Positions 1 through 64,000 are shown, counted from the stretch's first letter. The stretch is 64,000 nucleotides of DNA from Nitrospirota bacterium (GCA_040754395.1 JBFMCL010000011.1:1-64000); one strand, 5' to 3'. Numbers and translations are program-made. Notes: a model not told the origin generated them from the letters alone.

Positions 1-111
1 CGCACAATCCAGACTCTTCTCGGCCATAGCGACGTAAGGACAACTATGATTTATACTCACTGCATTCCGAGCAGGACGTTAAAAGAGGCAAAAAGTCCGC
101 TGGATTTCTAA
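1..111 (+). CDS. Tyrosine recombinase, integron-integrase type, C-terminal fragment (5' end outside window)
   Basis: Frame 1 is open from base 1 to a TAA at 109-111 and encodes the last 36 residues of a tyrosine recombinase. It shows LLGHSD, carrying the box-II histidine, then TTMIYTH with the catalytic tyrosine nine residues further on, and ends KSPLDF. That ending resembles integron integrases, which finish around RSPLD, more than XerC/D. It catalyses site-specific strand exchange. Integron cassettes lie next to the 5' end of intI, so any array would be upstream of this window; I see no attC-like site on this side. Whether the gene is intact upstream cannot be judged. Confidence 0.8.
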   Translation, partial: RTIQTLLGHSDVRTTMIYTHCIPSRTLKEAKSPLDF

Positions 112-326
112 AATAGATATCTCAATGTTTCTCCGTAATTTTCTTTGCGTCGGGCACCTTGTTCGTAGAGGTTTGTACTGCAATTATTCCCTAAAGAAAT
201 TATTACAGCTTACACAAAATTTTCCGGTGTTGACTTTAGGGAGACATAAAGACGAGTATTTTTCTTGCTCTAAATCTCTCTTTCTCTATGAAAAACACGT
301 TCAGAATAACTATTTTAAAATTAACC

Positions 327-384
327 TTGTCTTTTTCCACCACAATATTGATAATAAAGACATGAAAGTGGTGGAAAAAGACAA
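327..384 (+). promoter_or_regulatory. 17-bp perfect inverted repeat enclosing the start codon at 362
   Basis: Bases 327-343 are the exact reverse complement of 368-384, with a 24-base loop that contains the ATG at 362-364. In mRNA this would form a very stable hairpin whose 3' arm is the first codons of the gene. It could gate translation, or it could be the end of an inserted element. Confidence 0.6.
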
Positions 385-691
385 AGTCATCAGTGGAATG
401 CTTCAGGACGAATTAAAGCGTTGTCAGGAGATGCTTGATGGCCTTAAGAAAGCTGTGTCAGACCTTCCTAAGGGGGTTATAAATGAGAGGAAGAAGCGCT
501 ATAAGGACAAGGTATATTCTTACTATTACCTCAAGTACCGTGAAGGCGAGAAAGTCTTCAACAAACATATTGTTAAGAAGGAATTACAGGATATATTGCA
601 AAAACTTGAACTGAGGAAAAAATACGAAAAGGAAATGCAGTCATATAAGAGAAAAATCGTTTATCTGAATAAGATCATACATGTCAGGTGA
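362..691 (+). CDS. Small charged coiled-coil-type protein of accessory island
   Basis: This 109-residue protein is rich in Lys, Glu and Arg, with a central YYYLKYREGEKV block flanked by predicted amphipathic helices. From memory, small proteins with a YYYLxYREGxKV block occur beside nucleotidyltransferase/toxin genes in accessory DNA, but I cannot name the family or a function. I chose ATG 362 because the family-like sequence starts there. The frame is open back to 125, but those upstream residues look like read-through of non-coding, AT-rich DNA. The start codon lies in the loop of a 17-bp hairpin (327-384), and no good ribosome binding site is visible. It lies downstream of the integrase fragment and convergent with the toxin-antitoxin genes. 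Confidence 0.55.
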   Translation: MKVVEKDKVISGMLQDELKRCQEMLDGLKKAVSDLPKGVINERKKRYKDKVYSYYYLKYREGEKVFNKHIVKKELQDILQKLELRKKYEKEMQSYKRKIVYLNKIIHVR

Positions 692-711
692 ATAGAAAAC
701 GTGAAATTTTT

Positions 712-936
712 TTATGAACAGTGATCAGCTCTTGATTCTGTTCGATGGACTTCTATAAGGAACAATTTCCCGCTGTAATGATCCATATCGGTGTTGACAG
801 TTAGATAATTCAGCAGTCTTTGCATGAGTTGTGGAATTATCTCCGGGTGATTTCTTATCTGTAATGCAAAAATCCCTTTATAGTGAGAAGGGGGAAGATC
901 GGGAGTCTTAAAGTACCAGAGAATGGAGGGATAAGC
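712..936 (-). pseudogene. C-terminal remnant of PIN-like toxin (DUF5615 type)
   Basis: Directly after the MNT stop codon, in the same frame, 74 sense codons run to a TAA at 712. The translation contains PPSHYKGIFALQIRN, then NHPEIIPQLMQRLLNYL and MDHYSGKLFLIEVHR. From memory these are the characteristic C-terminal blocks of PIN-like DUF5615 toxins that pair with DUF433 antitoxins. There is no start codon of its own. The matching N-terminus (MSLRFADQ) occurs at 1683, right after the DUF433 gene, so this is the distal part of a toxin gene split by the HEPN/MNT pair. It should be non-functional alone. Confidence 0.65.
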
Positions 937-1284
937 CTATATCAATATCTTATTATTTCTACAGACAACGATCCCTTCTTTTTTAATAATCCCGCCGACA
1001 AAATCTAATTTATTCTTTGAAGAGTATTCCTCTACAGGATAACCTACAGGCTGGATATCGGCTTTTATGCCCCACAAATATTTCTGCAGCATCACCTGTG
1101 CAGTATAGTGCGATTTATTTTTAAATTTATGAGAAAAAACTGCGATATCAATATCACTATTAGGCCGGGCTTGCCCTTTTGCCTGTGAACCGTACAATAT
1201 CGCCAAATCAACAGGAATATCTCTCTGAACTTTAATAAGATAGTCTCTCAGGACTTTCTTTACTTCTTTTTTGATTTGAGCCAT
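937..1284 (-). CDS. Minimal nucleotidyltransferase (MNT antitoxin of a HEPN/MNT module)
   Basis: The 115-residue protein has the polymerase-beta-type active-site signature: Gly32-Ser33 followed by Asp44-x-Asp46 in GSQAKGQARPNSDID. That is the GSx10DxD motif of minimal nucleotidyltransferases. In characterised HepT/MntA systems this subunit AMPylates the HEPN toxin and so neutralises it. The start overlaps the end of the HEPN gene by 25 bases, so the two are one operon and probably translationally coupled. It sits inside a disrupted PIN-like toxin gene. Function is inferred from family. Confidence 0.88.
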   Translation of the reverse strand: MAQIKKEVKKVLRDYLIKVQRDIPVDLAILYGSQAKGQARPNSDIDIAVFSHKFKNKSHYTAQVMLQKYLWGIKADIQPVGYPVEEYSSKNKLDFVGGIIKKEGIVVCRNNKILI

Positions 1285-1649
1285 TTATAGGCACTCCTTG
1301 TTTTTTCCAATAAAACATGCGCTTTCTTTTTGCTTATCGCTTTTCCTAATTTTTCTTTCATCTCAGGATACCGGGCCTCTATGTTGAGAGGATTTAATTT
1401 AACAAGAAAATCCTGATGTTCTTCAGTAAGAACAAGATTCAAATCTGCACAGAGAGTGAAAAGATTATGTGTATATGGAGGAATTCTGTTATGCTGTTTT
1501 ACATATAAGCCTTTTAATGCCTTTTCAATTACCTGATGACACATAAAGCCGACGTACAGGTATCGTCCGCCATCAAGCATTACTTGAGCGGTTTTCAGAT
1601 CATAATCCGCCATATTGAACCAGTAATTGATAGCTTTTTCTTTATTCAT
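1260..1649 (-). CDS. HEPN domain protein (toxin of HEPN/MNT module)
   Basis: The 129-residue, mostly helical protein begins with the HEPN pattern (YWFNMADYDLKTAQVML, then GFMCHQVIEKALKGL). It carries R55-IPPYT-H61, the Rx4-6H motif of HEPN RNases. HEPN toxins cleave RNA unless neutralised by the partner nucleotidyltransferase encoded immediately downstream with a 25-base overlap. It starts at ATG 1649, 30 bases after the DUF433 stop codon, and likely shares that gene's transcript. Toxin activity is inferred from the conserved motif and context. Confidence 0.85.
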   Translation of the reverse strand: MNKEKAINYWFNMADYDLKTAQVMLDGGRYLYVGFMCHQVIEKALKGLYVKQHNRIPPYTHNLFTLCADLNLVLTEEHQDFLVKLNPLNIEARYPEMKEKLGKAISKKKAHVLLEKTRSAYKWLKSKKK

Positions 1650-1658
1650 AGCTGTGTA

Positions 1659-1685
1659 ACTGGTCCGCGAACCGCAAACTCATAC
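1659..1685 (-). pseudogene. N-terminal stub of the PIN-like toxin
   Basis: An ATG overlaps the DUF433 stop codon (ATGA arrangement) and reads MSLRFADQ, which resembles the start of DUF433-partner PIN-like toxins, before departing from the family and stopping after about 13 codons. Together with the C-terminal remnant at 712-936 it brackets the HEPN/MNT pair. The stub is short, so the call rests mainly on position. Confidence 0.45.
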
Positions 1686-1901
1686 CGCTACAGCTTCAAA
1701 TTCTGATAAATCACGGGCAAAATCGAGACATGCAGAAATTTGCTCCCTGTTAAGATCCGGGAATTCCTGAATAATTTTTTCGAAGGTATTGCCAGCAGCA
1801 AAATATCCGAGAATCAAACTGACTGGTATCCTTGTGCCCTTAATCCGTGGCTTACCTCGAAGCACATCAGGAGTGCTTTCTATATATTCTCTCCAATTCA
1901 T
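1680..1901 (-). CDS. DUF433 family antitoxin
   Basis: The 73-residue protein matches DUF433: N-terminal IESTPDVLRGKPRIKGTRIPV, then a helix-turn-helix-like segment with FPDLNREQISACLDFA. DUF433 proteins are VapB-like antitoxins normally followed by a PIN-like DUF5615 toxin, with which they form a DNA-binding repressor complex. Here the cognate toxin survives only as two fragments (1659-1685 and 712-936), and a HEPN/MNT pair occupies the gap, so this antitoxin may now drive expression of a different module. ATG 1901 is the only good start. Confidence 0.88.
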   Translation of the reverse strand: MNWREYIESTPDVLRGKPRIKGTRIPVSLILGYFAAGNTFEKIIQEFPDLNREQISACLDFARDLSEFEAVAV

Positions 1902-2126
1902 ATGCTATGCCTCCTATAACTGTCTTTAGGAAATTATACCAAATATGACAGCTTTTCATAAAAATGCGACCATAAATACTGTAGTAAAATTGTCGTAGTC
2001 TTCTGCGTTTTATGCAGAATCGACAGCATCAGCCGGAATATATAGAAATGCCTTTTCTGCTTCATAATCAAGACGTTACGCTGAAACTGTTGCCAGGAGC
2101 CACTTTGTGAAAATTACTCTTTTAAA
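1902..2126. other. AT-rich intergenic DNA, island interior
   Basis: This stretch between the DUF433 gene and the tRNA remnant contains the presumed promoter of the toxin-antitoxin operon. I could not define -35/-10 boxes and found no coding frame worth reporting. Confidence 0.5.
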
Positions 2127-2166
2127 ATCCTAAGTCCAGCGCGTCTGCCAGTTCCGCCACTCTCGC
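2127..2166 (-). pseudogene. Truncated tRNA-Leu (5' half, anticodon UAG)
   Basis: Read on the minus strand from 2166, the sequence is the canonical 5' half of a bacterial tRNA-Leu: acceptor strand GCGAGAG, a D-arm with GGCAGACGCGC, anticodon stem and loop CTTAGGA (anticodon TAG). Identity stops directly after the loop. The 3' anticodon strand, variable arm, T-arm and CCA end are missing, and unrelated sequence follows. This is the typical scar of recombination at a tRNA attachment site or of a deletion, and it cannot produce a tRNA. Confidence 0.8.
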
Positions 2167-2203
2167 ATGTTTGAGTTTAAAGGATATTTCGGCATTTCTG
2201 CAA

Positions 2204-2434
2204 TTATTTTCCCCGAGTTGGTGAAAAGTCGGGTTCGCAGAAATATTCTGTGCTCAAGACCGGCTTGTTCACTCTTAATATCAAACCCTCAGGATTTACA
2301 AATTTGACCATGACATCTCTGTAGCTTCGAGAATACGCTCATTTGACGTCTGATACAACCTCAGACTTAATCCATTTCGGATAGTTCCTTCGAAAATCTT
2401 GAGATCTGTTGGGTCAAAAACTGCGGCTGTCCAT
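2204..2434 (-). pseudogene. Degraded reading frame with two internal TGA codons
   Basis: From ATG 2434 one frame runs 76 codons to TAA, broken only by TGA at codons 7 and 32. The sense stretches look protein-like (YPKWIKSEVVSDVK, then SRSYRDVMVKFVNPEGLI). Both stops would be Arg codons if a single CGA-to-TGA change is reversed, which suggests decay by C-to-T transition. I do not recognise the family. Selenocysteine recoding is unlikely, see the rejected items. Confidence 0.35.
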
Positions 2435-2517
2435 ATTAATTACAACAGTAAATACAATTGGATACGATCAGTCCTTAATAGCTCAGATAACGTTTATTGC
2501 ATATGATGAGAACTCAC

Positions 2518-2535
2518 CTGAAGTCATGACTTCAG
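2518..2535. repeat. 18-base perfect palindrome
   Basis: CTGAAGTCATGACTTCAG is self-complementary over its whole length. It lies 28 bases beyond the stop codon of the pyridoxamine-oxidase-like gene (minus strand). It could be a terminator stem without a U-tract or an operator. Confidence 0.4.
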
Positions 2536-2562
2536 TGGAAAGCGGTTCATCGCTATCGCATG

Positions 2563-2964
2563 TCATTCAATCGTGACAAAGCACTTTCCAGCGCCGACCA
2601 GTGGCAGTATCATCTCAACAGTGAATATTACAAGGTGTTTTGGCCCTTTCTGCTGATCCTCCTCAGACGTAAGGCTCCGTCTGGTCATCTGCGCGATTAT
2701 GTCAGGATCATTGTCTTCCCGAATCTTCCTGAGAAAAAGCCTTATTCCCTGATAGCCTGTGTTTTCTTCAATAAACATAAACGCGGCATGCGGATTGGTT
2801 TGAAGGTTATGATACGTCAGCCGCTCTCTCATGATAAACGCTATGGTACTGTTTTCCAATACGCGTGGCTTGGAATATATTGCCGTTGTTAATTTGCCAT
2901 CGCTGCCGGCAGTTGAAAGTATGCTTATGCCTTGTTTCGTCTCAAGATATTCTTTTAGCGTCAT
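2563..2964 (-). CDS. Pyridoxamine 5'-phosphate oxidase-like FMN-binding protein
   Basis: The 133-residue protein has the split-barrel flavin-binding pattern: an N-terminal LKEYLETKQGISILSTAGSDGKLTTAIYSKP stretch, then a central strand pair with FIMRERLTYHNLQTNPHAAFMFIE and GYQGIRLFL. Members bind FMN or related cofactors and are often small stand-alone redox or cofactor-binding proteins. The substrate cannot be predicted. The ATG at 2964 gives the expected family N-terminus. It lies 72 bases downstream of the glutaredoxin-like gene on the same strand and may be cotranscribed with it. Confidence 0.85.
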   Translation of the reverse strand: MTLKEYLETKQGISILSTAGSDGKLTTAIYSKPRVLENSTIAFIMRERLTYHNLQTNPHAAFMFIEENTGYQGIRLFLRKIREDNDPDIIAQMTRRSLTSEEDQQKGPKHLVIFTVEMILPLVGAGKCFVTIE

Positions 2965-3036
2965 AATCTTTTTCCTTTTCCTCGAATAGTGTCATAGAAG
3001 TACCTTGCGGAAAGCATTTCTCTGAAAAGCAGCATA

Positions 3037-3288
3037 TTATAATCCTAAGGCCTGCCTGATTTCGTTTTCTTTAAACCCCACGATAACCTTATCGCCGATG
3101 ATAATGGTGGGAAATGAGCATTCAGGATTTAACTTCTTCACATCCTCAAGAATGGCTGTCCTTTCTTCGCCTGTAAGCAAATCGACGTCTGTGAATTCAT
3201 ATTTTACGGCGCACTCATTCAGCAGCTTCTTGGTTGCCTTGCAGTGGCTGCAGGTACTTAGCGTATAAATTTTCACAGGCTTGTGCAT
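3037..3288 (-). CDS. Glutaredoxin-like protein
   Basis: This 83-residue thioredoxin-fold protein has a CSHC active site near residue 13 (YTLSTCSHCKATK) and the cis-proline loop SFPTIIIGD near residue 58. Glutaredoxins reduce disulfides or deglutathionylate proteins in the cytoplasm. The CxxC spacing implies dithiol chemistry, although the physiological reductant is unknown. A strong ribosome binding site (GGGGAGG) lies just upstream of ATG 3288. Confidence 0.9.
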   Translation of the reverse strand: MHKPVKIYTLSTCSHCKATKKLLNECAVKYEFTDVDLLTGEERTAILEDVKKLNPECSFPTIIIGDKVIVGFKENEIRQALGL

Positions 3289-3740
3289 AGTATCCTCCCC
3301 TTATTAATTTGGATATAGGAATATATTACCTTTATGCTCGTGGAATTGCTCCATGAAAAGAGCATTCGTGTCATCCCCCTGGTACGCAATATAGTGTACA
3401 GTATATATATTTTGAGATACGCCTGTCTCTGTATGCCTGCATGGATGCCCTTCTGTTCCTGGTATTCAGCCAGAACTTCTTTCGTAATCTTCATGATTCC
3501 ATTTATACACAGCGAAAAGATGCATTCTCATTATCATATTACCAAGCCAACGGGTTATTTTATCTATCATATTATCAATGCGCTGCGTTTTGCTGATACG
3601 GTGCCCTGAACCGTTTGTGATCTTGCTTCCTTCGTCATTTTCAAAAGTCTCTGCACTGTCAGATAGCCATATCACCCGGAAGAGGATATAATGAAAGAAA
3701 ACGCCGTGAATCCGATCACACCAAAGCAAAGGAGGAGAGT
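3289..3740. other. Divergent intergenic region
   Basis: This 452-base stretch separates the divergent glutaredoxin and flavin-reductase genes. A TATAAT box at 3687-3692 could serve the flavin reductase gene; its -35 (TAGCCA) is poor. Overlapping short frames occur on both strands with no ribosome binding site or recognisable protein, so I see no supported gene. Confidence 0.5.
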
Positions 3741-4199
3741 ATGCAGGAAATCGTTGCAAAAGGCATTTCTCATGGAGTGTATATCGTCACCACAAGGACA
3801 AAGGAAAAAATCAACGGGATGACCGCTGCGTGGGTAGCGCAGGTCTCGATGCAGCCCATTCTGCTCATGGTATCTGTCGCTCCTGCCAGGTATACTCACG
3901 GGCTCATCAAGGAATCGGGATACTTCGCGCTTAATGTCCTGGAAGAAGGACAGGAAAACATTGCGCAGATTTTTGGTTTCAGGTCAGGCAGGAAATTCGA
4001 CAAATTCAAGGATATACCGTTTTTTGATGCACCCCACGGCTCGCCCGTGCTCAGCGATGCCATGGCATATTTCGAATGCAAATTGACAGACACCTTTACG
4101 GCAGGCGATCACTCTCTCTTTGTCGGAAGTATTGCAGATGCGAAGTTGATAAAAAGTGATCGAACCCCCCTGATTTTCCGCTGGGAGGATTATTTTTAA
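3741..4199 (+). CDS. Flavin reductase-like domain protein
   Basis: The 152-residue protein matches the flavin reductase-like FMN-binding split barrel: HGVYIVTTRTKEKINGMTAAWVAQVSMQPILLMVSV at the N-terminus, then GYFALNVLEEGQ and a conserved aromatic FFDAPHGSPVL region. Such proteins bind FMN and either reduce free flavin with NAD(P)H or act as electron carriers, as in high-molecular-weight rubredoxin. No partner oxygenase is nearby. The start is well supported by AAAGGAGGAGA six bases upstream. The convoluted palindromic element 4232-4342 follows directly. Confidence 0.88.
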   Translation: MQEIVAKGISHGVYIVTTRTKEKINGMTAAWVAQVSMQPILLMVSVAPARYTHGLIKESGYFALNVLEEGQENIAQIFGFRSGRKFDKFKDIPFFDAPHGSPVLSDAMAYFECKLTDTFTAGDHSLFVGSIADAKLIKSDRTPLIFRWEDYF

Positions 4200-4231
4200 C
4201 CCAGATTTTTCATGAAGTGTGGAATAGCAGA

Positions 4232-4342
4232 ACAGATGCAGTTTCAGCGCGGATTTACAGAGTGTTCTTCGCTTTATGGCATCGAACACTCTGTACCTCG
4301 CTGGTCTGCAAAGCAGACCGAGAATGAGCGCAGATACCGCAG
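4232..4342. repeat. Dispersed palindromic element, copy A (double hairpin)
   Basis: Two stems lie in tandem: 4257-4267 pairs perfectly with 4284-4294 around a 16-base loop (4268-4283), and 4303-4309 pairs with 4313-4319 around a 3-base loop. Looser complementarity joins the flanks. A second copy at 53290-53412 has the same layout, but the 16-base loop of the first hairpin is inverted. Both copies lie just 3' of a plus-strand gene. This points to a mobile palindromic repeat (MITE- or REP-like) or a structured 3' element. Confidence 0.75.
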
Positions 4343-4621
4343 ACACGTGCGGGGTCCATAGAACACGATAAGGAATAGCATGCATACACTCCTTGCTTCC
4401 ATGCAGTCATAACAAAAAGATGCGTTTGTCATGGCAGTGCTTTTTGCCCTTGGCTGCCGAATAGCACAAAAAACCCTTCTGAGACAGCCTTTCCTCTTTA
4501 ATATGCAACCATAAATATAAAGTATTACATTCTATTATTAGCATATCTTATTGTTATTAAAACTTAAACCATGTTTTTCGACTGCACCAGCAATGCTTTG
4601 TCAGGGCAATACCCCCTCAGA
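4343..4621. other. Intergenic region, no gene seen
   Basis: This AT-rich DNA lies between the palindromic element and the end of the minus-strand ACT/metallo-beta-lactamase gene. Short frames here have no ribosome binding site or family resemblance. Confidence 0.5.
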
Positions 4622-6280
4622 TCATTTTTTCTGCGACAAGGCATCAGCAAGCATATCCGCGCTGTAGTAATGACCGTGTCCGGGGAAAATGGTCATCTGC
4701 CTGGCGGAACGTTTCAGACCCTGATCGAGATTCGTGATGAGTTCCCTGAGGGAATTCGTTTCATTTCTGAATACCTGGCTGTCGCTGTTCGGGTTCGTCA
4801 GAAGGTACCGGTACACACTCAGCACCGCCTTGTCTTCAGAGGAGAGGCTCTGCACATTGATCAGGAAATCAGAGGTAAATATGAGGCCATGTTCCCTGTT
4901 CAGAAAAAACACGTGTCCGGGAATATGTCCCCCGTGGCTTTCGAGCACATCAAACCTGAGGGAGCCTATCCTGAAGGTATCGATGATCCTGAACGCGCCT
5001 TCGTTCCCTAAATCAGAAATGCTGAAAAAAGTTATCTTCCGCGGGAACCGGCTCTCGGTAAACTTGTTGATCAGCCTTGTATAATACTTGTTCAGATTCG
5101 CCATCCTCCCGGTCGTTCCAAAGGCCCTGTTGCTATGCACGATTACATCCCTGCTGCCGGGATGCATGAATACTTCGGAAGAATATTCTTCGGCAAAAAA
5201 ACCTGATGTTCCTGCATGGTCTGCATCAGGATGGGTGAGATAGATCCTCCTCACCCTTGAAGGGTCAAGCGACTTTGCCTCCATCAGCTTTTTTATATCC
5301 TGATAATATATGCCATACCCCGCATCGATCATCACAACCTCTTCTCCGCTTTCAAACAGGTAGATGTTTTCTGATGTCGGCAGTCTGAAACTGTGAAGAG
5401 TAACATCCGGGCCGAACTTTAAAAGCGGCATTTCCGCGACGGTAAAACGTGCACCCACCCGCGTTCTTGATTTCGATGCAAGCGTGAGTATCTTTTCGAA
5501 GACATCACCTGCTTCAAGATAGTTGCCTGCCTCTTCATAAAAATGGACAAGATCGGCAAACAGGTCCTGTGAAGAATCGACAATCGACTTTATTTCATCG
5601 AACTCTTTGTCCGGCAGCAGCCTGCGGATCTTCAGAAAGAATTTCTCAACAAGCTTCAGACCTATCATGTGCTCTGCTTCCCTGGCGTCAGCCCCTCTGT
5701 AGAGAACCCGGTAGTAATATCCGGATTTGTTGACGACATCGAGCAGACGGTCGATCTCTTTCAGGTCTTTGGTTGCAAGCGCAATATCCGAGGCTTCGGG
5801 ATCGATATCTTCATCGTAGAGCATGTAAATCACATTGGCTCCGTGAGACTTCAGCAGGTTTGCAAAGGCAGCAAGTGTTCCGGGCTCGTTTTTCAGCCTC
5901 ACCTTGATCTCAAGGACACTGTCAAGGCTGGTAATCTGAATGTCATCCCTAGAAGAAGGGCTCTCCTCAGGCATATATTGATTCTCCTGCAGGGATTGAA
6001 GCAGCGTGTCAATCGCTTCCTTCGTAGACATCTGCACTTCAGCCACCACCCTGTTGCTGTGAAGTGAACGGTCGTAGTGAAAAAAACTTATATTGCCGCC
6101 GCAGCCTGCGATCAGGGACGCAAAGTCTGCGAGTGAACCAGGACGGTCCTGAAGAAAAACTCTGAATTTTGCGATGAATTCCGCATATGCATGAACATGA
6201 GCGCCCGCTATCCGCCTGTATATTTTTACCGGCAGGACCGTATCATCCGGGATCGGAAGATCTTTTCTTTCGTTCACCAT
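4622..6280 (-). CDS. ACT-ACT-metallo-beta-lactamase fusion protein
   Basis: The 552-residue protein has three parts. Residues about 37-108 and 118-190 are two ACT domains (FRVFLQDRPGSLADFA and IKVRLKNEPGTLAAFA). A helical linker follows, then a metallo-beta-lactamase-fold hydrolase from about 280. The metal site is visible as H350-PDADH, a later ESHGGHIPGH, TSDF and FPGHGHYY. The HxDxDH form is a known variant of HxHxDH. ACT domains usually bind amino acids as allosteric ligands, so an amino-acid-controlled hydrolase is the natural inference; the substrate is unknown. It lies 54 bases downstream of the M23 peptidase gene. ATG 6280 is the upstream-most good start. Confidence 0.85.
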   Translation of the reverse strand: MVNERKDLPIPDDTVLPVKIYRRIAGAHVHAYAEFIAKFRVFLQDRPGSLADFASLIAGCGGNISFFHYDRSLHSNRVVAEVQMSTKEAIDTLLQSLQENQYMPEESPSSRDDIQITSLDSVLEIKVRLKNEPGTLAAFANLLKSHGANVIYMLYDEDIDPEASDIALATKDLKEIDRLLDVVNKSGYYYRVLYRGADAREAEHMIGLKLVEKFFLKIRRLLPDKEFDEIKSIVDSSQDLFADLVHFYEEAGNYLEAGDVFEKILTLASKSRTRVGARFTVAEMPLLKFGPDVTLHSFRLPTSENIYLFESGEEVVMIDAGYGIYYQDIKKLMEAKSLDPSRVRRIYLTHPDADHAGTSGFFAEEYSSEVFMHPGSRDVIVHSNRAFGTTGRMANLNKYYTRLINKFTESRFPRKITFFSISDLGNEGAFRIIDTFRIGSLRFDVLESHGGHIPGHVFFLNREHGLIFTSDFLINVQSLSSEDKAVLSVYRYLLTNPNSDSQVFRNETNSLRELITNLDQGLKRSARQMTIFPGHGHYYSADMLADALSQKK

Positions 6281-6334
6281 ACAGGAAATCCAGGCACCTC
6301 TGCTTCTGAATTTATTACGCTATGCATCGGGGCA

Positions 6335-7201
6335 TTATAACGACAACTCGACGAGGGACAAGGGGTTTACGTTTATCCCCTGCACTTTCACTCCGAAATG
6401 CAGATGTGGTCCTGTCGACCTTCCGGACGAGCCGACCAGCCCGATGATATCTCCCCCGGCAACCACATCTCCCGGCTTCACGCGCATTTGTGACAGATGC
6501 ATGTAAATAGTATAGATGCCAAGCCCGTGATCTACAATAACCGTATTCCCCCCGAAGAACAGTTCCTCTGCCAGCACTATGCTCCCGTTGTTCGATGCCA
6601 TTACCTCTTCTCCTTCCTGTCCCCTGATATCTGTTCCTTTGTGGACGCTTGTCCAACTGCTGTTCATGATGCGCCTTGTACCGAATTCAGTTGATACGTC
6701 ATTTTCGAGTGGCAGGATAAATTCACCTTCCCATTGCTTCTCGGAATTTACCGCAAATACTCTTTGCAACCGCTCCTTTTCAGCATGAACGGTTTCAAGG
6801 TCATCCGGGCTGAGAAAGACCTTTTCGTCAGGCAGTTCAAGCCTGATTTCAGGAAAAGAGGCGCTCTTGACACGCAGCTTCAGATTTTTTCTGTTTTTTC
6901 CTGCCTTCACCTGAATCCTGTAAACCCCGGGGTCTGTCCCGATATCAACCGCACCTATTGCGAGAAAGCATTTTTTCCCGCACCCTGTGAAAAACAATTC
7001 TCTCCCTTCGAATACTGCAGAAGGCGGAGAAGAGGTCTTTGCACCTGTCACGCGGATAAAAAATGCGTCTCCCTGCAGTATATTTTTATGAGACAGCCTG
7101 ACTTTGAAAGATGCTGCAGACGCACTGCTGAGGAAAGCAAAAAAAATCAGAAGCAGAAGCGAAAATACCGCAAAGGTTTTACTCTCGCATTTTTGTTTCA
7201 T
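6335..7201 (-). CDS. Secreted M23 family (LytM-type) peptidase
   Basis: The 288-residue protein starts with a signal peptide (Lys-rich start, then FAVFSLLLLIFFAFLSSASA). An unassigned beta-rich domain follows, then a C-terminal M23 domain. The zinc ligands appear as HKGTD near residue 186 and HLHFG near 268, with HGLGIYTIYMHL between them. M23 enzymes cut peptide cross-links of peptidoglycan, or, when degenerate, activate amidases; here all the ligands are present, so an active endopeptidase in the periplasm is likely. The ATG at 7201 precedes MKQKCES. It is transcribed towards the ACT/hydrolase gene. Confidence 0.9.
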   Translation of the reverse strand: MKQKCESKTFAVFSLLLLIFFAFLSSASAASFKVRLSHKNILQGDAFFIRVTGAKTSSPPSAVFEGRELFFTGCGKKCFLAIGAVDIGTDPGVYRIQVKAGKNRKNLKLRVKSASFPEIRLELPDEKVFLSPDDLETVHAEKERLQRVFAVNSEKQWEGEFILPLENDVSTEFGTRRIMNSSWTSVHKGTDIRGQEGEEVMASNNGSIVLAEELFFGGNTVIVDHGLGIYTIYMHLSQMRVKPGDVVAGGDIIGLVGSSGRSTGPHLHFGVKVQGINVNPLSLVELSL

Positions 7202-7377
7202 GTCATTATCCTGATGCAGAAAGGATAGTCTATCCTCAAATAGAGATGCATGTTCGCAAAGAATAACATACTATTTCCGGCTTGCGCCTCACAGTGGTGC
7301 CCCCGGTCTGAAGAGCAGGGAAAAAATCACTCTGTCTACTTCCGGAATTGTTTGCTGGAGAAATACCGCCCTGAGAT

Positions 7378-8289
7378 CTATGTTAAGAGAAATTCCAAAA
7401 GCGCCTTTTGTGAATGCAGCCTGTTTTCTGCCTGGTCAAATACCGCGCTCTGGGGACCGTCGATCACCTCATCGGTTATCTCCTCTCCCCTGTGTGCCGG
7501 CAGACAATGAAGCACTATGGCATCCTTTTTTGCATGTGAAAGGAGCTGCCTGTTCAGTTGAAACCCTCTGAAAGCCCGCTTCTTCTTCTCTGCATCCTTT
7601 TCCTGCCCCATGCTGACCCACACATCCGTATAGACCACATCAGCCTGAGAGACGGCTTTTTCCGGATTGTCCGTGATTGAGATGCGGTTTTTTGCAGAGG
7701 CACGCGCATTTCCGAGAATCCCCGGTTCCGGTTCATATCCTCTGGGGCATGCCAGCGCAAGTGTCATCTCCATCATACCGGCAGCCTCAATCAGTGAGTG
7801 CGCCACATTATTCCCGTCGCCGACATATGCAAGGCGGACCTCCTTAATACGCCCCTTTCTCTCAAGGATAGTCATTAAATCCCCCAGAGCCTGACACGGG
7901 TGGTGCAGGTCACTCAGCCCGTTGATTACCGGTATCGAGGCATGAGAGGCGAATTCAGCAAGCGTATCATGACTGTATGTCCTGATAACAACCGCATCAA
8001 GATATCGCGAAAGGACCTTTGCGGTATCATGAATGGTCTCGCCTCTTCCGATCTGAATCTCCTTTGGATTCATATAGATAGCCTGGGCACCGAGCTGATA
8101 AATACCTGCCTCGAATGAAACTCTCGTCCTTGTTGATGCCTTTTCAAAAAGAAGCGCGACACTTCTGCCGATAAGAGGACACGCATTCGCATCCTTGCCT
8201 GCTTTTAGTTCCGAAGCCCTTTTCAGGAGTTTTTTTATCTCCTGTGCCGAGAGATCGTGTAATGTCAGAAAATCCCGTTTCATATGCAT
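7378..8289 (-). CDS. argF: Ornithine carbamoyltransferase
   Basis: The 303-residue protein carries the carbamoyl-phosphate site STRTR (residues about 52-56), HPCQALGDL and the ornithine-loop HCLPAHRG near residue 265, which separate it from aspartate carbamoyltransferase. It makes citrulline from ornithine and carbamoyl phosphate in cytoplasmic arginine biosynthesis. It lies 18 bases downstream of argD and is almost certainly cotranscribed with it. The start is ATG 8289, or possibly ATG 8283. The other arg genes are not in the window. Confidence 0.96.
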   Translation of the reverse strand: MHMKRDFLTLHDLSAQEIKKLLKRASELKAGKDANACPLIGRSVALLFEKASTRTRVSFEAGIYQLGAQAIYMNPKEIQIGRGETIHDTAKVLSRYLDAVVIRTYSHDTLAEFASHASIPVINGLSDLHHPCQALGDLMTILERKGRIKEVRLAYVGDGNNVAHSLIEAAGMMEMTLALACPRGYEPEPGILGNARASAKNRISITDNPEKAVSQADVVYTDVWVSMGQEKDAEKKKRAFRGFQLNRQLLSHAKKDAIVLHCLPAHRGEEITDEVIDGPQSAVFDQAENRLHSQKALLEFLLT

Positions 8290-8307
8290 GCAGTGTAAAC
8301 CGGCTCT

Positions 8308-9507
8308 CTATGGCAGCCGCGAAAAAACCCCGTACAGAATATCGGCAAGCTGATCAATCTCCTTCTGCTGTATGATGAGAGGGGGAACAAAACGCAGAAC
8401 GTTTCCGGCAGTACAGTTAATGAGCACCCCTTTCTCAAGGCATGCCCTCACGATGCCGTCTCCCTCCCTTGTTAGTTCCATGCCCAGCAATAATCCCCTG
8501 CCCCTGACCTCCTTAATGATGTCCGGGAACTTGCTCTTCAGATGTTCGAGTCTTTCGATAAAATACGCGCTCATCCTGTTACACTGATCGAGCACAAATC
8601 CGTCTTCCAGTAACGTCTCGATCGTTGCAATAGCGGCAGCACAGACGAGAGGGTTTCCCCCGAACGTAGAGGCATGGTTTCCGGGCTGGAATGCAGATGC
8701 AACCCTGTCTGTCGCAAGCATCGCCCCTATCGGCACGCCGCCTCCAAGCCCTTTTGCGACCGTCATGATATCAGGCGAAATCCCGTAATGCTCATATGCA
8801 AAGAGCTTTCCTGTCCTTCCCATACCGGTCTGGACTTCGTCAAGGATGAGAAGCATTTTCATCTCATCGCACATCGCCCTTACTTCTTTGAGGTAATTCT
8901 GATCCGGCAGCCTGACACCTCCTTCTCCCTGAATCGGTTCAAGGAGAACGGCGCATGTGCGCTCTGTTACCGCGTTTTTGAGTGCGCTGATATCGTTGAA
9001 CGGGACACGCGTAAAACCCGGCAGGAGGGGTTCGAACCCTTTATGGAATTTCTCCTGTCCTGTTGCCGTTAAGGCTCCGAATGTCCTTCCATGAAAAGAG
9101 TTCTCTGCGGTGATGATCTCGAAAAGCTCGGGGTTGATGGTGTCTTTCGCGTATTTCCGTGCCAGTTTTATTGCCGCTTCCACCGCTTCAGCCCCGGAAT
9201 TGCAGAAAAAAACCTTGTCTGCAAAAGAATGTTTGACAAGAAGTTTGGCAAGCTTTATTTGGGGCTCTATGTGAAAATAATTCGATACATGGATCAGCCT
9301 TTGCGCCTGTTTCTGGATGGCAACGACAATCTTGGGATGACAGTGCCCGAGCACATTGACTGCAACACCACTTACAAAATCGAGGTATTCCTTGCCGTCC
9401 GCATTCCAGACCTTTACACCCCGCCCCTTCCTGAAGACAACGGGGTATCTGCTGTAGGTATTCATGATGTAACGGCTTGACTCTTCGAAATATTTCTTTA
9501 TATCCAT
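8308..9507 (-). CDS. argD: Acetylornithine aminotransferase
   Basis: This class III PLP-dependent aminotransferase of about 399 residues has FCNSGAEAVEAAIKLAR, the LDEVQTGMGRTG metal/PLP block and the Schiff-base lysine in TVAKGLGGGVPIGAM. It converts N-acetylglutamate semialdehyde to N-acetylornithine and may also serve lysine synthesis. I prefer ATG 9507 (MDIKKYFEESSRYIMNTYSR) because it gives the usual family N-terminus; the frame is open to 9549. No strong ribosome binding site is seen at either start. It forms an operon with argF. Confidence 0.95.
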   Translation of the reverse strand: MDIKKYFEESSRYIMNTYSRYPVVFRKGRGVKVWNADGKEYLDFVSGVAVNVLGHCHPKIVVAIQKQAQRLIHVSNYFHIEPQIKLAKLLVKHSFADKVFFCNSGAEAVEAAIKLARKYAKDTINPELFEIITAENSFHGRTFGALTATGQEKFHKGFEPLLPGFTRVPFNDISALKNAVTERTCAVLLEPIQGEGGVRLPDQNYLKEVRAMCDEMKMLLILDEVQTGMGRTGKLFAYEHYGISPDIMTVAKGLGGGVPIGAMLATDRVASAFQPGNHASTFGGNPLVCAAAIATIETLLEDGFVLDQCNRMSAYFIERLEHLKSKFPDIIKEVRGRGLLLGMELTREGDGIVRACLEKGVLINCTAGNVLRFVPPLIIQQKEIDQLADILYGVFSRLP

Positions 9508-9705
9508 AAGTGTTGATAATAACGGAAAATCAGACCAAAAATCAAACATACCACTGGGTCCCCAAAAAGTCCTGCAGCCCGTGTGTCCTCGTCAAAAAAG
9601 CCGGGGTAATAATTGCACCTCTTGCTCCCCGGGAGCTTTTCGGACAGGGTTTACTTTACATTCGTGAATATATTAGAATTATAGACTTTTTAAGGAGGTG
9701 ATGTT

Positions 9706-9942
9706 TTGGTCAAGATAAGACTCACAAGAATGGGAGCGCACAAAAGTCCTTTCTACAGGGTAGTGGTTGCCGATTCCAGGTCAAGAAGGGACGGCCCCTT
9801 TATAGAGATTCTCGGGACATATGATCCCCTGAAAAATCCTGCGGATGTGAAACTCGATCTGGAAAAGGCAAAACTATGGTTGCAGCGAGGAGCACAACCT
9901 ACTGATATCGTCAAGAAGCTAATGCAAAGGGCTGGGATATAA
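9706..9942 (+). CDS. rpsP: 30S ribosomal protein bS16
   Basis: This 78-residue protein opens [24 protein letters not shown], diagnostic of bS16, which stabilises the 16S rRNA 5' domain. The start is TTG 9706: the AAGGAGGTG sequence at 9692-9700 is correctly spaced for it, while the nearer ATG at 9701 is in another frame. The gene heads the rpsP-khpA-trmD-rplS cluster and is divergent from argD. Confidence 0.97.
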
Positions 9943-9969
9943 TCAGTTCATAACTCGCATGGAGGTAGA

Positions 9970-10203
9970 ATGATGAAAGACTTAATCGAAAAGATGGCGA
10001 AAGCTCTGGTGGACAGACCTGAAGAGGTTAATGTAACAGAGGTTGATGGGGAGAAAACCACTGTTTTTGAACTCAGGGTTGCGCCAAGCGATCTCGGGAA
10101 GGTTATCGGAAAACAGGGAAAAACCGCTCGTGCCATGAGAACGATACTCAGTGCTTCAGGGACAAAAATAGGAAAACGCTGCGTGCTTGAAATCCTGGAA
10201 TAA
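9970..10203 (+). CDS. khpA: KH-domain RNA-binding protein KhpA
   Basis: The 77-residue single KH domain has the GKQG form of the GxxG loop ([13 protein letters not shown]). KhpA is a small cytoplasmic RNA chaperone that in other bacteria pairs with KhpB/Jag and affects cell elongation and division. It lies 27 bases after rpsP, the standard position, with GGAGG upstream. ATG 9970 or ATG 9973 could be used. The usual next gene, rimM, is absent here. Confidence 0.93.
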
Positions 10204-10287
10204 TAGATATATGTGTGTGCATGACAGGCATGCATATTGAGCTTTTCTGATCTGCATTCCTGATACTTGCAGCTACAGAATAAAACA

Positions 10288-10330
10288 GGGGTAAGAGGAA
10301 AAGAAGGAACCTTTTACCCCTTATTGTTTT
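10288..10330 (+). terminator. Candidate terminator between khpA and trmD
   Basis: A GGGGTAAG arm near 10289 pairs with CTTTTACCCC near 10310-10320 across an A/G-rich loop, followed by a T-rich run (TTATTGTTTT). It occupies the place where rimM would normally be. Read-through or a separate trmD promoter would be needed. Confidence 0.5.
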
Positions 10331-10369
10331 AATGGAACCAGTAGAAACAGTTTTTCACGGAATTCATCA

Positions 10370-11107
10370 ATGAAATGCGACATAGTCACCATCTTTCCCG
10401 GCATCTTTGATGCATACCTGCACGAAGGAATGCTGAAAAGGGCTCTGCAGAAGAGTCTCGTTGAGATAGCAGTTCACAATCTCCGGGACTTTACCCGGGA
10501 CAGGCACAGGACCGTTGATGACTATCCCTATGGAGGCGGCTCAGGCATGGTCATGAAACCCGAGCCTTTCTTCGCGGCTGTTGAGACAGTCTGCCCTGAA
10601 CCGCACAACAGACGGGTAATCCTGCTCTCTCCCGCGGGCAGGAAGTTTGACCATGCGATGGCGCAGGAGTTTGCACAGGAAGAACGCCGTCTCGTATTTC
10701 TGTGCGGAAGATACGAAGCGATCGATGACAGGGTGAGAACCGCTCTTGCCAATGATGAAGTCTCGATCGGAGATTATGTGCTGACTGGCGGAGAACTGCC
10801 TGCTTTGGTTATAATAGACGCTGTTGCCAGATTGCTGCCCGGTGTTCTCGGTGATGAGCATTCTGCCGAAGAGGAATCTTTCTCGTGGGGGATACTTGAT
10901 TATCCGCATTTCACAAGACCCCCCGTCTTCAGAGGATTGCCGGTTCCCGAGGTGCTGCTCTCCGGCAATCACGGGGAGATACTGAAATGGAGGCGCAAGG
11001 AAGCACTGCGGCGGACAATGCAGAGAAGACCGGAACTGATCGGTAAATCCGTGCTCAGCGACGAAGACCATACACTGATGAATGAAATAAAGGAGGAATT
11101 GCCATGA
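10370..11107 (+). CDS. trmD: tRNA (guanine-37-N1) methyltransferase
   Basis: The 245-residue SPOUT enzyme begins [17 protein letters not shown] and has the trefoil-knot AdoMet site in [11 protein letters not shown] and [17 protein letters not shown]. It methylates N1 of G37 next to the anticodon and so prevents +1 frameshifting. Length and motifs are standard. The stop codon overlaps the rplS start in an ATGA arrangement, giving tight translational coupling with bL19. Confidence 0.97.
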
Positions 11108-11496
11108 GTTTTATCCGTGCTGTTGAGGAAGGCTTCAGGAAGGACACAACCGACTTCAATGTCGGAGACACCATAAGGATTTCAGTGAAAGTTGTCGAGG
11201 GGGACAAGGAAAGGATACAGCCGTTCGACGGAGTGGTAATCGCTCGTCGCGGAGGATCCACAAGAGAGACGTTTACCGTACGCAAAATCTCCTTTGGTGT
11301 AGGAGTGGAAAGGATTTTTCCTCTCCTGTCACCCAATATCGACAAGATACAGGTGCTGAAAAGGGGAAGCGTAAGAAGGGCAAAGCTCTATTATCTGAGA
11401 GGCAAGAAGGGCAAGGCTGCCAAAATCAAAGAAAAAGAGAGAGTATTTGCCACTAAGCCGGCTGAAAGCAAAACGGCTGCTGCGGCAGAAGAATAA
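11104..11496 (+). CDS. rplS: 50S ribosomal protein bL19
   Basis: The 130-residue protein contains the bL19 core: [33 protein letters not shown] and [20 protein letters not shown]. It lies at the 30S-50S interface. The C-terminus carries a short Lys/Ala-rich tail beyond the usual 115 residues. It overlaps trmD by 4 bases, has AAAGGAGG upstream, and is followed by a strong terminator. Confidence 0.97.
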
Positions 11497-11515
11497 GACA
11501 GGCCGATTCATCTCA

Positions 11516-11549
11516 TTTACCCCCTCATGATATTTGAGGGGGTAAACAG
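11516..11549. terminator. Bidirectional-looking terminator after rplS
   Basis: A 12-base arm (TTTACCCCCTCA) pairs with TTGAGGGGGTAAA across a short loop, with flanking A/T bases on both sides. It lies between rplS and the convergent DUF262 gene and could stop transcription from either side. Confidence 0.8.
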
Positions 11550-11579
11550 ACTCTCCCTGCATGCTCCGAAGTAATCGCC

Positions 11580-12794
11580 CTATCCCCGTCCCGGATCTTT
11601 TTCCCTGATATTGTTTGATTTTCCCATGGCAAGCTTCAGAACATGATTGCCGCCGTCATTTCTCACCAAAGACCAGATATCCTGAATTCGGGGACGGCTT
11701 TCCGCATTCTCTGTCATCACTGGTTCCTGCTGCGCAGGGCGTCCCAGCAGAACTTTTGCAAGAATACTGTTTCTGGCCTCTCTCTGCATCTGTGCCGCAC
11801 CTGTCCTCGCACTGCTCTTTAAATATTGGTACGCATCTTGGTAGTGGCTCTGCTCGCTTTCCTGCAGCAATTTCTCCATATTGTCCGCTTTTGACAATGC
11901 AGTAACCTTTTCCATAAATGCAGAATATCTTTCGGCAGTTTTTTCCGGGAGGTCTGCGCTCTTCCGATTCAGTGCAACAAATGCCCACAGGCTGTAAAAA
12001 TTTCCGAACCCTTTCGCATGGTTCGTAATCGCTGCATTGTGTGCCTCCATCCGCAGAATATAGTCTTTTGTAAACGCCAGATCTTTCCTGAAATCTTCCT
12101 CCTGAAAATCCGGCAATGTCTCGTGCGGCGAATCATACTCTGCATATATGTCATCGAGTCTGTCCTGATCATAGCCAAGGACGCGATTTTTCAGAAAGAC
12201 GATCAGAATCTCTGATATGCACTGCACGTCTTTCATTCTTCTCATTCTTGACTTGGTAACCACCCCTAAACGCTCCCATTCATCCTTTTCTGCCTCTGCC
12301 TCGGCAGTTCTGATAAACCAGCCGTCGTATTTGGCATGCCGCAATTCCTGCCTTTCGAGTTTCCGCGAAGTCCTGTTGAGACGCTCGAATACTTCATTGA
12401 TAACGATACTGTCATCCGTGCCAATGAATTCAACCGGCACTACATAGTTATAAAAATGCTCCTTCAGATCCGGCTCATTCTCTATGCCGCTCCATTTCTT
12501 GCCATTCAACCGTGTGTCTCCGTAATCCCTGTCAATCGCGATATGATCATGCGCAAAGAGAAAAATGGTTTCGAGCCGCTGCTTTCCGTCAATTACATGA
12601 TATTGCATCTTCACGGATTCCCTATCCAGCTCTTTATGGATAAACACCGCGGGAGAGGGATAATTCCTGAATATTGTATCAAGAAAATATTTTCTGTCTT
12701 TCAGTGTCCAGACGCTTCTTCGCTGATACGAAGGATCCAGATCCAGCTGACCGCCATCATAGAGATTAAGAAACCACCTGATACTCTGCTTCAT
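11580..12794 (-). CDS. DUF262 family protein, stand-alone
   Basis: The 404-residue protein has the DUF262/ParB-like core: an N-terminal LDPSYQRRSVWTLKDRKYFLDTIF block and HVIDGKQRLETI, equivalent to the DGQQR motif that binds or hydrolyses nucleotides in GmrS-type modification-dependent nucleases. The helical C-terminus shows no HNH (DUF1524) nuclease motif, so it is a GmrS-like half without the GmrD half. It may act in phage defence or RNA/DNA metabolism, but that is inference. It sits between rplS and rnhB, which are usually adjacent, facing the other way and with its own promoter (12839-12867), consistent with insertion. Confidence 0.8.
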   Translation of the reverse strand: MKQSIRWFLNLYDGGQLDLDPSYQRRSVWTLKDRKYFLDTIFRNYPSPAVFIHKELDRESVKMQYHVIDGKQRLETIFLFAHDHIAIDRDYGDTRLNGKKWSGIENEPDLKEHFYNYVVPVEFIGTDDSIVINEVFERLNRTSRKLERQELRHAKYDGWFIRTAEAEAEKDEWERLGVVTKSRMRRMKDVQCISEILIVFLKNRVLGYDQDRLDDIYAEYDSPHETLPDFQEEDFRKDLAFTKDYILRMEAHNAAITNHAKGFGNFYSLWAFVALNRKSADLPEKTAERYSAFMEKVTALSKADNMEKLLQESEQSHYQDAYQYLKSSARTGAAQMQREARNSILAKVLLGRPAQQEPVMTENAESRPRIQDIWSLVRNDGGNHVLKLAMGKSNNIREKDPGRG

Positions 12795-12838
12795 CTTGCC
12801 CCCCTTAATGAATTATTTTTTTTAGAAAGAATTGCACT

Positions 12839-12867
12839 ATATTAAATATCCGTTCAGGTATAGTCAA
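12839..12867 (-). promoter_or_regulatory. Sigma70-type promoter of the DUF262 gene
   Basis: On the minus strand TTGACT (12862-12867) is followed after exactly 17 bases by TAATAT (12839-12844), about 45 bases upstream of the ATG at 12794. Confidence 0.6.
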
Positions 12868-13039
12868 TGTTTCCCAGGACACCTGCGATACAGGATTCCG
12901 CGTTATTGATCGCGGGATGACGCTGCACATGCACAGGGAATGGCAGATTTTCAGATTTTGGTTTATACTTTCTCAATGGCAAAACTGTGTTCAGTGCCGT
13001 CCGCACTGCTCCCGGAAAAATGGAAAATGGGGAAGACAG

Positions 13040-13609
13040 ATGATCGTTGAATGCGGATGTGACGAGGCAGGCAGGGGATCAGGCGCTGCTGAAGTCTATG
13101 CGGGTGCAGTCATCCTGAATCCCGAGCATACGATCAAAGGGCTGGCTGATTCAAAGAAACTGACGGCGCGCAGGCGTGAGACCTTGAGCGATGAAATACA
13201 GCGGCATGCGCTCTGCTGGTGCGTTGCAAAGGCCACTCTGGAAGAGGTTGAAACATTCAATGTGCTTCAGGCGAGCCTTCTTGCGATGAAGCGCGCGGTG
13301 GAAGGCCTCGGGATAATGCCTGATAAGGTCTATGTGGACGGCAATCATGCGCCCAATCTCGATATCCCTGTCGAGGCAGTCGTGAGGGGAGATGACAGGA
13401 TCCCTGCAATAAGCGCAGCATCAATACTCGCAAAGGTTGCCAGGGACGCGGCGATGACCGAATACCACCGGATATATCCTGAATACGGGTTCGATATGCA
13501 TAAGGGGTATCTGACGAAGAGGCATATCAGAGCGCTTCTCAAATATGGCCCATGCCCTATCCACAGAAAGAGTTTTTGCAGGGTCATGTCGCCCGGACTT
13601 CCTTTTTGA
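13040..13609 (+). CDS. rnhB: Ribonuclease HII
   Basis: The 189-residue protein starts [12 protein letters not shown], with the first catalytic Asp-Glu pair. [15 protein letters not shown] (third Asp) and [13 protein letters not shown] (fourth Asp) follow. It cleaves RNA in RNA-DNA hybrids and removes misincorporated ribonucleotides. ATG 13040 is preferred over the open frame back to 12917 because conserved sequence begins there and GGGGAAGA lies just upstream. The loop after GRG reads [11 protein letters not shown] instead of the common PLAGPVVAAAV, so substrate contacts there may differ. Confidence 0.93.
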
Positions 13610-13640
13610 CTTTTGGCCGTTTATATAGTTAAATGTAACT

Positions 13641-14291
13641 ATGGACAAGGAAAGAATAGATGAGGCTCTTGAGCTGATTTGGGTCCTTCACGAGGACGGG
13701 CATGAGGATCTGAACCGTTTCAGGCTGAGTTCAGAGGATGACGAAGTTGACGCGCTCATTCAATCCCTGAAAAAAGAAGGCCTTATTGCAGTAGAGGAAG
13801 ACCGTGTCCGGTTCAGTGAAGAAGGCCGCACTATGGCGAAAGGCTTGATACGAAGACTGCGCCTTGCGGAACGTCTCTTTACCGATGTCTTCGAAATGCG
13901 GGAAGATACTGTCATAGCCGATGCGTGCAAAATGGAACATATCCTGAGCCAGGAACTTACAGACAGTGTCTGCACATTCCTGGGACATCCCCAGACCTGT
14001 CCCCATGGAAAGCCTATTCCGAGGGGGGAGTGCTGCAAGAAATACCGCATTGAAGTGGAACCGGTAGTCACCAGGTTATCTGATTTCGAAGTCGGCTCAA
14101 AGGGCAGAATCACCTTTATCGTGCCGACAAAGTCTTCGCGGTTGAGCAAACTGAACTCACTGGGAATCGCTGCCGGCAGTGTGCTCAGGCTTCTCCAGCG
14201 AAATCCCTCCTATGTGATTCAGGTGGATGAAACAACAGTGGCCATTGATCCGGAGATCGCAAAAGAGATATACGTCAAAAAGGCCCTTTAG
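13641..14291 (+). CDS. DtxR/MntR-type metalloregulator with FeoA-like domain
   Basis: The 216-residue protein has an N-terminal winged helix (to about residue 65), a metal-sensing dimerisation domain with candidate ligands (MREDTVIADACKMEHILSQEL, typical of DtxR helix 4-5, and the CPHGKPIPRGECC segment), and a C-terminal SH3-like FeoA domain (about 140-215). DtxR proteins repress metal-uptake genes when bound to Fe(II) or Mn(II). The gene ends tail-to-tail with cbiO, overlapping it by 17 bases, so regulation of the adjacent cobalt/nickel transporter is possible but unproven. It starts 31 bases after rnhB. Confidence 0.85.
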   Translation: MDKERIDEALELIWVLHEDGHEDLNRFRLSSEDDEVDALIQSLKKEGLIAVEEDRVRFSEEGRTMAKGLIRRLRLAERLFTDVFEMREDTVIADACKMEHILSQELTDSVCTFLGHPQTCPHGKPIPRGECCKKYRIEVEPVVTRLSDFEVGSKGRITFIVPTKSSRLSKLNSLGIAAGSVLRLLQRNPSYVIQVDETTVAIDPEIAKEIYVKKAL

Positions 14292-15027
14292 TACTTCTGT
14301 GCTGCCTTGAAAGGGGCAGTTCAAGGCTGTTTTCCTGCAGCAAATCCTCATTCAGGAGTATCTCTTCCGAACGTCCGTCTGCGACAACCTTTCCGTCCCT
14401 GATAATAATGCATCTTTCGCAGACATCGAGTATTAAGTCAAGGTCATGAGATGCGATGATTTTGGTATGCCCGAAACCTTTCAGAAGCTCGATAAGCTGT
14501 CTTCTCGATTTCGGATCAAGGTTCGATGCCGGTTCGTCCATGATGAGGATATCAGGGTCCATCGCCATAACCGTTGCTATTGCGACCGATCTCTTCTGGC
14601 CTTCCGAAAGCCTGTGCGGTGGCCTGCTTTTGAGATGATAACACCCTACCATGTCAAGCGCGCTTTTCACCCGCTCATCGACTTTTGGCCCGCTTAATCC
14701 CAGGTTAATCGGGCCAAATGCAACATCCTCGTAGACTGTCGGCATAAAAAGCTGGTCGTCGGTCCTCTGAAAAACCACCCCGACTTTTTTCCTTATTTCC
14801 TGCTTCGTCTGCTTGCTGAGTGTCACTTCCCCTATCGATATCGTTCCCTTCACGGGAATAAGCTGTCCGCTCATGTTCAGGAGAAGTGTTGTCTTGCCCA
14901 TACCGTTTGCGCCGGCAATCCCGACAGCTTCTCCGTGGAGTATCCTGAACGATACCCCTTTCAGTGCCTCTGTTCCATCCGGATAACTGAAGCAGACATC
15001 GATGAGGTCGACGATATGATGACTCAT
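14275..15027 (-). CDS. cbiO: Energy-coupling factor transporter ATPase (cobalt/nickel)
   Basis: This 250-residue ABC ATPase has Walker A GANGMGKTT, signature LSEGQKRS, Walker B ILIMDEPASNLD and H-loop ASHD. With CbiQ and CbiM it energises metal uptake. It overlaps cbiQ by 4 bases and is last in the operon; its 3' end overlaps the convergent DtxR gene. Confidence 0.95.
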   Translation of the reverse strand: MSHHIVDLIDVCFSYPDGTEALKGVSFRILHGEAVGIAGANGMGKTTLLLNMSGQLIPVKGTISIGEVTLSKQTKQEIRKKVGVVFQRTDDQLFMPTVYEDVAFGPINLGLSGPKVDERVKSALDMVGCYHLKSRPPHRLSEGQKRSVAIATVMAMDPDILIMDEPASNLDPKSRRQLIELLKGFGHTKIIASHDLDLILDVCERCIIIRDGKVVADGRSEEILLNEDLLQENSLELPLSRQHRSTKGPF

Positions 15028-15833
15028 CTGATATGCCTGCTCACTGTTTCCCCGACGTAATACACGATGTTCACTTTCCTGAACAGCACAAAAAGTGCAA
15101 CAGCGGTGACTGCGAAGAGGAAATCAGCAATCCCGGGCCTGTGACGTTTTGCAACGCGTATCTCTCCCCTGAACCCTCGGGAAAGCATCGCCTGGTAGAT
15201 TCTCTCCGCCCTCTCAACACTCCGCACGAGTAAGACCGAAATAAGCTTTGTAAACGTCTTTATCTCCTTTCCTTTTTTCCCGAATGACCGTGCCTCCCGT
15301 GCACGCAGCATCTTTAATGCCACCTCAAGAAGCACAAAAATATACCTGTACAGGAACAGCAATTGAAGAACAAAAATTTTCGGCAATTTCATCCGTTCGA
15401 GTGCTTCGCATATCCCCGGGAACGAGGTAACGGCTATCAGGAGAAGCGCCGTGCTTACTGTCAAAATGAATTTCATGAGGATCGAGAGAAATGAAATCCA
15501 CCCACCGGTGACAGGAATGCCAAAAGGGGTAACGAGAATATCTGTATCAAGCAGGGGATTGAATATCCCTATGAATACGGCAAAGGGCGATACAAAAAGT
15601 ATTTTCTTGGATATCGCATGCAAAGGGATATTTCCCGCCGCGAGAAGAAACACGGGGTAGAAAAAAAAAGGCACAAGCGCCGAGAGTTCATATTTTGGAA
15701 AAGAGACCACTAATATGATAAAGAGAAACGAGACCGTTATCTTTATCCTCGGATCAAGTCTGTGGACCAGGGTATCTCTGTACGAAAGTGTATCGAGATA
15801 GCCTATGTTGAAGAATTCCGTTTCGAATTTCAC
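15024..15833 (-). CDS. cbiQ: Energy-coupling factor transporter T component
   Basis: This 269-residue protein has about six hydrophobic segments and the coupling-helix motifs of CbiQ (ALERMKLPKIFVLQLLFLYRY, with AREARSFG and SVERAERIYQAMLSRGFRG). It links the S component to the ATPase in the inner membrane. It overlaps cbiM and cbiO by 4 bases each, so the three are stoichiometrically coupled. Confidence 0.94.
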   Translation of the reverse strand: MKFETEFFNIGYLDTLSYRDTLVHRLDPRIKITVSFLFIILVVSFPKYELSALVPFFFYPVFLLAAGNIPLHAISKKILFVSPFAVFIGIFNPLLDTDILVTPFGIPVTGGWISFLSILMKFILTVSTALLLIAVTSFPGICEALERMKLPKIFVLQLLFLYRYIFVLLEVALKMLRAREARSFGKKGKEIKTFTKLISVLLVRSVERAERIYQAMLSRGFRGEIRVAKRHRPGIADFLFAVTAVALFVLFRKVNIVYYVGETVSRHIR

Positions 15834-16876
15834 ATCTTTGACTTATGTCTGCTTATGAATTTAACCCCGAAACCGAACAGCACGACGATTGCAAGAACCA
15901 TGAGGCTTCCCACAATACCCGAGAGCGAAGTGCGTGGGTCAATTGCAGGCCAGGGAGACGCATCGGTCTCCGCACTCTCTTCGCCACCTTTTGAAGGGAG
16001 TGAATAGTCGGGAAGTATCGCGGTTTTTTCCTGAAGTCTGGCAAGGTTTTCACCCACAGTACTCTGCTGGCCGGGCACTTCGGGTTTTCCGTATATTTTT
16101 TCGATCGACCATTCCAACCCGTCCGGATTCGTCGAAGCAAACCATGAAAACGCGCCTCCGGTAAGCAATGCGAGAACCGACATGATCATCACAAGCTTCC
16201 TCAGTGAACCTCCCGCTGACATGCTCTTAACTCCCTCGAGATTATCTACAATATCGGGACGCAGGCTTCTCACATAGACAACGATTCCTGCGGTCGCGAA
16301 CCCCTCAATGAGGCCGATTGCCAGATGAATGGGCTGCATCATCAGGAGGAATGTGCTGAACGGCAGTTCGGTAATACCGGAAAGTTTTGTCTCGAGGACT
16401 ACGGAAAGCGCCCCAAGCTGCAGACCTGCTACCACACCGAGGACCGAGGCGACAGTGATGGCTTTATTGGAAGCATTTTTCTTTGCAATAGCCCGGTAAA
16501 TAATCGGGTACCCGATAAATGCCGGATAGATCCCGAGATTCCAGATATTTGCGCCGAGCGCAAGGAGCCCTCCGTCAGCAAAAAAAAGCGCCTGTATCAC
16601 AAGAACGGACGCGATAACGAGAAACGCCGCATAGGGGCCGAGGAGAATTGCAAGGAGCAGCCCTCCCCCGATATGGCCGCTTGATCCCGTCATCGGAATG
16701 GTAAAATTTATCATCTGACCAGCGAAAATGAATGCACCAAGCACCCCCATCAGGGGTATAAGCCTGTCATCCATTTTCTCTTTCAGTTTCCTTGCACAGA
16801 TGATGAGAGCGCCGAGGGATCCCGCCCACAGCGCACCTCCCACCGCAGGAGAAAGTAATGCATCTGCCATATGCAT
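15830..16876 (-). CDS. cbiM: Cobalt/nickel transporter S component, CbiM with fused CbiN-like tail
   Basis: The 348-residue protein begins with the invariant MHMADALLSPAV; the N-terminal Met-His-Met is the metal-binding site. Six to seven hydrophobic helices follow. Near residue 250 it has PDGLEWSIEKIYGKPE, the PDGLE motif of CbiN/NikN, followed by another membrane segment, so it is a natural CbiMN fusion. Cobalt and nickel cannot be told apart reliably from the sequence; the B12 genes elsewhere in the window make cobalt plausible. It is preceded 10 bases upstream by an outer-membrane protein gene. Confidence 0.93.
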   Translation of the reverse strand: MHMADALLSPAVGGALWAGSLGALIICARKLKEKMDDRLIPLMGVLGAFIFAGQMINFTIPMTGSSGHIGGGLLLAILLGPYAAFLVIASVLVIQALFFADGGLLALGANIWNLGIYPAFIGYPIIYRAIAKKNASNKAITVASVLGVVAGLQLGALSVVLETKLSGITELPFSTFLLMMQPIHLAIGLIEGFATAGIVVYVRSLRPDIVDNLEGVKSMSAGGSLRKLVMIMSVLALLTGGAFSWFASTNPDGLEWSIEKIYGKPEVPGQQSTVGENLARLQEKTAILPDYSLPSKGGEESAETDASPWPAIDPRTSLSGIVGSLMVLAIVVLFGFGVKFISRHKSKM

Positions 16877-16886
16877 AGCTGCCTCC

Positions 16887-17654
16887 CTAAAAATTCATCA
16901 CGATTCCGGCGAGGATTGTATAGTCAGCTTCAGCTTTATTGAGGCCAGTCTTTACGCCGAAATCGATATTGAAATTCTCTGTAATACTGTAAATCACTCC
17001 GCCCAGCAGGAAAAGAGGATGGACACCGGATTCCCTGTCCGGGTTTGTTTCGCCGCCTATATTGGCGACCAGCAAAAGAGGATTTGAAACGGCATATTCT
17101 CCAGCGAGTGAATAGTGCCAGATATCCCTGAGTTCCTTCCTGTTCCTGATATACCCGATATCAAGATGGACAGCGAAAGGTTCAATTTCCTTTGTGCCAA
17201 GGAAGTGGAGGCTATAGGCTGCCTTACCGTCGCTAAGGCATTTATCCTCATCTCCTGCAGGAAGAGTAACTCCCGGTTTTACCGCGAAGCTGAGGCCTTC
17301 CTTTTCATATATCCTCCATTTCAGCTCAACGAGGATATCTGATATGCCGTCATCCTCTGTGATTCCTCCCGGGTCCTCCTCGGTCCTGAGAAACTGATAC
17401 GGTGCGCTTACCACAAGATCGATATTTTCACCTACCCCCGCGGAAAGCGTCACACCGAGCTGGGTTACGGAACTGCCGTTGTCATTTTCGTATTCCACGT
17501 TTGCTTCAAGCTCGAACTTTCCAGACCCCACGGTCCCTGCGTCATCAGAAATCAGAGGATGCGCTGCGAAGGTGTTACCGGCTGAGAAAATGCCGGCAAA
17601 GAAGGCTGCTGCGAGCACAATTGAAATAAAAGGAGAGATGCTGTTTTTTTTCAC
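16887..17654 (-). CDS. Outer-membrane beta-barrel protein, first gene of the metal-uptake operon
   Basis: The 255-residue protein has a signal peptide (to about residue 30, ending NTFAAHP) and alternating beta strands such as GKFELEANVEYENDNGSS, ending in a C-terminal aromatic (IVMNF), typical of outer-membrane barrels. It resembles the family annotated as putative transporters of the MetA/phenol-degradation type. The GTG start at 17654 has AAGGGA upstream. Ten bases separate it from cbiM, so it likely supplies the outer-membrane step of metal entry. The transport role is inferred. Confidence 0.78.
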   Translation of the reverse strand: MKKNSISPFISIVLAAAFFAGIFSAGNTFAAHPLISDDAGTVGSGKFELEANVEYENDNGSSVTQLGVTLSAGVGENIDLVVSAPYQFLRTEEDPGGITEDDGISDILVELKWRIYEKEGLSFAVKPGVTLPAGDEDKCLSDGKAAYSLHFLGTKEIEPFAVHLDIGYIRNRKELRDIWHYSLAGEYAVSNPLLLVANIGGETNPDRESGVHPLFLLGGVIYSITENFNIDFGVKTGLNKAEADYTILAGIVMNF

Positions 17655-17777
17655 GGGATTCCCTTTCCCGCGGCAAATAAAAAAAGCCGCGAATGCTTTT
17701 CAACCTGCTGGTCGTTTGTTAAGCCTTCGTGGCTTGCTTCTACTGAAAACTTATCACAGGCGTGAAACGAATGTCAA
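17655..17777 (-). promoter_or_regulatory. Promoter and structured leader of the metal-uptake operon
   Basis: On the minus strand TTGACA (17772-17777) and ATAAGT (17749-17754) are 17 bases apart. The leader of about 90 bases has an AAGCC/GGCTT hairpin, a CGCGGC/GCCGCG pair around a T-run, and a CGGGA/TCCCG hairpin whose loop holds the AAGGGA ribosome binding site. That layout could allow translational control. Confidence 0.6.
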
Positions 17778-17788
17778 GCTGTTTCCGG

Positions 17789-19906
17789 TTATTTTCTGAG
17801 TTCTCCGCCTGTCTGCTGAATGATGTAGGCTACGATTGAAGCATGCAGTTCCTCGATTTCTTCATCCCTGAGTGTTCGTTCCTTCGACCGGTAAATGATA
17901 TTGTATGCGAGACTCTTTTTCCCCTCGGGGATATTTCCTCCCCTGAAATAATCGAACACGGACACGTCTGCGATAAAATGCGAGGGGTACGTCCTGATCA
18001 GGTCCTGAATCCTTGAGGAGGGGATCGCCTCGTCGACGACAACGGCGACGTCGCGCTCAACAGAGGGATATCTGGGGATTTCAGCATACTGCACCACATC
18101 GGAACTTCCCAGTAAGATCGGTTCAAGGTTAATTTCAAATACGACAATTTCTGGCTTCTGTTTTTTGAGATCGAGCTTTTCGACCATATCAGGCCCCAGT
18201 ACCCCAAGATAACCGATACGGGAACCCTGCACAAGGATGTCCGCAGACTGGCCGGCATGCAGATAGGATTCAGTACACGGCACAAACGTATACTGGCCCG
18301 TCCTGACCTCGCAGAAAAGCGACTCGATCGCGCCTTTTGCGATGAAGAAGCCCCGCACATCCTCTTTCCACAAAGAGGGGGATCTGCCTGTATAAAAAAC
18401 CCCTGCAAGCCGGACCTCTTCTTTTGGAAGCCTCTCCTCAGTATTTTCGAAAACCCTCGCCACTTCGAACAGGCGGACATCCGTCATTCCCCTGTCCAGA
18501 TTATATTTCAGGTTTGCAATCAGCGAAGGCACGAGGGTAGTCCTGAGGAGGCACCCGTCCTGGCTCAAGGGATTGCTGAGCGCCATGACTTTTCTCCTTT
18601 GGTCAGCTTCAGGGACCTTGATCATGTCGAGATCCGACATCCCCATAAAGCTGAAATTGATCGCTTCCGTAAACCCGGCCTTCATCATTGTCCCGCGGAT
18701 TCTGTGCATGGTAAAAAACTTCTGGTTGAGGTGTCCTGAAGGAAGCGGACTTCTGGGGTTCGTGGTAGGGATATTCTCATACCCGAAGATCCGTGCAATC
18801 TCCTCAGCGACATCGCTTTCGCTGACAATGTCACGCCTCCCTGAAGGAGGCAACACCACAAAATCCTCTCCCCTGTCCTCCGAAGGGATGTCCAGTCTTT
18901 TCAGTATCCCGAGCATTTCCGTATTCGTGAGTGCAATGCCCAATGCCTTCCTGATCCTTTCATATTTCACTTCTACAGGGACTGCTCTGTACCTGACAGG
19001 ATAGGCATCGATGATCTTATGAACCGTACCCCCTGCGATTTCCTGTATAAGAAGTGCAGCGCGGTCAAGCGCCTTTTCGAGAAACTCAATATCAGTCCCC
19101 CGTTCAAACCGGTACGACGATTCACTTGAGAGACCCAGACCCTTTGATGTCTTCCTGACCGAGGAAGGGTCAAAATACGCGCTTTCAAGAAAAATGTTCC
19201 CCGTGTGCCCCGTCACCTCTGATTCTGCACCTCCCATGACTCCGGCGACAGCAACAGGGTTCTCCGCATCCCAAATTAATAGAGAATCCCGGGGCATTAT
19301 GCGTTCCGTTCCGTCGAGTGTCCTGATTCTTGCTTCTGTCCCGGAATCCGCTCTATCAGCTGCCTTTTCGTGCATGAAACTGTTCAAGGTTTTCCTGAAC
19401 GAATCCGGCGTGGCCACAACAACTTTCTTCCCCTTCAACAAATCTGCATCAAACGCATGCAGGGGGTGTCCGAATTCCAGAAGCACATAATTGGTTATAT
19501 CAACGACATTGTTCACAGACCGGATGCCGCATTTTTCCAGCTTTTTTCTGATCCATTCAGGAGACCCGGCAATCCTGACTCCTGCGATTACCCTCCCTGT
19601 ATATCTGTTGCAAAGGTCATGGTCCAGGATGTCTACGGTGAAATCGGAGTCCGGTTGTCCTCCGCTTACCGAATGCGGCGGAATCCGCAGGGAGACATCG
19701 AAAGCAGCAGACAGTTCCCGTGCGATCCCGATAATGCTGAGACAGTCCGGTCTGTTCGGGGTCACATTCACTTCGAACACCACATCCCCGTCGACTGACG
19801 CGGTGCCCTCGACCTCCAACCCGATCATTGTAAGCCTCCGGGAGACTTCATTAGGGTCTGCCGGGATATCGACAAACTCCCGGATCCATTCATATGGTAC
19901 AAGCAT
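17789..19906 (-). CDS. pheT: Phenylalanine-tRNA ligase beta subunit, lacking the OB-fold domain
   Basis: This 705-residue protein begins MLVPYEWIREFVDIPADPNEV. It passes directly from GLEVEG to VFEVNVTPNRPDCLSIIGIARELS, so the EMAP/OB-fold tRNA-binding domain of about 100 residues usually found between them is missing. The B3/B4 editing region, B5 DNA-binding-like fold, catalytic-like core and C-terminal anticodon-binding FDX domain (YPSVERDVAVVVDE near 625) follow. It charges tRNA-Phe with PheS. I chose ATG 19906 over 19933 by family N-terminus. It is separated from pheS by 3.7 kb of opposite-strand sensory genes. Confidence 0.95.
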   Translation of the reverse strand: MLVPYEWIREFVDIPADPNEVSRRLTMIGLEVEGTASVDGDVVFEVNVTPNRPDCLSIIGIARELSAAFDVSLRIPPHSVSGGQPDSDFTVDILDHDLCNRYTGRVIAGVRIAGSPEWIRKKLEKCGIRSVNNVVDITNYVLLEFGHPLHAFDADLLKGKKVVVATPDSFRKTLNSFMHEKAADRADSGTEARIRTLDGTERIMPRDSLLIWDAENPVAVAGVMGGAESEVTGHTGNIFLESAYFDPSSVRKTSKGLGLSSESSYRFERGTDIEFLEKALDRAALLIQEIAGGTVHKIIDAYPVRYRAVPVEVKYERIRKALGIALTNTEMLGILKRLDIPSEDRGEDFVVLPPSGRRDIVSESDVAEEIARIFGYENIPTTNPRSPLPSGHLNQKFFTMHRIRGTMMKAGFTEAINFSFMGMSDLDMIKVPEADQRRKVMALSNPLSQDGCLLRTTLVPSLIANLKYNLDRGMTDVRLFEVARVFENTEERLPKEEVRLAGVFYTGRSPSLWKEDVRGFFIAKGAIESLFCEVRTGQYTFVPCTESYLHAGQSADILVQGSRIGYLGVLGPDMVEKLDLKKQKPEIVVFEINLEPILLGSSDVVQYAEIPRYPSVERDVAVVVDEAIPSSRIQDLIRTYPSHFIADVSVFDYFRGGNIPEGKKSLAYNIIYRSKERTLRDEEIEELHASIVAYIIQQTGGELRK

Positions 19907-19970
19907 AGTGATTATTATATCCCTGTAATACACGGATTGACAAGAAGGGATTTCCCTGACCCTGTCTTCC

Positions 19971-19979
19971 TGCTATAAT
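19971..19979 (+). promoter_or_regulatory. Extended -10 promoter of the hybrid kinase gene
   Basis: TGCTATAAT is a perfect extended -10 element about 42 bases upstream of ATG 20021. No good -35 is at the right distance, as is usual for extended -10 promoters. Confidence 0.5.
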
Positions 19980-20020
19980 TGGCAAAGAAAGGGTGAGAAT
20001 TCAACTGAGAGGAAGGGCAT

Positions 20021-21616
20021 ATGAAAGACAGCAGCAAGAGGAAATCTCAGCTCATCAGTGAAATCGAGGAACTCCGCAAACGAATCAGTGCCTGCGAACA
20101 TACCGGGTCATCCCTGCAGGAAAATAAAAAAAGGTACCACTCCCTTTTTGAGGACTCAAGAGATGCGATATTTATCAGTACGAAAGAGGGACGATTCATT
20201 GACGTTAATCATTCAATGACAGATCTTTTCGGATTCACAAAAGAAGAGATGCTCAACCTCACTGCACAGGATATTTTTTCGGGTCCCGATGAATGGAATA
20301 ATTTCCGGGAGGAAATCGACAGAAAGGAATCCGTCAGGAATTTCGAGATCCGTATTCAGAAAAAAGACGAAACAGAGATAGACTGTATTCTCTCTGCTTC
20401 CGTTCGGCGCGAGGGCAACAAGGTACTCGGGTATCAGGGCATTCTCCATGACATCACCATGCGGAAAAAACTTGAAGCTCAGCTCCTGCAGGCCCAGAAG
20501 ATGGAAGCGATCGGGCAGCTTGCAGGCGGAATCGCACACGATTTCAACAACCTGCTTACCGCCATCATCGGGTTTGGCAACCTGCTGAAGGCAGATGTCA
20601 GCCAGGATCCTCGCCTTGATTCCTATCTGCGACAGATTCTTAATGCTGCGGACAGGGCTGCATATCTCACCAATGAATTACTCACGTTCAGCAGGAAACA
20701 GACTATCAGTCCCAGACCTGTTGACCTGAATGCTGTTATCCGTGAAGTACATTTGCTCCTGTCGAGAATAATCGGCGAAGATGTGGAGTTCTCGACAAGC
20801 CTTCATGATTCTGAACTGTTTGTGATGGCTGACAGTATCCAGATAGAGCAGGTGCTCATGAATCTCGCGACAAACTCAAGAGATGCGATGCCTGAAGGCG
20901 GGAAACTGACGATCACCACTGAACGCATTGAACTGGACAGTTCTTTCACAAAAGCGCATGGGTACGGAATACCCGGCGCGTATGCCCTGCTCACGTTCCA
21001 GGACTCCGGGACCGGGTTCGATGAAAGGACAAAGGAGAGGATCTTTGAGCCGTTCTTCACAACCAAGGTCGTCGGCAAAGGCACCGGTCTTGGCCTTGCG
21101 ATGGTATATGGCATCGTGAAACAGCACAGGGGGTTCATCAATGTGTATAGCGAGCCCGGCGACGGTGCGGTGTTCAGGATATATTTTCCCCTGATCAATG
21201 CCGCAGCACACGAGATGCAGCCCCGTTCGCCTGTCCTTTTCAGGCAGGGGACCGAGACAATCCTCGTGGGAGAAGATGACATCCAGGTGAGAACCCTCAT
21301 TAAGGAAGTGCTTCTGAAATCAGGCTATGAGATACTGGAGGCAGTTGACGGTGACGATACGCTGCGGGTCTTCCGGGACCACAGTGACAGCATTCATCTC
21401 GTTATCCTTGATGTGGTCATGCCGAAAATCGGCGCAAAAGATGTATTCAATGAAATCAGGAAGATCAAGCCTGATATGCAGGTACTTTTTATGAGCGGCT
21501 ACAGCTCTGATATCATCCTGAAAAAAGGAATCTCCAAAAAACAGGTGAACTTCATTACCAAACCTGTATTGCCCGACGCTCTCCTGGCAAAGGTCAGGGA
21601 AATGCTTGACAGATGA
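20021..21616 (+). CDS. Hybrid histidine kinase (coiled coil-PAS-HisKA-HATPase-REC)
   Basis: The 531-residue soluble protein has a short coiled coil (1-35), PAS domain (40-150), HisKA with phospho-acceptor His173 in [11 protein letters not shown], HATPase (N-box [10 protein letters not shown]-boxes DSGTGFD and [13 protein letters not shown]) and a C-terminal receiver with the phospho-accepting Asp in [10 protein letters not shown]. No membrane segment is present, so it senses a cytoplasmic signal. Its partner output is not nearby. It has AGAGGAAGGG upstream of the ATG and sits between pheT and pheS on the opposite strand. Confidence 0.93.
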
Positions 21617-21991
21617 CCCCTGCGATACCCACGGCAGTTCCATAAGAGCCGGCATACCTTTTTCGGACTATCCTTATACGAAAAGGACAGTATGAGTTCA
21701 AGAGAACACGCCTCATTCAAATAATATATTTCACGACTACCAACTTCATAAACAATTCGTTTCTCATCCCCATAACAATAAAGGAGGGAGTCAGGCAACA
21801 ATCGGTAATAATAATTACCTACGCAGGTAGGATTGACTATTCTTTTCAAATGCTTCATTTTATGATCAAAGGAAAAGACCGTTTTGGGTATTACAACACC
21901 GTGAGAAAACATGGGCACACCTTCCCCACTAATGGAGGATACCTTTTGCACGGGAAGAAGTAAATAGTAATGGTATTAAGGGATAATTTCA
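21617..21991. other. AT-rich intergenic region between sensory genes
   Basis: This 375-base stretch is AT-richer than its neighbours. A minus-strand frame (to 21951) runs through it into the kinase gene's 3' end without a family match; its composition suggests a shadow or a decayed gene. No RNA or promoter is clear. Confidence 0.4.
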
Positions 21992-22912
21992 ATGAAAAAA
22001 GAATCTGATTGTGCCCTGAATCTTGCCATGTCAGAAATGATGCGAGCCTCACTTGATTCTCTGCCTATCGGGGTTACCATAACTGACACAGAGGGAAAGA
22101 TTATATATACAAACAATGCTGAAGCAGCAATGCACGGATACTCTGTTGAAGAAATCATCGGAAAGGATGCCCGGATATTTGCTCCTTTCCATCTGTGGAA
22201 GCGTCTGCAGTTTGAGGAATTGTATGAAATGGGGGCATGGAAGCGGGAAACGGTTAATGTCAAAAAGAATGGCGAGTTATTTCATGTCCAGTTAACGTCT
22301 ATCGCAATAAGAAATGCAGGCGGTGTACCGCTTGGCATAATTACGGTTTGCGAAGACATACACGAACAAAAAAAATCTGATGCAATGCTAAGGGAAGTCG
22401 AAGAACGTTATACAAGCCTGTTCGAAAATACCCATGACATGATTCAGAGCGTTTCCCCGGATGGTCGTTTCATTTTCGTAAACCCGGCATGGTTGAAGAC
22501 AATGGGCTATACATGGGATGAACTTAAGAACATAACTGTTTTTGACATCCTGCATCCAAGCTGTATACCGCATTGTACCGAAGCTTTCAAGAAGGTGATG
22601 TCAGGTGAATCAATTGATAGTGTAGAAGCAATATTCATCGCAAAGGACGGAAGGCAAATCCTCGTTGAGGGGGCAGTGAATGCACGTTCAATCGGGCAGA
22701 AAATCATCGCCTCCCAGGGGATATTCCGGGACATCACAGAGCGCAAACAGGCGGAAGAAAATCTGTTCAGAAGCGAAGAAAAACTGAGGAAGCAGGTACA
22801 GGAGCTTGAAGATTTTTACAATATCGCAATTGGCAGGGAACTCAGGATGAAGCAGCTCAAGGAAGAAAATGAAAAATTGCAGGAAGAATTGGGAAAAATG
22901 AAAAATCAGTAA
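21992..22912 (+). CDS. Tandem PAS-domain protein without output domain
   Basis: The 306-residue protein has PAS 1 (about 15-130, GVTITDTEGKIIYTN) and PAS 2 (about 140-255, IQSVSPDGRFIFVNPAW). It ends in a coiled coil (EKLRKQVQELEDFYNIAIGRELRMK) of the kind that normally leads into a GGDEF or kinase module. No output domain follows; instead, after 200 bases, there is a broken EAL gene. It may be a truncated sensor of a former PAS-PAS-(GGDEF)-EAL protein, or a stand-alone adaptor. The ATG follows a weak AAGGGAT site. Confidence 0.8.
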   Translation: MKKESDCALNLAMSEMMRASLDSLPIGVTITDTEGKIIYTNNAEAAMHGYSVEEIIGKDARIFAPFHLWKRLQFEELYEMGAWKRETVNVKKNGELFHVQLTSIAIRNAGGVPLGIITVCEDIHEQKKSDAMLREVEERYTSLFENTHDMIQSVSPDGRFIFVNPAWLKTMGYTWDELKNITVFDILHPSCIPHCTEAFKKVMSGESIDSVEAIFIAKDGRQILVEGAVNARSIGQKIIASQGIFRDITERKQAEENLFRSEEKLRKQVQELEDFYNIAIGRELRMKQLKEENEKLQEELGKMKNQ

Positions 22913-23029
22913 AAATCAAGGCCCCTCAGAGTTTTTCTCCCACAGATTCACTAATCTGCTTTTTTCCGGTAGCAGAAGTCTTATAACAATCATTGCAGAC
23001 CATTTTGCATTTAACAAAACAATCAAACA

Positions 23030-23571
23030 TTGACAATTCTCATAAAAGATATTTTCTGGCTCATCCGGGTTCTTCATGGGTCTACACAAGATATAATTGA
23101 GAAATCCATCGCTGAAACCGGCATCTATCCAAGCTTGTTGGGTTTGAGATCACGGAGAGCATTTTCATGCAGGATATTGAACATACAAAAACAGTTCTTG
23201 AACAATTCAAGCAGAGTAGGATTCCTGTAAACATAGACGACTTCGGAACCGGGTATTCGTCATTGAGCACCCTGAAGCGGCTCCCTGTCAACAGTCTGAA
23301 AATAGATCTTTCTTTCATCCGTGAGATAACAATCAATCCTGATGACGCCTCAAGAGTGATAACCATCATTTCAATGGCGCATAACCTTAATCTCAAAACT
23401 ATCGCAGAAGGAGTTGAAACAGAAGAGCAATGGAAATTTCTACGCATTATAAAGTGCGATATGGTGCAGGGGTATTATTTCAGCAAACCTCTCCCTGCAG
23501 CGGATATTGAGAATATTTTTTTGGTGGCACAACTGGATAATAAACGAACTCACAGACAACGGAGCCGGTAG
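23030..23571 (+). pseudogene. EAL domain gene remnant, truncated and frameshifted
   Basis: Two overlapping frames together encode the second half of an EAL phosphodiesterase. Frame one has DIIEKSIAETGIYPSLLG. A shift at about 23140 is needed to reach FEITESIFMQDIEH, then NIDDFGTGYSSLSTLKRLPV, KIDLSFI, IAEGVETEEQW and QGYYFSKP. The N-terminal EALIR substrate-binding motif is missing. The active c-di-GMP phosphodiesterase can therefore not be made. The best continuous frame is 23167-23571. Confidence 0.8.
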
Positions 23572-23584
23572 ACATACAAGGGAA

Positions 23585-24598
23585 TTAAAACTGCTTCAGG
23601 AACCTGAGGTCATTCTCGAAGAACAGCCTGATATCGTCAATGGAATACTTGAGCATGGTAATGCGTTCCACACCCATCCCGAAGGCAAAACCCGAATAGA
23701 CCTCCGGATCATACCCGACCATTTCAAATACCCTCGGATTGATCATTCCTGCTCCGAGTATCTCGAGCCACCCCGTATGCTTGCATACCCGGCACCCCTT
23801 TCCCCCGCAGAAGATGCATCCGATATCGACCTCTGCACTTGGTTCGGTAAACGGGAAGAAGCTCGGACGGAAACGCAACGGTGTCGCCTCGCTGAACATG
23901 CTGTGGATAAACAGTTCGAGGACCCCTTTCAGGTCGCTGAAGGCGATGTCGGTGTCGACCATGAATCCTTCGACCTGGTGGAACATCGGCGTATGTGATA
24001 TGTCAGCGTCGCAGCGGTAGACCTTGCCGGGAGCGATTACCTTAAGAGGCGGCTTTCTTTTTTCCATAACCCGTACCTGCACCGGCGAGGTATGGGTCCT
24101 GAGGACAACGTCGTCAGAAATGAAAAACGTGTCCTGCATATCCCGTGCAGGGTGGTTTTTCGGAAAATTCAGCGCCTCAAAATTATAATAATCGAGTTCA
24201 ACTTCAGGCCCTTCTTCGACTTCGAATCCCATCGAAATAAAGATACTGGTGATTTCGGACAGGATATTCGAAAGAGGATGCTCCCTGCCGAAAGGCGTAA
24301 ACTTTCCCGGAAGTGTTACATCGATAACTTCTGTGAGGACGCGTTTCTGATGTTCGGCCTGTTTGAGGCGCGATTCCACCCTTGCGAGTTCTTCTTCAAT
24401 ATATCCCTTTATGACATTGACCGCCTGGCCGTATGCAGGCCGTGACTCAGGGGCGATTGAGGCAATAGCCTTGAGCTTTGAGGTCACAAGACCCTTTTTG
24501 CCCAGGTATTTTATTCTGAGTTGCTGGACTGCGGAAAGGGAAGCAGCAGACGCTGACTCTTCCTGAAACGAATCTCTGAGTGAAAGAAGATCCTCCAC
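23585..24598 (-). CDS. pheS: Phenylalanine-tRNA ligase alpha subunit
   Basis: This 337-residue class II synthetase subunit has an N-terminal coiled coil that binds tRNA. The motif 2 region contains VLRTHTSPVQVR and VYRCDADISHTPMFHQVEG; motif 3 is GMGVERITML near the C-terminus. It forms the catalytic site of the alpha2-beta2 PheRS. It lies 7 bases downstream of rplT, so it belongs to the thrS-infC-rpmI-rplT-pheS operon. Its usual partner pheT is not adjacent. Confidence 0.97.
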   Translation of the reverse strand: MEDLLSLRDSFQEESASAASLSAVQQLRIKYLGKKGLVTSKLKAIASIAPESRPAYGQAVNVIKGYIEEELARVESRLKQAEHQKRVLTEVIDVTLPGKFTPFGREHPLSNILSEITSIFISMGFEVEEGPEVELDYYNFEALNFPKNHPARDMQDTFFISDDVVLRTHTSPVQVRVMEKRKPPLKVIAPGKVYRCDADISHTPMFHQVEGFMVDTDIAFSDLKGVLELFIHSMFSEATPLRFRPSFFPFTEPSAEVDIGCIFCGGKGCRVCKHTGWLEILGAGMINPRVFEMVGYDPEVYSGFAFGMGVERITMLKYSIDDIRLFFENDLRFLKQF

Positions 24599-24605
24599 TT
24601 CCTGT

Positions 24606-24953
24606 TCAGTTTTTCACTTTTTCTACAAGCTGACTGAAAGCTGTCGGATCATTGTATGCCATATCAGCCAGAGATTTCCTGTTCAGGGTGATATTCGCCT
24701 TTTTCAGCCGTGACATAAACTGGCTGTAGCTCATTCCAAATGCACGAACCGCGGCATTGATTCTGATGATCCAGAGTGACCTGAACTCGCGTTTCTTTGC
24801 TTTGCGGTCCCTGTATGCGTATACGAGCGCCTTGTCCACCGCCTCAGTGGCAATACGGTAGAGGCGGCTTTTCGCTCCGTAATACCCTTTTGCTTTCTCC
24901 AGAATCCTTTTTCTTCTTCTTTTTGTCTTGAATCCACCTTTTGCCCTTGGCAT
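24606..24953 (-). CDS. rplT: 50S ribosomal protein bL20
   Basis: The 115-residue basic protein starts [26 protein letters not shown] and contains [23 protein letters not shown], both typical of bL20. The protein binds 23S rRNA early in assembly and in several bacteria represses its own operon. It lies about 100 bases after rpmI. Confidence 0.97.
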
Positions 24954-25057
24954 CTGTTCCTCCCAACAAAAGCTATAAAACAGAAATCTCAGTGCAGAAT
25001 GAATAGTGCTGAAACTGTTCCCGAGCTTCTATTTTATAACGTTATTCTCCTGACTTT

Positions 25058-25255
25058 TTATAGATATGGCAACAGCCGCTTCATTCTCACGTAGTCGGTC
25101 TCTGCAACCAAAGAAGCCTTCCTCAGCCTTCTTGTCCTCTTCGCCGGCTTTCCCGTAAGAAGGTGACTTTTGAAACCACTCCGCCTCTTTATCTTGCCGG
25201 TACCGGTAACCTTTAATCTCTTGGCAGCCCCTCTGTGGGTCTTGATCTTCGGCAT
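25058..25255 (-). CDS. rpmI: 50S ribosomal protein bL35
   Basis: The 65-residue basic protein starts [25 protein letters not shown], diagnostic of bL35. ATG 25255 is chosen over 25267 because MPKIKTH is the conserved N-terminus and GAGGACGAG lies just upstream. It is part of the infC-rpmI-rplT unit. Confidence 0.96.
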
Positions 25256-25352
25256 CTCGTCCTCCATCGATATAAATACCTGTCTGCAAATTTAGACAGC
25301 CGTATATTATACCCTTTTGTTCAAAAAAATGCTGTGTTTTTTGAGAATGCGC

Positions 25353-25847
25353 CTATTTCGGTGTAACCACCATGGTGATATGATTGCCTTCAAGCTTGGG
25401 GACCTGCTCCACATTGAATTTGCCCGTGAGCAGTTGCGTCATCTTCTCAAACACCTTCATGCCGAGTTCCGGCCTGATGACTTCCCGTCCCTTAAAGAAC
25501 ATCGTGATCTTGGCCTTGTTTCCGCCGTCAAGGAAACGACGTATGCTCTTGACCTTAAGACCAAGGTCATGCTCGGTTATCTGGGGCCTTATCTTAATCT
25601 CCTTCACACCCATCGCCTTCTTCTGGGTCTGCTTTTTGCTTAATGAGTACCGGTATTTTCCGAAATCAAGTATTTTGCAGACAGGGGGAACCACGTTCGG
25701 CGCAACTTCCACAAGATCCAAGTTCCTGTCATCAGCGATCCTCAACGCTTCACTTATCGGCACAATGCCGAGCTGTTCACCGTTCACATCTATCAGACGT
25801 ACTTCTCTTGCCCTTATGTAGTCGTTGATTTTAATATCCCTTGTTAT
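25353..25847 (-). CDS. infC: Translation initiation factor IF-3, probable AUA start
   Basis: The 164-residue IF-3 has the N-domain (INDYIRAREVRLIDVNGEQLGIVPISEAL), linker and C-domain (IKIRPQITEHDLGLK and NHITMVVTPK). Conserved N-terminal residues extend upstream of the first GTG (25787), and no ATG, GTG or TTG exists in frame before the stop. AGGAGGTGA (on the minus strand, 25851-25860) is ideally spaced for the ATA codon at 25847-25845. IF-3 rejects non-canonical starts, and infC autoregulates through such a start (AUU in E. coli). It lies immediately after thrS, with its ribosome binding site in the 17-base gap. Confidence 0.9.
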   Translation of the reverse strand: MTRDIKINDYIRAREVRLIDVNGEQLGIVPISEALRIADDRNLDLVEVAPNVVPPVCKILDFGKYRYSLSKKQTQKKAMGVKEIKIRPQITEHDLGLKVKSIRRFLDGGNKAKITMFFKGREVIRPELGMKVFEKMTQLLTGKFNVEQVPKLEGNHITMVVTPK

Positions 25848-25864
25848 ACTCTCACCTCCTGTGT

Positions 25865-27661
25865 TCAGAATTCCAGACTTTTGGTCTTTATTTTTTCCTC
25901 TATCATCCCGAGAAACTCATCTGGCGTGAACGGCCCTGTGCTTTCGCCGGTACGTTTCCTTATCGCTATCTTTTTCTCGGTCACTTCTTTATCGCCTATT
26001 ATAACCAAATAAGGGACTTTCTTAATAGTAGCATTTCTTATTTTATACCCGATCTTTTCGTTCTCAAGGTCCAGTTCGGTCCGTATGCCTGCGGACCGCA
26101 AAATTACCGACAACTCCTGCGCGTAATCAGCATGCCTTTCCGCTATTGTGAGAATCTGGACCTGAACAGGTGCAAGCCACACGGGAAACACCCCTGCATA
26201 ATGCTCGATCAATATCCCGAAGAACCTCTCAAGAGACCCCATCAGGGCACGGTGGATCATGATCGGCCGGTGTTCTCTCCCGTCGCTTCCCCTGTATGTC
26301 ATATCGAATCGTTCAGGGTTGTTGAAATCTACCTGTATCGTGCTGCACTGCCAGGGACGGTTGAGTGAATCCTTGACCTTAATGTCAATCTTGGGCCCGT
26401 AAAAAACTCCTTCTCCGGGATCTATCTCGAATGCGAGTCCCTTAATCTCAAGCGCCCTTCTCAGTGCACTCGTTGCCCTCTCCCAGTTTTCCGGTGTGCC
26501 GACAAACTTTTCAGGTCTGGTCGAAAGGTAGACATCATAATGCGCAAACCCGAATGTCTTCAGGATGAACAGGGTAAAATCAAGGACATTCAGTATCTCG
26601 TCCTCGATCTGGTCTTCCCTGCAGAATATGTGTGCGTCGTCCTGAGTAAATCCCCTCACACGCAGAAGGCCGTGCAGCACGCCAGAACGCTCATATCGGT
26701 ACACCGTTCCCAGTTCTGCGTACCTGACGGGAAGTTCCTTGTAGCTTTTGAGTGAATTCCTGAACACCTGGATATGGAAAGGACAGTTCATCGGTTTGAT
26801 CTCGTAATCAATGCCCTCTATTTGCATGGGTGAATACATGTTTTCTCTGTAAAAGTCCAGATGGCCGCTCTTCTGCCAGAGATTGAGTTTCGCGATGTGG
26901 GGTGAATAGAGAACTTTGTATCCTGCCCGGTAATGTTCCTGAAGCCAGAAATCTTCTATCGCCCTTCTGATCAGCGCACCGTTCGGATGCCAGATAATAA
27001 GTCCGGCCCCGATTTCATCACTGGTACTGAACAGGTCAAGTTCCCTGCCGAGTTTTCTATGATCCCTCTTTTTTACCTCCTCGAGAAAATCAAGGTATTT
27101 TTTCAGTTCTTTCCTGTCAGCGAATGCGGTTCCGTAAATCCGCTGGAGCATCTTGTTCTTTTCGTCCCCGCGCCAGTATGCACCTGCCACACTCAGGAGC
27201 TTGTATGCCGATACCTGACCTGTGGAATCGATGTGCGGCCCTCTGCACAGGTCGGTAAACCCACCCTCCTCATAGAGGGAAACCTCCTCGTCCGCAATCT
27301 CTTCAAGCAGTTCAATCTTGTAATCCTCTCCCAGTTTCCTGAAAAAATCGATCGCCTCCAGCCTCGGAACCGTCCTTTTCACAAAGAGATTGTTCTTCTT
27401 AATGATCTCCGACATCTTTTTTTCTATCGCAGTAAGGTCTTCGGGTGTAAACGGCCTTTCAATGTCAAAGTCATAATAGAAGCCGTCTTCTATGGCAGGA
27501 CCAATGGCAATTTTTGCTTCGGGGAAAAGCTCCTTCACCGCATGCGCCATGATATGGGAAGCGCTGTGCCGGTAAATCTCTCTGTCTTCCTTTGAATTGA
27601 AGTTAATCTCCTTGATACGAACCCCCTTGGGCAAATAGTAGTACGGAATACCGTACTGCAA
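25865..27661 (-). CDS. thrS: Threonine-tRNA ligase, lacking the TGS domain
   Basis: This 598-residue class II synthetase has the N2 editing domain with HSASHIMAHAVKELFP (zinc/editing His residues), the catalytic core (motif 2 RYERSGVLHGLLRVRGFTQDD, zinc ligands C and H in KPMNCPFHIQ) and an anticodon-binding C-domain. It begins just before the N2 domain, so the N-terminal TGS domain of about 60 residues is absent. The TTG start at 27661 is the best candidate; no upstream frame encodes a TGS domain. First gene of the thrS-infC-rpmI-rplT-pheS operon. Confidence 0.95.
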   Translation of the reverse strand: MQYGIPYYYLPKGVRIKEINFNSKEDREIYRHSASHIMAHAVKELFPEAKIAIGPAIEDGFYYDFDIERPFTPEDLTAIEKKMSEIIKKNNLFVKRTVPRLEAIDFFRKLGEDYKIELLEEIADEEVSLYEEGGFTDLCRGPHIDSTGQVSAYKLLSVAGAYWRGDEKNKMLQRIYGTAFADRKELKKYLDFLEEVKKRDHRKLGRELDLFSTSDEIGAGLIIWHPNGALIRRAIEDFWLQEHYRAGYKVLYSPHIAKLNLWQKSGHLDFYRENMYSPMQIEGIDYEIKPMNCPFHIQVFRNSLKSYKELPVRYAELGTVYRYERSGVLHGLLRVRGFTQDDAHIFCREDQIEDEILNVLDFTLFILKTFGFAHYDVYLSTRPEKFVGTPENWERATSALRRALEIKGLAFEIDPGEGVFYGPKIDIKVKDSLNRPWQCSTIQVDFNNPERFDMTYRGSDGREHRPIMIHRALMGSLERFFGILIEHYAGVFPVWLAPVQVQILTIAERHADYAQELSVILRSAGIRTELDLENEKIGYKIRNATIKKVPYLVIIGDKEVTEKKIAIRKRTGESTGPFTPDEFLGMIEEKIKTKSLEF

Positions 27662-27834
27662 ATCTCATCTATAATACATATTTTATTCTGAGATTTCAAA
27701 ACCTTTGCATCTGTACAGGGATCAAAAACCCAGTCCTGAAAGGATGTTAATTTTACACTGCAGTACGGGAATCAGTCAACCGTTCCACACTTGTCCGCCG
27801 GATATATCCCATGAAAATGTTTTATAATAACTGC

Positions 27835-28344
27835 ATGGCGCTGCTCGAAATAAAGACATATCCCGAAAAGATTCTCAGGGAAAAAACCACCGAGATAACA
27901 GATCTCGATGCTGCGACACAGGATCTCATCAATAACATGATCGATACCATGCACTTTGCGAGAGGTATCGGGCTTGCCGCAAATCAGGTCGGTGTTTCCC
28001 GGAGATTATGCGTGATCGATCTGAGCATGAAAGACTCTGACATACCGCTGCTCGTCCTGGTAAATCCGATAATCTCCGCAAAAGAAGGGTTAATAGAGGG
28101 CGAGGAAGGATGTCTGAGCATCCCCGGCTATATGACAAAACTGAAAAGGGCCGAGAAGATTTTTGTGAAGGCATTCGACAGGGAGGGAAAGGATTTCGAG
28201 ATAGAGGCAGATGGCATCCTCGCAAGAGTTCTCCAGCATGAGATCGACCATCTCGACGGGTTTCTGTTCATTGACAGGATGAGTCCGATCAGGCGAGAAT
28301 TTTTCAAGCGGCGCTACAGAAAGTCCCAGCAGGAAAAAAAATAG
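27835..28344 (+). CDS. def: Peptide deformylase
   Basis: This protein of about 169 residues has all three deformylase motifs: GIGLAANQVG, EGCLSIPG and QHEIDHLDG, whose Cys and two His residues bind Fe(II). It removes the formyl group from nascent proteins. ATG 27835 (MALLEIKTYPEKIL) gives the conserved N-terminus; the frame is open to 27811. It is followed by fmt, its functional counterpart. Confidence 0.97.
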   Translation: MALLEIKTYPEKILREKTTEITDLDAATQDLINNMIDTMHFARGIGLAANQVGVSRRLCVIDLSMKDSDIPLLVLVNPIISAKEGLIEGEEGCLSIPGYMTKLKRAEKIFVKAFDREGKDFEIEADGILARVLQHEIDHLDGFLFIDRMSPIRREFFKRRYRKSQQEKK

Positions 28345-28448
28345 CCATGACCTTTCGTGCCCTTTTTCATGCCGGCATGTCGGGAACTTTTCATATCGCG
28401 AAAAGACAGAACTCCCGGTGCGTGTCTTCCGCTCAGGAGATATCTTAG

Positions 28449-29372
28449 ATGCGTATTGTGTTTTTCGGCACACCCCTCTTTGCTGTTCCTTCACTCAGGG
28501 CGCTCCTCCATTCTGACGATGAAGTTGCGGCTGTTGTCACACAGCCGGACAAAAGAAGGGGAAGGGGCAGCGCTGTCTTACCCTCGCCGGTAAAGGAAAT
28601 TGCCGCCGGAAGCGGTATCAGGATTCTGCAGCCATCATTCCTGAAAGAACCCTTTTTCCTTGATACCCTTGCGCATCTGCACCCTGAACTGGTTGTGGTC
28701 GTCGCTTACGGAAAAATCCTCCCCCCCCAGGTCCTTCAGATTCCCCGGTATGGCTGCATCAATGTGCACGCTTCGCTGCTTCCCCAATACCGGGGAGCCG
28801 CACCAGTACAGTGGGCGCTGATACACGGAGAAAAGAAGACCGGAATAACCACGATGCGCATGGATGAAGGGCTTGACACCGGAGACATGCTGCTGCAGGA
28901 GGAGGTCATGATTTCCGCTGACGATACTGCGACCACACTTGGAGAACGTCTCGCCGAAACAGGGGCTTCTGTCCTTATGCGGACCATTGCGGATTTAAAG
29001 GACGGCTCGCTGCACCCGGTTCCCCAGAAAGGCAGTCCGAGCTATGCACCCCCGCTCAGAAAGGAAGACGGAAAGATCGTCTGGACGAAAACAGCACCTG
29101 AGATCTTCAACCTTGTCCGCGGAACCTATCCATGGCCCGGCGCATATTGTCATTTGAACGCCGAAAGGATTAAAATTACCAGAGTCGGGGTGCTCGAAGG
29201 CCACGGCATGCCCGGAAGGATTGAAGAAACTGGAGAAGCACTTGTAGTCGGCACCGGTAAGGGACGTATTTCGCTCATGGAACTTCAGCCTGAAGGAAAA
29301 CGCCTGATGAGCGGAAAAGACTTCCTTCAGGGAAGAAGATTGAAAAAAGGTGCCTTTTTCGATGAGTCATAA
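28449..29372 (+). CDS. fmt: Methionyl-tRNA formyltransferase
   Basis: The 307-residue protein starts MRIVFFGTPLFAVPSLRAL and has the formyltransferase motifs HASLLPQYRGAAPVQWALI and ETGITTM-like KTGITTMRMDEGLDTGD, plus the C-terminal OB-fold tRNA-binding domain. It formylates initiator Met-tRNA using 10-formyl-THF. It lies 104 bases after def, and its end overlaps the DUF116 gene. Confidence 0.97.
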   Translation: MRIVFFGTPLFAVPSLRALLHSDDEVAAVVTQPDKRRGRGSAVLPSPVKEIAAGSGIRILQPSFLKEPFFLDTLAHLHPELVVVVAYGKILPPQVLQIPRYGCINVHASLLPQYRGAAPVQWALIHGEKKTGITTMRMDEGLDTGDMLLQEEVMISADDTATTLGERLAETGASVLMRTIADLKDGSLHPVPQKGSPSYAPPLRKEDGKIVWTKTAPEIFNLVRGTYPWPGAYCHLNAERIKITRVGVLEGHGMPGRIEETGEALVVGTGKGRISLMELQPEGKRLMSGKDFLQGRRLKKGAFFDES

Positions 29373-29898
29373 ACTGGTGAGAGGCATTACGCTGAAAATT
29401 CTGTTTCCGCTTCTGATGGTTGCCGGATCGTTTGCAAAAAGCCGGAAAGAGTCGTATCAGAGATTCGTGATAAACCTGAACAACACCCTAATAAGAAAGG
29501 AAAACCTGAAACCGAAAAAGATCCTCCTCCTTCTCCCTCACTGCCTGCAGATAAACGAGTGTGACGTGAGGCTCACGTATAATATTTACAACTGCAAACG
29601 GTGCGGCAAATGCGAAATCAGGGATCTCATCCAGATAGCTGAAGACAACAACCTGACGCTTTTTGTCGCCACCGGAGGGTCTCTTGCAAGGAGGGTTGTC
29701 AATGAAACAAGGCCTGATGCGGTAGTCGCCGTTGCCTGCGAGAACGACCTTTCAAGCGGGATTGCCGATACCTATCCTCTCCCGATCTTCGGTATCCCCA
29801 ATGAAAGGCCGCATGGCCCGTGTGTGAATACCAGCGTAGATCTGGAAAAAATAAAGGAGGCGATAAGACTTTTTGGTGCGGGACAGGGCAGTGTATAA
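29362..29898 (+). CDS. DUF116 family protein
   Basis: This protein of about 178 residues starts with a hydrophobic helix (ITLKILFPLLMVAGSF) and contains the DUF116 core: KKILLLLPHCLQINECDVR and YNCKRCGKCEIRDLI, with four or more Cys that may bind metal or a cluster, then FVATGGSLARR and AVACENDLSSGI. The function is unknown; the family often sits between fmt and other housekeeping genes. ATG 29362 overlaps fmt by 11 bases, and the 3' end overlaps the PASTA gene by 26 bases. Confidence 0.85.
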   Translation: MSHKLVRGITLKILFPLLMVAGSFAKSRKESYQRFVINLNNTLIRKENLKPKKILLLLPHCLQINECDVRLTYNIYNCKRCGKCEIRDLIQIAEDNNLTLFVATGGSLARRVVNETRPDAVVAVACENDLSSGIADTYPLPIFGIPNERPHGPCVNTSVDLEKIKEAIRLFGAGQGSV

Positions 29899-30583
29899 GG
29901 ATCTGAACAGATTCATAAAAATCCCTCTCTACTTTTTTGCCTTTGTTCTCCTCGGGCTGTTCTTCGGATATCTTACCTTCAAGATTCTCAGCTTCAGCCG
30001 CACAGTCGAAGTGCCGAACATCGTGGGGAAAAACCTTCTTGAATCGAACAGGCTTCTCTCGGAAAAAGGACTCTATCTCAAAATCGAGGGTGAAGATTTT
30101 GATCCTGCTGTTCCTGCAGGGAATGTCATCAGGCAGGACATCCCTGCCGGCAACAAAATCAAGGAGCGCAGGGGAATTAAGGTTGTCATCAGCAAGGGAC
30201 CGAGGGTGAAGTCAGTTCCTTTGATTGTCAACGAATCGATCACCAGCGCCGAATCCATGCTGCTGCAGAAAGGCCTGAAAATAGCGAGGGTAATCGCAGT
30301 TCACTCTGATATTGTGGAAAAGGACAGGATTATTGCCCAGAGACCCGGTCCTGAAGAACAGGTGAGCGACACGTTTACCGTACTCGTAAGTCTCGGTCCG
30401 TATGAAAGAATATTTTACTGCCCTGATTTCAAAGGCATGCCGTTGGATCAGGCAGACGTCCTCATCAGGAATATGAACCTGAAGCCTGTAACCGAGGGAG
30501 AGGGCCAGACAATCCTGTCACAAAAGCCGGAACCGGGGAAGCATATCAGGACCGGAGACACAATTTACTTGAAGCTGTTCTGA
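29873..30583 (+). CDS. Membrane-anchored triple PASTA domain protein
   Basis: The 236-residue protein has one N-terminal transmembrane helix (about 18-40) and three PASTA repeats outside (about 45-112, 113-180, 181-236), with VPNIVGKNLLESNRLLSEKGL as the first. PASTA domains bind peptidoglycan or lipid II fragments, usually at the end of Ser/Thr kinases or PBPs. Here neither kinase nor transpeptidase is attached, so it may be a cell-wall sensor or scaffold. The start is TTG 29873 or GTG 29876, overlapping DUF116. Confidence 0.85.
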   Translation: MVRDRAVYKDLNRFIKIPLYFFAFVLLGLFFGYLTFKILSFSRTVEVPNIVGKNLLESNRLLSEKGLYLKIEGEDFDPAVPAGNVIRQDIPAGNKIKERRGIKVVISKGPRVKSVPLIVNESITSAESMLLQKGLKIARVIAVHSDIVEKDRIIAQRPGPEEQVSDTFTVLVSLGPYERIFYCPDFKGMPLDQADVLIRNMNLKPVTEGEGQTILSQKPEPGKHIRTGDTIYLKLF

Positions 30584-30623
30584 GTTTCTATTTATTATAG
30601 GTATTATCTGTCTGAATTCATTC

Positions 30624-31292
30624 ATGAAGAACATGGTCAAAATAGCACCTTCGATACTCTCTGCAGATTTTCTGAAGCTTGGCGAAGAGATACACGCTGC
30701 TGAAGCAGCAGGCGCAGATCTCCTGCATATCGATATCATGGACGGCCATTTCGTGCCGAATATTACCATAGGGCCTTTTATTGTTGAGGCTATCCGCACA
30801 ATCACTTCCCTTCCCATGGATGTTCACCTTATGATTGAAGAACCTGACCGGTACATGATGGATTTCATCAAAGCCGGCGCGGATTACCTGACAGTTCATT
30901 ACGAGGCTTCCCCGCACCTGCACCGGACAGTGCAATCGATTAAGGAAAACGGGACAAAGGCGGGTGTGTCTCTCAACCCTGCCACCCCTGTATGGAACCT
31001 TGAACACATACTGACAGACACAGACATGGTGCTGATCATGTCGGTGAACCCGGGGTTTGGCGGGCAGCAATTCATTCCGGGGGCATTGGAAAAGATACGG
31101 GCACTGAAACAGCTCATTGATGAAAAAGGGCTCCAGACTATCATAGAAGTTGATGGCGGGATAAAGCTTGATAATGCGCTCGACGTCATATCTGCAGGAG
31201 CAGATATCCTGGTCATGGGGTCCGGGTTCTTTCATTCTGAGGATTATGGGACAATCGTTAAAAAATTCAGAGAAATCGTCACACGCAAATAG
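30624..31292 (+). CDS. rpe: Ribulose-phosphate 3-epimerase
   Basis: This 222-residue TIM barrel has IAPSILSADFLKLGEEI, LHIDIMDGHFVPN with the metal-binding His and catalytic Asp, DVHLMI and SVNPGFGGQQFIP, IEVDGGI. It interconverts ribulose-5-P and xylulose-5-P in the pentose phosphate pathway. ATG 30624 or 30633 could start it. The TPR gene begins inside its 3' end. Confidence 0.96.
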   Translation: MKNMVKIAPSILSADFLKLGEEIHAAEAAGADLLHIDIMDGHFVPNITIGPFIVEAIRTITSLPMDVHLMIEEPDRYMMDFIKAGADYLTVHYEASPHLHRTVQSIKENGTKAGVSLNPATPVWNLEHILTDTDMVLIMSVNPGFGGQQFIPGALEKIRALKQLIDEKGLQTIIEVDGGIKLDNALDVISAGADILVMGSGFFHSEDYGTIVKKFREIVTRK

Positions 31293-32355
31293 CATATTTA
31301 CCCGGGCAGAAAAGCTCAGAGAAAAATCAGACTACCATCAGGCGCTCAGGCTCTTCAGGAAGGCGTTCAGTGAATATGAAGCTCTTTCAGACCGCACTGG
31401 TGTCCTCCAGTGCATGCTTTCTCTCGGCGACACATACCGCATGGTAGGCAATTTTGACCTCGCGGAAAAGAGCTACCGGAATGCGCTGGAACTTCTCCGG
31501 ACATTACAATCGGCAGCGGAAACTGCTGACGCGCATGTCGGGCTTGGATTGTCCCTGAGAGCACAGGGCAGGTGGAAAGAGGCAATTCCACTGATACGAA
31601 AAGCGAAAAACATCTATAAAAGGCTGGATGACAGGCAGGGACTCGCCTTTGCCTCATGGGCAGAGGCAGGGGCATTCAGAATAAAGGGAGATATTCACGG
31701 AGCGCTCAGGGCATACAGGGAATCCCGGAAACTGTTCACGTCTCTGAAAGATCTCCATGGCGTCGGATACTGTCTCTGCGGCCTCGGCGGCGCATCACGT
31801 GTCGCAGGGTTGTCCAGGAATTCGCTTCAATACTATACCGCTGCAAACAGGCTGTTTACTGAATTGCGCGATACATTCGGCAGGGCGTATTCCTTTTGCG
31901 GCATCGGAAATGCGTTCAGGATGAAGGGGGATTATCGCAGCGCCCTGAGCAATTTCCGCAAGGCGGTAAGTCTCTACAGAAAGATCGGTGACAGGGTAAG
32001 CTATGCCTATACTGTCTGGGGGCTGGGGACTGCCCGAAAAATGACCGGAAATTACGGGAGCGCACGCGACTATTTCGCAGAGGCAATGGCCCTTTTCAGG
32101 AGCACAAAAGATCCCAGGGGTATTATTTACTGCAAGATGGGATTCGGCGAGATCGCTTTCCTGAAGGGCAGAAAGGCTGCTGCGAAACGTTATATATCGG
32201 ATGCGCTGGAAAACGCACACACACACGGCTTCGCTCTTGAGAAATGTCATGCGACAGCACTGTTGTCATGCATAACCGGGAAAATACAGAATGCATGTTA
32301 TAATCAGCTTGGGCTGAAGCTCCGGTTTCGAGATTTGCCGATGAACATTCCTTAG
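31246..32355 (+). CDS. Tetratricopeptide repeat protein
   Basis: This protein of about 369 residues consists of about eight TPR-type helix pairs with a 40-residue period (for example YHQALRLFRKAFSEYEALSDRTGVLQC, DYRSALSNFRKAVSLYRKIGDRVSYAY). The repeat length and DxxGxAY connectors resemble the Rap/kinesin-light-chain kind of TPR. Such proteins bind peptides or assemble complexes. No signal peptide is present. ATG 31246 with GAGG six bases upstream lies within rpe (47-base overlap); the frame is open further up. Confidence 0.8.
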   Translation: MGQSLKNSEKSSHANSIFTRAEKLREKSDYHQALRLFRKAFSEYEALSDRTGVLQCMLSLGDTYRMVGNFDLAEKSYRNALELLRTLQSAAETADAHVGLGLSLRAQGRWKEAIPLIRKAKNIYKRLDDRQGLAFASWAEAGAFRIKGDIHGALRAYRESRKLFTSLKDLHGVGYCLCGLGGASRVAGLSRNSLQYYTAANRLFTELRDTFGRAYSFCGIGNAFRMKGDYRSALSNFRKAVSLYRKIGDRVSYAYTVWGLGTARKMTGNYGSARDYFAEAMALFRSTKDPRGIIYCKMGFGEIAFLKGRKAAAKRYISDALENAHTHGFALEKCHATALLSCITGKIQNACYNQLGLKLRFRDLPMNIP

Positions 32356-32502
32356 AGCAATTCGCCTTCCTGCACTTCTCTTATCGGGAAGTACGTAGCA
32401 GGCGAAGGGTTCAGGGGAATTTGCAGGGAACACTGCACGGACCGGACTTCCGGACTATTCTTCCGGAACAGCATAGCCGGCACTTTGTTACAGGGGGAAC
32501 TC

Positions 32503-33042
32503 ATGGGGGTATTCAATATACCCAATACACTTACAATTATACGGATAGTCATCATTCCCGTCTTCATAACCTCAATTATTTACAAGCGGTATGATTATGC
32601 GCTTTCCCTGTTCATCATCGCTGCCCTTACTGACATATTCGACGGGCTTTTTGCGCGGCTGAAAAACCAGAAAACCGTGCTTGGGACATTTCTCGACCCC
32701 CTCGCGGACAAATTTCTGCACGTTACCGCGTTTATCATTTTTTCTGTCTATGGCTGGATACCCAAGTGGCTTACCATCACTGTCATAAGCAGGGATATCA
32801 TCATAGTCACCGGCTGGTTTCTCCTGTATTTTATCGCAGGGTCTTCCAAAGTAGAACCGTCGCTGCTCGGCAAGATTACTGTGTGGGTGCAAAGCCTGCT
32901 CGTCGCATATATACTCATTGACATAAATCTCCTGGTGCTGCCGGATATCCCCGGGTTTGTGTTCCAGCTGACCGCTGCGGTTACCATACTTTCAGGACTT
33001 CACTATGTATACAGGGGGCTGAATGTGACGCATGCAGGCTGA
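32503..33042 (+). CDS. pgsA: CDP-diacylglycerol-glycerol-3-phosphate phosphatidyltransferase
   Basis: The 179-residue membrane protein begins MGVFNIPNTLTIIRI and carries the CDP-alcohol phosphotransferase motif as DIFDGLFAR, then G at TVLG and DPLADK, with all the conserved Asp residues. It makes phosphatidylglycerol phosphate in the inner membrane. I prefer ATG 32503; GGGGGAACTC lies upstream. Its end overlaps the DUF512 gene by 11 bases. Confidence 0.94.
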   Translation: MGVFNIPNTLTIIRIVIIPVFITSIIYKRYDYALSLFIIAALTDIFDGLFARLKNQKTVLGTFLDPLADKFLHVTAFIIFSVYGWIPKWLTITVISRDIIIVTGWFLLYFIAGSSKVEPSLLGKITVWVQSLLVAYILIDINLLVLPDIPGFVFQLTAAVTILSGLHYVYRGLNVTHAG

Positions 33043-34327
33043 ACACGGAATAAAAATAGATACCGTCAACACGGGAAGCCCTGCTGAACTGTCCGGCCTT
33101 CTCCCTGAAGATGTGCTTCTCACCGTAAACGGAATGCAGATGAGGGATCCGATCGACTTCATGTTCAACAGTGCATCGCACGATATCAACATCACGTTCA
33201 GGCGTGGAGGAAAAACGCTCGAAACCCGGATCTCAAGGGAAGGCAGCAACGAATTGGGCATATGCTTCAAGCCGTTCAAGATAGCAACCTGCAGAAACAA
33301 CTGCATATTCTGTTTCGTAAAACAGCTTCCGCGGGGTCTCAGAAAGACATTATACGTAAAAGACGAGGATTACCGGATGTCTTTCCTCTATGGCAATTAT
33401 ATCACCCTCACGAACCTCTCCAGGGAAGACAAAAAGCGTATTGTCGACCAGAGACTAAGCCCCCTTTACATTTCCGTGCATTCAACAAACAGGTCGGTAA
33501 GAAGCAAGCTGCTGGGCAATACAAAGGCCCCTGACATCCTGAAGGAACTGAAATTCCTGACAGAAAACAAGCTGCGTCTCAACGTGCAGATCGTCCTGTG
33601 TCCCGGCTATAATGACGGCAGGGAATTAAGGCAAACTCTGAGCGATCTCTACAAGTTTTATCCCTATATCCTTTCCGTTGCGGTTGTTCCTGTCGGCCTC
33701 ACGATGCACAGGAAACAGCCCGTTCAGCCTGTGCTCAGGGAAGATGCAGAAGCAGCCCTCAAGATCATTGAGTCGTTTCAGAAAAGGCTTCTCAAAAAGC
33801 ATGGCAACCCTGTCATTTACGGGGCTGATGAGCTCTACCTGAAGGCCGGACGTCCTTTTCCTCCGCTCAGGGAATACGGGGAACTGCACCAGATAGAAAA
33901 CGGCGTCGGGATGGTCCCTCTCTTTCTGAACCAGGCAAAAAAACTGAAAATATCCAGACCGTTGCCTCCCAAAAAGAGATTTCTCACTTTCACCGGAATT
34001 TCGTTCTATCCCTTTCTGAAAAAACTCACTGAGAGGCTCTCCGAAAAAGAAGACTTTTCGATCGAGGTTTTGCCGGTCGAGAACAATTTCTTCGGCTCAT
34101 CCGTCACCGTCGCAGGCCTTCTGACAGGCAGAGATGTGATCAAAGCAGTACTGGACCATACGGGACCCGGTGAGATAATCCTGATTCCTGACGTCGTCCT
34201 GAACGGAGAAGGCAGGTTTCTCGATGAGGTGACGCTTGAGGATATTCAGGAGGCGCTCCACATCCCTGCAAAAAAAATCAGTTCGACTCCCGAAGGTCTT
34301 GTCAGAGGCATTGCAGAGGCAGCATAA
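33032..34327 (+). CDS. DUF512 protein: PDZ plus radical-SAM-like domain
   Basis: The 431-residue protein opens with a PDZ-like domain (about 5-65: IKIDTVNTGSPAELSGLLPEDVLLTVNG). It continues with a CRNNCIFC cluster motif (Cx3Cx2C) at about residue 88 and the DUF512 C-terminal half (ITLTNLSREDKKRI, ISVHSTNRSVR, VVPVGLT). The family is widespread in anaerobes and considered a putative radical SAM/Fe-S enzyme of unknown reaction. It overlaps pgsA by 11 bases. Confidence 0.9.
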   Translation: MQAEHGIKIDTVNTGSPAELSGLLPEDVLLTVNGMQMRDPIDFMFNSASHDINITFRRGGKTLETRISREGSNELGICFKPFKIATCRNNCIFCFVKQLPRGLRKTLYVKDEDYRMSFLYGNYITLTNLSREDKKRIVDQRLSPLYISVHSTNRSVRSKLLGNTKAPDILKELKFLTENKLRLNVQIVLCPGYNDGRELRQTLSDLYKFYPYILSVAVVPVGLTMHRKQPVQPVLREDAEAALKIIESFQKRLLKKHGNPVIYGADELYLKAGRPFPPLREYGELHQIENGVGMVPLFLNQAKKLKISRPLPPKKRFLTFTGISFYPFLKKLTERLSEKEDFSIEVLPVENNFFGSSVTVAGLLTGRDVIKAVLDHTGPGEIILIPDVVLNGEGRFLDEVTLEDIQEALHIPAKKISSTPEGLVRGIAEAA

Positions 34328-34460
34328 AAACAATGCTCATCGCCCTGCAGGCTGCCGGACATCCCTCTGATTTGCAGCGAAAAAGTCCTTGACAAAGACC
34401 CCTTTTTTTGATAAATATTTACTACAGAGTAATAATATGTTTAATTAGTAAGACATATAT

Positions 34461-34712
34461 ATGGAAAAAAGTGACACCGGGAGGAAACCGAGAAAAAAGA
34501 AGGAGTTCAGGTATGCCACTTCCTTCACAATGAGGATTGATTCATTTACCCTTGAGATGCTTGACAGAATGGCATATGACGAGGACAAGATGAGACCTGA
34601 GATTATCCGTTCTGGTGTCAAGTTTCTTTTTATTAAAAAATACGGGCAGAAGGAGATTGACAAGCTGAGGCAGAAGCACAGAAAAGACTTGCCCGGCAAG
34701 GAATCACTCTAA
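34461..34712 (+). CDS. Ribbon-helix-helix (CopG-like) protein
   Basis: The 83-residue protein has a basic N-terminal tail (GRKPRKKKEFRYA) followed by a beta strand, SFTMRIDSFTLEML, and two helices ending GVKFLF, the pattern of ribbon-helix-helix DNA-binding domains. It probably acts as a dimeric repressor; no partner toxin is adjacent. An AT-rich promoter-like stretch lies upstream (34380-34455), while the ribosome binding site is weak. Confidence 0.65.
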   Translation: MEKSDTGRKPRKKKEFRYATSFTMRIDSFTLEMLDRMAYDEDKMRPEIIRSGVKFLFIKKYGQKEIDKLRQKHRKDLPGKESL

Positions 34713-34793
34713 CATGACAACGAAAACCGATATTCTTCGATACCGCTGCACGTGTGACATTGACAGACAACCATGGGAATGATAGTATTTACA

Positions 34794-35501
34794 ATGAAAT
34801 ATTTTTTTGCATTGTTGGCCGTTTTCTTTCTGCTTGCCGCTCCTGCTTATGCTGACATTTACAAATATACGGATGAAAACGGCGTAATATGTTACACCGA
34901 TACTCCGCTTGGTAAAAAGGCTGACAGACTCCTGAAGGAAAAGTCCGTCGCCCCCCTTGAGGCAAAAAAAGGTTCCTCAAAACGTTCAGGAGATGTCACG
35001 GACTATCACAGCATCGTTTACGACAAGGCCTCGGTGTATGATATTGACCCTTCTCTGATCAAAGCGGTCATTAAGACGGAATCAAACTGGAACAGCAGGG
35101 CGATATCAAGGAAAGGCGCAATCGGGCTCATGCAACTTATGCCCGGCACGGCAGTTGATATGAACGTGAGGAACCCTTTCGATCCGGAGGAAAATATCGA
35201 GGGTGGCACGAGATACCTGAGATACCTTCTTGAACGCTTTAACGGAGACCTCACGCTTGCCCTTGCAGCATACAATGCAGGGCCGAAGACCGTCGAAAAA
35301 TTCGGGTATGTGCCGCCGATTACGGAAACCCGCCAGTATGTAAATAAGGTGCTTTCCCTTTACAACGGAAAGATGACCTATCCCGCTGCAGCCGTCGACA
35401 AACAGAAACCCATCGAACGAATCTATAAAATTGTCATGGAAGACGGCACTGTACTCTTCACTAATTCCTCTCTTGTCTCGAACAGACCTGTCAGGTTTTA
35501 A
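34794..35501 (+). CDS. Lytic transglycosylase with DUF4124 start
   Basis: This secreted protein of about 235 residues has a signal peptide (KYFFALLAVFFLLAAPAYA), a short DUF4124 domain (IYKYTDENGVICYTDTP) and a C-terminal SLT domain with catalytic Glu in VIKTESNWNSRAISRKGAIGLMQLMPGTA and AYNAGPKTV. It cleaves peptidoglycan glycan strands to give 1,6-anhydro ends in the periplasm. A second partial DUF4124-like strand (YKIVMEDGTVLFTNS) ends it. It abuts nadA without a gap. Confidence 0.92.
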   Translation: MKYFFALLAVFFLLAAPAYADIYKYTDENGVICYTDTPLGKKADRLLKEKSVAPLEAKKGSSKRSGDVTDYHSIVYDKASVYDIDPSLIKAVIKTESNWNSRAISRKGAIGLMQLMPGTAVDMNVRNPFDPEENIEGGTRYLRYLLERFNGDLTLALAAYNAGPKTVEKFGYVPPITETRQYVNKVLSLYNGKMTYPAAAVDKQKPIERIYKIVMEDGTVLFTNSSLVSNRPVRF

Positions 35502-36488
35502 ATGACTCCTGAAGAATCCCGTATCCGGGAAGAAATTCTTGCATGGAAGACCCGGAGACGGGCAATTATTCTCGCCCACAATTATCAGAGGGACGAGGTT
35601 CAGGAAGTTGCCGATTTCACCGGTGACTCTCTCGAGCTTTCGAGAACCGCTTCGTCGATGGATTGCGATGTGATCGTCTTTGCGGGCGTCAATTTCATGG
35701 CAGAGAGCGCCTCGATCCTCTGTCCTGACAAAACAGTGCTTCTTACCGAGATTGATGCAGGTTGCCCGATGGCTGACATGATCCATGTGGATACCCCGAG
35801 ATGGGAGAGAAAAAGCTTTCCCGGCTTCAAAACTCCGCCCCCCTACCTGTATCCGACATCGTTCACCCTACGTGACATGAAGGCGCAGAATCCCGGCGTC
35901 CCTGTTGTCGCCTATGTCAATACGACCGCCGACGTGAAGGCTGAAAGCGATATCTGCTGCACTTCCGCAAATATCGTAAAAGTCATAGAATCCATTCCCG
36001 ATGATACTGTGATATCCGTCCCTGACAGAAACCTGTCGATGTGGGCCCAGAAAAATACAAAAAAGCGGGTCATCTCATGGGACGGGTTCTGCCATGTACA
36101 CGAAAGGGTGACCCGTGACGATGTGACAAAGGCAAGAAAGGATCACCCGGCGGCACTTCTTATGGCACATCCGGAATGCAGGCTGGATGTGCTGGATTTG
36201 GCTGACCATGTGACCAGCACGTCCGGCATGCTGAGGTTTGCCAAAGCGTCTTCTGCAAAGGAGTTCATCGTCGGAACGGAGATAGGTCTCATGCACAGAT
36301 TGCGGAAAGAAAATCCTGACAAGGTCTTTTATCCGCTGAGGAAGGACATGATCTGTCCTAACATGAAGCTCACCACGCTGCACAGCGTGCTCAGGGCCCT
36401 GAAGGAGAACGCGTACGTGATTAAAGTCCCCGAAGAGATACGGATACCCGCAAAAAAGGCCCTGGACAGGATGCTTTCAATCCCGTAG
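35502..36488 (+). CDS. nadA: Quinolinate synthase
   Basis: The 328-residue protein has the NadA triplicated fold and the three Fe-S cysteines: VIFAGVNFMAE precedes the first (SILCPDK), followed by DICCTSANIVKV and MICPNMK. Substrate-contact motifs AHNYQRDEVQEVADFTGDSLELS and AHPEC are also present. It condenses iminoaspartate with dihydroxyacetone phosphate in NAD synthesis; the 4Fe-4S cluster is oxygen-sensitive. Its ATG follows the transglycosylase stop directly. Confidence 0.96.
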   Translation: MTPEESRIREEILAWKTRRRAIILAHNYQRDEVQEVADFTGDSLELSRTASSMDCDVIVFAGVNFMAESASILCPDKTVLLTEIDAGCPMADMIHVDTPRWERKSFPGFKTPPPYLYPTSFTLRDMKAQNPGVPVVAYVNTTADVKAESDICCTSANIVKVIESIPDDTVISVPDRNLSMWAQKNTKKRVISWDGFCHVHERVTRDDVTKARKDHPAALLMAHPECRLDVLDLADHVTSTSGMLRFAKASSAKEFIVGTEIGLMHRLRKENPDKVFYPLRKDMICPNMKLTTLHSVLRALKENAYVIKVPEEIRIPAKKALDRMLSIP

Positions 36489-36495
36489 GACATCC

Positions 36496-36873
36496 ATGGA
36501 TTTCTTTTCCAGAATCGCTGAAAGACGGATCATCGAAGCCATGCAGAACGGCGAGTTCGATAACCTTGAAGGTAAAGGGAAGCCGATACTCTTTGAGGAT
36601 GAGACATGGATTCCGGAAGACCTGAGACTGGCATACAAGTTCCTGAAAAATGCGGGTTGCATCCCCCGTGAGCTGGAAATGAGAAATGAAATCATCAATA
36701 TGTGTTCACTGATGAACACTCTCGATGATGACAAGGAACGGCTCAAAAAAATACGTGAATTGAATTTCAAGCTCCTGAAGCTGAATCTGGGCAGGAAAAG
36801 ACCTCTCAGCTTCGAAGACTTTCCTGAATACGAAGCAAAGATAACTGACAGACTGATCGAACAACAGCGGTAG
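36496..36873 (+). CDS. DUF1992 (DnaJ-like family C28-type) protein
   Basis: The 125-residue protein starts DFFSRIAERRIIEAMQNGEFDNLEGKGKPI, the hallmark of DUF1992, followed by a helical tail. It is a conserved cytoplasmic protein of unknown function, sometimes linked to J-domain chaperones. It begins 7 bases after nadA. Confidence 0.85.
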   Translation: MDFFSRIAERRIIEAMQNGEFDNLEGKGKPILFEDETWIPEDLRLAYKFLKNAGCIPRELEMRNEIINMCSLMNTLDDDKERLKKIRELNFKLLKLNLGRKRPLSFEDFPEYEAKITDRLIEQQR

Positions 36874-36908
36874 ATTCCATCATACAGTACACTCCGGAGC
36901 AGGCAGCC

Positions 36909-37172
36909 TCATTTCTTCAGATTTTTGCTGATGCAGACCCGCAGCGGGCACTGGCAGAAAAACAATCCTCCGAAATGTATCGAGAACTTGCATTCCATCG
37001 GTATGGATACCATGCAGGCCACAAAAGCGTCCAGCCCGACATCTTTTGCACTGCAGAGTTTCCTGAAGCCCGATGTATAGCAGACAAACCCCTTCGGGCA
37101 TTTCATGGTCTTCATGATATCTTCCATGTTCTTTCTGACATGCTGATCCACTTTTTTCTCTTTCTGCGGCAT
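36909..37172 (-). CDS. Cysteine-rich small protein, third gene of small-protein operon
   Basis: This 87-residue protein starts MPQKEKKVDQHVRKN and contains KCPKGFVCYTSGFRKLC, then FVACMVSIPMECKFS and FFCQCPLRVCISK, with eight or nine Cys in all. The spaced Cys suggest a metal site or redox function. I recall similar small proteins from anaerobic deltaproteobacteria but know no function. ATG 37172 is chosen because the family-like part begins there. Downstream of two further small genes on the minus strand. Confidence 0.65.
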   Translation of the reverse strand: MPQKEKKVDQHVRKNMEDIMKTMKCPKGFVCYTSGFRKLCSAKDVGLDAFVACMVSIPMECKFSIHFGGLFFCQCPLRVCISKNLKK

Positions 37173-37241
37173 CACATCAGACCCTCCAGCCCCGCAAGGA
37201 CTGGGTTCCGGGAAATGCATGCCTGGAAACGACCATCTCTC

Positions 37242-37391
37242 CTATACCCCCCTGCCCTGATGTCCGGCCCACCACTGGCCGTTCTGCTTTTTTCCGGATT
37301 TCCTGAAGATATATTTCATCACGAGCAGAAATACTACCAGGCTGATGGGGTTCATAACCAGCGCAACAAGATTCGAGAAAAAGTCGAACAT
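37242..37391 (-). CDS. 49-residue membrane protein, second gene of small-protein operon
   Basis: The frame reads MFDFFSNLVALVMNPISLV, then VFLLVMKYIFRKSGKK, and ends in a Trp/Gly-rich tail (GQWWAGHQGRGV). One long hydrophobic helix is followed by positive charges, so it should be a small inner-membrane protein with the tail inside. GGGGAG lies nine bases before the ATG, and the ATG is only 3 bases beyond the stop of the preceding gene, indicating coupling. Function unknown. Confidence 0.6.
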   Translation of the reverse strand: MFDFFSNLVALVMNPISLVVFLLVMKYIFRKSGKKQNGQWWAGHQGRGV

Positions 37392-37394
37392 CGT

Positions 37395-37634
37395 TCAGCA
37401 CTCCCCGACATGATGGACCGCATCTTCATGGAAGCTCCTGTTTCTTTCCAGATAGTCATCGAGGGTCTTCAGCATCGAAATGAGGATAGCCTTGAAAACC
37501 GTCATGACAGAAGGATCCGTAAAATACGAATATACTTTATAGTTGCCATCCGGCGTAAATCCGACGAGGGACCAGTCAGCAAAGCCGTATTTTCCCACAA
37601 TTTCGCTTATGTCATTAAGGTCAGCCTGTTTCAT
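37395..37634 (-). CDS. Hypothetical 79-residue protein, first gene of small-protein operon
   Basis: The protein begins MKQADLNDISEIVGKYGFADWSL and has a mixed alpha/beta appearance (VGFTPDGNYKVYSYFTDPSVMTVFKAILISMLKTLDDYLERN), ending in a C-terminal Cys. It is preceded by AAAAGGAGGTG, an excellent ribosome binding site, and an AT-rich promoter-like region. I do not recognise the family. Three bases later the 49-residue membrane protein begins. Confidence 0.7.
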   Translation of the reverse strand: MKQADLNDISEIVGKYGFADWSLVGFTPDGNYKVYSYFTDPSVMTVFKAILISMLKTLDDYLERNRSFHEDAVHHVGEC

Positions 37635-37922
37635 CGAAGCACCTCCTTTTCACTGCACATCCGATAATTTTAATATTTATACTATCTTAATTATATAAAT
37701 AGCATATATCATGCCAGCCTTCTTAATGAGCAAGTGACTGTCATTAAAGAATTATTTTTGTCATTCACTGCCTCTGTGGGTAAGAGATTACATAATTCGT
37801 CACAAAAAGTACTCAAATGGGGAAGAGTCTGCAGGTTCCCGAAGCACCGCTTCCAGGACATCAGCACATCCGGATTCTGTTATACTTATAATATGAAAAT
37901 CATATCAAGATGAGGAGATACA
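37635..37922. other. Divergent intergenic region, AT-rich
   Basis: This DNA separates the minus-strand small-protein operon from the plus-strand gene at 37923. It holds promoter-like AT-rich stretches (37660-37715), but I cannot assign boxes with confidence. No gene is seen. Confidence 0.5.
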
Positions 37923-38156
37923 ATGGGTGAAATCGAAAACACGGCTATGAAGATCATTCATGCCTATGAGGATTATTATCTGGATAAGGAAAAAAGGAAG
38001 ATCCTGGACAACCTGTTCGACAGGTTTCTGAGCATTGTTGATATTAACGGGCAGATGGATATATATGAAGCGACTGTTGCGCTCAGCAGGTCCCATCCAA
38101 AGGAATATGCCGAATTGCTGAAAGCATTGAAAGACGAATCTCTCATCTCTGACTGA
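37923..38156 (+). CDS. Hypothetical 77-residue helical protein
   Basis: The protein (MGEIENTAMKIIHAYEDYYL, ending DESLISD) is acidic and likely all-helical, with no signal peptide or motif I recognise. It has GATGAGGAG upstream of its ATG and an apparent stand-alone position before the B12 locus. Confidence 0.65.
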   Translation: MGEIENTAMKIIHAYEDYYLDKEKRKILDNLFDRFLSIVDINGQMDIYEATVALSRSHPKEYAELLKALKDESLISD

Positions 38157-38353
38157 TTCTGTTTTCTGACGCAGACATTTCCCAATAAACGTTGCAAGGC
38201 ACTGAATCCGCCGGATTCCTGTGCCTGATTGTCCTGCCGCACATAGTTCCCGAAAGGCCTGCAAGAAGGTTTGTCACATGCCCGTTGCAGACACCTGCAA
38301 GAATATGATATAACAATGTATTCATGTATCCTGTTGTAATGAAAGTACACGCA

Positions 38354-38534
38354 ACAGGTCATGTCTCTGCTGGCTGGAAGTCAGGGAAGAGGAGTGAGCC
38401 GGTTACGGTGATTCTCCCGCTGCCCCGCAGCCGTGAAGGGAACGAAAGCCCGGAGCAAGCCACTGTCCCGTTTTGCCGGGGTGGGAAGGCAGGCAAGTAG
38501 GTCAATGTAGTACGCCCTGAGCCGGAATACCTGT
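38354..38534 (+). ncRNA. Cobalamin riboswitch 1
   Basis: The closing stem pairs ACAGGT (38354-38359) with ACCTGT (38529-38534). Inside are the conserved blocks GCTGCCCCGCAGCCGTGAAGGGAACGAAAGCC, split here by motif, then AGCCACTG, GGGAAGGC and CCTGAGCCGGAATACC. These match the adenosylcobalamin riboswitch consensus. It precedes the btuF-like gene and should repress it when B12 is abundant; a likely expression platform lies at 38545-38615. Confidence 0.93.
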
Positions 38535-38628
38535 CCAGACCGGAAAGACTCAGAGTGAACTGTGCAGGATAATGAGTCCTGTCATAATACTCTGAATCAT
38601 CACTCTGATTTCCCGAGGGAGGAAAAGA

Positions 38629-39474
38629 ATGAGAGCCAAAATGCTCTTCTGTGTTATTGTGCTGCTCACCTGTTGCTTCCCTTTTCCCGTTCCTGTGTTT
38701 GCTGAACCGCCAAAGCGCATCGTCTCTCTTGCGCCCAATATTACCGAAATACTTTTTGCGCTTGGGCTCGGTGAACACGTCGTTGGTGTCACTGGTTTCT
38801 GTGACTATCCCGAAGCAGCCAGAAAAAAGCAGCAAGTCGGCGGAATGTCCAACCCTTCATTGGAGGGAGTCGTCTTGTTAAAACCAGATATTGCAGTTAT
38901 GACTACTGACGGCAATCCAAAAGAGTTTGAAGAGAGGTTGCACTCACTTAATATAAGGACATATGTATTTAAAGCGCGGCGGCTTTCAGAATTACCTCAG
39001 GCTATAAGAGAAATTGGTTTAGCACTTGACGCAAAAGATAATGCTCATTCCCTCGCCAGCAAGATAGAGACCGCAATCAATAGATTGAAAACCAAGAGGC
39101 AGGAGACAAGCATTATCAAGTCACAGAGAAAAAAGATCCTCTTCATCATCTGGCCTGAGCCGTTGATAGTTGCAGGACCTGGTACCGTCATGGACGATGC
39201 AATTATTCTTCTCGGCAATGAAAACATAGCATCGAAAGCAAAGACCTTATACCCCAAATACTCTATTGAGGAGATTATTCATCAAGCACCTGATACGATA
39301 ATTATTGGTAAGGGGCACGCAAATATGCATGAGGTTTCAGCAACACTTCTTAAGAGATTAAAAAGTGTCCCTGCTGTAAAAAACAATAAAGTTTTTTATG
39401 TAAGTGATAGTCTCTACAGACTCGGGCCAAGGGTTATCGAAGGCATTGCGGAGATAGCGGATAACCTTGAATGA
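38629..39474 (+). CDS. btuF: Periplasmic corrinoid-binding protein (BtuF-like)
   Basis: The 281-residue protein has a signal peptide (to about residue 25, ending PVPVFA) and the class III periplasmic-binding-protein fold: [54 protein letters not shown], then the second lobe from about 155. Its place after a cobalamin riboswitch points to corrinoid rather than siderophore. The btuC and btuD partners are not in the window. GAGGGAGG precedes the ATG. Confidence 0.88.
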
Positions 39475-39564
39475 ACAGTCCGGATAACTGATGCAGGATT
39501 CTGAAGTGTGCGCTTCCCTTATTGGAACAGTGGTGTCAGGAAAAGGAAAGAAGGAAAACATATC

Positions 39565-40358
39565 ATGAAGAAATCCTTTGTCGTCTTGCATATTGTACCG
39601 GAAAGAGTGTAAACGTGACCGGGTCTGATATTACAAAAATCCCGACATTCTTTGTGCTGGTTGGCCTTGTACAGGGGGCTATCCTGCTGACAACAGATTA
39701 TTGTGCCGGAATTGTTTTTCATCCTGATCTTGTACCAGGGATAATACTGCTTGTACATGTCGTATTAAACAGAGGGCGACAGCTCTGCGGACTTGCCGGC
39801 ACCTTTGATGCAATAGCAGCAAAAAAACAGGGTGCCCAGGATGCAGAAACACAGACTCGCCCGCTGAGACTCAGCCATTCTGTGACCGGACCTGCAGGCG
39901 TCACGGCGATAGTTTTCGCGTTGGGGCTGAAATACCTCTCCCTGCTCAACCTCACCCATTTTTTGCCTTTCACCTATTACTCTTCCCTCATCCTGCTTCC
40001 GGTAATCCCGAAATGGACAATTGTCATAAGCATGTTTTATGGAAAGCCGGCAGTACAGGATGGAATGGAAAGGAGCTTCCTGCACAGAAAAGGAGTGAAG
40101 AAGACCGCTATTTCGACCCTGATACTTGTTCTTTTATTTATCCTGCCCGGGCTGCTCTTCAGGGATTCCATGCCGGGCAATCAGCACATCTTTTTTGCTG
40201 CCCTCCTTATAACGTTGTATGGTCTGTGCCGGGTATTGGCACATTATTTTCATGCCCATTTAGGCGGACATAGAGGAGATACACTTGGTGCGACTGGTGA
40301 AATCGCAGAGATGAGCTTTTTGTTCATGGTAATTATATGGTCACGGTTATCTATTTAA
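39565..40358 (+). pseudogene. cobS: Decaying cobS (adenosylcobinamide-GDP ribazoletransferase)
   Basis: The frame with a proper ribosome binding site starts at ATG 39565 (MKKSFVVLHIVPERV) and stops after 15 codons. The rest of CobS continues in another frame (SDITKIPTFFVLVGLVQGA, later GDTLGATGEIAEMSFL). In that part the catalytic DGLADxxDA motif reads CGLAGTFDA, losing two Asp residues, and the MKDS region before TGPAGVTAIV has shrunk to LSHS. A frameshift plus active-site loss indicates a gene in decay. Translation from GTG 39615 could still give a membrane protein. It lies between btuF and cobC. Confidence 0.7.
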
Positions 40359-41017
40359 TACGGCATGGTGAGACAGAAGGTGCCGAGAAAAAACGGTACA
40401 AAGGGACGATAGATGTGCCTTTGTCGGGGCATGGTATCATGCAGATGGAACAGCTTTCGAGGTATATGGCAGGACTTTTTAAAAGCAGCACAAATTCTCA
40501 CCCTGTAACGCAGAAGCCCCGATCCGCTGACGCCGGGGAGTTCCTGAGTGCAGTGTACTGCTCTGATCTGCAGCGGTCGATAAGGAGCGCCGAGATTATT
40601 GCAGGGCCTCACGCCCTCCGTCCTGTTCTTGTTCCGGCACTGAGAGAGAGAGACTTCGGCGTATGGGAAGGCATGTCGTTTGATGAAATTAAGGAGAAAT
40701 ACCCTGATGAATTCGATGCATGGGCAGACAATCCCCTGCAATTCAGCCCGGTGGGAGGAGAGAGTACCATTGAGGTACGTGAACGCGTAATGAATTCCCT
40801 CCAGGAAATTATTCACCGTCATCAGGGAGAACATGTCGCGGTAGTCGCCCACGGCGGGGTGAACAGGATAATCATCTGCCATTTGCTCGGAATACCGCTC
40901 GAAAACATCTTCAGGATCGAACAGGACTACAGTGCATTAAATATCTTTCAATACCATACAAACTGCCCTGTTGCACAACTCATCAACGGAACAGTGCACA
41001 GGCGGGAAAAAACGTAA
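40337..41017 (+). CDS. cobC: Alpha-ribazole-5'-phosphate phosphatase-like (histidine phosphatase)
   Basis: The 226-residue histidine phosphatase has the catalytic LIRHGETEG, RERDFGVWEG and a second His in VVAHGGVNR. In cobalamin assembly CobC dephosphorylates alpha-ribazole phosphate. The specificity is inferred from the context between a cobS remnant and two cobalamin riboswitches; phosphoglycerate mutase homologues look similar. The start overlaps the cobS end by 22 bases. An insert of about 20 residues (SSTNSHPVTQKPRSADAGE) lies before the YCSDLQRS region. Confidence 0.85.
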   Translation: MVTVIYLIRHGETEGAEKKRYKGTIDVPLSGHGIMQMEQLSRYMAGLFKSSTNSHPVTQKPRSADAGEFLSAVYCSDLQRSIRSAEIIAGPHALRPVLVPALRERDFGVWEGMSFDEIKEKYPDEFDAWADNPLQFSPVGGESTIEVRERVMNSLQEIIHRHQGEHVAVVAHGGVNRIIICHLLGIPLENIFRIEQDYSALNIFQYHTNCPVAQLINGTVHRREKT

Positions 41018-41044
41018 ATACCATATCTGCCATCGGCAGTGTCA

Positions 41045-41186
41045 GAGGTATGTGAGGGGAATCCCGTGCGAACCGGGAACTGCCCCGCAACTGTAAAGGG
41101 AACGAAAGCTCTCGGAAGCCACTGGCTATAACAGCCGGGAAGGCGGGTGAGTAGGAAGCCCTGAGTCAGGAGACCCGGAATACCTC
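41045..41186 (+). ncRNA. Cobalamin riboswitch 2
   Basis: GAGGTAT (41045-41051) pairs with ATACCTC (41180-41186) as the closing stem. Between them are GAACTGCCCCGCAACTGTAA, AAGCCACTGG, GCCGGGAAGGCGG and the conserved CCTGAGTCAGGAGACC. This is a canonical cobalamin riboswitch and controls the TonB-dependent receptor downstream. Confidence 0.95.
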
Positions 41187-41299
41187 ACAACTCCCCCTTC
41201 GAGGGAAGAGGAGGTTAATTCATGAGACACGACACATCATGAGTAAGCAGGAGATTTTGCCGGTCGTTTCACAAAAAACTACCCAAGGAGAAACAAGTC

Positions 41300-43108
41300 A
41301 TGCATATAGTATTTGCAATCTTTTTGCTCTTTCTGCTCATCTTCCCTGCATGGGCGGAAAATGCAATAAAACTGGAAGACGTGGTTGTCACTGCAACACG
41401 GATAGAGTCGCCGGTTGAAGATGTGCCGCAGGATGTGACGGTCATAACGAAACAGGAGATACAATCCGGCAGTTACCGGAATATCACAGAGATCATAAGA
41501 AATGTCACAGGCTTGAATGTGTTTGAATACGGCAGCACAGGATCCCCAGCTACACTCACCATAAGGGGTTCCACGGCAGAGCAGGTGCTGGTCATGGTTG
41601 ACGGCAAACGGATCAATAAGCCGGGGGATGGCCTGGTCGATTTCAATTCGCTTTCCCTGCCGCTTGAATACATTGAGAGAATCGAAATACTCAGAGGTGC
41701 CTCATCTGCGTTGTACGGCGCAGAAGCGATGGGCGGCGTCATTAATATCATCACCCATGTTCCCGACGAACCCTGCACGAATCTCGCAGCATCATACGGC
41801 AGATTTGCGACGAGGGATATCCGGTTCAGCACTTCGGGAAAATTCGGGAGGCTGGGGTATTTTCTCTCCCTGTCAGAAGAAAACTCATCGGGGTTCAGGA
41901 CTAATTCGGAGTATACAAGCGATGCGGTAAACGCCAAGCTCACCTTTGACATTGCCAAAAACATACGTGCTGATGTCACGGTCGACTACACCCACAAAGA
42001 GGCGGGGGCACCGGGGTCTCTGACATGGCTGACTCCTTTTGCTGAACAGACGGATGAGACATTCAATGCAGGTCTGACGCTTGCATATAAAGAGACTCTC
42101 GCACGGCTTTACAGCCATAATGCAAGGATCCGCTATCTCAATCCCGGGAGTGAAGACAATACCCACAGAAATCATGTCAAAGGAATCGATCTGCAGCACA
42201 GCATCGCCCTCGGGTCGTCGAACCTGCTCACAGGAGGGGTAGAGCTTCTCGAAGAAGATATCGACAGCAGTGACAATATCAATGCTGCCGGTTCCATAGG
42301 CAGGCGCAGCAGGACAAGAAAGGGAATATTCATCCAGAATGAATCAGCGGTGACAGAAAAACTCCTCTTCATACTCGGGGCAAGATACGACGACATCGGC
42401 TCTCACCGCAGAATCAGTCCAAAGGCATCTTTTCTGATAAAACTGCCTTATCAGTCAAGCCTCTCCATGTCCGCAGGAAAAGGGTTCCGTGTCCCGGCCA
42501 TGAATGCCCTTTACTGGCCTGACACCGGCTGGGCTGCAGGGAATCCCGACCTCAGGCCCGAACAGTCAACTGAATATGAATGCAGCATCCGGAAGGCGTT
42601 CGACACCACCGGCAATCTCAGGATTGTCGCATTCGAAAAAAGATCGAAAGACCTCATCCAGTGGCAGGAGACCAGTCCGGGAAGATGGTCGCCGGAAAAT
42701 GTTTCCAGGGCACGGGTACAAGGCTTTGAGGCAGACGGAGAAGTCCGTATCAGCATAGTGCGTTTGGGTCTTAATTACACGTTCATGGATCCGGAAGACA
42801 GGACGACAGGCAAAAAAATACGGTTTGGCACACGGCACCAGATAAAGGGAACTGTTTCTCTGCATCCCGCAAAAGGCACAACACTTTCAGCAGAGTGGAT
42901 GTATGTATCACACTATGTGGTCCAGCCTGGAGACCCCCGCTGTTATTTCCTTCTGAATGGAAAACTCAGCCAGAAGATCCCATTTTCCGGAGGAACAGCC
43001 GAGATTTTCATCACGGGGAAAAATATTCTGGACAGGGACTTTCAGACAATCGTGGGATATCCGATGCCACCTGTGCAATTGTTTGGAGGAATGAGTATCA
43101 GTTTCTGA
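41300..43108 (+). CDS. btuB: TonB-dependent cobalamin receptor (BtuB type)
   Basis: The 602-residue outer-membrane protein has a signal peptide ending ...FPAWA, a TonB box-like stretch (EDVVVTATR), a plug domain (IRGSTAEQVLVMVDGKRI, EYIERIEILRGASSALYGAEAMGGVINI) and a 22-strand barrel ending in the aromatic SISF. The upstream cobalamin riboswitch identifies the likely substrate. AAGGAG precedes the ATG. TonB/ExbBD are not in the window. Confidence 0.92.
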   Translation: MHIVFAIFLLFLLIFPAWAENAIKLEDVVVTATRIESPVEDVPQDVTVITKQEIQSGSYRNITEIIRNVTGLNVFEYGSTGSPATLTIRGSTAEQVLVMVDGKRINKPGDGLVDFNSLSLPLEYIERIEILRGASSALYGAEAMGGVINIITHVPDEPCTNLAASYGRFATRDIRFSTSGKFGRLGYFLSLSEENSSGFRTNSEYTSDAVNAKLTFDIAKNIRADVTVDYTHKEAGAPGSLTWLTPFAEQTDETFNAGLTLAYKETLARLYSHNARIRYLNPGSEDNTHRNHVKGIDLQHSIALGSSNLLTGGVELLEEDIDSSDNINAAGSIGRRSRTRKGIFIQNESAVTEKLLFILGARYDDIGSHRRISPKASFLIKLPYQSSLSMSAGKGFRVPAMNALYWPDTGWAAGNPDLRPEQSTEYECSIRKAFDTTGNLRIVAFEKRSKDLIQWQETSPGRWSPENVSRARVQGFEADGEVRISIVRLGLNYTFMDPEDRTTGKKIRFGTRHQIKGTVSLHPAKGTTLSAEWMYVSHYVVQPGDPRCYFLLNGKLSQKIPFSGGTAEIFITGKNILDRDFQTIVGYPMPPVQLFGGMSISF

Positions 43109-43145
43109 TGCTGAAAGAGAGGTGCCGAACGCGGTAATGTGGTGT

Positions 43146-43182
43146 CCCCGCCCTGCCTTCCGTGAGGAGGAACAGGGTGGGG
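43146..43182. terminator. Terminator-like hairpin between btuB and the hydrolase gene
   Basis: CCCCGCCCTG (43146-43155) pairs with CAGGGTGGGG (43173-43182) with one G-U pair. No U-tract follows, but it sits between convergent genes. Confidence 0.5.
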
Positions 43183-43207
43183 ATAGCAGATATGGAAACA
43201 CACAATA

Positions 43208-44107
43208 TCAGAATGCCTCCTCTATTTTTTTGCACAGCAACTTCCTTACCTCAGGATCAAACAGAATAGATGCATGGTTGTGATCAAAGATAAAATGCTC
43301 ATCAGCCCATGAAAGCCGTGAACTCTCCAAAGACACAAGGCCATCTCCCCTTCCCTTTTTCATCTCATCGGGATAATACTTTTCCGGGATAACCCGCTCG
43401 AACACATTGGGGAAAGAAAAATTCCGGATGCGGAAAAGCGTCGGGTTAGTGCCTCCAAGAGAGATATACCATACACCGTTCAATCGTCTGTCATGCAGGG
43501 TCCTGAAAAAATTGGAGCCGGGAAGCAGTTCTTTCAGGGACCTGCTTTTCAGAAACTCCGATACCCGCTTCACAGCAAAGGCAAGAGACCCCTTTTCTCC
43601 GGACGGGAACAACGGATCCAGTGCCCTTGCAAGCGGCGTTACATATGCAGCGACGCGGGCGACGGAACTGCCATAATGAGGAGTAGAGATCGTAATAATC
43701 CCCTTCACCGAACTGTCTTCTTCGGTCAGATACTTCCGCGCGACAAGACCTCCCCTGCTGTGGCCGACGAGGATAAGGCCAGACCTTGTCATTGTGCGTG
43801 CGATTTTGGCGATCTCCCTCAACTCCTGGACTGCAGACTCGATGGGACCGGCCGGTCTCCGCTGACTCCACGTAACCATATTGTAATCCCTGGATTGCAG
43901 ATCATCAAAAAGCGTGGAAATCCTTTCCGTTCGCTTTTTCCTGTTCCCGCCGAGCAGAATGCTGAGAGGACACAACCCTCCCAAGATGCGTGAAGCAGAG
44001 GGATCTACCCAGATATTCCTGTCCATGCCGAGGCCGTGGATGAAGATCACAGCAGGTTTATCATCACTTCCCTTGCAGGATATCTCTTCGAGTTTCATTC
44101 CCTTCAA
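43208..44107 (-). CDS. Alpha/beta hydrolase, lipase-like
   Basis: The 299-residue protein has the oxyanion strand VIFIHGLGMDRNIW and nucleophile elbow GHSRGG near residue 115, with a C-terminal His in DHNHAS as the likely triad base. This resembles secreted triacylglycerol lipases, but no signal peptide is present, so it should act in the cytoplasm. The substrate is unknown. It starts at TTG 44107 (or ATG 44098) overlapping the nagZ stop, so it is coupled to nagZ. Confidence 0.8.
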   Translation of the reverse strand: MKGMKLEEISCKGSDDKPAVIFIHGLGMDRNIWVDPSASRILGGLCPLSILLGGNRKKRTERISTLFDDLQSRDYNMVTWSQRRPAGPIESAVQELREIAKIARTMTRSGLILVGHSRGGLVARKYLTEEDSSVKGIITISTPHYGSSVARVAAYVTPLARALDPLFPSGEKGSLAFAVKRVSEFLKSRSLKELLPGSNFFRTLHDRRLNGVWYISLGGTNPTLFRIRNFSFPNVFERVIPEKYYPDEMKKGRGDGLVSLESSRLSWADEHFIFDHNHASILFDPEVRKLLCKKIEEAF

Positions 44108-45612
44108 AGACCAAGGTCAACAGGAACAATGCCACTGAACTCACTGCGCCCTTCAAGACACTTCATTACCGCATCCTGAGCCTGTTCCGTTGCCTCATAG
44201 GCGGCTATGAGAACCCGGGCGTCCCTGAAATGACGCAGGACATAGGGGCTTCCGAACGATATGACGACCGAACATCCTGCCTGCTGTATGAGCCGCAGGA
44301 TTTTTTCCTTCTCCGCATCGCTGATTCCGGAACTCCCTTTCCATGCAGCAACGCTGGTAAATACCGCAAATACAGGACAGCGGTTTTCAAGTGATATCTC
44401 TTCATCGATCGTCGAAATGCGGGGAAAATATTTCCGGACAGACGATAGTGCGTACAGTTCAGGGTCACCCGCCAGTACCAGATGAAGCCTGCGTTTATCA
44501 GCAGCAGGAACTTCCCCTATGGTGCCCTGCACAAGACTGATTGACTTCTGCACAATCTGTGCAGAGATTTCCATATTTTTCCGGTAGTCGACTTCGCGTC
44601 CGGCAGCATCATGAAGACGGGTCTTTATTGCTGCAATACGGGCATACGCGGCTTCTGTCTTTTGCCGGAGTCTTCCCTCAGCAGCGACCGCCGCGAGCAA
44701 TTCCTTCGCCGTTGCATCAGGATCAGCAGGATGAAGGAGGATATCAGCACCCGCCTCTATACAACGCGCCGGAACATTTGCGATGTCATTCAGGGCACTC
44801 ATGATCAGGGCATCTGTCAGGATAAGTCCCTCAAACCCGAGTTCGTTCCGCAGGAGGTCCGTGAGTATTTTTCCGGACAGACTCGCAGGGTTGGCATCAA
44901 TGGATGGGATGCTTAAATGCCCGACCATGATACTGCCCGCCCCTGTCCTGATCGCCTCCCTGAAGGGGGCGATATCCGTATCCATTAAATCCTCCCTGGA
45001 TTTCCTGATGACAGGAAGACGGATATGGGAATCTGTGGAGGTATCGCCGTGACCGGGAAAATGCTTGGCAGAAGTAATGAGCCCTGCTCTCTCCAGAATC
45101 CTGATATACTCCGACCCGAACCATGCCACGCGTTCCGGATCATCTGAAAAGGCCCTCGTACAGATAATGGGGTTATCCGGGTCTCTGTTGACGTCAAGAA
45201 CCGGGATGAGCGGCATGTTGATCCCCATATCCCCGGCTTCTTCGGCAAGCACCCTGAGTGATTCCCTGAGCAGAAAGACATCATCCGGCCTGCTAACGTC
45301 AACGGCAGCGGAAACCGCCATCTGACAGGGCAGCGGTGTAGTCCCCTGTATCTGCTGGCAAATCCCCCGTTCGACGTCGGATGCAATAAACAGGGGAACC
45401 TCTGCTGATGCCTGCAAATCACGGATAAAGGATTTTACTTCCTCTTTCCAGCCGCCGAAGAGAATAAACCCACCGATTCCTCTTTTCACGAGCCCCAATA
45501 TCTTCTCCCGGTAAAAGGCCTCCCGTATTCTTTCCCCGTCAAGCCTGCTGATGATCAGCTGATATATTTTTTTTTCTGCTGGTAACTGTCCGGCGTTCTT
45601 GTGAGTCGGCAT
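44104..45612 (-). CDS. nagZ: Glycoside hydrolase family 3, NagZ-type beta-N-acetylhexosaminidase
   Basis: The 502-residue protein has the GH3 TIM barrel with the NagZ signature KHFPGHGDTSTDSH (catalytic His-Asp dyad) and nucleophile Asp in GLILTDALIMSAL. An additional C-terminal domain (about 340-500) is present, as in the longer Gram-positive-like enzymes rather than the single-domain proteobacterial NagZ. It removes N-acetylglucosamine from anhydromuropeptides during cell-wall recycling. No signal peptide is evident. Followed by a coupled hydrolase gene. Confidence 0.88.
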   Translation of the reverse strand: MPTHKNAGQLPAEKKIYQLIISRLDGERIREAFYREKILGLVKRGIGGFILFGGWKEEVKSFIRDLQASAEVPLFIASDVERGICQQIQGTTPLPCQMAVSAAVDVSRPDDVFLLRESLRVLAEEAGDMGINMPLIPVLDVNRDPDNPIICTRAFSDDPERVAWFGSEYIRILERAGLITSAKHFPGHGDTSTDSHIRLPVIRKSREDLMDTDIAPFREAIRTGAGSIMVGHLSIPSIDANPASLSGKILTDLLRNELGFEGLILTDALIMSALNDIANVPARCIEAGADILLHPADPDATAKELLAAVAAEGRLRQKTEAAYARIAAIKTRLHDAAGREVDYRKNMEISAQIVQKSISLVQGTIGEVPAADKRRLHLVLAGDPELYALSSVRKYFPRISTIDEEISLENRCPVFAVFTSVAAWKGSSGISDAEKEKILRLIQQAGCSVVISFGSPYVLRHFRDARVLIAAYEATEQAQDAVMKCLEGRSEFSGIVPVDLGL

Positions 45613-45721
45613 AATGCAGTTTATCAGATCGGTGCAGTCAGGAACAATAACCCTGATGTCTTATCATCAATGACCTTACCCCGCGCGCCGGAAAGGATGT
45701 GCCGGGGATTGCACAAAAATA

Positions 45722-45754
45722 CCTATTTGAAAATAGGTCTAAATCTGATAGAAT
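45722..45754 (+). promoter_or_regulatory. Promoter with overlapping inverted repeat for REC-GGDEF gene
   Basis: TTGAAA (45727-45732), a 16-base spacer and TAGAAT (45749-45754) form a sigma70-like promoter. CCTATTT-GA-AAATAGG (45722-45737), a perfect 7-bp inverted repeat, covers the -35 box and could be an operator. Confidence 0.55.
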
Positions 45755-45783
45755 TACTCAAAATTCAAACTTGAGGAACATAA

Positions 45784-46710
45784 ATGGCACTGGCGAAGAT
45801 CCTGCTCGTTGAGGACGACAAGATGCAGGCAAAATTCGCAAAGGAATTCCTGGAGACAAACGGGTACCAGGTTATTCTGGCAGAAAACGGTAAATCCGCA
45901 ATCAAGTTCGCAAAGACAGAGAATGTGGATATCATACTGCTCGACCTCATGCTGCCGGACATGAACGGCAATGAAGTGTGCCGGTGGCTGAAACTGAATC
46001 AGGATACCAAAGGAATACCCATCATCATGCTGACGGTAAAAAACTCCACGATGGAAAAGGTCGAAGGACTGAAGGCAGGTGCTGACGATTATCTCTCAAA
46101 GCCCTATAAAGAAGTCGAACTCAACGCCCGCATATACGCCTCCCTGAGAACAAAGGCGTTGCAGGATGAACTGAGGAAGAAAAACCGCGAACTTGAGGAA
46201 ATCCTCTCGAAGGTGGAATTCCTTGCGATCACCGACCCCCTCACGGAACTCTTCAACAGGAGGCACTTTGAAACCATTATTGACAATGAATTCAACAGGT
46301 CAGAGAGATATAAAACCCCGCTTTCCTGCCTCATGATAGACGTTGATCACTTTAAAAGCATCAATGATGCGTTTGGCCACCGTGCAGGCGACTCGGTTCT
46401 GAAAGAAATCGCGGAAATCATCAAAAGCTGTCTGAGAAAAGTCGACACGCTGGCACGATGGGGTGGCGAGGAGTTTGTTGTCCTGCTCCCGAAAACAGAC
46501 AAGGAACACTCTCTTCATGCTGCCTCCAGGATTCTCTCATCCATCTCGAATCATCAATTCCCCGGTATTGACAGAAAGATTACTGTCAGTATTGGCATTG
46601 CAAGCATCCCCTCTTCTTCGCTGGACACTTCCGAGAAACTTGTGGATGCTTCAGATGCGGCACTCTATCACGCCAAAGCAGGGGGAAGAAACCGGATAGA
46701 AATGTCTTAA
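45784..46710 (+). CDS. Response regulator diguanylate cyclase (REC-GGDEF)
   Basis: The 308-residue protein has a receiver domain (1-125) with the phospho-acceptor Asp in IILLDLMLPDMNG and Lys in DDYLSKPYKE, a coiled coil linker, and a GGDEF domain (about 155-308) with the active signature GGEEF. It would make c-di-GMP on phosphorylation; an RxxD inhibitory site is not clear. The c-di-GMP output fits the two PilZ domains on the BcsA-like synthase about 7 kb downstream, though a direct link is inferred. TTGAGGAAC precedes the ATG. Confidence 0.93.
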   Translation: MALAKILLVEDDKMQAKFAKEFLETNGYQVILAENGKSAIKFAKTENVDIILLDLMLPDMNGNEVCRWLKLNQDTKGIPIIMLTVKNSTMEKVEGLKAGADDYLSKPYKEVELNARIYASLRTKALQDELRKKNRELEEILSKVEFLAITDPLTELFNRRHFETIIDNEFNRSERYKTPLSCLMIDVDHFKSINDAFGHRAGDSVLKEIAEIIKSCLRKVDTLARWGGEEFVVLLPKTDKEHSLHAASRILSSISNHQFPGIDRKITVSIGIASIPSSSLDTSEKLVDASDAALYHAKAGGRNRIEMS

Positions 46711-46795
46711 TGATCGCTATTGTTAAGCAATCATTAAAATAAAACTTTTTTATTAACTTTATTTACAAAAAACAGTTTTTATGCTATTTTAGGGT

Positions 46796-47440
46796 ATGTG
46801 GTCTGTGCTGAATGAAAATCCTACCCGGGAAAAGATCATTATTCTTCTGAAAAAAAGAGGGTCTACATCAATCGACGACCTCAGCAGGGAACTGAATATC
46901 ACCTCCATGGGCATCAGGCAGCATCTCCTTTCTCTGGAAAGAAGGGGCCTTATCGATTATGTGGCAAAACGACAGGGGATCGGCAGACCTGCCTTTCTCT
47001 ACAGGCTTACCGACAAGGCAGATGAACTCTTTACCAAGGCATATGACAGCTTCCTTGTAAACGTATTCAAGGATATCGAAAAACACGATGGCCGTGAAAA
47101 GATAGACGAGATATTCAAATGGCGTAAGAACAGGATATTCAAGGAAGCAAGAGAAGCCCTTGCGGAAAAAAAGACCGTTCAGGAACGGATCAACGGCATG
47201 AAAGATATCCTTGAATCAGAGGGGTACCTGGCCGAACTCGATGACAGCAGCAACTCCTTTATCATGCGTCTTTACAACTGCCCGATCTTTAAACTTGCAC
47301 ACGAATTCAGAGAGGCCTGCCGGTACGACCTCCAGATGTTCCGCGAACTCCTCGGGAAAGACGTCAATCGTGAATCTTGCATAACCGACGGCGACACTTC
47401 CTGCACCTATACCATACCCAAACACATCCCGAAAACCTGA
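46796..47440 (+). CDS. SufR-like Fe-S-type transcriptional regulator
   Basis: The 214-residue protein has an N-terminal winged helix (about 10-75; TREKIIILLKKRGSTSIDDLSRELNIT) and a C-terminal domain with NCPIFKLAHEFREACRYD and ESCITDGDTSCTY. Those four Cys match the cluster-ligand pattern of SufR/ArsR-type repressors that sense Fe-S status. No suf or isc genes are adjacent. The start codon has weak upstream signals; an AT-rich promoter precedes it. Confidence 0.82.
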   Translation: MWSVLNENPTREKIIILLKKRGSTSIDDLSRELNITSMGIRQHLLSLERRGLIDYVAKRQGIGRPAFLYRLTDKADELFTKAYDSFLVNVFKDIEKHDGREKIDEIFKWRKNRIFKEAREALAEKKTVQERINGMKDILESEGYLAELDDSSNSFIMRLYNCPIFKLAHEFREACRYDLQMFRELLGKDVNRESCITDGDTSCTYTIPKHIPKT

Positions 47441-47608
47441 AGATCCGCCGATAACTTCACCCCATCAGGTTCTCTCTTTCCCTTCATAACAATCGTCACC
47501 TTGCATTTTGAGACGACAATCCCGGTATTCCGGCAGCATATCCAAAATATCCTTTTTTTAAGAATATTTATATAATTAATACTAATAAACCGCATGAGAA
47601 ATTTTCCC

Positions 47609-47637
47609 TTGCCATAAGGTACCGTTTTATTTTATCT
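47609..47637 (+). promoter_or_regulatory. Promoter of the 6S RNA
   Basis: TTGCCA (47609-47614), 17 bases, TTATCT (47632-47637). Transcription would start near 47644, close to the predicted 5' end of 6S RNA. Confidence 0.45.
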
Positions 47638-47684
47638 TAAAGTTATAAAAAAATAACAATAACAAGGAGGGATTGTTACAGTTA

Positions 47685-47875
47685 TTGTGCAATTGCCTGC
47701 CCTGTTGGTGATAAGGTGAACATGTTGATCCGGCAAGTTAGATCTTTTGGGAGCTTACGTAAAGAGTTGGTGTGCATGTCTCCCTTGGGGAGAAAGCCTG
47801 AAGACTCTTTCAGGGCACCCACCTATTTTATAGGCGGATCTAATTTCTCCTTACACGGCAGGGTGGGTTTATTCA
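47685..47875 (+). ncRNA. ssrS: 6S RNA
   Basis: The region folds into one long interrupted hairpin. A closing stem pairs CCTGCCCTGTTG (47696-47707) with CGGCAGGGTGGG (47856-47867). An inner stem pairs TTAGATC (47738-47744) with GATCTAA (47837-47843). A further stem pairs AAAGAGT (47761-47767) with ACTCTTT (47804-47810), capped by a TCTCCC hairpin. GTTGGTGTGCATG and GGGGAGAAAGCCTGAA match the conserved 6S terminal region. 6S RNA binds the sigma70 holoenzyme. Location before rny fits. Ends are approximate. Confidence 0.8.
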
Positions 47876-48107
47876 ACCAGACTGGGTTCGTACGGCTAAG
47901 ACCTTTTTGGAGGATTTTACATAAATGTATCATAGAGAGCAAATGGAAATTTGTATGCAAAATCAACAATTTCTCACCTCCAAAAATGCTTTCCGCCTTC
48001 TAATCCAGCCTGACAGGTAATCTTCAGAAAAAAGACAAAAGAAAGTCTTTGCGTCATCAGGATTCCCTCAACTGATGAAAAAGATTGAGGAAGGGGGTTT
48101 TGCATAC

Positions 48108-49664
48108 ATGGAACTCTATTTGTTGATTGGCATACTTGCTGGTGTTGCAGTTGGTTTGGCTATTACTCTTGTATCGCAGGCGCAGCTGAAAACAAAGCGG
48201 GCAGCTCTCGAGCAGGAAAGGGCAAAAGCACTTGAAAATGCACAGAAGGAAGCTGAAAGCATCAGGAAAGAGGCGCAAGTTGAGGCCAAAGATATGGTTT
48301 ATCAGGCAAAGTCCGAAGTTGACAAGGAACTCCGCGAACGACGCTCTGAACTGAACCATCTCGACAAAAGATTACGGCAGAAAGAGGAAGTGCTTGACAG
48401 GAAATTTGAACAGATCGAAAAAAGAGATCAGGAATTAAACAAAAGGGAAAAAGACTACGTTGCAAAGGAACGGACCATCCAGGACAGGGAAAATACCTAC
48501 AACAAGTTAATCAGGGAACAGACAGAACTTCTTGAAAAGATATCCGGCCTGAGTTCCGACGATGCAAAGAAAGAGCTTCTCAGAAAAATCGAAGAGGAAT
48601 CACAGTTTGAATCAGCAAAACTCGCCAAGAAAATCGAGGACGAGGCAAGGGAACATGCAGAGAAAAAGGCAAAGGAAATAATAGGTTTCTCGATACAGCG
48701 ATATTCAAGCGATTATGTGACTGATACGACGGTATCCTCGGTGAGCCTTCCGAATGACGAGATGAAAGGAAGAATAATCGGCAGGGAGGGACGCAATATT
48801 CGGGCATTGGAGGCTGCAACCGGGGTCGACCTGATCGTTGACGATACCCCGGAGACAGTAACCCTGTCTGCCTTTGATCCGGTCAGGCGGGAAATCGCAA
48901 GGATTTCCCTTGAGCGCCTGATAACCGATGGAAGGATTCACCCCACAAGGATTGAAGAGATTGTCGAAAAAGTCAAAAAGGAAATCGAAACCCATATACG
49001 GGAGGAAGGCGAAAAGGCTGTCTTCGACTTCGGATTGTCCGGCATCCATCCTGAACTTATCAAACTGATCGGGAGGCTGAAATACAGAACCTCATACGGC
49101 CAGAATGTCCTCCAGCACTCGAGGGAGGTCGCGTATCTGGCCGGCATGATGGCCGGAGAATTGCGGGTGGACATGAAACTTGCAAAACGGGCAGGCATTC
49201 TCCACGACATCGGAAAGGCAGTCGATCATGAAATCGAGGGCTCCCACCAGGAAATCGGTTCGAACATCGCCAGAAAATATGGAGAAAACCACAAAGTAAG
49301 CAATGCCATACTGGTCCACCATGGCGAAGGAGACCCCATGACCGTTGAGGCTGCGCTTGTTGCCGCGGCAGATGCGCTGTCAGCAGCCCGCCCGGGTGTC
49401 AGAAAAGAGAGCATAGAGAATTACCTGAAGCGTCTTGAGAAGCTCGAACAGATGGCCCTTTCCTATAAAGGGGTCGATAAATGTTACGCAATACAGGCAG
49501 GACGTGAAATCCGGATTATCGTGAAACCTGAAGACGTCAGCGACGAAATATCCTCGATGATTTCAAGAGAACTTGCCAGGAAAATTGAGTCCGAAATGAC
49601 GTATCCCGGACAGATAAAGGTAACGGTCATCAGAGAGTCCAGGTACGTGGAATATGCAAAGTAA
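48108..49664 (+). CDS. rny: Ribonuclease Y
   Basis: This protein of about 518 residues has an N-terminal membrane helix ([21 protein letters not shown]), a long coiled coil (about 25-170), a KH domain ([29 protein letters not shown]) and an HD domain ([13 protein letters not shown]) with metal-binding His-Asp. It is a membrane-bound endoribonuclease that starts mRNA decay. I prefer ATG 48108, which begins the membrane helix; ATG 48075 is also open. It follows 6S RNA and precedes ymdB, a known neighbour. Confidence 0.96.
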
Positions 49665-49754
49665 TGCTTTTGCCGGCACATTCCCCATAGTTTCAGAATC
49701 CCAGCGTTACGGGGATGCGCAAAAGAACAGCAGCAGGCAGAGAAGCTGTTCACA

Positions 49755-50537
49755 GTGAAGATACTCTTTATCGGTGATATTGTCGGCAAGACCGGCAGAA
49801 ATGCGACAAAGACCTTGCTCCCTGCTGTTGTCAGCAGGTACAAGATAGACCTTGTGATCGCAAACGGTGAAAATGCCGCAGGCGGTTTCGGCATAACCGA
49901 TAAAATAGTCGCTGAGATCCTTCATTCCGGAGTCCATGTAATCACCACGGGAAACCATGTCTGGGACAAGAAGGAGTTTATCCCCCAGATTGCGAAAGAG
50001 AACAGGGTCCTCAGACCGCTGAATTATCCTCCAGGAGTACCGGGGTACGGCAGTATTCTGCTGACCCTGCAAGACGGCACTAAAGCAGCGGTCATCAATC
50101 TCTCCGGGCGTGTCTTCATGTCGAACATGGACTGTCCTTTCAGAGTTGGAAAAGCAGAGGTCGAGAGGCTTGCTGATTTGACGAGAATCATCATCATTGA
50201 CTTTCACGCAGAGGCAACCTCAGAAAAAATCGCGTTCGGGCATTTCATGGACAGCAAGGTGAGCGCTGTCATCGGAACCCATACCCATGTGCAGACCGCC
50301 GATGAGAAGATATTGCCGGGAGGCACCGCCTATATTACCGATGTCGGCATGACAGGGCCTGACGATTCGGTCATCGGCATTGAAAAACAACAGATCATAG
50401 AACGGTTCCTGACAAATATGCCGATGCGGTTCGAAACGGCAAGGGGAGAGGGCATTTTTTCTGCGGCGGTCGTCGAAATCGATCAGGAATCAGGGAAGTC
50501 CTCTGCCATCCAGAGGCTGCAGCTCAGATATCCCTGA
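49755..50537 (+). CDS. ymdB: YmdB-type metallophosphoesterase (TIGR00282)
   Basis: The 260-residue protein begins VKILFIGDIVGKTGRNATK and has NGENAAGGFGIT, TGNHVWDKKE and GTHTHVQTADE, the metal ligands of the calcineurin-like fold. In Bacillus YmdB hydrolyses 2',3'-cyclic nucleotides and acts with RNase Y in RNA decay. GTG start at 49755. It sits next to rny, the usual arrangement. Confidence 0.93.
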   Translation: MKILFIGDIVGKTGRNATKTLLPAVVSRYKIDLVIANGENAAGGFGITDKIVAEILHSGVHVITTGNHVWDKKEFIPQIAKENRVLRPLNYPPGVPGYGSILLTLQDGTKAAVINLSGRVFMSNMDCPFRVGKAEVERLADLTRIIIIDFHAEATSEKIAFGHFMDSKVSAVIGTHTHVQTADEKILPGGTAYITDVGMTGPDDSVIGIEKQQIIERFLTNMPMRFETARGEGIFSAAVVEIDQESGKSSAIQRLQLRYP

Positions 50538-50572
50538 CCCTCACTGTGTAATTCCGAACGTATCCCTGATAT

Positions 50573-50968
50573 TTATTTTGCAGGTGTTTGTTGCGGCTTT
50601 GGAGTCGTCTGCTGCGGAGGCTGTTCCGTTTTCTGCGGTGTTACCGTAACCGCAGTATTCCCCTGAACTCCCTGAACCGGCCCGGTCGGAGGCGGTGTTG
50701 CCTGCTGCTGGGTTGCAGGAACTGACTTAACGACCGACCCGCTTTTAGAGGTAACGACCGCCAAAGTAAGCGACGTAATCATGAACACAACCGCCGCAAC
50801 AGTCGTCATCTTGCTCATAAAAGATGCGGCACCGCGGCTTCCGAAAAGCGTCTGGCTGGAACCTCCAAAAGCAGCTCCGATTTCCGCTCCCTTCCCGCTC
50901 TGCAGGAGGACTACCGCAATAAGAAAAAAACAGACCAAAACATGCAAAATAATCAATAGAACCGTCAT
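50573..50968 (-). CDS. secG: Preprotein translocase subunit SecG
   Basis: The 131-residue protein has two membrane segments, LLIILHVLVCFFLIAVVLLQSGKGAEIGAAFGGSSQTLFGSRGA and MSKMTTVAAVVFMITSLTLAVVTSK, the SecG signature, followed by a Pro/Gln/Thr-rich tail. SecG aids SecA cycling on the SecYEG channel. It starts 2 bases after tpiA, the common pairing. Confidence 0.94.
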   Translation of the reverse strand: MTVLLIILHVLVCFFLIAVVLLQSGKGAEIGAAFGGSSQTLFGSRGAASFMSKMTTVAAVVFMITSLTLAVVTSKSGSVVKSVPATQQQATPPPTGPVQGVQGNTAVTVTPQKTEQPPQQTTPKPQQTPAK

Positions 50969-50970
50969 TC

Positions 50971-51714
50971 TTATCTCCTGAATTTTACTATTCTGGCAAA
51001 GCTGTCAGCCTTGAGACTTGCACCACCCACCAGGGCGCCGTCAACATCCCTGCAGGCCATCAGAGAATCCACATTCTCCGGAGTTACACTGCCACCGTAT
51101 AGTATACATAATTCTTCCGCGCTATTTCCATACAATACCGCGAGCCGTTCCCTGATATAGGCATGCGCCTCCTGTGCCTGTTCAGGAGTTGCGGTCTTTC
51201 CGGTACCAATCGCCCATACGGGTTCATATGCGATTACTATACCGGAATGACCGATCCCTTCAAGTCCCTTTGCGATCTGTTCCTGAAGGACTGCAAAAGT
51301 CTTTTCATCCTCCCTCTCCTGCAGGGATTCACCAATACAGACGATAACATCGAGCCCATGCCTTTTGGCAGCCTTTATTTTTTTGTTTACTGTCTCATTA
51401 TTCTCAAAAAAATATTGCCGCCTTTCAGAATGTCCGACAATCACATACCTGCACCCCGTATCACGCAGCATTAAAGGAGATATTTCACCGGTATATGCGC
51501 CTTTTTCTTCAAAAAACATGTTCTGTGCAGCAAGCCTGATATTTGAGCCTTTCAGCAGCTCCTCCGCCAGTGAGAGGTATGTAAACGGAGGTGCAATCAC
51601 AATCACTACCCCATTCTCGTCTCTTACGGCAGGGATCAGCTGTGCGACAAACTCCCGTACCTCGGAAGTGTTCTTGTTCATCTTCCAGTTTGCAGCAATA
51701 ATCGGCGTTCGCAT
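50971..51714 (-). CDS. tpiA: Triosephosphate isomerase
   Basis: The 247-residue TIM barrel starts PIIAANWKMNKN and has the electrophilic His in VGHSERR and catalytic Glu in AYEPVWAIGTGKTA, plus YGGSVTPEN for phosphate binding. It interconverts DHAP and GAP in glycolysis. Upstream of secG with a 2-base gap. Confidence 0.97.
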   Translation of the reverse strand: MRTPIIAANWKMNKNTSEVREFVAQLIPAVRDENGVVIVIAPPFTYLSLAEELLKGSNIRLAAQNMFFEEKGAYTGEISPLMLRDTGCRYVIVGHSERRQYFFENNETVNKKIKAAKRHGLDVIVCIGESLQEREDEKTFAVLQEQIAKGLEGIGHSGIVIAYEPVWAIGTGKTATPEQAQEAHAYIRERLAVLYGNSAEELCILYGGSVTPENVDSLMACRDVDGALVGGASLKADSFARIVKFRR

Positions 51715-51839
51715 GCTGATAATTTAAAAGAAGCACTGCATATTGTCAAGGAGATACCATGAAAGTACTTTAAAAAAAATCCTTTTATCAGTAAAATATC
51801 ACCTGTTATTTAACCTGAAATCAATCAAAGGGGGTCAAC

Positions 51840-53198
51840 GTGAACAGACAGATACTACTGAACGAAAAAGATATCCCGGTGCAATGGTATAACATCCAGG
51901 CAGACTTGCCGAATCCTTTGCCGCCGCCGCTCAATCCGGGGACAGGACAGCCGATAACACCTGATATGCTCGCTCCGGTATTTCCGATGAACCTTATAGA
52001 GCAGGAAGTCAGCACAGAGAGATGGATAAATATCCCGGATGAAGTGCTCGAAAAATATCTTATCTGGAGGCCCACGCCTCTGCACAGGGCCCATTTTCTC
52101 GAGAAGGCGCTCGGGACCCCTGCAAAGATATATTTTAAGAACGAGGGTGTGAGCCCTCCGGGAAGCCACAAACCGAATACTGCAATCGCACAGGCGTATT
52201 ACAATAAAGTATTCGGCATTAAGAGGCTTGCCACCGAGACAGGTGCGGGCCAGTGGGGAAGCGCTCTCTCTTTTGCATGCAACCAGTTCGGCCTTGAATT
52301 GAAAGTCTACATGGTCAGGATCAGCTACAATCAGAAACCTTACAGAAGGCTCATGATGGAAACGTGGGGCGCGAAATGCGTGCCCAGCCCGAGTCCTGAT
52401 ACGAATGCAGGAAGGAAGTTCCTTGAACAGAATCCCGAGCACCCCGGAAGCCTGGGCATCTCCATCAGTGAAGCGATCGAGGATGCAGTCACCACACAGG
52501 ACTCAAGATATTCACTCGGAAGCGTGCTGAACCATGTGCTGCTGCACCAAACGATCATTGGGCTTGAAGCGCATAAACAGCTCGCATCCATCGGAAAATA
52601 TCCTGACGTCGTCATAGGATGCGCCGGCGGCGGAAGCAATTTTGCAGGGATAGCTCTGCCGTTCGTGAGAGACAAGATACACGGGAAACAGGTACATATC
52701 ATCGCCGCAGAGCCCAATTCCTGCCCTACCATGACAAAAGGCACCTATACCTATGACTTTGGAGATACTGCCGAGACTACTCCTTTGCTAGCGATGCATT
52801 CACTCGGCCATGGCTTTGTGCCTGCCCCTATCCATGCAGGAGGTCTCAGATACCACGGGATGGCACCCATTATAAGCAGACTGGTTGTGGACAAACTGAT
52901 TGAGCCCAGAGCCTATTCCCAGCTGGATACCTTTGCGGCGGGAGTAATGTTCGCAAGGACAGAAGGGTTCATCCCTGCCCCTGAAACAAACCATGCAATC
53001 GCATGCACGATCGAAGAGGCGCGGAAGGCAAAAGAAGAAGGCAAGGAGAAAGTGATCCTCATGAACTGGAGCGGACACGGCATCGTCGATCTCGCTGCAT
53101 ATGACGCATATCTTTCAGGCAAACTCGAAGATTATGTACTGCCGGATGAAGATATCAAAAACCTTCTGAAGGACCTCGAAAAGTTTCCAAAACCTTAA
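51840..53198 (+). CDS. trpB: TrpB2-type tryptophan synthase beta-like enzyme
   Basis: The 452-residue PLP enzyme has a Schiff-base Lys111 in [10 protein letters not shown], the phosphate loop [13 protein letters not shown] and a long N-terminal extension with [19 protein letters not shown]. These features mark the TrpB2 subgroup, which lacks residues that bind TrpA. It makes tryptophan from indole and serine and may act as a salvage enzyme. No trpA or other trp genes are nearby. The GTG start at 51840 has AAAGGGGG upstream. A strong terminator hairpin follows. Confidence 0.92.
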
Positions 53199-53201
53199 AA
53201 T

Positions 53202-53237
53202 GCAGAGAAGGGGGGATCTAATTCCCCCCTTCTCTGC
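53202..53237. terminator. Strong hairpin terminator after trpB2
   Basis: A perfect 16-bp stem (GCAGAGAAGGGGGGAT... paired with ...CCCCCCTTCTCTGC) closes on a short loop. There is no long U-tract, but the stability is high. Confidence 0.75.
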
Positions 53238-53289
53238 ATGTTCTTCCGCCTCACCTGGCCTGTATTTTTCATAAATATCTTCCTCAATA

Positions 53290-53412
53290 CAGATGAGATG
53301 CGGTATCAGCGAGGATTTACAGAGTGTTCGATACCTTAAAGCGAAGAATATTCTGTACCTCGGAGGTCTGCAGAGCAGACCGAGAATGAGCGATGATCCT
53401 GCATCTCATCTG
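53290..53412. repeat. Dispersed palindromic element, copy B
   Basis: Outer 12-bp arms (53290-53301 with 53401-53412) are perfect. Inside are a hairpin 53319-53329/53346-53356 with a 16-base loop (53330-53345) and a hairpin 53365-53371/53375-53381 with an AGA loop. It corresponds to copy A at 4232-4342 with the 16-base loop inverted. It begins about 90 bases 3' of trpB2. Confidence 0.75.
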
Positions 53413-53512
53413 CTATTCAACGCTCTATGAATAATCTGGGCTGATATTATTCTGTCCTTCATAAAGGTACCAGGCACCCTCTTTGTGCACACACCTGTGG
53501 TATCCTATGGGT
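53413..53512. other. Intergenic gap before the small Cys-rich gene
   Basis: Between the palindromic element and ATG 53513, I see no promoter box or RNA that I can support. Confidence 0.4.
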
Positions 53513-53740
53513 ATGAACATGTATTGCAGCCAGCTGGGCATGCTGATTGAGTTCACTTACTGTTCGTCGATGAATGATGGGCTTCCCTGCAGGAATATCA
53601 TCGGATGCTGGAAGGAAAAAACGAATATCATTGCATTCCTCCGGGGAAATTTTTCTGATGAAGAATTGCGGAAAGTCTTTTCCAAACCGCCGAAATCACG
53701 CATAGACCGCATCGTAGAATCAATCAAACCGCAGGAGTAA
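53513..53740 (+). CDS. Small Cys-containing hypothetical protein
   Basis: This 75-residue protein (ATG 53513; the frame is open from 53483) has MYCSQLG, TYCSSMNDGLPCRNIIGCW and then a helical C-terminus (SDEELRKVFSKPPKSRIDRIVESI). The four Cys could bind metal. Similar small proteins occur in anaerobes, but I cannot name a family. No convincing ribosome binding site. Confidence 0.55.
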   Translation: MNMYCSQLGMLIEFTYCSSMNDGLPCRNIIGCWKEKTNIIAFLRGNFSDEELRKVFSKPPKSRIDRIVESIKPQE

Positions 53741-53840
53741 AGGAACACCTTCGTTTTTGAGCGGATTCCGTATCCGGCGCTCGGCATACTTCTCGCGCCG
53801 GAGGATATTCTTTATCACAGCCCCCCCTACCTGGGTAGTA

Positions 53841-53920
53841 TTGATTTAGAGCTCCCGACCTCCCATAATTATATTATACATAGTGTTTTGTTGATTTAAT
53901 AACATTTCTCACTAAATCAA
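53841..53920 (+). promoter_or_regulatory. Promoter and TTGATTTA repeats before the polysaccharide operon
   Basis: TTGATT (53841-53846), a 17-base spacer and CATAAT (53864-53869) form a plausible promoter. TTGATTTA occurs at 53841-53848 and 53891-53898, and its reverse complement TAAATCAA at 53913-53920, the latter two as an inverted pair 14 bases apart. This looks like an operator array for an unknown regulator. Confidence 0.55.
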
Positions 53921-53935
53921 TAACTTGCAAGGATT

Positions 53936-56170
53936 TTGCGCATGAAAAACAGGGAAGAAACATCACGGGCAGCAGAGAGGATCAGGCATCTTTTGGCGGT
54001 GATTGCGGTTATCGTCACGCTCTACTATCTTTACTGGAGGGTTACTGAAACCTTTAATCCCAATGCCATGTTCTTTTCATGGGCCCTTTTCGGTGCCGAG
54101 GTTTTTGGTGCCGTCACGACCTTTCTTTTTTATTTTGTGGTATGGAACCCGCTTAAACGTAAAGCCCCGCCTCCCGTCACCGGTGCAACTGTTGACATCA
54201 TGATACCGACAAAAAATGAGTCTGTAGATCTGCTGCGGAAAACTCTTCTCGCATGCAATGATCTGAAATATCCTCACCGCACTATTGTCCTGGATGACGG
54301 AAAGCGTCCTGAAGTAAAAACGCTCTGTGAAGAACTGGGCTGCGTCTATCTCGCAAGGGAAACCCATGAACATGCGAAGGCCGGGAACCTCAACTTCGGA
54401 CTGCAGCATTCGACTGCTCAATATGTCGCCATCTTCGATGCAGATCATGTTCCCCTTCCCCATTTCATCGACCGGCTCATCGGGTATTTCAGGGATGAAA
54501 AGGTCGGGTTTGTCCAAGCACCCCAGGAGTTCTATAACATCGATTCGTTCCAGCACAGGACCGATCCCAAAAAGAAAATGATATGGGGAGAGCAATACCT
54601 GTTCTTCTCCCTTATCCAGCCGGGAAGGGACCGATGGAATGCCGCCTATTTTGTCGGCAGCTGCGCGGTCATCCGAAGAAATGCCCTCGATGACATCGGG
54701 GGTTTTGCCACAGGTTCGATCACAGAAGACATGCTCACCTCCATAAAGCTCCATGCAAAAGGCTGGTCATCCGTCTATCATAATGAGAACCTCGCGTATG
54801 GCATCGCTGCCGAAACTCTCAAGCCCTTTCACATTCAGAGGCAGCGGTGGGGTGTGGGAAGCTGGCAGGTATTCGTAAAGGCAAATCCCCTTCTGCTCAA
54901 GGGACTGAGTTTCCGTCAGAGTCTCTGCTACCTCTCCTCAATGATCTACCCTCTGGAAAGCATCCAGAAGATCATCTTCTACCTTACGCCGCCGGTAGCC
55001 CTTTTCACCGGCGTGCTTCCGATGAAGGCGCTCGACGTCAATTATCTCATGCACTTCATTCCTTATTTCATAATCTCTATCCTCGGGTTCAATGAAATGG
55101 CGAGGGGGTTTGGCGGCCAGATCATGCTTGAGCAGTTCAGCATGGGAAAATTCTTCACCTATTTCAAGACGATGATAATCCCCTTTCTCCCGAAGAAGAG
55201 CAAGGAATTCAAGGTCACGCCAAAGTCGGAACTCGGGCATGCCCCGGTTACCCTTATCATGCCCCAAATGCTCATACTGCTTGCAAGTCTCGTCGCGATC
55301 TGCTGGGCGCTCGTCGAACTGCTCATCGGGCGGCGCAATGACAGCTTTATCGTCGCGGTCAACTGTTTCTGGGCGCTCTATAACAGCGGACTTGCGCTGG
55401 CCATTATTCAGTACGACTACAAAAAACTTGTTCAGCGCAGGGAGCGGTTCAGGATGCCCGATACGCTCCCTGTGTATTTCCAGTCAAGGAATGGAACACG
55501 GTCTCCCCGAAGCCTCGCGGTTGCCGACAACATCACTGAAGACGGTCTTTCCATTCTGACAATAGGACAGGTTCCGGCAGGACAGCACGTGAATATCGAT
55601 TTACTGCTTCCGAACTCTGTACTCAGCCTGCAGGGGAAGGTAGTGCAGGAGAAGAGCATATCAGCGGAACAGCACAAGGTCTCTCATCTCGGCGTGCATT
55701 TCAACAATATGCCGCAGCAGACAAAGGATATGCTTTCGCGCTATCTCCATGAATCGGCAATCACGAAGTACATGAAAGAATACTCAACCAGATATAAAAC
55801 GTATCTGGAGATGCGGCTGATGGGCAGGAAGCATTTCCGCGACCGTGCATACAGGGCGATTGCATACCTTCCGGTTGTCCTCAGCACCGGTGAAGGACAT
55901 GAGACATATGCGGTGATGAAAGATATCTCTGAATCCGGAATTCTGCTTGCTTCACGGGTATTGATTCCCCCGGGAAGCAGGGTCTCCATGCATGTCATGC
56001 TCGGGGAAGAAATTCTCGAACTCGGGGGGACGGCAGTGAGGGATTTGCCATACGGAAGCGAGGATTATCCTGAATATCTCGTCGGTATTCATTTCACTCC
56101 TGATTCCCAGAAGAAAGTGCACAGCCTCCTCACAATCGCCGACAGGATAGGAAACTTCATATTCCCATGA
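53936..56170 (+). CDS. bcsA: BcsA-like glycan synthase (GT2) with two PilZ domains
   Basis: The 744-residue protein has two N-terminal membrane helices and a GT2 domain with the processive signature: Asp120-Asp121, D168-A-D170, TED at 263-265 and QRQRW at 301-305. The gating-loop motif FKVTPK near 423 and further membrane helices follow. Two C-terminal PilZ domains come next (about 505-610 with RRERFR and NITEDG; about 640-735 with RDRAYR and DISESG). These are typical of c-di-GMP-activated cellulose synthase. The product could be cellulose or another beta-glucan. No bcsB follows. Its end overlaps the next gene by 4 bases. ATG 53936 or 53942. Confidence 0.88.
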   Translation: MRMKNREETSRAAERIRHLLAVIAVIVTLYYLYWRVTETFNPNAMFFSWALFGAEVFGAVTTFLFYFVVWNPLKRKAPPPVTGATVDIMIPTKNESVDLLRKTLLACNDLKYPHRTIVLDDGKRPEVKTLCEELGCVYLARETHEHAKAGNLNFGLQHSTAQYVAIFDADHVPLPHFIDRLIGYFRDEKVGFVQAPQEFYNIDSFQHRTDPKKKMIWGEQYLFFSLIQPGRDRWNAAYFVGSCAVIRRNALDDIGGFATGSITEDMLTSIKLHAKGWSSVYHNENLAYGIAAETLKPFHIQRQRWGVGSWQVFVKANPLLLKGLSFRQSLCYLSSMIYPLESIQKIIFYLTPPVALFTGVLPMKALDVNYLMHFIPYFIISILGFNEMARGFGGQIMLEQFSMGKFFTYFKTMIIPFLPKKSKEFKVTPKSELGHAPVTLIMPQMLILLASLVAICWALVELLIGRRNDSFIVAVNCFWALYNSGLALAIIQYDYKKLVQRRERFRMPDTLPVYFQSRNGTRSPRSLAVADNITEDGLSILTIGQVPAGQHVNIDLLLPNSVLSLQGKVVQEKSISAEQHKVSHLGVHFNNMPQQTKDMLSRYLHESAITKYMKEYSTRYKTYLEMRLMGRKHFRDRAYRAIAYLPVVLSTGEGHETYAVMKDISESGILLASRVLIPPGSRVSMHVMLGEEILELGGTAVRDLPYGSEDYPEYLVGIHFTPDSQKKVHSLLTIADRIGNFIFP

Positions 56171-57579
56171 CCGCACAAGACAAATACTCCAGATACACCA
56201 TCTGGTGCATCCTGATGTATGCGCTCATTATCACAGGCTGGCACCTGACCTACGGTTCCGTTTCATATATGGAAGCAATGAATATCTTCACGGGGAGACA
56301 GGTCCTCTCCGGGAATTTCGGATTTGAACCCCTTATGAACCTCGGATCATCACTCATACAGCCTCCCCTTGCAGCCATAGGCGATGCCGCAGGAGGCCTC
56401 TATGGCGCACGGGCTGTCAGCATGCTTTTCGGTATTGCCCTGACATGGATCATATATCTGACCGCAGGAATTCTGTTCACCGAAAAAAAGGGGCGGCTTT
56501 CCGCCCTGCTGTTCCTGTTCACCGGAACAGCGGTATTCGTTTCGGTGTCCGCAACAGGTGACATCATCGCAGCGTTCTTTCTCGGGATTTCGTTTTATCT
56601 CATCCTGTTGTCCGAGAAGAAACAGTCGGCGATTCTTTTGCTGGCCGGGGCGTCAGCCCTGTTTCTGGCCTCTGTCACGAAATATATCGCCGTCATTTAT
56701 CTGCTTTCTTTCCTGGTCTTTGTTTTCTGGAGGTTTCCTCTGCTCAGGGCTCTGGTGTTCTTCTTTCTGCCACTTGCCGCCCTGCTCTCCCTGTACGGAA
56801 CCCTTGTACTCTATCCCGCCATGGAATCAGTCATCAGGAGCTACCTTACCACCTATCAGCAGATTCCGTTCCCTGTACCTGATGCAGCGGGCTGGAACCT
56901 CCAGTGGGTAGAAATGCCGTATCTCCTTGCGATATTCGGCATGTTCCACAAGGAAAAAGGAAAAGACGCGATCATGCTCACCATCTTTTCCACACCGATT
57001 TTCCTGCTGTATTTTCTGAACGGCACCGAGCAGTCAATCGACAAGAACATGATTTTTTCCCTGGTGTTTCTGATCCATGCAGCTGCTCTTGGCGTCGACC
57101 ATATGGGCAGTCTCTTTTCGTCCAATGTGCCGGCCTCCTGGGTAAAGCCGTTTTTTACTACAGCGGTACTGATTGTCATTTGGGTCTTCGGGATAAAACA
57201 GATTGCATGGTTCGAACAGCAGTATGCTAATCTGACGCCGGTGATTACCTTCCTCCAGCAGAAAGGCCATAACGGGATGACCGTTGTCCTTGATTCCAGC
57301 GCGCGGTACCAGGACTATGTCTACCGCTACTCGCTCGAAAAACAATTTCCTTCCGCACGCTTTATTCCTGCTCCTTTCAATGACAATGACAAGAGGGACG
57401 AGGTGCTCGCTGCAGCACAACCCGATTTTGTAATCTTCAACGAGTTCTATGTCGGCACCTATTTCTGGAAGGTTCCGATATATTATTACGACAAGGGGTT
57501 TGCCCTTGTGAACGAATTCCGGCTGCCATTCTGGACAGGGATTCAAAATGTCAATATCTTACGAGGAGGTAATGCATGA
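56167..57579 (+). CDS. GT39/ArnT-like polytopic glycosyltransferase
   Basis: The 470-residue membrane protein has about ten to twelve hydrophobic segments and a soluble C-terminal domain (about 370-470). Near the N-terminus it has VSYMEAMNIFTGRQVLSG, close to the acidic first loop of GT-C (PMT/ArnT) enzymes, where Asp/Glu is catalytic. Such enzymes transfer sugars from polyprenyl-phosphate carriers outside the membrane. The substrate is unknown. Coupled to the synthase by a 4-base ATGA overlap and to the next gene by another. Confidence 0.7.
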   Translation: MTAQDKYSRYTIWCILMYALIITGWHLTYGSVSYMEAMNIFTGRQVLSGNFGFEPLMNLGSSLIQPPLAAIGDAAGGLYGARAVSMLFGIALTWIIYLTAGILFTEKKGRLSALLFLFTGTAVFVSVSATGDIIAAFFLGISFYLILLSEKKQSAILLLAGASALFLASVTKYIAVIYLLSFLVFVFWRFPLLRALVFFFLPLAALLSLYGTLVLYPAMESVIRSYLTTYQQIPFPVPDAAGWNLQWVEMPYLLAIFGMFHKEKGKDAIMLTIFSTPIFLLYFLNGTEQSIDKNMIFSLVFLIHAAALGVDHMGSLFSSNVPASWVKPFFTTAVLIVIWVFGIKQIAWFEQQYANLTPVITFLQQKGHNGMTVVLDSSARYQDYVYRYSLEKQFPSARFIPAPFNDNDKRDEVLAAAQPDFVIFNEFYVGTYFWKVPIYYYDKGFALVNEFRLPFWTGIQNVNILRGGNA

Positions 57580-58010
57580 ACCGTTCAGCTTTTTTGCTTG
57601 TGTTTCTTTTTCTCTCTTTTTTCCTTTCAGCCGATTCACATGCGATAGAAGGATTTTCTGGCTCGACATGGGGAGAACTCAGATATGAGCACCTTGCGAG
57701 GGGAGAAGGCGAATCCGACGTAATACTTCGCGGCTGGGTAAAACAGGGGATAGATTGGGCCAGATGGGGCAACACCAAAGTGAACACATACCTTACCGTA
57801 CGCTATGTATGGGATTCCGAGAAGCTCGACTGGAATAATTCTCTCGGTCCGGGAGCAGGCATTGCAATCGATACCTATATCCCGAAAGGGCCTTATGTTT
57901 CATGGGGTGTCGAATACCTCTGGGACAGATTCTACCGGTCAGCCGAGACCGAGCAGAAAGTGGTGGTGTTCATGAACTGGTACGGCAACTGGGATCTTAA
58001 GAAAAAATAG
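57576..58010 (+). CDS. Small secreted beta-rich protein, probable outer-membrane component
   Basis: The 144-residue protein has a signal peptide (SAFLLVFLFLSFFLSADSHA) and alternating amphipathic strands rich in Trp/Tyr: GSTWGELRYEHLARGEG, KVNTYLTVRYVWDSEKL, GPYVSWGVEYLWDRFY. This resembles a partial beta-barrel such as the C-terminal region of the phage N4 receptor NfrA. As the only secreted protein in the operon it might help the polymer cross or anchor to the outer membrane. Function inferred from position. Confidence 0.65.
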   Translation: MNRSAFLLVFLFLSFFLSADSHAIEGFSGSTWGELRYEHLARGEGESDVILRGWVKQGIDWARWGNTKVNTYLTVRYVWDSEKLDWNNSLGPGAGIAIDTYIPKGPYVSWGVEYLWDRFYRSAETEQKVVVFMNWYGNWDLKKK

Positions 58011-58043
58011 GGTACGGAGAAGGATTTCAGGGAGATTCATACT

Positions 58044-59570
58044 ATGGGATTATGGAGTGTGTATTTTCTGGGAAAGATTTTCCTGTACCTCTGGGGGGCG
58101 ATCCGTTTCAGCGTTCTGCCGAACCTCCTGTTCGCCGCCTTTCTGGCTGTGCCCGTGCCCAAGACCCTTCCGCTGCACCATGTGCTGAAATCGGCAAAGC
58201 TGGGGCTGAGCTTCCTGTTCGCCTTTCTCCTCCTCTGGTACGATTCCTATTTTCCTCCTCTGCTGTATACAATCAGCACGTTTCAGCAGATCGGGCTGCC
58301 TGAAAAAGAGTATATTTACCGTTTTGTAATGAACACCCTCAACCCCCTTGCAGTGCTGGCGCTGCTTTTCATTCTCGTCCTGTGCATATTCCTGAACAGG
58401 CGCATCAAACTTGCCCCTGTCGTGGTGCTGCTCATGCTGATAGTCCCTCTGTTCGGATTGACCCGGAAAGACGTAGGAATAGAGGAATACCTTACCTCGT
58501 TCTACCAGTCAGAGTCGAAAAGAATGGTTTCCTTTGAACAACCGGAGAAGAAAGCGCCTGATTTCGACATACTCATCCTGCATGTCTGTTCACTGTCATG
58601 GGATGACCTGAGGACAGTCGGGTTTGATACGCATCCTTTCCTCAGAAAATTTGATATTCTCTTCACCAATTTTAATTCAGTATCGAGCTATACGAACCCC
58701 TCAGCCATCAGGCTCCTGAGGGCAAACTGCGGTCAGCAGAAACATGAGGCTATTTACCGGGAAGCTTCGAAAGAATGCTACCTGCTCGAAAGCCTCCGCT
58801 CCCTGGAGTATCAGACCTATACCGCCATTGACAACGACGCTCCTGCGTATCGTTTCGTCGAAGATATCATGGACCACGGGAAGGCGGATGCCCCGATTTC
58901 CCTGAAGGGCATCCCCGTGCAGCAGTACGACTTTGACAAGACGCCCATCCATAACGATCTCCAGATTCTCGAACGATGGTGGGATATGAGACAAAAAGCG
59001 GACAAAAAACGGGCGGCGCTGTATTTTGACATCACCACCCTCCATGGCGGTGCCCACTGGGCACATGAAAAAGACTGGTGGAAAAGGGACCGTCCGACCC
59101 ACTATAAAGAGTTCCTGCTGAACCTTTTTGCGAACCTTGAGAAATTCTTCCAGCGCATTTCTGCATCAGGGCGGAATTTTGTTGTCGTTTTTGTCCCGGA
59201 ACACGGGATGGCCCTTCGCGGCTCCAGCATCCAGGCGCCTGACCTCAGGGATATCCCCCTTCCCCAAATAACAAACATTCCTGTCGGGATTAAATTCATC
59301 GGCCAGGGATTTCAGGATACTCCTGTGCAGCAGGAAATTGTTGCAAAGCCGACAAGCTATCTTGCCCTTTCGTGGACGCTTTCCTCACTTCTCAAAGAAC
59401 CGCCTTTCAGCAGAGAGGGCCGTTCACTCAGGCAGTACCTTGAAGAGATACCGGAAACCAGATTCGTTGCCGAAAACCAGGAAGCGCTGGTTGTCAGGAG
59501 AGACCAGGACTTTTATCTGTACGGGAAGGAAAAGACGTGGACCAAACTCCCATCATCTGCACTCCGTTAA
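58044..59570 (+). CDS. bcsG: BcsG-like phosphoethanolamine transferase
   Basis: The 508-residue protein has about four to five N-terminal membrane helices and a periplasmic alkaline-phosphatase-superfamily domain. The BcsG hallmarks are Cys182 in HVCSLSWDDL, NFNSVSSYTNPSAIRLLRANCGQ split around Thr217, and Glu386-His387 in VPEHG. In E. coli BcsG, zinc is bound by Cys243, Glu442 and His443 and the nucleophile is Ser278. The spacing (35 residues after the Cys) puts Thr217 at the nucleophile position. It adds phosphoethanolamine to cellulose. 33 bases after the small secreted protein gene. Confidence 0.88.
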   Translation: MGLWSVYFLGKIFLYLWGAIRFSVLPNLLFAAFLAVPVPKTLPLHHVLKSAKLGLSFLFAFLLLWYDSYFPPLLYTISTFQQIGLPEKEYIYRFVMNTLNPLAVLALLFILVLCIFLNRRIKLAPVVVLLMLIVPLFGLTRKDVGIEEYLTSFYQSESKRMVSFEQPEKKAPDFDILILHVCSLSWDDLRTVGFDTHPFLRKFDILFTNFNSVSSYTNPSAIRLLRANCGQQKHEAIYREASKECYLLESLRSLEYQTYTAIDNDAPAYRFVEDIMDHGKADAPISLKGIPVQQYDFDKTPIHNDLQILERWWDMRQKADKKRAALYFDITTLHGGAHWAHEKDWWKRDRPTHYKEFLLNLFANLEKFFQRISASGRNFVVVFVPEHGMALRGSSIQAPDLRDIPLPQITNIPVGIKFIGQGFQDTPVQQEIVAKPTSYLALSWTLSSLLKEPPFSREGRSLRQYLEEIPETRFVAENQEALVVRRDQDFYLYGKEKTWTKLPSSALR

Positions 59571-59629
59571 CCTTAGGATACAGAAATATTCATAGCACGC
59601 GGGGCAGCAGATTGGGAAATCCGTGAATG

Positions 59630-59647
59630 ATTCAGGGCAACCTGAAT
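59630..59647. terminator. Small hairpin between convergent bcsG and lolD
   Basis: ATTCAGG and CCTGAAT flank a GCAA tetraloop. No U-tract is present; it may still act in both directions between convergent genes. Confidence 0.35.
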
Positions 59648-59660
59648 GACCATATCAGGT

Positions 59661-60371
59661 TCATGACTGATCACACAACTGACCATCCGATATTTTGAGC
59701 ACCCTGTGGCACCGGCCGGACAGTGACTCATTGTGGGTCACAATGACAAAACTCACGCCCTTATTCTTATTAAGGTCAATAAATATATTGAAAAGTTCTT
59801 CACCTGTTGCAGTATCCAGATTTCCAGTAGGTTCATCCGCAAGCACTGCCTTCGGTTCGAGAATAAGCGCCCGTGACACCGCAACACGCTGCTGCTCTCC
59901 TCCGGAGAGTTCCCCCGGCCTGTGCCGCTTTCTTGCAGAAAGACCCATCTCATCGAGAAGCCTCTCTGCCCTGCTCCTGATTTCCGCATATCCTGATATT
60001 TTATTCCCGTAACCTGAACCGAATCCGATGAGTCCCGGCATCATCACATTCTCAACGGCCGAGAATTCCGGGAGGAGATGATGAAACTGAAAGATAAATC
60101 CTATCGTGCTGTTCCTGAAAGATGCGAGGGATTTTCTGTCAAGAGAGAATATATCCGTATTGCCGTAAAACACTCTGCCCGAGGTCGGCCTGTCGAGTGC
60201 CCCGAGGATATGCAGCAGGGTGCTTTTTCCTGCTCCTGATGCACCGATAATCCCGACCATTTCCCCTTCCTTGATCGACAGATTGATGTCTTTCAGCACC
60301 TGGAGTTCGCCTGCATCTGTGGCAAAGGCCTTGTTGAGGTTGTCTGTATGAATGAGCGTCTGCGCCGGCAT
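59661..60371 (-). CDS. lolD: Lipoprotein-releasing ABC transporter ATPase
   Basis: The 236-residue ATPase has Walker A GASGAGKST, Q-loop FQFHHLLPEFSAVENV, signature LSGGEQQR, Walker B AVLADEPTGNLD and H-loop VTHNE. The FHHLLPEF sequence marks the LolD branch of the MacB family. With LolC/E it extracts lipoproteins from the inner membrane. Separated from lolC by a small membrane protein gene. Confidence 0.95.
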   Translation of the reverse strand: MPAQTLIHTDNLNKAFATDAGELQVLKDINLSIKEGEMVGIIGASGAGKSTLLHILGALDRPTSGRVFYGNTDIFSLDRKSLASFRNSTIGFIFQFHHLLPEFSAVENVMMPGLIGFGSGYGNKISGYAEIRSRAERLLDEMGLSARKRHRPGELSGGEQQRVAVSRALILEPKAVLADEPTGNLDTATGEELFNIFIDLNKNKGVSFVIVTHNESLSGRCHRVLKISDGQLCDQS

Positions 60372-60377
60372 CTTCCG

Positions 60378-60662
60378 TTATTTTTCTTTTGTGAACCCGG
60401 TGAGGTCCTTTATCTTTTCCCCGGTTTTTTTGATACCCTTGGTAACCTTGCCTGTTGTTTCCTTCATATCCTCCGTCTTCTTCTTGAGACCGTCAGCCTC
60501 CCTGCCAACATCTTCACTTTTTTCCCTGATGATCTCTCCGGCCTGTTCTGTCTTTTTGCCGAACCACCGGAAAGGCTGTCCTCCCTGCCAAAGCGAAAGC
60601 GCAAGAAACACCAATGCGATAACGATGAGCATCCCGATGATTCTTCCTATAAACCTGAGCAT
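60378..60662 (-). CDS. Small membrane-anchored helical protein between lolC and lolD
   Basis: This 94-residue protein has one N-terminal membrane helix (FIGRIIGMLIVIALVFLALSLW) and a strongly charged Lys/Glu coiled-coil tail (KKTEQAGEIIREKSEDVGREADGL). It ends 6 bases before lolD begins, so it is cotranscribed. No family recognised; possibly an envelope-stress or YtxH-like protein. Confidence 0.75.
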   Translation of the reverse strand: MLRFIGRIIGMLIVIALVFLALSLWQGGQPFRWFGKKTEQAGEIIREKSEDVGREADGLKKKTEDMKETTGKVTKGIKKTGEKIKDLTGFTKEK

Positions 60663-60764
60663 TGTTCCGATACTACCTCCTCCGGAAGATTCCTTCCGGC
60701 ATCATCGAAAAAAGGTTCATTGAATACATGCCAGGGTGTGCGGAACAGTTAACGGCTATCCTGT

Positions 60765-61994
60765 TCATTCGTACCGTAACGGCTCCACAGGGTTCATTCT
60801 GGCAGCCTGCCACGCCGGGTAGAGCGTAGCGAGAAAGCTGATGATGACCGCTGATAATGATACGGTGATAAAGTCGAACAGTTTTGTTTTCACAGGGAGG
60901 TGACTGAGATAGTAGACATCCGCAGGAAGCTTGATGATCTCATAGCTGTTCAGGACATAGCACAGCAGGTATCCTCCGGACACCCCGATTACCGTTCCGA
61001 CCAGACCGATCAGCATGCCCTGCAGCATGAAAATGGTCATGACTCCCCTGTCTGTTGCGCCCATTGCCTTCAGTATCGCGATCTCACGTTTCTTCTCGAT
61101 CACATTCATGATAAGCGTACTCACAATATTGAATGAAGCGACGAGGATGATCAGCACCAGGATGACAAACATCGCAAACTTTTCGAGTTTCAGTGCGGAG
61201 AAAAGATTTCTGTTCATCTGCATCCAGTCTTTCGCGTAAAGCGGGAAGCCGAGTTTGTTCTGTATTCTCTCCCTTACCTCAGACGCATTGTAGATATCGG
61301 CAAGTTTCAGCTGGATGCCGGTAACCTCATCCTTCATGTCGAAAAATTCCTGCGCAGCCTTCAGATCGGTCAGGACAAGGTTCGAATCATATTCGAACAT
61401 CCCGACCTCGAAAATTCCCACGACCCTGAATTGCCGTATCTTGGGAAGCATGCCGAGAGGGCCTATCTTCCCTATCGGGGAAAGGATGCTGATGGTATCT
61501 CCCCTGAACGCCCCGATGCTTCCGGCGAGTTCCCTTCCGATAATGATCCCCGGCACCTTTCCTCCTGCGGCAAGGCCTTCAATGCTTCCCTCCCTCATGA
61601 ACCTGCCGATTTCTGTCGTCTTCTTCTCCTTCTCCGGGTCGACACCGCGCAGGAAAACCCCATGTGCCTTCTTGCCGTACGATACCATCACCTGGCCCAT
61701 GACAAAAGGGGCTGCCGAAAGAATCTCTGTTTCGTCTTTGAGCTGCTCCGTGACTTGCTGATATGCCGGCAGGGTTCCCCGGTAATTCATAATAACCATG
61801 TGGGCGTTGACCCCGAGTATCTTTTTCTGCAGATCTTCATGAAACCCGCTCATGACCGAAAGCACCACAAGAAGTGCCATCACACCGACAGCAACCCCGC
61901 CGATGGATATGAGGGTATTGACAGAAATACCCTTGTGCTTTTTCTTTGACTTCAGATATCTGAGGGCTACGAAAAAATGATACGGGAGGTTCAT
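60765..61994 (-). CDS. lolC: Lipoprotein-releasing ABC transporter permease
   Basis: The 409-residue protein has an N-terminal membrane helix (GGVAVGVMALLVVLSVMSGF), a periplasmic MacB_PCD domain (about 45-255) with the GREL region, and three C-terminal helices ending RMNPVEPLRYE, the FtsX/LolCE pattern. A single LolC/E-type gene implies a homodimeric LolCD2-like complex, as in many bacteria. 33 bases after lysS. Confidence 0.93.
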   Translation of the reverse strand: MNLPYHFFVALRYLKSKKKHKGISVNTLISIGGVAVGVMALLVVLSVMSGFHEDLQKKILGVNAHMVIMNYRGTLPAYQQVTEQLKDETEILSAAPFVMGQVMVSYGKKAHGVFLRGVDPEKEKKTTEIGRFMREGSIEGLAAGGKVPGIIIGRELAGSIGAFRGDTISILSPIGKIGPLGMLPKIRQFRVVGIFEVGMFEYDSNLVLTDLKAAQEFFDMKDEVTGIQLKLADIYNASEVRERIQNKLGFPLYAKDWMQMNRNLFSALKLEKFAMFVILVLIILVASFNIVSTLIMNVIEKKREIAILKAMGATDRGVMTIFMLQGMLIGLVGTVIGVSGGYLLCYVLNSYEIIKLPADVYYLSHLPVKTKLFDFITVSLSAVIISFLATLYPAWQAARMNPVEPLRYE

Positions 61995-62027
61995 ACTGGT
62001 GCCGTTCTCCGGGATTGTACCGGCACC

Positions 62028-63518
62028 CTACTGCTCCGGCTTCAGCTGCGGGAACAGGATCACATCCCTGATGGACTGGGAATTGGTGAGCAGCATGACA
62101 AGCCTGTCTATTCCGATTCCCTCTCCCGCTGCAGGCGGCATGCCATATTCGAGGGCCCTGAGAAAGTCCTCATCCATGCTGTGCGCTTCCTCATCTCCAA
62201 GCTCCTTTGCCTCTGCCTGTTCCTGAAACCTCTGCCGCTGATCCATAGGGTCATTCAGTTCCGAGAACGCATTTGCAATCTCCCTCGATGTGATGAACAG
62301 CTCGAAGCGCTCAACGAGACCAGGATTGTCCTGTTTCCTCTTTGCCAGAGGTGAAAGCTCCACCGGGTGGTCAATAATAAAAACAGGCTGGACAAGTCCG
62401 GGCTCGACCTTCTCCTTGAATATCTCATCGAGAATCTTGCCGAGGTGTGCACCTTTCTCGATTACCACGTTGTTCGCTTTTGCCCACGCGCCTGCCTTTC
62501 CGGCATCACTGAATATGTCCCGCGGAACCCCCTTCTTCTCAAGCGCATCAAGCATCGGTATCCTCGGCCATGGAGGTGTCAGGTCAATAGTCTCTTCGCC
62601 ATACCGTATCTTCAGCGTCCCGAGTGTCTTTTCCGCGACATAGGCAATCAGTTCTTCTGTAAGGGACATCAGGAAATGATAGTCCCGGTAAGCGATATAG
62701 AATTCAAGCATCGAGAATTCAGGGTTGTGCTTTGTCGATATCCCCTCGTTCCTGAAGTTCCTGTTCAGTTCATACACGCGTTCGTACCCGCCGACAAGCA
62801 GCCTTTTCAGATAGAGTTCAGGAGCGATCCTGAGATACAGGTCCATGTCAAGTGCATTGTGATGGGTCCTGAACGGCCGCGCGGTCGCACCTCCCGGAAT
62901 CGGCTGCATCATGGGTGTCTCGACCTCGATGAAGCCCTTTGCCTCAAGGAAATCCCTGACGGCCTTAATAATAGCGCTTCTCTTGATAAATGCCTGCCGC
63001 ACCTCGGGATTCACGATCAGATCCACATACCGCTGCCGGTATCGTGTCTCGACGTCCTTCAGGCCATGCCATTTTTCGGGCAATGGCCGGAGAGATTTTG
63101 CGAGGAAGGTCACATCGTCGACCTCAACAGTGAGCTCATTCGTTTTGGTCCTGAAGAGCCGCCCCTTCAGTCCGATGATATCTCCGATGTCCAGTTTTCT
63201 GACATGAAGATACTTTTCGCCAAGAATATCCTTCTTGAAATACACCTGTATCTTTCCCGATGTGTCCTGTATATGGGCAAAGGCAGCCTTTCCGAAGTCC
63301 CTCATGGCAACTACCCTTCCTGCAAGAGAACATGCCACCGGATCGGATTCAAGTAATTCTTTTGATGAGGACCCGAATCTTTCGTGAAGGCCGGAGGCGT
63401 GGTCAGCAGCATCAAAAGTCCCGCCGAACGGATCTACACCTGACTCGCGCAGTTCATTCAGCTTTTTTATACGCTGTTCTATGAGTTCGTTTATGTCTTC
63501 CATTGAAGGCAAATGCAA
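62028..63518 (-). CDS. lysS: Lysine-tRNA ligase (class II)
   Basis: The 496-residue protein has the N-terminal OB-fold anticodon-binding domain (VACSLAGRVVAMRDFGKAAFAHIQD) and class II motifs: 1 (FLEAKGFIEVETPMMQPIPGGATARPF), 2 (YELNRNFRNEGISTKHNPEFSMLE) and 3 (GIGIDRLVMLL). It charges tRNA-Lys. ATG 63518 is about 10 residues before the usual start, and ATG 63503 is an alternative. First gene of lysS-lolC-small protein-lolD. Confidence 0.96.
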   Translation of the reverse strand: MHLPSMEDINELIEQRIKKLNELRESGVDPFGGTFDAADHASGLHERFGSSSKELLESDPVACSLAGRVVAMRDFGKAAFAHIQDTSGKIQVYFKKDILGEKYLHVRKLDIGDIIGLKGRLFRTKTNELTVEVDDVTFLAKSLRPLPEKWHGLKDVETRYRQRYVDLIVNPEVRQAFIKRSAIIKAVRDFLEAKGFIEVETPMMQPIPGGATARPFRTHHNALDMDLYLRIAPELYLKRLLVGGYERVYELNRNFRNEGISTKHNPEFSMLEFYIAYRDYHFLMSLTEELIAYVAEKTLGTLKIRYGEETIDLTPPWPRIPMLDALEKKGVPRDIFSDAGKAGAWAKANNVVIEKGAHLGKILDEIFKEKVEPGLVQPVFIIDHPVELSPLAKRKQDNPGLVERFELFITSREIANAFSELNDPMDQRQRFQEQAEAKELGDEEAHSMDEDFLRALEYGMPPAAGEGIGIDRLVMLLTNSQSIRDVILFPQLKPEQ

Positions 63519-63913
63519 GTGTAAAAATTATAAAGAGTACGTTCCCGTTTAGTCAATGAGCCTATCCCATATTATTCATAAAAATGGCAATAGCGGCTGA
63601 GGACAGCGTATTTGCGCGGATTCTTTTTTCCCCGTCCCGCACATTCATCAGACTCCGAAAAAAGAAATTGCCGGAAATTCTCCCGATAACGCATTATAAT
63701 AATGAATATCCGGGCTATCGCATGAACTGCCCTGCAGCGGATGGCGCGATATCAGTAGCAGAAATGCCGGCAATCATTTGTCATTCCGCATCTGTGACGG
63801 GTAACTGAACGTCATGCAGAGCGGCAATGGCGGGCATTTGTACCCTGATGCTGAACTTCGGGGGCGTGTCGAAAAATTTTTATGAGGGGTTATCATACAA
63901 CAAGGAGGTACTC
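63519..63913. other. Divergent intergenic region between lysS and selD
   Basis: This 395-base gap has an AT-rich TATAAT at 63695-63700, but with the candidate TTGCCG at 63668-63673 the spacing is 21 bases, too long for confidence. A 74-codon frame at 63584-63808 has no ribosome binding site or protein resemblance. I see no supported gene. Confidence 0.45.
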
Positions 63914-64000
63914 ATGGATATCAAATTGACCAGTCTCTCAAGCTGTTCGGGCTGAGCTTCGAAATTTAGTCCTTCGGACCTGCTCCAGGTGCTGGGGCAG
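63914..64000 (+). CDS. selD: Selenophosphate synthase start, with in-frame UGA (selenocysteine); 3' end outside window
   Basis: AAGGAGG at 63902-63908 precedes ATG 63914. The frame reads MDIKLTSLSSCSG, then TGA at 63953-63955, then ASKFSPSDLLQVLGQ to the window edge. The C-x-x-U-A-S-K pattern is that of SelD, whose active-site Cys or Sec is followed three residues later by an essential Lys. A bacterial SECIS-like hairpin (63980-63987 paired with 63993-64000, loop GGTGC) lies 24 bases after the UGA. SelD makes selenophosphate, the donor for selenocysteine tRNA. A standard gene caller would stop at the TGA or miss the gene. Confidence 0.9.
63980..64000 (+). promoter_or_regulatory. Putative bacterial SECIS element of selD
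   Basis: An 8-bp stem (CTGCTCCA with TGGGGCAG, including one T-G pair) caps on a GGTGC loop about 33-37 bases after the UGA. This is within the distance range reported for bacterial SECIS elements, and the GGU in the loop resembles the fdhF element. The stem may extend past the window edge. Confidence 0.6.

Follow-up and report, generated by a model that had tools for sequence, protein, structure and literature searches.

A probable BcsB-independent exopolysaccharide secretion system with BcsG and a new family of small outer-membrane barrels in a Nitrospirota bacterium

We propose that four adjacent genes of a Nitrospirota bacterium encode a synthase-dependent exopolysaccharide secretion system, in which a synthase works independently of BcsB, a small outer-membrane barrel pairs with itself and takes the place of BcsC, BcsG decorates the polymer, and a GT-C protein is an accessory. 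We consider this account to be somewhat more probable than not. The individual parts resemble those of known synthase-dependent systems. The genes lie in a window of 64,000 nucleotides (GCA_040754395.1 JBFMCL010000011.1:1-64000), by which we mean the whole stretch of DNA that was analysed:

53936..56170, + strand: BcsA-like processive GT2 synthase (744 aa) with QRQRW (301), an FKVTPK gating loop, TED, two PilZ domains, and two predicted N-terminal TM helices
56167..57579, + strand: polytopic GT-C (PMT/GT39-like) protein (470 aa) whose DE motif reads MEA (D lost, E36 kept)
57576..58010, + strand: outer-membrane beta-barrel protein of a new family, a single unit (144 aa) with a signal peptide and six predicted strands; the proposed half of an export barrel
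58044..59570, + strand: BcsG phosphoethanolamine transferase (508 aa; C182, T217, H334, E386, H387)
59661..60371, − strand: LolD-like ABC ATPase, the convergent 3' neighbour, outside the system; this synteny is kept in genome G219 (locus L161)

The operon spans 53936-59570 on the plus strand, and all four of its frames are open. The genes are tightly (translationally) coupled: the synthase and GT-C genes overlap by 4 bp, the GT-C and 144-aa genes overlap by 4 bp, and a gap of 33 bp separates the 144-aa gene from bcsG. The synthase begins with a TTG codon at 53936, with an in-frame ATG at 53942; the start at 53841 in a preliminary description of this DNA takes in about 95 bp of non-coding DNA 5' of the synthase. 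That description also reported four coupled genes, and the coordinates, the overlaps, and the Pfam and NCBIfam profiles confirm this. Its GT2 synthase with two PilZ domains is borne out by the Pfam matches, and its 16-kDa secreted beta-rich protein fits the signal peptide and six strands in our model. Downstream, the minus-strand genes at 59661-63518 read as lolD-, lolC/E-, and lysS-like from their sequences. Rfam matches near the operon were at chance level, so no riboswitch was found there.

The source genome (2.98 Mb, 99.96% complete) contains no match to the BcsB profile (PF03170) or to the BcsC barrel profile (PF05420); both profiles gave positive E. coli controls. Within the window, there is also no match to the BcsB or BcsZ profiles. 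Thus, the preliminary description was right that the operon lacks BcsB, BcsC, and BcsZ, and the genes that would have undermined its reading, bcsB or bcsC elsewhere in the genome, were not found by these searches. Its suggestion to look for the gene order in relatives was also fruitful: the complete order of synthase, GT-C, barrel, and BcsG is present in two other Nitrospirota, at L036 (MnB_6) and L034 (clean1511). As this order recurs in both, and is maintained across three genera, it is not due to chance. Two further loci have the synthase, GT-C, and barrel without BcsG (L169 and L161, the latter with a synthase truncated at the contig end).

BcsG is uncommon in these bacteria: it was found in 13 of the 296 genomes from the phylum and in 7 of the 177 genomes from the order. 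BcsB is encoded in three of the 12 other genomes with BcsG, each time within the bcs operon, and it scored above the cut-off in two of 13 further genomes that were chosen for a barrel or BcsG, again inside the operon. In other words, the relatives with BcsB are only those whose operon encodes it. A scan of species genomes with BcsG yielded 80 BcsG loci, which we annotated with home-made profiles. Among these, clusters of BcsA, BcsG, and the barrel without BcsB occur in Nitrospirota and Elusimicrobiota, and clusters of BcsA, BcsB, BcsZ, BcsG, and the barrel occur in Nitrospirota, Nitrospinota, one record labelled Deltaproteobacteria, and one gammaproteobacterium. (Outside the phylum, the scan was keyed on BcsG, and barrels without BcsG are under-sampled there.) In our literature search, neither this barrel nor BcsG in Nitrospirota turned up; to the extent of these searches, a BcsB-independent, PilZ-bearing lineage with BcsG and a new barrel family has not been described.

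The synthase matches the Pfam models for GT2 (85.5 bits) and for PilZ in two stretches (65.4 bits, cut-off 22.5), and all of the motifs of processive GT2 enzymes are present (TED, QxxRW as QRQRW at 301, and FxVTxK as FKVTPK). Relative to the PilZ consensus (RxxxR and (D/N)xSxxG), the first domain has RERFR with NITEDG, and the second has DISESG without a clean RxxxR. Before the GT domain, a simple hydropathy count gives about two TM helices in the window's clade versus four in most BcsB-partnered BcsA. At L168, the synthase carries a TPR array between its first two predicted TM helices, as if the TPR scaffold that is usually held by BcsC had moved onto the synthase.

The lineage of this synthase comprises 21 sequences from Nitrospirota and Elusimicrobiota, which never occur with BcsB. 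In a first tree, a branch with 100% support separates all 21 of these BcsB-less synthases from 42 others. In a second tree, with bootstrapping and known comparators, the split from BcsB-partnered BcsA was retained at 100/99, and the BcsB-less sequences as a separate clade had support of only 83/71. Sinorhizobium BgsA and an Agrobacterium enzyme that is paired with HlyD fall on the BcsB-less side, but their exact place is unsure because of their long branches. Judging from these sequences, BcsB-independence follows the synthase lineage itself. Scores against the TIGR03030 (CelA) model tell a similar story: the BcsB-less enzymes that we tested score 396-657 bits and the BcsB-partnered enzymes that we tested score 790-840 bits (790-817 in Nitrospirota relatives). 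The window's synthase, at 417.5 bits, is below the equivalog cut-off of 699.1, which counts against our model.

The 144-aa protein belongs to a family that is built from units of about 113 residues, which open with G-STWG and include a QGIDW motif. Most members have two units; single units are found in the window, at L035, L038, L044, and L022, and in others. No member has a meaningful match in Pfam or NCBIfam in the unit region, and our searches, including a profile search, linked the family by sequence neither to BCSC_C nor to any PDB chain, which counts against our model. AlphaFold2 models the doubled protein of L036 as a single 12-strand barrel (pLDDT 88.3, pTM 0.82; one strand is split in the DSSP listing). 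Foldseek matches this model to outer-membrane barrels, with 12-strand autotransporter domains at the top of the list and PgaA lower in it. Modelled alone, the window protein has six strands and a signal peptide (pLDDT 81.6), and its best match in the PDB is BcsC (6tzk), at an E value of 0.047, which is without significance.

The genomic context points to a role in export. In operons of the BcsA-B-Z-C-G type, the barrel is fused behind TPRs in the bcsC slot, between BcsZ and BcsG (L031, L046, L081), and it stands alone, next to BcsG, in BcsA-B-Z-G operons whose cluster lacks BcsC (L039, L040, L042, L043, L045, L120). Because members of the family take the bcsC slot in both ways and the doubled form is modelled as a 12-strand outer-membrane barrel, the 144-aa protein probably stands in for BcsC as the outer-membrane export partner. 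This part of the preliminary description, that the small protein may replace BcsC, has thus held up. The family adjoins BcsA-type synthases with and without BcsG and is also paired with smaller GT2s, including a second such pair in the window's own genome. As six strands by themselves are too few to close such a barrel, we infer a homodimer: two copies of the window's protein would come together as a closed 12-strand pore. The predicted pore is smaller than the 16-strand barrel of BcsC, which counts against our model. More tentatively, the synthase and barrel could form a minimal secretion system whose channel arises when two half-barrels of the same protein join into 12 strands, with relatives that illustrate a path from a single unit to a tandem duplicate to a duplicate with a TPR scaffold, like BcsC; in some, the TPRs would have moved to the synthase (L168).

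An alternative is that the small protein is an outer-membrane enzyme that modifies lipid or polymer, or an adhesin (PagL- or OmpX-like), and that the chain exits through an unlinked channel. The single unit is the size of OmpX, and OmpX and PagL are among its many weak structural matches. We think that this is unlikely, because members of the family occupy the bcsC slot as fusions to TPRs and take the place of bcsC in BcsA-B-Z-G operons, because the doubled form is modelled as a 12-strand barrel, and because a GT2 synthase adjoins the barrel at nearly all loci with enough sequence (L163 is the exception). It is less plausible still that the operon is a decaying type II bcs operon that has lost BcsB, BcsC, and half of the barrel. 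The patchy distribution of BcsG in the order would fit with decay, as would G221, where a truncated remnant of bcsG has no synthase, but the frames are open, the gene order is shared by three genera, the catalytic motifs of the synthase and BcsG are preserved, and the BcsB-less state marks a whole clade. Nor is an assembly collapse of a tandem repeat likely to account for the single unit in the window: the two halves of the L036 protein are too different for this, and single-unit barrels occur in several lineages.

The preliminary description also suggested that the GT-C protein may replace BcsB, which would make it a periplasmic co-polymerase. In five clusters, GT-C does lie directly between the synthase and the barrel. 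Its DE motif, whose Asp we take to be catalytic in the GT39/PMT family, reads MEA in the window and AEA in L036, which would be tolerable for a scaffold. However, the motif is intact (DEA) in the other three copies (L034, L161, L169; the Glu-Ala is invariant in 5/5), GT-C occurs on two separate branches of the synthase tree (the window's clade and L169), and many BcsB-less synthases have no GT-C alongside (L024-L028, L037, L044, L052-L057, L087, L164, L166-L168). Indeed, most of the BcsB-free relatives have just the synthase and the barrel, with or without BcsG. Because GT-C is missing from most BcsB-free operons, and because the window's copy has lost the Asp, we reject it as a general substitute for BcsB and consider the proposal improbable for the window as well. 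The window's GT-C protein matches Pfam PMT_2 at 31.1 bits (cut-off 26.1), and relatives match PMT at 38.4 and 32.5 bits.

A different question is which polymer is made. The chain could be another beta-glucan, such as a mixed-linkage glucan, rather than cellulose, and still be decorated by BcsG; this is compatible with our main model and is a serious possibility, if a little short of an even chance. On TIGR03030, the synthases of the GT-C clade score 396-417 bits and BgsA, a mixed-linkage glucan synthase, scores 407, so the window's enzyme is no closer to the CelA cut-off than BgsA is; also, the second tree groups the lineage with BgsA-type enzymes. On the other hand, the QxxRW, TED, and FxVTPK motifs agree with BcsA, other BcsB-less clades reach 657 bits, and the position of the long-branched BgsA sequences in the tree is unsure. 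Also, we know of BcsG acting only on cellulose.

The transferase, described at first as BcsG-like, is a genuine BcsG. It scores 428 bits against PF11658 (cut-off 24.8) and 416.4 bits against TIGR03368, above the equivalog cut-off of 410.2, and the Cys/His/Glu site is conserved. With residues numbered by the solved E. coli protein, C182 aligns with C243 (a zinc ligand), T217 with S278, H334 with H396, E386 with E442, and H387 with H443. All homologues that extend over the metal-site and catalytic His/Glu residues preserve them. In E. coli BcsG, the nucleophile is reported to be Ser278 (PMC11379886). Of 95 homologues (some loci duplicate others), 89 have Ser at this position, one has a gap, and five rows have Thr; the Thr is confined to the three GT-C operons with BcsG. 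EptA/MCR-type transferases use Thr as the nucleophile, so it is plausible that BcsG with Thr217 is active. Still, the change from Ser to Thr and the broken DE motif of GT-C make both modifying activities in our model tentative. In the bcsG of two relatives (g32 genus), there is an in-frame UGA at the position of Cys243, accompanied by a SECIS-like hairpin, which makes it a candidate selenoprotein.

The BcsG slot itself varies. G219, from the same family as the window's genome, shares its convergent neighbours and its order of synthase, GT-C, and barrel, and a CDP-alcohol phosphatidyltransferase and a HAD hydrolase occupy the slot of BcsG. Head-group enzymes (BcsG, or the CDP-alcohol transferase with HAD) thus appear to be swappable in one slot, which suggests modular decoration of polymers in these mostly uncultivated bacteria.

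Putting these together, we infer the following route for synthesis, transport through the barrel, and decoration. The BcsA-like enzyme of the BcsB-independent lineage would polymerise a beta-glucan from a nucleotide sugar and extrude the chain via its own TM channel, with gating by c-di-GMP through the PilZ domains. In the periplasm, BcsG would transfer phosphoethanolamine from phosphatidylethanolamine to the chain, with Thr217 in place of Ser278. Two of the 144-aa six-strand units would pair in BcsC's place to form a 12-strand pore in the outer membrane, through which the chain is released. GT-C would be an accessory, either for the addition of a lipid-linked sugar or, given the broken DE motif, as a scaffold. 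Because BcsG is genuine and the synthase has PilZ domains, a c-di-GMP-controlled, phosphoethanolamine-decorated polymer is our leading guess for the product.

To our knowledge, BcsB is generally held to be indispensable for bacterial cellulose synthases outside of the cyanobacteria, and yet a whole lineage of PilZ-bearing BcsA-like enzymes manages without it. BcsC is generally regarded as the cellulose export pore, and a barrel family without a Pfam or NCBIfam model occupies its position here. With so few parts, the system lends itself to the reconstitution of polysaccharide secretion, and the natural single and doubled barrel units would allow a test of the evolution of export barrels by duplication.

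The closest comparison is with the type II Bcs system of E. coli (BcsRQABEFG, BcsC, and BcsZ), which makes phosphoethanolamine cellulose (PMC11470070, PMC11379886). Both have a GT2-PilZ synthase and a genuine BcsG with the conserved Cys/His/Glu site, but the window's operon lacks BcsB and BCSC_C, has its own barrel family and a GT-C gene, has Thr for Ser278, and has a synthase below the CelA cut-off. The barrel likely has the same role as BcsC (6tzk), as relatives fuse it to TPRs in the bcsC slot. However, BcsC has a TPR array and a 16-strand barrel (PF05420) with no detectable sequence homology to the new family, which has 12 predicted strands from two six-strand units; the window's protein is a single unit of 144 aa with no TPR and no PF05420. 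As in EptA/MCR-type phosphoethanolamine transferases, the predicted nucleophile of the window's transferase is Thr, but its sequence is that of BcsG, above the TIGR03368 equivalog cut-off.

Synthases without BcsB have precedents. In rhizobia, BgsA/BgsB is a mixed-linkage beta-glucan system (Sinorhizobium; PMC5567048), and BgsA is likewise a BcsA-like synthase without BcsB, on the same side of the tree and with a similar TIGR03030 score. In contrast to the window's enzyme, BgsA carries no c-di-GMP domain that can be recognised and acts together with a periplasmic adaptor (L177), and its system has neither BcsG nor a small barrel. BcsB-less cellulose synthases are already known from cyanobacteria (PMC12430437). 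The cyanobacterial type IV system (XcsA-HlyD-TolC) also combines a PilZ-bearing synthase without BcsB with alternative export partners, but those are an HlyD-like adaptor and, in the proposed model, a TolC-like channel, and it does not include BcsG.

At two loci, which belong to two species of one genus (genomes G144 and G322), the bcsG frame is intact but for one in-frame UGA, which falls precisely on the codon equivalent to Cys243 (E. coli BcsG numbering):

L022:7920-9464, minus strand, bcsG with UGA at the Cys243-equivalent codon
L120:9208-10749, plus strand, bcsG with UGA at the Cys243-equivalent codon

The context is HI-UGA-SLSWDD or SLSWED, and judging from the sequences, both products are candidate selenocysteine proteins. 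A hairpin with a GGUC loop lies 3' of the UGA in both genes (its folding energy is only moderately unusual). SelB was detected in both genomes, and tRNA-Sec was detected in two congeners (92%); it was not found in the G144 and G322 assemblies. The window's own genome (G000) has a tRNA-Sec near a contig end (distance about 1.3 kb), and a SelB search of that genome gave nothing above the cut-off (top score 95.6 bits).

G000:C1:231988-232081, tRNA-Sec (good match, 71 bits)

In two other genomes, different genes stand in the BcsG position or only part of bcsG is present:

L161:4193-7730, minus strand, BcsA, GT-C, and barrel genes, then CDP-alcohol phosphatidyltransferase and HAD hydrolase
L033:9168-9812, minus strand, bcsG C-terminal fragment

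At L161 (G219, same family as the window's genome), the phosphatidyltransferase and hydrolase fill the BcsG position, and the neighbors lolD, lolC, and lysS are conserved relative to the window. At L033 (G221), only a C-terminal piece of bcsG is present (54% identical), with no synthase nearby. It is probably a remnant; its flanking recR and amidohydrolase-like genes match those of the intact G280 cluster.

Synthases and barrel units also occur in other arrangements:

L118:8263-10203, minus strand, second synthase-barrel pair of G000: GT2 (360 aa), membrane protein (131 aa), barrel unit (152 aa)
L168:6040-9081, plus strand, BcsB-less synthase with TPR array (1013 aa)
L048:11710-13185, plus strand, barrel protein with extra domain

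Next to the L118 pair are two further genes, one for a GGDEF/EAL protein and one for a large protein that resembles subtilases, and similar GT2-barrel pairs are found at L162, L170, and L171. The L168 array lies between predicted transmembrane helices 1 and 2, and the L048 protein has a C-terminal Cds6_C/NTF2-like domain.
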